Source: Gemmatimonadota bacterium (GTDB lineage: Bacteria; 4572-55; J002). From it: a DNA stretch of 19,349 nucleotides. The notes beneath the pieces are model-generated. The model was given only the letters and a program-made list of their open reading frames with translations. It was not told where the DNA came from and did no database searches. The position numbers and the translations under genes are program-made. Shown here in pieces: positions 1-19,349 of the stretch; the stretch's first letter is position 1; each line of letters begins with the position of its first letter. The stretch is from positions 1 through 19,349 of the forward strand of contig RFFQ01000070.1 of the NCBI GenBank assembly GCA_003697105.1. Direction: 5' to 3'.

Positions 1-768
1 ATTCAGTTTTGTGATGGGGCATTGGATGATTGCCCGTTGTTCTCACAGGAAAGCGGGTTTCTGGGTGCGATCCAACAGGTGAGAGAACAGCTTGAGGTCT
101 ATTTCTGTAATTTATATTTACATAATTTTAGAACACTTTATGCGCGCTACGCCGCCGGCGACCTTGCCCGTGCCCTTGACTTTGACCTTGACCTTGCCCT
201 TGACCTTGACCGTGACCTTGCCCTTGCCCGTGACCTTGCCCTTGCCCGTGACCTTGCCCTTGCCCGTGCCCTTGACCGTGACCTTGCCCTTGACCTTGCC
301 CTTGCCCGTGCCCGTGCCCGTGCCCGTGCCCTTGCCCTTGACCTTGCCCTTGCCCTTGCCCTTGACCGTGACCTTGACCTTGCCCGTGCCCGTGACCTTG
401 CCCGTGACCTTGCCCTTGCCCGTGCCCGTGCCCTTGACCGTGCCCTTGACCTTGACCTTGCCCTTGACCTTGACCTTGTTAAAAAATTAGAGAACTCTAA
501 CAAATTACGAAAGTCTAAAATGATTAGAATTGTAAAGGAGATTGAGGCTCAATGGACTTCCAGCTTACACGCTATCCTCAAAGCTTATCCAACGTATTTA
601 GAAGGTGATCATCGGCAGTTTATTCAGTTTAGCACTTTGGGGTTGATTTTAATGGGCTTTATTAACTATTTTAGAGCTATTTATGCGGAAAAAGGCATAC
701 AAGACGAGTGGGATTTGGTGGTGTTTGATACGTTTATGGCACATTTTGCAATGAGGAATGAACCATGA
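1..768 (+). CDS. C-terminal part of a large protein with an (L/R)(D/A) dipeptide-repeat tract; possibly NACHT/STAND-type
   Basis: The frame is open from the first base, so the gene starts upstream and only its last 255 codons are here. The stop is TGA at 766-768. A TTG at 22 could be read as a start, but no ribosome binding site supports it and the sequence before it (IQFCDGA) reads on naturally. Three parts are visible: a normal globular segment (about 50 residues, Tyr/Leu-rich), a 106-residue tract built only from D/A alternating with L/R (one Phe), and a C-terminal segment of about 96 residues with amphipathic helices and hydrophobic runs (LGLILMGFINYF). I recall such L/D/R/A tracts in the C-terminal parts of large bacterial NACHT or STAND NTPases, which often act in defence, but no NTPase motif lies in the window. 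That assignment is a guess. The tract would probably form a charged alpha-helix. Confidence 0.7.
   Translation: MQFCDGALDDCPLFSQESGFLGAIQQVREQLEVYFCNLYLHNFRTLYARYAAGDLARALDFDLDLALDLDRDLALARDLALARDLALARALDRDLALDLALARARARARALALDLALALALDRDLDLARARDLARDLALARARALDRALDLDLALDLDLVKKLENSNKLRKSKMIRIVKEIEAQWTSSLHAILKAYPTYLEGDHRQFIQFSTLGLILMGFINYFRAIYAEKGIQDEWDLVVFDTFMAHFAMRNEP
160..477 (+). repeat. Hexanucleotide tandem repeat GMCCKT, 53 units, in frame
   Basis: Every 6-base unit from 160 to 477 fits G-A/C-C-C-G/T-T, except one GACTTT unit at 178-183. In the gene's frame each unit gives Asp or Ala (GAC/GCC) followed by Leu or Arg (CTT/CGT). The two variable positions change independently from unit to unit, so neighbouring units are rarely in a simple longer period, although short runs such as GACCTTGCCCTTGCCCGT recur. 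Unit gain or loss changes protein length by two residues and never shifts the frame. Confidence 0.95.
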
Positions 769-820
769 GGGTTTTGGATTGTTTTGGGACGAAACCCCAC
801 AACAAAATTATCCAGATGTT

Positions 821-842
821 ACAAGGCGTCAAGACGCCTTGT
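821..842. repeat. Perfect 10-bp inverted repeat (ACAAGGCGTC)
   Basis: ACAAGGCGTC at 821-830 is exactly reverse-complementary to 833-842, with only AA between. It would form a strong hairpin in RNA or DNA. It lies 53 bases after the stop of the repeat gene. No T-run follows, so it is not a classical intrinsic terminator. Confidence 0.85.
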
Positions 843-849
843 TCGCATT

Positions 850-899
850 CAGCCCTGAAGAGTATATAGCACACGTTTCATAGGTATTCTTCAGGGCTG
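850..899. repeat. Perfect 12-bp inverted repeat (CAGCCCTGAAGA)
   Basis: CAGCCCTGAAGA at 850-861 pairs perfectly with 888-899. Pairing can continue inward for a few more bases including a G-T pair, leaving a loop of roughly 20 bases. It sits eight bases beyond the first hairpin. The form resembles REP or short palindromic element arms, but no second copy exists in the window. Confidence 0.8.
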
Positions 900-902
900 T
901 AC

Positions 903-923
903 GTCTAAAATAACTTTTTAGAC
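903..923. repeat. 8-bp inverted repeat (GTCTAAAA / TTTTAGAC)
   Basis: GTCTAAAA at 903-910 pairs with TTTTAGAC at 916-923 around a five-base loop. It directly follows the 850-899 palindrome and is A/T-rich. It may be a weak terminator or part of a longer structured element. Confidence 0.6.
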
Positions 924-953
924 CGGGCTCAACCTAGTATTCTATTGAGTGGG

Positions 954-988
954 TTTCAAAATGAAATTGGATTGGTTTCAATCTGAAA
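954..988. repeat. Two tandem small hairpins TTTCA-N3-TGAAA
   Basis: TTTCA-aaa-TGAAA at 954-966 and TTTCA-atc-TGAAA at 976-988 are spaced 22 bases apart. Each is a 5-bp stem with a three-base loop. They could be protein-binding half sites or chance AT-rich palindromes. Confidence 0.4.
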
Positions 989-1173
989 TCTGAAAAGGGA
1001 ATTCGCGAAGGGCTTACGAGGGAGGTAGTATATATTTAGTGCCTTTATTTTCAATGGGTTATATCTATATTAGGGGTAGATCAGCTCTTGGCACAGCGTG
1101 TGCTTTACCATCATATTGAACGTAACGCGTAACGCGCTTCTTATTAGACATAACTGTCTTACCCTCCTTAACG

Positions 1174-1210
1174 CAAAACCCCCCTCATAGTATAAGTGAG
1201 GGGGGTTTTG
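1174..1210. terminator. Strong bidirectional intrinsic terminator
   Basis: Perfect 14-bp arms at 1174-1187 and 1197-1210 contain six consecutive C-G pairs and enclose a nine-base loop. The outer A/T pairs give a run of four T at the end of the stem on either strand. It lies three bases beyond the stop of the YigZ-family gene on the minus strand and would end that transcript. It can also stop plus-strand transcription coming from the left. Confidence 0.9.
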
Positions 1211-1212
1211 TG

Positions 1213-1806
1213 TTATCTGCTGTTCAGGGCGGCTTTTAACTGGTCTGCCTGACTTTTCCGAATCTGAATATGTAGGACAACCTCTGTTCCGCCATAATCG
1301 ATATGATCCACCGTACCCCCTAGTTTTTCCAGCGTATGCAGGGCTTTACCAATACCGGCATAGGGGACGGTGTGTTGGAGACATGTCATTTGAATGACGG
1401 TCTGGAATTGGGCAAGTTCCAAGCAGGCTTCGGCAGTGCCGCCGTAGGCACGGATCAAGCCGCCAACACCTAATTTAACCCCGCCAAAATAGCGAATCAC
1501 CGCGCAAATCCCATTGACGACAGCGTACTTTTGCAATACAGAGAGTACCGGCTTGCCGGCGGAGTACGTCGGTTCACCATCATCTGTACAATACTCACGA
1601 ATCGTGTCCTCAATTTTCAACCGGTAGGCATAGACGATGTGGGTCGGGTTGTGGTGGGTTTGCCGGACTTCCGCTAAAAAGGCGTCGATTTCTGCTTCAG
1701 AATTGACGCGGCGAGCCCAGCCGAAAAATCGAGACCGTTTTTCCGTTACTTTTACTTGCGGTTCATTTGCTAAGGTTTTGAAATTGTCAGATGGATCTAC
1801 TTTCAT
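1213..1806 (-). CDS. yigZ: YigZ / IMPACT family protein (UPF0029)
   Basis: The 197-residue product fits the usual bacterial YigZ length of about 200. Diagnostic stretches are visible: KRSRFFGWA near residue 23, HNPTHIVYAYR around 52-62, DDGEP at 75-79 followed by AGKPVL, and the signature RYFGGVKLGVGGLIRAYG at 105-122. The family is related to eukaryotic IMPACT, has a two-domain fold, and is linked to translation or nucleic-acid binding without a settled reaction. The ATG at 1804-1806 fits family N-termini but has no clear Shine-Dalgarno sequence in front. It is the last gene of a minus-strand series, 68 bp after the pilus-like gene and just before a strong terminator, so cotranscription with 3134-1875 is plausible. 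Family membership is secure; the role is not. Confidence 0.93.
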   Translation of the reverse strand: MKVDPSDNFKTLANEPQVKVTEKRSRFFGWARRVNSEAEIDAFLAEVRQTHHNPTHIVYAYRLKIEDTIREYCTDDGEPTYSAGKPVLSVLQKYAVVNGICAVIRYFGGVKLGVGGLIRAYGGTAEACLELAQFQTVIQMTCLQHTVPYAGIGKALHTLEKLGGTVDHIDYGGTEVVLHIQIRKSQADQLKAALNSR

Positions 1807-1874
1807 ATATTCGATTGGATGGTTGGGTGCATGTGGTATGGTTTGCTAAAAAATAGGTGGGGTGCCCTGTCGCC

Positions 1875-3134
1875 TCACCAGAAGGGCCGGAGGGCTTCCC
1901 ACTGAACGATCCCCAGCGGCGCGGTTGGATGGTAGCCAAACAGCGTGATCGGTTCTACAGGCGCTTGGGTGGCATCGATCCGCCCTTCGCTGGCGGTTAA
2001 ACTGTGGGTAATCAGGTATCCTTCGATGGTGCCCCGAGTCCAAAGGTGCCCGGTTGCGTAAATGAAGCCACGGAGATGGGCATAGGTTCCAATTTCCACC
2101 TGAGTTTGCCCCGGTTCCGCATATCCGTGGTAAATGATGCTCCCATCGACCCGGCTCCGGTCTGCCAGCGTTATTTTACCGGCATGTTGGGGTGCCTCGA
2201 TGTACAGTAAACTATTGCCGGTAATCTGTGCCTCGTCTAATAATGTGATTTGTCCGGTTGAGAGCACTTGCCCGCTAATACGGCTCCAATTCCGGCAGAT
2301 GATGGTCTCACTGCTATACAGTTGGGCGCCGGGAAGGGTGGCGCGTTCCGCAATGGTCAACTGGTGGCGGGCAATGAGCTGAATGTCATCGCGGATTTCG
2401 AGCGTCCCATCCACTAAAATATTGCTGGCGATGAAGGTCAAGGGGGTATCGAACCAACCCGGACCGCCGCCAGAGGAAAGGTGCAAATCTCCCAAAATAT
2501 AGATCACGCTGCCGGCTTCAAAAGGGGGTGGATCGACGTCCGTATAAAATACGGAATGCCCAATTTGGACATCCGCGAGGTTAGGGTTTGCCAGTAGATT
2601 CCTCATATGGGCAATGGCGCGGCTCACTTGGGTAAAATCCCACTCTGGCAATGCTGTTTGCCACTGTCCGCCAGTGATTTCTACTTCGGGACGAATATCG
2701 GGGGGTTCTTGGCAGGTGATTGCTGCCGGTGGTTTTTGGAATATCTGCCCTAAGCGAGCACTCACGGATCGTTGCCGCGAGCCAATTTGTCCGGTAGATT
2801 TTACCTGCACAAACGCCCCGGCATCGAGTACGGTAATGGTGCACCTTCCGGGAAAGTCAACCGAGATGGGATCAAAGGTTTCAGACCCGCGCCAATTCTT
2901 TGTTTTACCACCATTTCCGGCTAAAAGCCATTGCGCCTTTTGAACCCCTGCTTCGGCAAGGTAAAATGCCTGAGCGTTCTGTTCAAACCGGTGAAGATTA
3001 TCACGCCGGTAATAAATCACCCCGAACCACGTCAAAATGAGCAAAGACATGACCAGCAAGACCAAGATAACATGCGTCAAAATGGACCCACGTGATAATG
3101 GTTGAGAGGGGATGGGGGGAATGGTACGGTTCAT
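1875..3134 (-). CDS. PilX-like pilus assembly / minor pilin-type protein with a possible beta-helical body
   Basis: The 419-residue product starts with a short basic leader, then a hydrophobic segment (about residues 18-42) followed by AFYLAEAGVQKAQWLLAG at about 56-73. That signature is typical of the N-terminal domain of PilX-type minor pilins, exported by type IV pilus or type II secretion-like machinery and kept at the inner membrane or pilus tip. The rest is secreted. From about residue 210 it shows short repeating beta-rich units (such as DGTLEIRDDIQL, DEAQITGNSLLY, DRSRVDGSIIYHG) resembling a bactofilin or right-handed beta-helix pattern. The ATG at 3132-3134 has a weak AAGAAG-type site upstream. 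It starts 24 bp after the preceding enzyme gene, which suggests cotranscription. No other pilus gene is in the window. The domain call rests on the N-terminus only. Confidence 0.75.
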   Translation of the reverse strand: MNRTIPPIPSQPLSRGSILTHVILVLLVMSLLILTWFGVIYYRRDNLHRFEQNAQAFYLAEAGVQKAQWLLAGNGGKTKNWRGSETFDPISVDFPGRCTITVLDAGAFVQVKSTGQIGSRQRSVSARLGQIFQKPPAAITCQEPPDIRPEVEITGGQWQTALPEWDFTQVSRAIAHMRNLLANPNLADVQIGHSVFYTDVDPPPFEAGSVIYILGDLHLSSGGGPGWFDTPLTFIASNILVDGTLEIRDDIQLIARHQLTIAERATLPGAQLYSSETIICRNWSRISGQVLSTGQITLLDEAQITGNSLLYIEAPQHAGKITLADRSRVDGSIIYHGYAEPGQTQVEIGTYAHLRGFIYATGHLWTRGTIEGYLITHSLTASEGRIDATQAPVEPITLFGYHPTAPLGIVQWEALRPFW

Positions 3135-3158
3135 CGGTCTTCTTTTCAGGGTGATTCC

Positions 3159-4298
3159 TTAATGTGATACAATGGGGTGCGGGTACTCTGGGGAGCGGTG
3201 CTGGAATGATAAAATTTTAGGATTTTGGATGACTCCCTCCCGAATTTCAATTGCCCGGTGGATAGTTTCGTCCCGATCCCATGCTTCATGACCCTCTATC
3301 ACCACCGGCAAATAGGGCAACAGTGCTTTAGAAATCTCACGTGACGCACTATCCCACAAATAAGATGGGGTATGATCAACCGCATAATATGTGATCCCGC
3401 CAACAGTAAACGTTGGGTTTTCAAAGGAGGTTGGACGCGCAAAAGGGAATCCCATTCCTAAATCACAACTGACGTCAATGATGAGGCTGCCGGAAGGGAA
3501 GCGATGAATTTCATCCGCGTGCACAAACATCACTGGATTATCCGTATCCTGCAAAATTCCGTTGACGATAATATCCATTGTTTCCAAATCATCAATTAGC
3601 GGGTATTCATTATGGTTATCATCGATTACCTTTAGACGCCCGTCATCACCGGCATAGAATTGGCGATACTGGACGCCGATAACTTGGTCTGCCACCCAAA
3701 CGCTAGGGCGGCGCGTATAGACGGTAATATCGGTGAAACCGCGACCTTTCAACGCATAAATGGCACCCCGACTCACAGACCCCAAGCTGATCACGGTGAC
3801 GCGGCGCGGTCGTCCATAAAATCCATCCATGCCGGTCAACCGAAGGGCATCCAACACGGCACAGTAGCCCGCCATCTCGTTATTTTTATAAAAGATGTGC
3901 ATTTGCCGTGACCCGTTGCGATTCCATTTGTGCATTGCTTCCCATGCGATTAAGGTTAATTTTTTATCGATAGAAATTTGAGTAAAGGTTTGCTGTTGCA
4001 CACAATGGGGCCATCCCCACAGGATTCCACCGGATTTCATCGCCTCAAAATCTGCCAGAACCGGTTTTGGCAGCAACACCATATCACACTGGAAGATTTC
4101 CTCACGGGAGACCACCTGCATATTTTTCGCGCGGATGGTCTCATCCGGCACCCCAAACGGTTCACCGTAACCGCTCTCAAAATAGAGGTATGGGTACAGT
4201 TCACTCTGGATCCAATCTAGGTGCTCCGGATGAATTGGGACCCGCTTTTCATTCTCTTTACCCGATTTACCGATAACCCCAATGGTTAATTTACTCAT
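3159..4298 (-). CDS. Alanine dehydrogenase / N5-(carboxyethyl)ornithine synthase family oxidoreductase
   Basis: The 379-residue protein belongs to the AlaDH/PNT superfamily of NAD(P)H-dependent amino-acid dehydrogenases. The N-terminal domain carries ENEKRVPIHP with Arg19, LLPKP with Lys78 and WGWPHCV with His98, placed like the pyruvate-binding Arg15, Lys75 and His96 of alanine dehydrogenase. A Rossmann segment VTVISLGSVSRGA follows at 167-179. The motifs NGILQDTDNPVMFV, DVSCDLGMGF and VDHTPSYLWDSAS closely match a subgroup often annotated as N5-(carboxyethyl)ornithine synthase, which reductively couples pyruvate with ornithine or lysine. Which reaction this enzyme runs cannot be told from sequence; alanine or saccharopine-type substrates are alternatives. 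ATG at 4298 is preceded by AAGGAG at good spacing. It lies just after the katG terminator and 24 bp before the pilus-like gene. Confidence 0.85.
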   Translation of the reverse strand: MSKLTIGVIGKSGKENEKRVPIHPEHLDWIQSELYPYLYFESGYGEPFGVPDETIRAKNMQVVSREEIFQCDMVLLPKPVLADFEAMKSGGILWGWPHCVQQQTFTQISIDKKLTLIAWEAMHKWNRNGSRQMHIFYKNNEMAGYCAVLDALRLTGMDGFYGRPRRVTVISLGSVSRGAIYALKGRGFTDITVYTRRPSVWVADQVIGVQYRQFYAGDDGRLKVIDDNHNEYPLIDDLETMDIIVNGILQDTDNPVMFVHADEIHRFPSGSLIIDVSCDLGMGFPFARPTSFENPTFTVGGITYYAVDHTPSYLWDSASREISKALLPYLPVVIEGHEAWDRDETIHRAIEIREGVIQNPKILSFQHRSPEYPHPIVSH

Positions 4299-4331
4299 GA
4301 GAATCTCCTTATCGCTAGATCACCTTGAAGC

Positions 4332-4368
4332 AAAAAGCGGCGTTCCAGATTTCCGTCGAAACGCCGCT
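4332..4368 (-). terminator. Intrinsic terminator after katG
   Basis: AGCGGCGTT at 4336-4344 pairs perfectly with AACGCCGCT at 4360-4368 around a 15-base loop. On the minus strand the stem is followed by a run of five T (4332-4336 are A on the plus strand). It lies 28 bases beyond the katG stop, so it should insulate katG from the downstream dehydrogenase gene. Confidence 0.85.
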
Positions 4369-4396
4369 CGTAGGATAGTTTTAATTTAGATACGGT

Positions 4397-6682
<2,286 letters not shown>

Positions 6683-6716
6683 TTACTGGGACGAGACCTC
6701 CGGTGAAACCGAGAAG

Positions 6717-6750
6717 ATCCCCAAGACACGAAGATCGAAACTTTGGGGAT
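6717..6750 (-). terminator. Hairpin downstream of the TauE-like gene, possible terminator
   Basis: ATCCCCAA at 6717-6724 pairs with TTGGGGAT at 6743-6750 around an 18-base loop. On the minus strand it is followed by a T-rich but interrupted stretch. Its place between the TauE-like stop (6811) and the katG promoter suggests a weak terminator. Confidence 0.45.
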
Positions 6751-6810
6751 GTTACCATTCTGATAATCGATTCCGGCTTGTCTTGCTAACGTGTCTTGCC
6801 AATGATACAT

Positions 6811-7548
6811 TTAACCTCGCCACATCAGGTTGATTGCCATAGCAATCACGGCTATTGCCAAGACATACCTTAACCACTTTTCACCCAGTGCCACCGCAGA
6901 GTGGCTACCGATCCACCCACCCAAACCATTACCCAGGGCTAAAGTACTGCCGATAAGCCAATCGATTTTGCCTTCCCAAATAAAGACACTCAGGGCAAAA
7001 ATGGTATAAATACCAACGATAAATACTTTATAATAGTTGACATAGACTAAATTTTTACCCGTAACTACGGTTAATGCCATGATCAAAAAAAAGCCGACAC
7101 CCGCTTGGATGAAGCCACCATAAATTCCAACAAAAAAGAAGATGAGCAGGGTCAATCCCCAGCCGCGAGAGCCTTTTTTTAGGTGGATTTTCGGTTTTTT
7201 TAAGGTGATAATCAGCACCAAGACCATAATTACCGCTAACACCTTACGAAACCATTCATCCGGTAATTCCACTCCGATTTTCGCCCCAACCATTGCGCCC
7301 ATTAGCGTCGGAAGCGCCAGTTGGATGCTCCGTTTGACATCTGATATGCCTTTGCGGTGAAAGCCGCTAACCGCAAATATATTTTGTACTAAAATCGCAA
7401 TTCGATTCGTACCGTTGGCGGTTGCGCCCGACAATCCGATAAAAATAAGTGTTGGTAGGGTCAATAGGGAACCACCACCTGCCAGGGTATTGATTATGCC
7501 CGCGACTATCCCGACGACAAATACAATCACGAGTTGGGTCAGTTCCAT
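6811..7548 (-). CDS. TauE/SafE-family membrane permease (sulfite/anion exporter family)
   Basis: The 245-residue protein is highly hydrophobic, with about seven to eight membrane segments in two halves. The first half begins ELTQLVIVFVVGIVAGIINTLAGGGSLL, where AGIINTLAGGGSLLTLP matches the first conserved repeat of the TauE/SafE (DUF81) family; the second half has VGIYGGFIQAGVGFFL, matching the second repeat. Members export or import sulfite, sulfoacetate, taurine and related organic anions; the substrate here is unknown. ATG at 7548 is chosen because an AGAGGA site precedes it and the first helix starts there. A longer frame back to 7680 overlaps the upstream gene and adds no membrane segment. 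Its ribosome binding site touches the stop of the upstream retropepsin-like gene (TAG at 7559-7561), with a 10-bp gap, so the two are almost certainly translated from one mRNA. Confidence 0.9.
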   Translation of the reverse strand: MELTQLVIVFVVGIVAGIINTLAGGGSLLTLPTLIFIGLSGATANGTNRIAILVQNIFAVSGFHRKGISDVKRSIQLALPTLMGAMVGAKIGVELPDEWFRKVLAVIMVLVLIITLKKPKIHLKKGSRGWGLTLLIFFFVGIYGGFIQAGVGFFLIMALTVVTGKNLVYVNYYKVFIVGIYTIFALSVFIWEGKIDWLIGSTLALGNGLGGWIGSHSAVALGEKWLRYVLAIAVIAMAINLMWRG

Positions 7549-7558
7549 CTGATGTCCT

Positions 7559-9172
7559 CTATACCTTGGATGGTACACTGAATTCCGGAACACCGGATTG
7601 AGCGGTTTGATGAAGTCCGAGTTGCTCCGCTTCAGGTATTGGGCGCATTCCAGAGGTATCCACTTGGAGCGGTTGGTCAAACAGACGATTTTTTTCCAAT
7701 ATTAATTGCCGGCGGGAGTAATCAAAATAGACGGTAAATTTGTGTAAAATTTGTCCGCCAATTGTACCCAGTGTAGATTCCAGCGAGAGGATGTTTGCCT
7801 CTTCCGCCACCAACGCCACCAGCGGGTCTGGTATTCGCACGTGTCCCAGTTGCAGATTTTCCATACGGGTAAGATACGTCAATGATTCTCCCCCAATCCC
7901 GAACGTGTTTACTTCCATGAGTTGGCGGTTTTTCAGTAGGTTATGCTCTTTTAGGACTCGAATACCCAGATGCAGACAACCGCTTGATCCGGTATCGACC
8001 CGAAAATCACCTTCAATTCCATTAATAGACCCCGGAATTTGCAAGATATTGGTCACTAATTTGCCGGTGAGAACTTCGCCTTCACCGGAATAAGCAAATC
8101 CTCGGGGATCAAATAACCCGAGTCGCTGTTGCTCATAATCGACCCGGATAACGCAACGGATAAATAGATCGTAACCGAGCACGCCGTGTACCTCGCGACC
8201 TGTCTGCAAGCGGACTTCTGATAAATCCATGGCGTAGGTACGCTGGTGGTGAATTTCAACCCCGGGTAATCTAAATTTTTCCACCTGAACTGCTTCGACG
8301 AGTTGTTGCCCTCCCACCCCTAAAATGGGCATTGTACCGCGGCGTGGTATATGTAATTGATCCGCTAATTCTTGGCTGATAACCGTACTGCCCGCTCCAG
8401 AATCCAAAATAAAGAGTACTGGCGGGCTGTCATTTACCTGTACGGGCACATAAATGTGGTAATTGTGGATTTCTACCGGGATTTGGCGCGCCACCACCGG
8501 ATCAACGAAGACCACATCTTTTGCCGGAGATGTGGGTATCTGGAACAGGCTATCGGGTAGCAACGGGTTTAGCCGGATGTGCTCCAATTGGAAGTCTAAT
8601 GCCGGAAAACCTGCAATCGGAGTCGATTGGACAAACCGGTGAGCCACTTGTAAGCCCTGAATTGGACGATAATCGCTGAAATCAATTTGCACTGGCAACC
8701 CTTGGTCGTGGAGAATTCGCCGTTTGAGAAGAAACGTTGTGGCATCAATGAAGAGCTGTTCCACTTCGGGTGGATCGCCTTCTATTTTCTCCAGAACGAA
8801 GCAGCGCACCTCATCAATATTGACCGCCGGTAAACTTCTCAATTGGATTTGGGGAGAGGGAAATAGGTATTGGTAATCCGGCAGCACATTTGGTTTTCCC
8901 GCGCCAGCAATGGTTTTTTCTTGTAGCACTTGTACTTGCTGATTTTGGTCTAAGCGCCAGCGGGTTTGCCCGTCACAACCGGTGGTCTCGTTTGTCACCT
9001 CAGAGATGATCTCGAAACGGGATTTATCCGGTGCGCGATAAAATTCTTCTGCTCGACCCTGCCAAAAAAGGACATCTACCCGGTAGGTGGCGTGCCAGGC
9101 GTGGATGTGCTGTAATCGTTCTGCACCGCCAAGGGCTTCACAATGATAGTGTAAGATGGAGTTTAGGTTCAA
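7559..9172 (-). CDS. Retropepsin-like aspartic protease with two lobes and a LolA-like N-terminal domain
   Basis: The 537-residue product has two aspartic-protease signatures: ILDSGAGSTVIS with Asp257 and VDTGSSGCLHLG with Asp393. Each is followed by a hydrophobic-Gly motif typical of a pepsin/retropepsin lobe (HGVLGYDLF and GTIGGQILHKF). Two Asp lobes in one chain suggest an intramolecular active site, unlike dimeric retropepsins. Residues about 1-215 resemble the outer-membrane lipoprotein-sorting (LolA/LolB-like) or DUF4292-like fold (EALGGAERLQ, YRAPDKSRFEI, CDGQTRWRLD). Relatives normally carry a signal peptide; none is visible here. The start is TTG at 9172, with AAAGGA eight bases upstream. 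The frame upstream has no usual start codon before a TAG, so export is uncertain. It is coupled to the TauE-like permease downstream and divergent from the glutamine cyclotransferase gene. No direct evidence links their functions. Confidence 0.8.
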   Translation of the reverse strand: MNLNSILHYHCEALGGAERLQHIHAWHATYRVDVLFWQGRAEEFYRAPDKSRFEIISEVTNETTGCDGQTRWRLDQNQQVQVLQEKTIAGAGKPNVLPDYQYLFPSPQIQLRSLPAVNIDEVRCFVLEKIEGDPPEVEQLFIDATTFLLKRRILHDQGLPVQIDFSDYRPIQGLQVAHRFVQSTPIAGFPALDFQLEHIRLNPLLPDSLFQIPTSPAKDVVFVDPVVARQIPVEIHNYHIYVPVQVNDSPPVLFILDSGAGSTVISQELADQLHIPRRGTMPILGVGGQQLVEAVQVEKFRLPGVEIHHQRTYAMDLSEVRLQTGREVHGVLGYDLFIRCVIRVDYEQQRLGLFDPRGFAYSGEGEVLTGKLVTNILQIPGSINGIEGDFRVDTGSSGCLHLGIRVLKEHNLLKNRQLMEVNTFGIGGESLTYLTRMENLQLGHVRIPDPLVALVAEEANILSLESTLGTIGGQILHKFTVYFDYSRRQLILEKNRLFDQPLQVDTSGMRPIPEAEQLGLHQTAQSGVPEFSVPSKV

Positions 9173-9195
9173 GAGATTTTCCTTTGATATTAGAA

Positions 9196-9224
9196 TTGAC
9201 GCTAATGAACAAATCCGCTATTTT
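9196..9224 (+). promoter_or_regulatory. Probable promoter of the glutamine cyclotransferase gene
   Basis: TTGACG (9196-9201) and TATTTT (9219-9224) are separated by 17 bases, giving a leader of about 28 nt before the ATG at 9259. It lies in the 86-bp gap between divergent genes. Confidence 0.6.
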
Positions 9225-9258
9225 CAGATGAAACCTTTTTAACTTCAGGAGCCGTACA

Positions 9259-10035
9259 ATGCAACGTTTTTTTCTGATTATTCTGGTGTGCTGGTTAGGG
9301 GCGTGTACAAGCGAACCTTCTAACTCTGCCCCGTCGCACGAACCGACTCGCTATACGTATGAAGTCGTCAACCGCTATCCGCACCAAACGGATGCGTTCA
9401 CCCAAGGTTTGATTTATGTGGAAGGGGTCTTGTACGAAAGTGTTGGGCGGTATGGATACTCGGCTTTGCGTGAAGTGGACCTGATCCGAGGAGAGGTTCT
9501 CCGGCAGCACACCCTCAGTGCGGATTATTTTGCCGAAGGATTGACCCTATTTGATAACCGGTTGATTCAACTTACGTGGCGCGAGGAGACCGGTTTTGTC
9601 TATGATCGCACTACCTTTGAGGTGATCGATACTTTTGAATACCTGACACAAGGATGGGGCTTAACGCACGATGGCGAACATCTGATTATGAGTGATGGTA
9701 GTTCCACGCTCTATTTCCTCGATCCCCAAACATACGAGGTCATCTCCAAATTACCGGTACGGGAAGGTTCCCGGCCTATTACTCGCCTGAATGAATTGGA
9801 GTACATCGAAGGGTACATCTATGCCAATGTTTGGCAAACAGAACAGATTGTGATTATTCATCCGGTTAGTGGACAAGTTGCCGGCTGGATTGATCTGACC
9901 GGTCTCCGCCCACCCAGTGACCAACCAGTGGATGTGCTTAATGGAATTGCCTATGAAACCGAAACCGGACATCTGTTTGTTACGGGTAAATTGTGGCCCC
10001 TTTTGTTTGAAATCAAATTAATTGAGGTTAAATGA
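9259..10035 (+). CDS. Glutaminyl-peptide cyclotransferase (plant-type glutamine cyclotransferase), lipoprotein
   Basis: The 258-residue protein belongs to the Glu_cyclase_2 family of five-bladed beta-propellers, which cyclise N-terminal glutamine to pyroglutamate. Matching stretches are FTQGLIYVEGVLYESVGRYGYSAL, FAEGLTLFDNRLIQLTWREETGFVYD, GWGLTHDGEHLIMSDGSSTLYFLDP, LNELEYIEGYIYANVWQT and LNGIAYETETGHLFVTGKLWPLLFEI, in family order and covering the whole mature chain. The N-terminus is a lipoprotein signal with lipobox LGAC (Cys16), so it should be anchored in the periplasm or outer membrane. CAGGAG precedes the ATG at good spacing, and a good promoter lies at 9196-9224. Length is normal. Its substrate proteins are not known; the secreted proteins around it could include some, which is speculation. 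Confidence 0.93.
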   Translation: MQRFFLIILVCWLGACTSEPSNSAPSHEPTRYTYEVVNRYPHQTDAFTQGLIYVEGVLYESVGRYGYSALREVDLIRGEVLRQHTLSADYFAEGLTLFDNRLIQLTWREETGFVYDRTTFEVIDTFEYLTQGWGLTHDGEHLIMSDGSSTLYFLDPQTYEVISKLPVREGSRPITRLNELEYIEGYIYANVWQTEQIVIIHPVSGQVAGWIDLTGLRPPSDQPVDVLNGIAYETETGHLFVTGKLWPLLFEIKLIEVK

Positions 10036-10093
10036 GTTTGGGAATTAGGGGTTAGGGATCAGGGGGAACGAAAATCGCAACTTCCCAACTCAT
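10032..10093. repeat. Inverted repeat in the convergent gap, with G-quadruplex-type sequence
   Basis: ATGAGTTTGGGAA at 10032-10044 pairs with TTCCCAACTCAT at 10082-10093 except for one extra T, so both genes converging here may end in this stem. Inside it, 10040-10066 has four G-runs (3, 4, 3, 5) with loops of 5, 3 and 4 bases, a canonical G-quadruplex pattern on the plus strand. The minus strand has G-runs of 5, 4, 4 and 3 between 10117 and 10084, with one longer loop. No T-run is present. Confidence 0.6.
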
Positions 10094-10121
10094 AAACTCC
10101 CCAACTCCCCAACCCCCAGCT

Positions 10122-12917
10122 CTACCGTAACAAAATCATTTTTTCGGTTTGTTGAAACCCGTTGGAAACCTCTAACTGGTAAAAATAGACCCCGCTACTT
10201 AATTTCTGCCTGCTTGAATCCATGCCATCCCATTGTACCTGATACACGCCTGCCGGTTGTTCCTCAAAGACCCATGTGCGAACGAGTTGCCCGTGTAGAT
10301 TGTAAATCCGTAGATACACATCACCGGATACGGCTAAATCATACGGGAGCGTAGTTTGAGGATTAAACGGATTGGGGTAATTTCGTCCTAAACGTGTCAT
10401 TAGGGGTACATGAGTTACGGTGTTTTCACGTTGCACATTGACCATTTCCAGCCGGCTGTTGAGTACAAAATAATCCAATGCCCAACCGGATTGAGCGGCA
10501 TTTGCCATCGCCCCAAACTCAAATCGAAAGCGCACTGTTTCATTTTGGTACGCTTCTAACGGGAATATCATGGGTTGCCAATCGAATACACCGGAATAGC
10601 CGGGTTCATTTCCTAAACCCGTAATGGCGGGTTGCGGATAATCCGGATCGGGGTGGAGCAATTGCCAACTTGAACCGCCATCGGTGCTGATGTTGACCTG
10701 CCCGCCATCAGCGACACTGTTTGTTGCCATGTGGTGATAGACTTTCAAATACGGGTTTTCGGAAACACCCAAGGCATATGTTCCGGTTTCCAGCCAATAT
10801 GTACCCGCCTCGTACCCTCCATTTAGACCGGTTGTCCACAAATGGTCGCCGTGATACGCCCGAAGGGTATCGGATATACCCCACATCCACAGGTTTGGCG
10901 TACCACCGGGCATAAATCCGCCATCATCTGCCTCAAAACTAAGGTAGGGGACAAGTGCCGGATGCCATTCGGTGATTTGATCGGGTTCCACTTGAATCTC
11001 GGCGGTTTGGGGATCAAACCCTCCGGCTTGGGCTTGGATAGTATGGGAACCAACTGGTACGAATTCGACCCGGTAAAATCCGGTGGAATCCGATTGCGCA
11101 CGATATGCCGGGTTATCCACCAAAAAAACGCCGGTATTTGGCAGGGGCAGATCGAGTTGTCCATCCGTGATTATTCCTTCTATTGTGCCGGTATCAAAGA
11201 GCGGTGTCAGTTGTACATCGAGGTAAAGTGTGTCTCCGATACCCACCGCCAGTTCTTCTAAAATCGCGGGTTGGTATTGGGGGTGGTAAATGTTGAGAAC
11301 ATGTGTACCGGCTGGTAGCCGTATATCAAATTGACCCCGCTCTGTGCTGAAAACGGTATAAATTGAATCTGCAATCGTGAACATCACTCCTTCAATGGCA
11401 ACGCCACTGCGTGCATCCGTGACCGTGCCTTGCACCGAACTGAGCGTGGAAAAGGTGGCTTGGACGGCAGCGTAAGCATTGATGCACCCCCAGCCGTAAA
11501 GCGTATCTTCGCCGGCTTCGCCGAGATCGAGTGCGGTTTCCATTAAAATTTCTTTCGCTCGCTCGCTGGTAATATCTGGGTTCACCTGTCGCATTAGTGC
11601 CAGCGTTCCGGAGGCCAACGCTACGGAAATGGAGGTGCCCGTGCCGGTACTATAGCCATCATTGGCGTCCAGAGTACGCACATCCACGCCGGGTGCCGTC
11701 ACTTCGGGCTTGATCCGTAGGGGGAATTCTTCCGTGCAGAGACTATACCCCCCGCCACTACCGATCCAGGTGATATTACCACTACCACGTATCCAAATTG
11801 TCAGATTACTGTCCACCGCGCCAACTGCAAAGCTATTCGTTGGGGTGGTCGCGCGATCGGCTGGGCTTTTGAGGCGGTAACTCCACGACGAAGGGGCATT
11901 TCCAGAAGCATACGTTAAAATCACGCCTGCCGCTTCGCAATTATCCATTGCTTCCCAATATGCGTCGTAACAAAAATCGTAATAGCCGCCGGGCCACTGG
12001 GCATGTACTCCCCACGAATTATTGACCACATCCGGTACATCCTCGATAGTTGCCGGATTGCTGTCGGGGTCAGCAAACCACTGGTATGTGGCGATGATCT
12101 CATCATCCCAATCACCGGTCATCCAACCGGGATGGCTGATGGTATTGGCGGCAATCCAGAGGGCATCAATGGCAACCCCGACGGTGTCGCTTTCCGTGAC
12201 GCCGAGGATGTTGCCGGTGGTGCGTGTTCCATGATATGATCCCCACGGTTGGGGCACTTCGGAGGGGGCTGAGCGCCAATCAAGCCAGCATTCCTCTGCA
12301 GGGGCGAAATTCCCCCGCCAACTGGCTGTCAGGGCGTCATGATTCAGATCAACACCGGTATCGAAACTACCGACCAGTGTACCACGTCCGGTAATACCCC
12401 GCTCCCAACACTGGCGCACATTAATGAGGTCTAATGCGGGGTCGAGTTCGCGCAGATGGGCGGATGGGGTGTGGTCTATTCCAATTGGTTCGACCGGGAT
12501 ACGAGGATAAATCCGTTTAATATCAGGGTGATCTACCAGATCGAGTAGCGCCTCCGGCAGGGCGAGGACACTGATCGCGTTGGTGATCCAGTAAGATCGA
12601 TACCCATCAACTAAACCGGCGGCTTTTTTGGCTTCCAAATGGGTAATTAGATCGCGTTGGGTACGCTCTGCCAAGTGCTGGCACGCTTCGATCACTCGCT
12701 GGTGGCGTTCCTGCCGGGTGGCGGTGCGGAGTTCTTCATGGAGTTGATCCAGATCGACTTGATCATTTAAAACGATGAGTGTGGGAAGTGCTGCCGGCTC
12801 CTCTTGCGCTTGAATTTGATCGCGTAAAATCGGGTGCAAATCCCCCGCGTAACTTGATGAAAAACGGGTGAGAATCATCAACCACACCAAAGCATAACCG
12901 AGAGCTTTACGTTTCAT
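10122..12917 (-). CDS. Secreted subtilisin-like serine protease (peptidase S8) with C-terminal sorting domain
   Basis: The 931-residue protein begins with a signal peptide (basic KRK, hydrophobic core, cleavage near SYA-GD, residue 25). A propeptide-like region (about 26-150) precedes the S8 catalytic domain (about 170-485), with Asp186 in SFDTGVD, His229 in YHGTRTTG, oxyanion Asn340 in ASGN and Ser429 in GTGTSIS. The His motif reads HGTRTTG instead of the common HGTHTAG, but the catalytic His is kept. Two carboxypeptidase-regulatory-like beta modules follow (about 495-575 and 578-655), then a jelly-roll-like region with DGGSSWQ. The last 85 residues form a FlgD-like / type IX-style sorting domain (YPNPFNPQTTLPYDL, LRIYNLHGQLV, SGVYFYQL). 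It is therefore probably exported across the outer membrane. ATG at 12917 has CAGGAG in front. It is divergent from the MmgE/PrpD gene. Confidence 0.95.
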   Translation of the reverse strand: MKRKALGYALVWLMILTRFSSSYAGDLHPILRDQIQAQEEPAALPTLIVLNDQVDLDQLHEELRTATRQERHQRVIEACQHLAERTQRDLITHLEAKKAAGLVDGYRSYWITNAISVLALPEALLDLVDHPDIKRIYPRIPVEPIGIDHTPSAHLRELDPALDLINVRQCWERGITGRGTLVGSFDTGVDLNHDALTASWRGNFAPAEECWLDWRSAPSEVPQPWGSYHGTRTTGNILGVTESDTVGVAIDALWIAANTISHPGWMTGDWDDEIIATYQWFADPDSNPATIEDVPDVVNNSWGVHAQWPGGYYDFCYDAYWEAMDNCEAAGVILTYASGNAPSSWSYRLKSPADRATTPTNSFAVGAVDSNLTIWIRGSGNITWIGSGGGYSLCTEEFPLRIKPEVTAPGVDVRTLDANDGYSTGTGTSISVALASGTLALMRQVNPDITSERAKEILMETALDLGEAGEDTLYGWGCINAYAAVQATFSTLSSVQGTVTDARSGVAIEGVMFTIADSIYTVFSTERGQFDIRLPAGTHVLNIYHPQYQPAILEELAVGIGDTLYLDVQLTPLFDTGTIEGIITDGQLDLPLPNTGVFLVDNPAYRAQSDSTGFYRVEFVPVGSHTIQAQAGGFDPQTAEIQVEPDQITEWHPALVPYLSFEADDGGFMPGGTPNLWMWGISDTLRAYHGDHLWTTGLNGGYEAGTYWLETGTYALGVSENPYLKVYHHMATNSVADGGQVNISTDGGSSWQLLHPDPDYPQPAITGLGNEPGYSGVFDWQPMIFPLEAYQNETVRFRFEFGAMANAAQSGWALDYFVLNSRLEMVNVQRENTVTHVPLMTRLGRNYPNPFNPQTTLPYDLAVSGDVYLRIYNLHGQLVRTWVFEEQPAGVYQVQWDGMDSSRQKLSSGVYFYQLEVSNGFQQTEKMILLR

Positions 12918-12937
12918 GGGTTATCTCCTGAAAAATG

Positions 12938-12966
12938 TTGACTTTTGAAGCGGAATATGGTACAAA
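12938..12966 (+). promoter_or_regulatory. Probable promoter of the MmgE/PrpD gene
   Basis: TTGACT (12938-12943) and TACAAA (12961-12966) lie 17 bases apart, with an expected start near 12973 and a leader of about 65 nt. Confidence 0.45.
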
Positions 12967-12980
12967 CTTGTGTGTTTCAA
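12952..12980 (-). promoter_or_regulatory. Possible promoter of the subtilase gene
   Basis: On the minus strand TTGAAA (12975-12980) and TATTCC (12952-12957) are 17 bases apart. The -10 match is weak. It overlaps the opposing MmgE/PrpD promoter candidate, so the two may exclude each other. Confidence 0.3.
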
Positions 12981-13037
12981 ACAGATTCGTCAACATTATT
13001 TTATGGACTTTTACCAATGTTTTAGGAGGTTTGACCT

Positions 13038-14423
13038 ATGGTATCTATTAATCGCCAGATTGCAGAATTTGCCGTCAATTTAACCTATGATGACTTGCCG
13101 GAAGCGGTGGTCAAGGAGACGAAACGGTTTGTATTCGATTCGATTGGTTGTGCTTTAGGGGCAACCCAAACTCATGATGCTAAAATTATGCGGGATGTAC
13201 TTAAGGTTCTCGGCGGGGAATCCCAAGCGACGGTAATGGGTTGGGGTGACCGGAATAACATTGTGAATACGGCGTTTATGAACGCGTTGCTAGTACGTGG
13301 CATGGATTACAACGACATTTATTGGGAACAAGACCCCAGCCATCCCAGTGACATTATTCCGGCGTCGTTAGCGGTCGGGGAACTGGAGGGATCCTCCGGT
13401 AAGGAATTGATCGTTTCCATTGTATTGGCGTATGAATTCGAGCAACGGCTGTGTGAGTTTGCTTTTCCCGGCATTCGGGAGCGCAAATGGCACCATGCCA
13501 CGCTCACGCAGTTTGTCTCACCGATTGCTGCCGGTAAATTGCTCGGGCTAAATGTGGATCAGATGGTTCATGCGGTGGGAATTTCCGCTTGCCACAATTT
13601 TACGCCGGGCAAAGTGACTGCCGGGGATTTGACCATGATGAAAAATACGGTGGATCCGATGGCAACCCGTAGTGGGGTTATGGCGGCACTGATGGCAAAG
13701 CATGGATATGAAGGTCCTGAAGAGATTTATGAAGGTAAAGAAGGCTTTTTTGACACCTTCAGTTATACCGGAATTGAATTCAAACCGGAGATTTTAACGG
13801 AGGGTCTGGGGGATTCTTTTCGGATTATGCGGTGTGGAATGAAGGCTTTTCCGACAGAAGCGTTGACGCACTCTTTCATTACCGGAACACTGGCTCTTGT
13901 GACAGAGCATGACATTAAACCCCATGAGATTGAAGAGTTGACGGTAAAAACGGTTGCCCGGGCGGTCGATATTTTAGCAGACCCGACGAAGTACGATCCC
14001 CAAACGCGCGAAACCGCGGATCATAGCTTGCCGTATGTGGTGGCGGCATCGATTGTAGACCGGATGGTGACACCGGAACAATTTACCCCAGAGCGGATTC
14101 AAGACCCGAATATTCGGGCATTGTTACCGAAAATCAAAGCTGTTGCCGATCCGGAACTGGAAAAGCAATTTCCGGCAAAAAAACCGTGTGACATTATCAT
14201 CAAAACCACGGATGGACGGACGTTGACGCATCATGTGGAATATCCGATTGGTGACCCGCGCTTACCCATCCCACCAGATCAATTGGATAATAAATTTAAC
14301 GCTTTGGCAAAATCTTTATTCTCCAGTGAAAAATTAGCCGAATTGAAAGAGGCGATCTGGAATTTGGAAACGTTTGCTTCTACAGCGGACTTTATGCAGC
14401 TCACTGTGGGGAATTTGGCTTAA
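13038..14423 (+). CDS. MmgE/PrpD family protein (2-methylcitrate dehydratase-like)
   Basis: The 461-residue protein matches the MmgE/PrpD family in length and throughout: FVFDSIGCALGA near residue 31, ALLVRGMDYNDI with HPSDIIPASLAVGE at 102-115, LGLNVDQMVHAVGISACHN, and in the second domain FPTEALTHSFITG and DHSLPYVVAASIVD. PrpD dehydrates 2-methylcitrate in the propionate cycle; relatives include cis-aconitate decarboxylase, iminodisuccinate epimerase and many uncharacterised members. No prpB or prpC lies beside it, so a propionate role is not supported by context and the substrate is open. It is predicted cytoplasmic. The ATG has AGGAGG eight bases upstream. A probable terminator follows at 14465-14499, so it seems to be transcribed alone. 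Confidence 0.92.
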   Translation: MVSINRQIAEFAVNLTYDDLPEAVVKETKRFVFDSIGCALGATQTHDAKIMRDVLKVLGGESQATVMGWGDRNNIVNTAFMNALLVRGMDYNDIYWEQDPSHPSDIIPASLAVGELEGSSGKELIVSIVLAYEFEQRLCEFAFPGIRERKWHHATLTQFVSPIAAGKLLGLNVDQMVHAVGISACHNFTPGKVTAGDLTMMKNTVDPMATRSGVMAALMAKHGYEGPEEIYEGKEGFFDTFSYTGIEFKPEILTEGLGDSFRIMRCGMKAFPTEALTHSFITGTLALVTEHDIKPHEIEELTVKTVARAVDILADPTKYDPQTRETADHSLPYVVAASIVDRMVTPEQFTPERIQDPNIRALLPKIKAVADPELEKQFPAKKPCDIIIKTTDGRTLTHHVEYPIGDPRLPIPPDQLDNKFNALAKSLFSSEKLAELKEAIWNLETFASTADFMQLTVGNLA

Positions 14424-14464
14424 TTTGTCGCCCGATATGGCTACATGTCAAGAAGTACAACAGG

Positions 14465-14499
14465 CAGAAGGGAGGCGGCGGGTAAATCCTCCCATTCTG
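14465..14499 (+). terminator. Probable terminator of the MmgE/PrpD gene
   Basis: CAGAAGGGAGG at 14465-14475 pairs with CCTCCCATTCTG at 14488-14499 with a single bulged A, around a 12-base loop. A short T-containing stretch (TCTTGT) follows. It lies about 40 bases after the stop. Confidence 0.55.
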
Positions 14500-14559
14500 T
14501 CTTGTAAAAGCTGTGCATTATTCTTGCTTTGAATGTAGCGGCGTTCGGTGATAAAAGGC

Positions 14560-14588
14560 TTGACACCGATCTGTGGAATATGTATACT
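14560..14588 (+). promoter_or_regulatory. Strong sigma70-type promoter for the giant secreted protein
   Basis: A perfect -35 TTGACA (14560-14565) is spaced 17 bases from TATACT (14583-14588). Transcription should begin near 14595, giving a leader of about 230 nt before the ATG at 14826. This is the best promoter match in the window. Confidence 0.75.
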
Positions 14589-14825
14589 TTAGTCCTAATA
14601 TTTCTTACCTTAACCACCGAAATTATCTAACTTTGTTAGACCTCAATACTTAATCTCAACCCATATTATAATGGACTGCAGGCTGGAGGTGATATTTTAA
14701 GCATCGCGCTTAACTGAAATGAAGATGGGTTGTTATGGGTGAAATTTTAATAAAACATAGGTTGTTATGGGCAAAACGTTTAATTTCTATTTACAATGTC
14801 ATCTATTTTTTAAGGAGGAGACATA
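14589..14825 (+). promoter_or_regulatory. Long 5' leader with direct repeats, function unknown
   Basis: The leader holds a small TCTAAC-TTT-GTTAGA hairpin (14626-14640) and two exact 12-base direct repeats GGTTGTTATGGG (14728-14739 and 14760-14771) 32 bases apart, each followed by an A-rich stretch. It ends with AAGGAGGAG, a very strong ribosome binding site just before ATAATG. No known riboswitch class was recognised. The repeats may bind a regulator or pair with another RNA. Confidence 0.45.
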
Positions 14826-17800
14826 ATGTCGAATCGGGTAATTCTAACGCTTTTCGCGTCTCTTTTGTTGGTGATTGGTTTTGTCTCATCGGCGCTGGCG
14901 GTCAATGTAAGCATCGTCGGTGAGCAAGATGAGAGCACCATTGAAGCCAGCATCAATCAGCGGTTTGCGATCAATGTTAAAATTGATCTGGAAGGTGCGA
15001 GCCTTACCAATGGGGTGGGTGCTTTTGAGTTCAAAGTGCAGTATGATGCAGACCTTTTAAGCATTGAAAATACGGATGTGCTCTTAGGCACTGTTGCTGG
15101 GGGGGAGACCTCCTATCTTGCCGCCGAAGGGCGTATTCCGACACACGGGTATGAATATGATGATGATGGTGAGCCGGCAACGTTGGATTCGCTGATTGCA
15201 ATTACGGTGGAAGGAAGTTCTGGAGAATTGGTGTTTGCCTGTGCGACTCTCCCTCAAGAAGGTAATGAAGCCGATACCACCAACGGTACTAAAGTTGATG
15301 GGTATTTAGCTCAACTATGGTTTACCGCTCTGGATACAACGGCTACCGGCGATTCTTCGCTGGTTGATTTGGTGGCAGATGATTTAATTTTGGTCGATCC
15401 GGCAGCGAATCGTTTGGAAGAGGTCGAAGGGGTGACCATCACCACCACCGATGGGTATGTGAAAGTTAAAGGTACACGGACCATTGAAATTCCGTTAACT
15501 TCTGGCTGGAATTTAATTTCTTTCAATGTGTTACCGGATGATCAGTCGGTGGAAGCGGTGATGGCAAATGTGTTGGATGATGTGATGTTAATCACCACTC
15601 CCGGGGATGGTTTTGGTCGTGGATTCTGGCGTCCAAATTTCCCGTTTTCCAGCTTATCATTTATGGACCCGAGCATTGGATATTGGGTACAGATGAGCCA
15701 AGCAAATACTCTTGAGATTACTGGAGCGCCGGTAGCCCCAACATCGCGCACCATTTCGCTCTCTTCCGGCTGGAATCTGGTGTCCTATTTACCGGAAACC
15801 GCATATTCTGTGGAAGAAGCGTTGGCTTCTATTTTGTCTTCAGTTCAATTAGTCACGACTCCTGGTGATGGTTTTGGTCGTGGATTCTGGCGTCCGAATT
15901 TTCCGTTTTCTTCCCTGAGTGAAATGGCGGAGGGCATTGGATATTGGGTGCAAACGGATGCAAATGTAGAATTGACGTATCCGGCAAATTCTTCGGGTAG
16001 CCGAATTTTAGCCGCGAATTCTACACCACAACTCCACCGATCCGAACGGCGTGTTTCTGTCACAAAAGCGGTCACTGTCCCCACTTCTTCCGTATTACCC
16101 GCCTCTTCAAAATCACTTTATGCTTCTAAAGATATGAAATCCGTGAGTGTTATCGAACGGAATTTTAGTGAGCGGGAGGGTTCTGTGCTTCGTGAAGGAG
16201 AGCGGGATTTACCTCCGGGTTGGAACGCACCTGTTATTCAAACGGCTTATGCGTTGGTTACCTGCGCGAATGCCACCATCAACGGTGACCCCATTGCGGT
16301 GGGTGACTGGGTTGGTGCCTACAAAATGGAAGGGGATAACATTGTTTTTGCGGGTGCTTATCAGATCGAATTTGAAGGTGGCTTTGGCTTTAATATTTAT
16401 GGACCTCCGTATGAATCGGGTGAGGAAATCCTCTTCAAAGTTTATGATACCAGCGCTGGTGTGGAATATGAAGGGTTTGCTCTGGATAGCGAAGGCAATG
16501 TGACTACGGCTATCTGGCAAAACTTGTTTGAACCGCCTTTTGAAACGGTTGATTTAGAAGGTTTTCGGAATGCTGCTCCGGCAGTCCACATCGATAATGA
16601 GTCTGACGGTAATGATAATTTAATCCTTGATTTTGGTCAGATTCCTTTATCGGGTAATGGCTCGGTATCGTTTGACATCTCCAACACCGGTGATGATGGA
16701 ACGTTGCTCACAGGTACCCTTGCGACGACCACCCCACCGGCAAATGCGGATGTTCTCATTTCACCGGATGCTTTCACGGATATTCCGACAGATGGTACGA
16801 CCGAGACGATCACCGTGACGGTTGACCCGACGGAAAGCGCTCAAGATGGTGAGTCGTTCAGTGCTACAATTACGATTAGCAGCAATGGTGGCGATCAAAA
16901 CATCACGTTGTCAGGTTCTTTTATCGCGAATCCGGTGATTCCGACACCTTCCGTTGACGAGGGGTATGATCTCACGGTTCCTTACCATGGTGACCCTGAG
17001 ATCACTGGGCTGGAATTGGAAAATACATTTAATCAAGCGGTAACGTATAGCATTACAACGGCTTCTGCCCGTGCAGAGCGCATTATTGGCGCCTCTAAAT
17101 CCGCGGTAGACCGCACCTTGAACCGCACGAAATCCGCAATTACGGAACCACTTCAGGTAACCGTTCAAAAAGATGTTCAGGGTAATATCCGCTCGGTTGA
17201 AACTGAACCGGTGGCTGTAGGCAATACCCGGGTTAAAGTAGACGTGACCACAACCTCTCAACGTATCGCGATGGGTAATGTGTCCCGTGGCGGTGACCTT
17301 CGTGAAGATAATGTTACTGTTACAACGAACCCAACCTCTGGCACCATTGACGCTGGAGCTGTTGAAAACGTTACGGTAACATTTGATGCCTCTACAGCAC
17401 CCATTGGTTCGTATAGCGGCAATATCACGGTTACGGTGGATGGTTTTGGTGATCTAGTTATTCCATGGAATTTAACGGTAGAAGGGGCGATTGTCAGTAT
17501 AACGCCAGTTTCCAACGATTTCGGTGAGCAGGAAATTGGTACTACGTCCCCCAGCGCCGAGTTTGAAATTGCCAACACTGGTAACGTTGCGATTAATTTC
17601 GATGCCGAAACAGGTGAACATTTTACGGTTGGTAATGGCTCCCGGGTCATTAGTGGTACGGTAGAAGCTGGTGGCACAACTTCCGTATTTGTCAGTTTCA
17701 CCCCGGGAGCAGAAGGCGCGCTGAGTGGTGAACTCAATGTGACCCCGAGCGATGCCGTGATTTGGACGAATGGCACCGACATTATTTCAGGACTTACCGC

Positions 17801-19349
17801 TGATCTAACCGGTACCGGTATTTCGATTGGTCGTTTGAGTGTAGCAGAAACAAATGTTGATTTTGGTGATGCCGACATTGATGATGAAATGCCACAACAA
17901 GCGATCACGGTCTCCAACGATGGCGGTACCGGCACTATTTTAATTACGGGCTTAAATTTTGGTGGAGATAATGCCGCCGATTTCATGGGTCCGAATCCAT
18001 TTGAAGCATTTGAACTGGCGCCAGATGCCAGTGAAACCATCACTTTAACTTTCGACCCCAGTGCCTTAGGCGAACGTTCTGCAACCGTAATGGTCAATGC
18101 AGAGATTACTGGTGAAACCGATCAAATCGAGCTTCCGACAACCCCAGTCAACCTGACTGGTGTCGGTGTGAAAGAAGATATTAGTGCTAATTCGTTAGCC
18201 ATTGACTTTGATCGCGTTCGTGCCGGTGAAACCGCCATGCAAACCGTCACGTTGACCAATGATGGTACAGATGAGTTAATTGTGAACGATATTGTTATTG
18301 CCGGAGAAAGTTTTACCCGCAGTGATGTCCGTGAAAATGCACCGTCCAGTACGCGCCGTGCCGGAAATGGTAGCTCCGTGATGGCAACTCGTGGTGAATC
18401 CACTAAAATTGCTACGCTTCGGGACGATAACTTCCCGTACACGGTTTTGCCCGGGGGTTCTCTGGAATTTGATGTCACGTTTGCCCCGACCGATGAAGCT
18501 ACTTATAACGGTACCGTAACGGTTACCAGTAGTGACCCGGATGAATCTCCTTTGGAAGTGACACTTACCGGTCAAGGCTTCTTGTGCCCTGGATTTTTGT
18601 TGACAGGTGTGGATGTTGATGGTTCTGTTACTGTTGGTGAACGCGTTTTGGTTGGAATGTCGGGTAGTAATACAATAACCGTTACCAATTTTGTTACCGA
18701 TCCGGATGTTGCGGGTAACTTGTTGGTAGATGTCCAACTCAGTGACAATGAGGATGGCTTATTTGGGTACCAAGTTGACTGGGGTGAATCCGGTATTGCT
18801 CCGAATGCCAGCGGAACCATTACCGTAACGTATACGCCAACCGCCTATGGTATGTCGAACGCAACATTAAACATTAGCATTTTGGGAGCGGGAGAATGTG
18901 GTCTAACCGACCCAGACCCGATTACCTTGATTGGTTCCGGGGTTGCGGCTGAAGCTGTCGTGAAAGTGTTAGATAACAACATGGCAGAACTTGCCAGTTA
19001 CGATAATATTGGGGATTTAACCGCTATTGATTTTGGTATTGTGCCGTTTGGTAGCTCGGCGATGCGTACGTTACGTTTTATGAATACGGATGGAGATGCA
19101 AATACCTACATCAGTACACTGAGTATGATGGTCTCTCTGACCGATGATGATGGCGAATTCTCCATGAGTGATACTACTGGGATTAGCATGATCGGCGCGG
19201 GAGAATCGTTTGATGTGACCATTACGTTTGCTCCAGATAGTACGGGCGGGGCTTTGCCAGGTATTCGGGATGCCCAATTTGATGGTACCACGAATGACCC
19301 AGATGAACCAACCATTAGCGTTGCGATTACCGGTGACGGTCAATATCGA
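14826..19349 (+). CDS. Giant secreted/surface multidomain protein with cohesin-like, SGWN-repeat and HYDIN-type domains (partial, 3' end missing)
   Basis: The frame is open for 1508 codons to the end of the window. ATG at 14826 follows AAGGAGGAG. Residues 1-25 are a signal peptide ending in ALA. About 26-217 resemble a cohesin-like beta-sandwich (FEFKVQYDADLLSI, LWFTALDTTATGDSSL). Two copies of a roughly 88-residue SGWNL module follow (about 219-306 and 309-388). A basic Ser/Arg-rich linker (388-463) leads to a domain with NGDPIAVGDWVGAY (about 464-585). From about 590 onward come Ig-like domains, at least four of them of ASPM-SPD-2-HYDIN / choice-of-anchor D type, starting near 890, 1000, 1118 and 1378, with typical VDFGD, NDFGEQEIGT, FDVTFAPTDEATYNGTVTV and TGQG motifs. 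A Cys-containing domain starts at 1254. The composition is acidic and Thr/Gly-rich, as in adhesins. A C-terminal sorting domain is expected beyond the window. Confidence 0.88.
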   Translation, partial: MSNRVILTLFASLLLVIGFVSSALAVNVSIVGEQDESTIEASINQRFAINVKIDLEGASLTNGVGAFEFKVQYDADLLSIENTDVLLGTVAGGETSYLAAEGRIPTHGYEYDDDGEPATLDSLIAITVEGSSGELVFACATLPQEGNEADTTNGTKVDGYLAQLWFTALDTTATGDSSLVDLVADDLILVDPAANRLEEVEGVTITTTDGYVKVKGTRTIEIPLTSGWNLISFNVLPDDQSVEAVMANVLDDVMLITTPGDGFGRGFWRPNFPFSSLSFMDPSIGYWVQMSQANTLEITGAPVAPTSRTISLSSGWNLVSYLPETAYSVEEALASILSSVQLVTTPGDGFGRGFWRPNFPFSSLSEMAEGIGYWVQTDANVELTYPANSSGSRILAANSTPQLHRSERRVSVTKAVTVPTSSVLPASSKSLYASKDMKSVSVIERNFSEREGSVLREGERDLPPGWNAPVIQTAYALVTCANATINGDPIAVGDWVGAYKMEGDNIVFAGAYQIEFEGGFGFNIYGPPYESGEEILFKVYDTSAGVEYEGFALDSEGNVTTAIWQNLFEPPFETVDLEGFRNAAPAVHIDNESDGNDNLILDFGQIPLSGNGSVSFDISNTGDDGTLLTGTLATTTPPANADVLISPDAFTDIPTDGTTETITVTVDPTESAQDGESFSATITISSNGGDQNITLSGSFIANPVIPTPSVDEGYDLTVPYHGDPEITGLELENTFNQAVTYSITTASARAERIIGASKSAVDRTLNRTKSAITEPLQVTVQKDVQGNIRSVETEPVAVGNTRVKVDVTTTSQRIAMGNVSRGGDLREDNVTVTTNPTSGTIDAGAVENVTVTFDASTAPIGSYSGNITVTVDGFGDLVIPWNLTVEGAIVSITPVSNDFGEQEIGTTSPSAEFEIANTGNVAINFDAETGEHFTVGNGSRVISGTVEAGGTTSVFVSFTPGAEGALSGELNVTPSDAVIWTNGTDIISGLTADLTGTGISIGRLSVAETNVDFGDADIDDEMPQQAITVSNDGGTGTILITGLNFGGDNAADFMGPNPFEAFELAPDASETITLTFDPSALGERSATVMVNAEITGETDQIELPTTPVNLTGVGVKEDISANSLAIDFDRVRAGETAMQTVTLTNDGTDELIVNDIVIAGESFTRSDVRENAPSSTRRAGNGSSVMATRGESTKIATLRDDNFPYTVLPGGSLEFDVTFAPTDEATYNGTVTVTSSDPDESPLEVTLTGQGFLCPGFLLTGVDVDGSVTVGERVLVGMSGSNTITVTNFVTDPDVAGNLLVDVQLSDNEDGLFGYQVDWGESGIAPNASGTITVTYTPTAYGMSNATLNISILGAGECGLTDPDPITLIGSGVAAEAVVKVLDNNMAELASYDNIGDLTAIDFGIVPFGSSAMRTLRFMNTDGDANTYISTLSMMVSLTDDDGEFSMSDTTGISMIGAGESFDVTITFAPDSTGGALPGIRDAQFDGTTNDPDEPTISVAITGDGQYR
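15606..15895 (+). repeat. Direct repeat inside the giant gene (29 bases identical, 261 bases apart)
   Basis: Bases 15606-15634 are identical to 15867-15895 and encode DGFGRGFWRP in both SGWNL modules. Similarity continues beyond this core (NFPFSSLS, then IGYWVQ) with mostly silent changes. The offset equals 87 codons. This fits a module duplication that is recent or kept alike by conversion. Confidence 0.9.

What the first reader, a model, noticed from the sequence alone, without database searches (positions are those of the whole stretch)
160..477. Length-variable, frame-neutral hexanucleotide tract encoding an (L/R)(D/A) helix
Seen: 53 consecutive units of GMCCKT with only one off-pattern unit, using just four codons apart from that TTT. 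Units vary at two positions only, so every expansion stays in frame and every unit adds one charge-or-hydrophobic choice. Inference: the tract may change length by slippage or recombination and act as a variable-length charged helix or spacer, a way to vary a protein without on/off switching. If the gene is a STAND-type immune protein, this could tune sensing or oligomerisation.
Basis: partly seen in the sequence, partly recalled or inferred. Interest (0 to 1): 0.7.

Follow-up and report, generated by a model that had tools for sequence, protein, structure and literature searches.

The report
Variable hexamer tract encoding helical spacer
Near the end of a truncated bacterial gene lies a 53-unit six-base repeat encoding a probable helical spacer: the amino acids vary in seemingly random order, silent bases never change, and the codons used are those that best stop the message folding on itself; similar tracts occur in bacterial immune-receptor-like (NACHT) genes.

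Summary
In detail: 160-477 is 53 in-frame units, 52 fitting GMCCKT plus one GACTTT. Each unit is Asp or Ala followed by Leu or Arg. Unit order cannot be told from random, and no synonymous change occurs in 106 codons. Ordinary GMCCKT arrays elsewhere are nearly all one repeated unit. The gene is cut at its 5' end by the contig start; no NACHT/STAND domain could be shown for it. Comparable two-residue tracts with frozen pyrimidine third bases occur in cyanobacterial NACHT proteins, between the NACHT part and an NCH2 or other C-terminal domain. Orthologues there carry tracts of different length and age, or an ordinary helical segment. Of all 288 one-codon-per-residue ways to encode the window tract, the observed one gives the least mRNA structure. 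Synonymous changes add structure; the observed A/C and G/T changes hardly do. Best explanation: a young, fast-turnover coding repeat used as a helical spacer, free to vary in charge but confined to a hairpin-free codon set. Length change at this locus was not testable. New variant of a known kind (recently amplified repeats in STAND receptors).

The parts
1..768 (+). 3' part of a protein-coding gene (255 codons, 5' end lost at the contig start)
   Evidence: open frame; window starts at base 1 of contig C138
1..159 (+). segment before the tract, predicted helical, unique in the genome, no family match
160..477 (+). 53-unit GMCCKT tract encoding ([D/A][L/R])n, 106 residues
   Evidence: codon uniformity; RNA structure
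178..183 (+). the single off-pattern unit GACTTT (Asp-Phe)
478..765 (+). C-terminal domain of about 96 residues with a long hydrophobic helix; a tract-less copy (46% identical) stands in contig C97

Best explanation
The tract is a young coding simple-sequence repeat that serves as a helical, charge-patterned spacer between the upstream part of the protein and its C-terminal helical domain. It grew from a hexamer whose coding strand cannot pair with itself. Its units then diversified along the only two-site axis that keeps the strand hairpin-free while changing charge: A/C in GMC (Asp/Ala) and G/T in CKT (Arg/Leu). Changes at the other sites, silent ones above all, create mRNA structure, so they are disfavoured or have had no time to appear. 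Order is scrambled by repeat turnover (short-tract recombination or slippage) and/or by selection for a non-repeating charge pattern. Shown: the tract, random order, frozen silent sites, minimal coding-strand structure, and recurrence of comparable tracts in a variable slot of NACHT proteins. Inferred: helix and spacer role, turnover at this locus, and an immune-receptor context.
For: (1) Of 288 one-codon-per-residue encodings of the same protein the observed one has the least RNA structure (-20.6 kcal/mol; next -29.8; median -126). 32 control segments of other window genes lie at z -3.9 to +2.9 against synonymous recoding, the tract at +15.5. (2) Single synonymous changes add structure (mean -1.8 kcal/mol), the observed A/C and G/T flips hardly any (-0.15), other nonsynonymous ones -0.8. 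(3) The coding strand ranks better than its complement in all nine tracts compared. (4) Cyanobacterial NACHT-NCH2 and NACHT-FGE proteins carry comparable tracts: third base pyrimidine 76-100% against about 45-50% in the rest of the gene, C-ending 70-94% against 8-26%. (5) Between conserved flanks the FGE-linked slot runs from near-pure C3 tract (L440) through decaying tracts (L468, L469, L471) to plain helical sequence (L470, L474). (6) Codon uniformity exceeds gene usage in all 13 tracts (z 4.5-18). (7) AlphaFold2 draws helix (low confidence).
Against: Three of 13 tracts (L347, L382, L358) are mid-range for structure, so hairpin avoidance is not universal. Twelve of the 13 were chosen by a pattern search or for a uniform third base, and L190/L147 were found by searching for the window's own codons, so their ranks are not independent tests. 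One locus at rank 1 of 288 is p about 0.003, found after the fact. No length polymorphism was seen at this locus. The two-residue period is not the usual amphipathic helix pattern, and model confidence is low. Assembly from short reads favours arrays without long repeats (longest internal repeat 41 bp), which may exaggerate the random order.
Confidence: 0.5

Rival explanations
1. Plain replication slippage: a recent neutral expansion of a few founder hexamers, with no selection on codons or order. Silent sites are uniform only because the array is young.
For: Homogeneous GMCCKT arrays are common elsewhere. TRF scores period 18 best and a local 341341343 run is visible in unit code. Some cyanobacterial tracts show clear higher-order repeats (L355). 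The WRAP propeller of Nostoc is explained this way (PMC9218822).
Against: A tandem duplication/deletion plus mutation model gave both random order and zero silent change in 1 of 6,750 runs. It does not predict that the codon set is the least structured of 288.
Confidence: 0.25
2. Diversifying selection on charge: units are homogenised by exchange while selection keeps changing Asp/Ala and Arg/Leu, as in fungal NLR repeats, so dN/dS is very high.
For: Nonsynonymous variety with no synonymous change. Comparable tracts lie in NACHT proteins. Fungal NLR repeats show concerted evolution plus positive selection (PMC4986451).
Against: No orthologues to measure selection; the window protein is not shown to be a receptor. 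Does not by itself explain the choice of codon set.
Confidence: 0.15
3. Polymerase stalling at structured DNA, rather than mRNA folding, decides which repeats can grow; the codon set is a survivor of that filter.
For: With DNA parameters the coding strand ranks 2 of 288 (window), 5 of 288 (L190), 1 of 288 (L147). The title of PMC7441554 reports stalling at structured DNA constraining repeat expansion (not read in full).
Against: The complementary strand is not optimal (ranks 46, 45, 51 of 288). Several cyanobacterial tracts rank worse with DNA than with RNA parameters.
Confidence: 0.2
4. Targeted mutagenesis, such as a diversity-generating retroelement, changes only the two variable sites.
For: Variation is confined to two sites. 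DGR targets include NACHT and FGE-domain proteins (PMC10907252).
Against: DGRs turn template A into any base. Here the M site is only A/C and the K site only G/T, and no second GMCCKT copy exists in the genome.
Confidence: 0.03

Closest known systems
WRAP / WD40 propellers in cyanobacterial STAND NTPases (PMC9218822, citing Dunin-Horkawicz et al. 2014)
   Same: recently amplified repeats, absence of synonymous mutations, fast turnover, STAND-type proteins, proposed innate immunity
   Different: units of about 40 residues forming a propeller; here the unit is 2 residues, order is random, and the STAND part is not shown for this gene
Fungal NACHT-WD/ANK/TPR NLRs (PMC4986451)
   Same: internally conserved repeats with a few variable positions and repeat-number polymorphism
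   Different: long structured repeats (WD, ANK, TPR) with positive selection measured; here a 6-base unit and no population data
Cyanobacterial NACHT-NCH2 proteins (PF05729 + PF22727) with alternating tracts (L346, L347, L355, L382)
   Same: alternating small/acidic and Leu/Arg residues, frozen pyrimidine third bases, placed just before a C-terminal helical domain
   Different: mostly C-ending Leu/Arg codons; NCH2 is absent from the window protein
DGR-diversified sensors (PMC10907252)
   Same: variation focused on nonsynonymous sites of NACHT/FGE proteins
   Different: base spectrum here does not fit adenine mutagenesis; no template copy seen

Membership tests
STAND/NACHT NTPase (NLR-like receptor) | NACHT or other STAND P-loop domain in the same protein | tested here: inconclusive
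   gene truncated at contig start; no Pfam/NCBIfam/PADLOC hit in the remaining 255 aa; own genome has one clear NACHT match, in another complete gene without a tract
NACHT-NCH2 proteins | NCH2 domain (PF22727) after the tract | tested here: not met
   no NCH2 match in the own genome at E 1e-3 or in the C-terminal 96 aa
NACHT-NCH2 proteins | characteristic 'RAFY' segment before the tract | tested here: not met
   HMM of 62 sequences against window residues 1-65: E 0.5, reversed control 0.24
Coding simple-sequence (microsatellite) repeat | in-frame tandem short units | tested here: met
Coding simple-sequence (microsatellite) repeat | copy-number variation between relatives | not testable with these tools
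   no orthologue in the only other genome of the class, no reads
DGR variable region | adenine-to-any-base substitutions against a template copy | tested here: not met
   M only A/C, K only G/T; no second tract copy
DGR variable region | adjacent reverse transcriptase | not tested

The most novel reading that the evidence does not exclude
Long coding repeats in bacterial sensor proteins can grow only in the few codon sets whose coding strand cannot fold on itself. Within such a set a protein segment can scramble its charge pattern freely, so RNA (or coding-strand DNA) folding, not protein function, dictates which hexamer tracts exist and which sites vary.
Probability: 0.3. Interest if true: 0.7.

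Novelty: new variant of a known kind. Interest (0 to 1): 0.55.

Why it matters
If right, it names a simple rule for which repeats may expand inside genes: the coding strand must stay unfolded. It also points to a two-residue, charge-scrambled module that recurs in bacterial NLR-like (NACHT) proteins and in proteins of a mobile element near a TIR gene. Such tracts give a testable system for how spacer length and charge tune sensing or assembly, and for separating mRNA-level from protein-level selection, since silent and amino-acid sites behave in opposite ways.

Tried and rejected
Homologues of the window protein in plasmids and viral contigs: none. GMCCKT tracts in cyanobacteria (386 genomes) and 290 genomes across many phyla: almost only single-unit arrays. 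NCH2 in the own genome: none. Window C-terminus against the FGE-family C-terminus: no alignment. Pre-tract profile against the window: no match. Relatives of L190 in viral contigs and plasmids: none but itself. DGR origin rejected on base spectrum. Random order as proof of a special mutator: not accepted, because non-tandem short-tract conversion was not modelled and assembly favours aperiodic arrays. Fold search was not run because both models have low confidence. Papers describing this tract type: none found in ten keyword searches; the library holds open-licence papers only.

Full report
What is there. The window is a whole 19,349-base contig (C138) of a 4.18 Mb genome whose phylum, as held here, has only two genomes. 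It starts inside a gene on the + strand that ends at 768. Bases 160-477 are 53 hexamers: 18 GACCTT, 17 GCCCTT, 13 GCCCGT, 4 GACCGT, 1 GACTTT. Read in frame they give 106 residues of alternating Asp/Ala and Leu/Arg (one Phe), net charge -6.

Two odd features. First, the order of the units shows no memory: match frequencies at lags 1-12 do not exceed shuffled arrays (lag 13 is nominally p 0.03 among 19 lags tested), the longest repeated string is 6 units (typical of shuffles), and the number of distinct k-mers equals that of shuffles. Second, no third codon position varies. With the codon usage of the window's other genes, uniformity of 0.44 is expected and 1.00 is found (z 16.6). A tandem duplication/deletion model with point mutation gave both features together in 1 of 6,750 runs. 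That model leaves out short non-tandem conversion, and short-read assembly favours arrays without long repeats (longest internal repeat 41 bp), so this is a pointer, not a proof.

Comparison with other tracts. Nearly every hit is one repeated unit, the ordinary product of slippage. The exceptions are two related proteins of one 97.8-kb viral-collection contig (L190, L147; E 2e-13 to each other), each with a mixed (Ala/Asp)(Leu/Arg/...) tract in the same codons; these were found with the window's own codon pattern. A gene with a TIR domain lies near L190.

Tracts in NACHT proteins. Starting from a NACHT protein of the own genome (L011, which has no tract), cyanobacterial plasmid and chromosome proteins with NACHT plus NCH2 were collected. 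In a subset the segment between the NACHT part and NCH2 is an alternating tract (Asp/Ala/Ser/Thr/Asn with Leu/Arg/Ile) whose codons end in C 70-94% of the time against 8-26% in the rest of the same gene. A second architecture, with an FGE-sulfatase domain (PF03781) before the slot and a different C-terminal domain, shows the same tract type (L440, L444/L468). Orthologues with conserved flanks have in the slot a near-pure tract (L440), tracts with decaying third-base bias (L468, L469, L471) or plain helical sequence (L470, L474). This looks like a cycle of birth, decay and replacement of a spacer. The link to the window protein is by analogy: it lacks NCH2, its pre-tract segment does not match, and its C-terminal domain matches only a tract-less copy in contig C97 (46% identity).

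Codon choice and folding. The tract RNA folds far less than any synonymous recoding by gene usage (-20.6 against -116.6 +/- 8.4 kcal/mol, 0 of 60). Of all 288 ways to give each of Ala, Asp, Leu, Arg one codon, the observed GCC/GAC/CTT/CGT is the least structured, although CTT (0.10 of Leu codons) and GAC (0.26 of Asp codons) are not preferred in the neighbouring genes. Thirty-two control segments of other genes sit at z -3.9 to +2.9, the tract at +15.5. Single synonymous changes add on average 1.8 kcal/mol of structure, other nonsynonymous changes 0.8, the observed flips 0.15. So the tract varies along the one direction that leaves its strand unfolded and is frozen where change would fold it. 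The other strand is not optimal (rank 80 of 288 as RNA; 46 of 288 as DNA). As DNA the coding strand ranks 2 of 288, so coding-strand DNA and mRNA cannot be fully separated. Among 12 other tracts the ranks are 3/288 and 9/288 (L190, L147), 6/96 (L346), 22/288 (L359), roughly 6-15% for five others, and mid-range for L347, L382 and L358. These were picked by pattern or by uniform third base, so they illustrate rather than test the rule.

Structure. AlphaFold2 without relatives draws the tract as long helices at pLDDT 55-67 over most of its length, overall mean 48; a model of L190 is also helical and poor. Helix is likely from composition but unproven.

Conclusion. The best account is a young, frame-neutral coding repeat acting as a helical charged spacer, confined to a hairpin-free codon set. 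Turnover at this very locus, the receptor context and the selective force remain inferred. The nearest known cases are recently amplified repeats without synonymous changes in cyanobacterial STAND proteins (PMC9218822) and concertedly evolving repeats in fungal NLRs (PMC4986451).

Noticed in passing
L010 (contig C97) 1486-1815, - strand: A stand-alone copy of the window protein's C-terminal domain without tract, preceded by a promoter-like TTGACA-17-TAAACT.
   Followed up: partly
L011 (contig C55) 129-1661, + strand: The genome's one clear NACHT protein is short (510 aa), near a contig start, with no tract.
   Followed up: partly
L190 4633-5568, + strand: TIR-domain gene near a tract-bearing protein on a 97.8-kb viral-collection contig that also carries a ParA-like gene.
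   Followed up: partly
L499 1301-3653, + strand: Tolypothrix plasmid pair of a caspase-family gene and an EAD10-FGE protein related to the tract-bearing FGE proteins; three plasmid records carry it, two with the same protein accession.
   Followed up: no
L044 and L084 (JAUHXL MAG, bacterium 2_bin.9): Several different hexamer arrays (GACCTT, GCCCTT and others) in neighbouring stretches of one genome, suggesting unusually active repeat expansion.
   Followed up: no
window 14826-19349, + strand: Very large secreted-type protein of repeated domains, cut by the other contig end.
   Followed up: no
window 10078-10122: Short imperfect CAACTCCC tandem repeat between genes.
   Followed up: no
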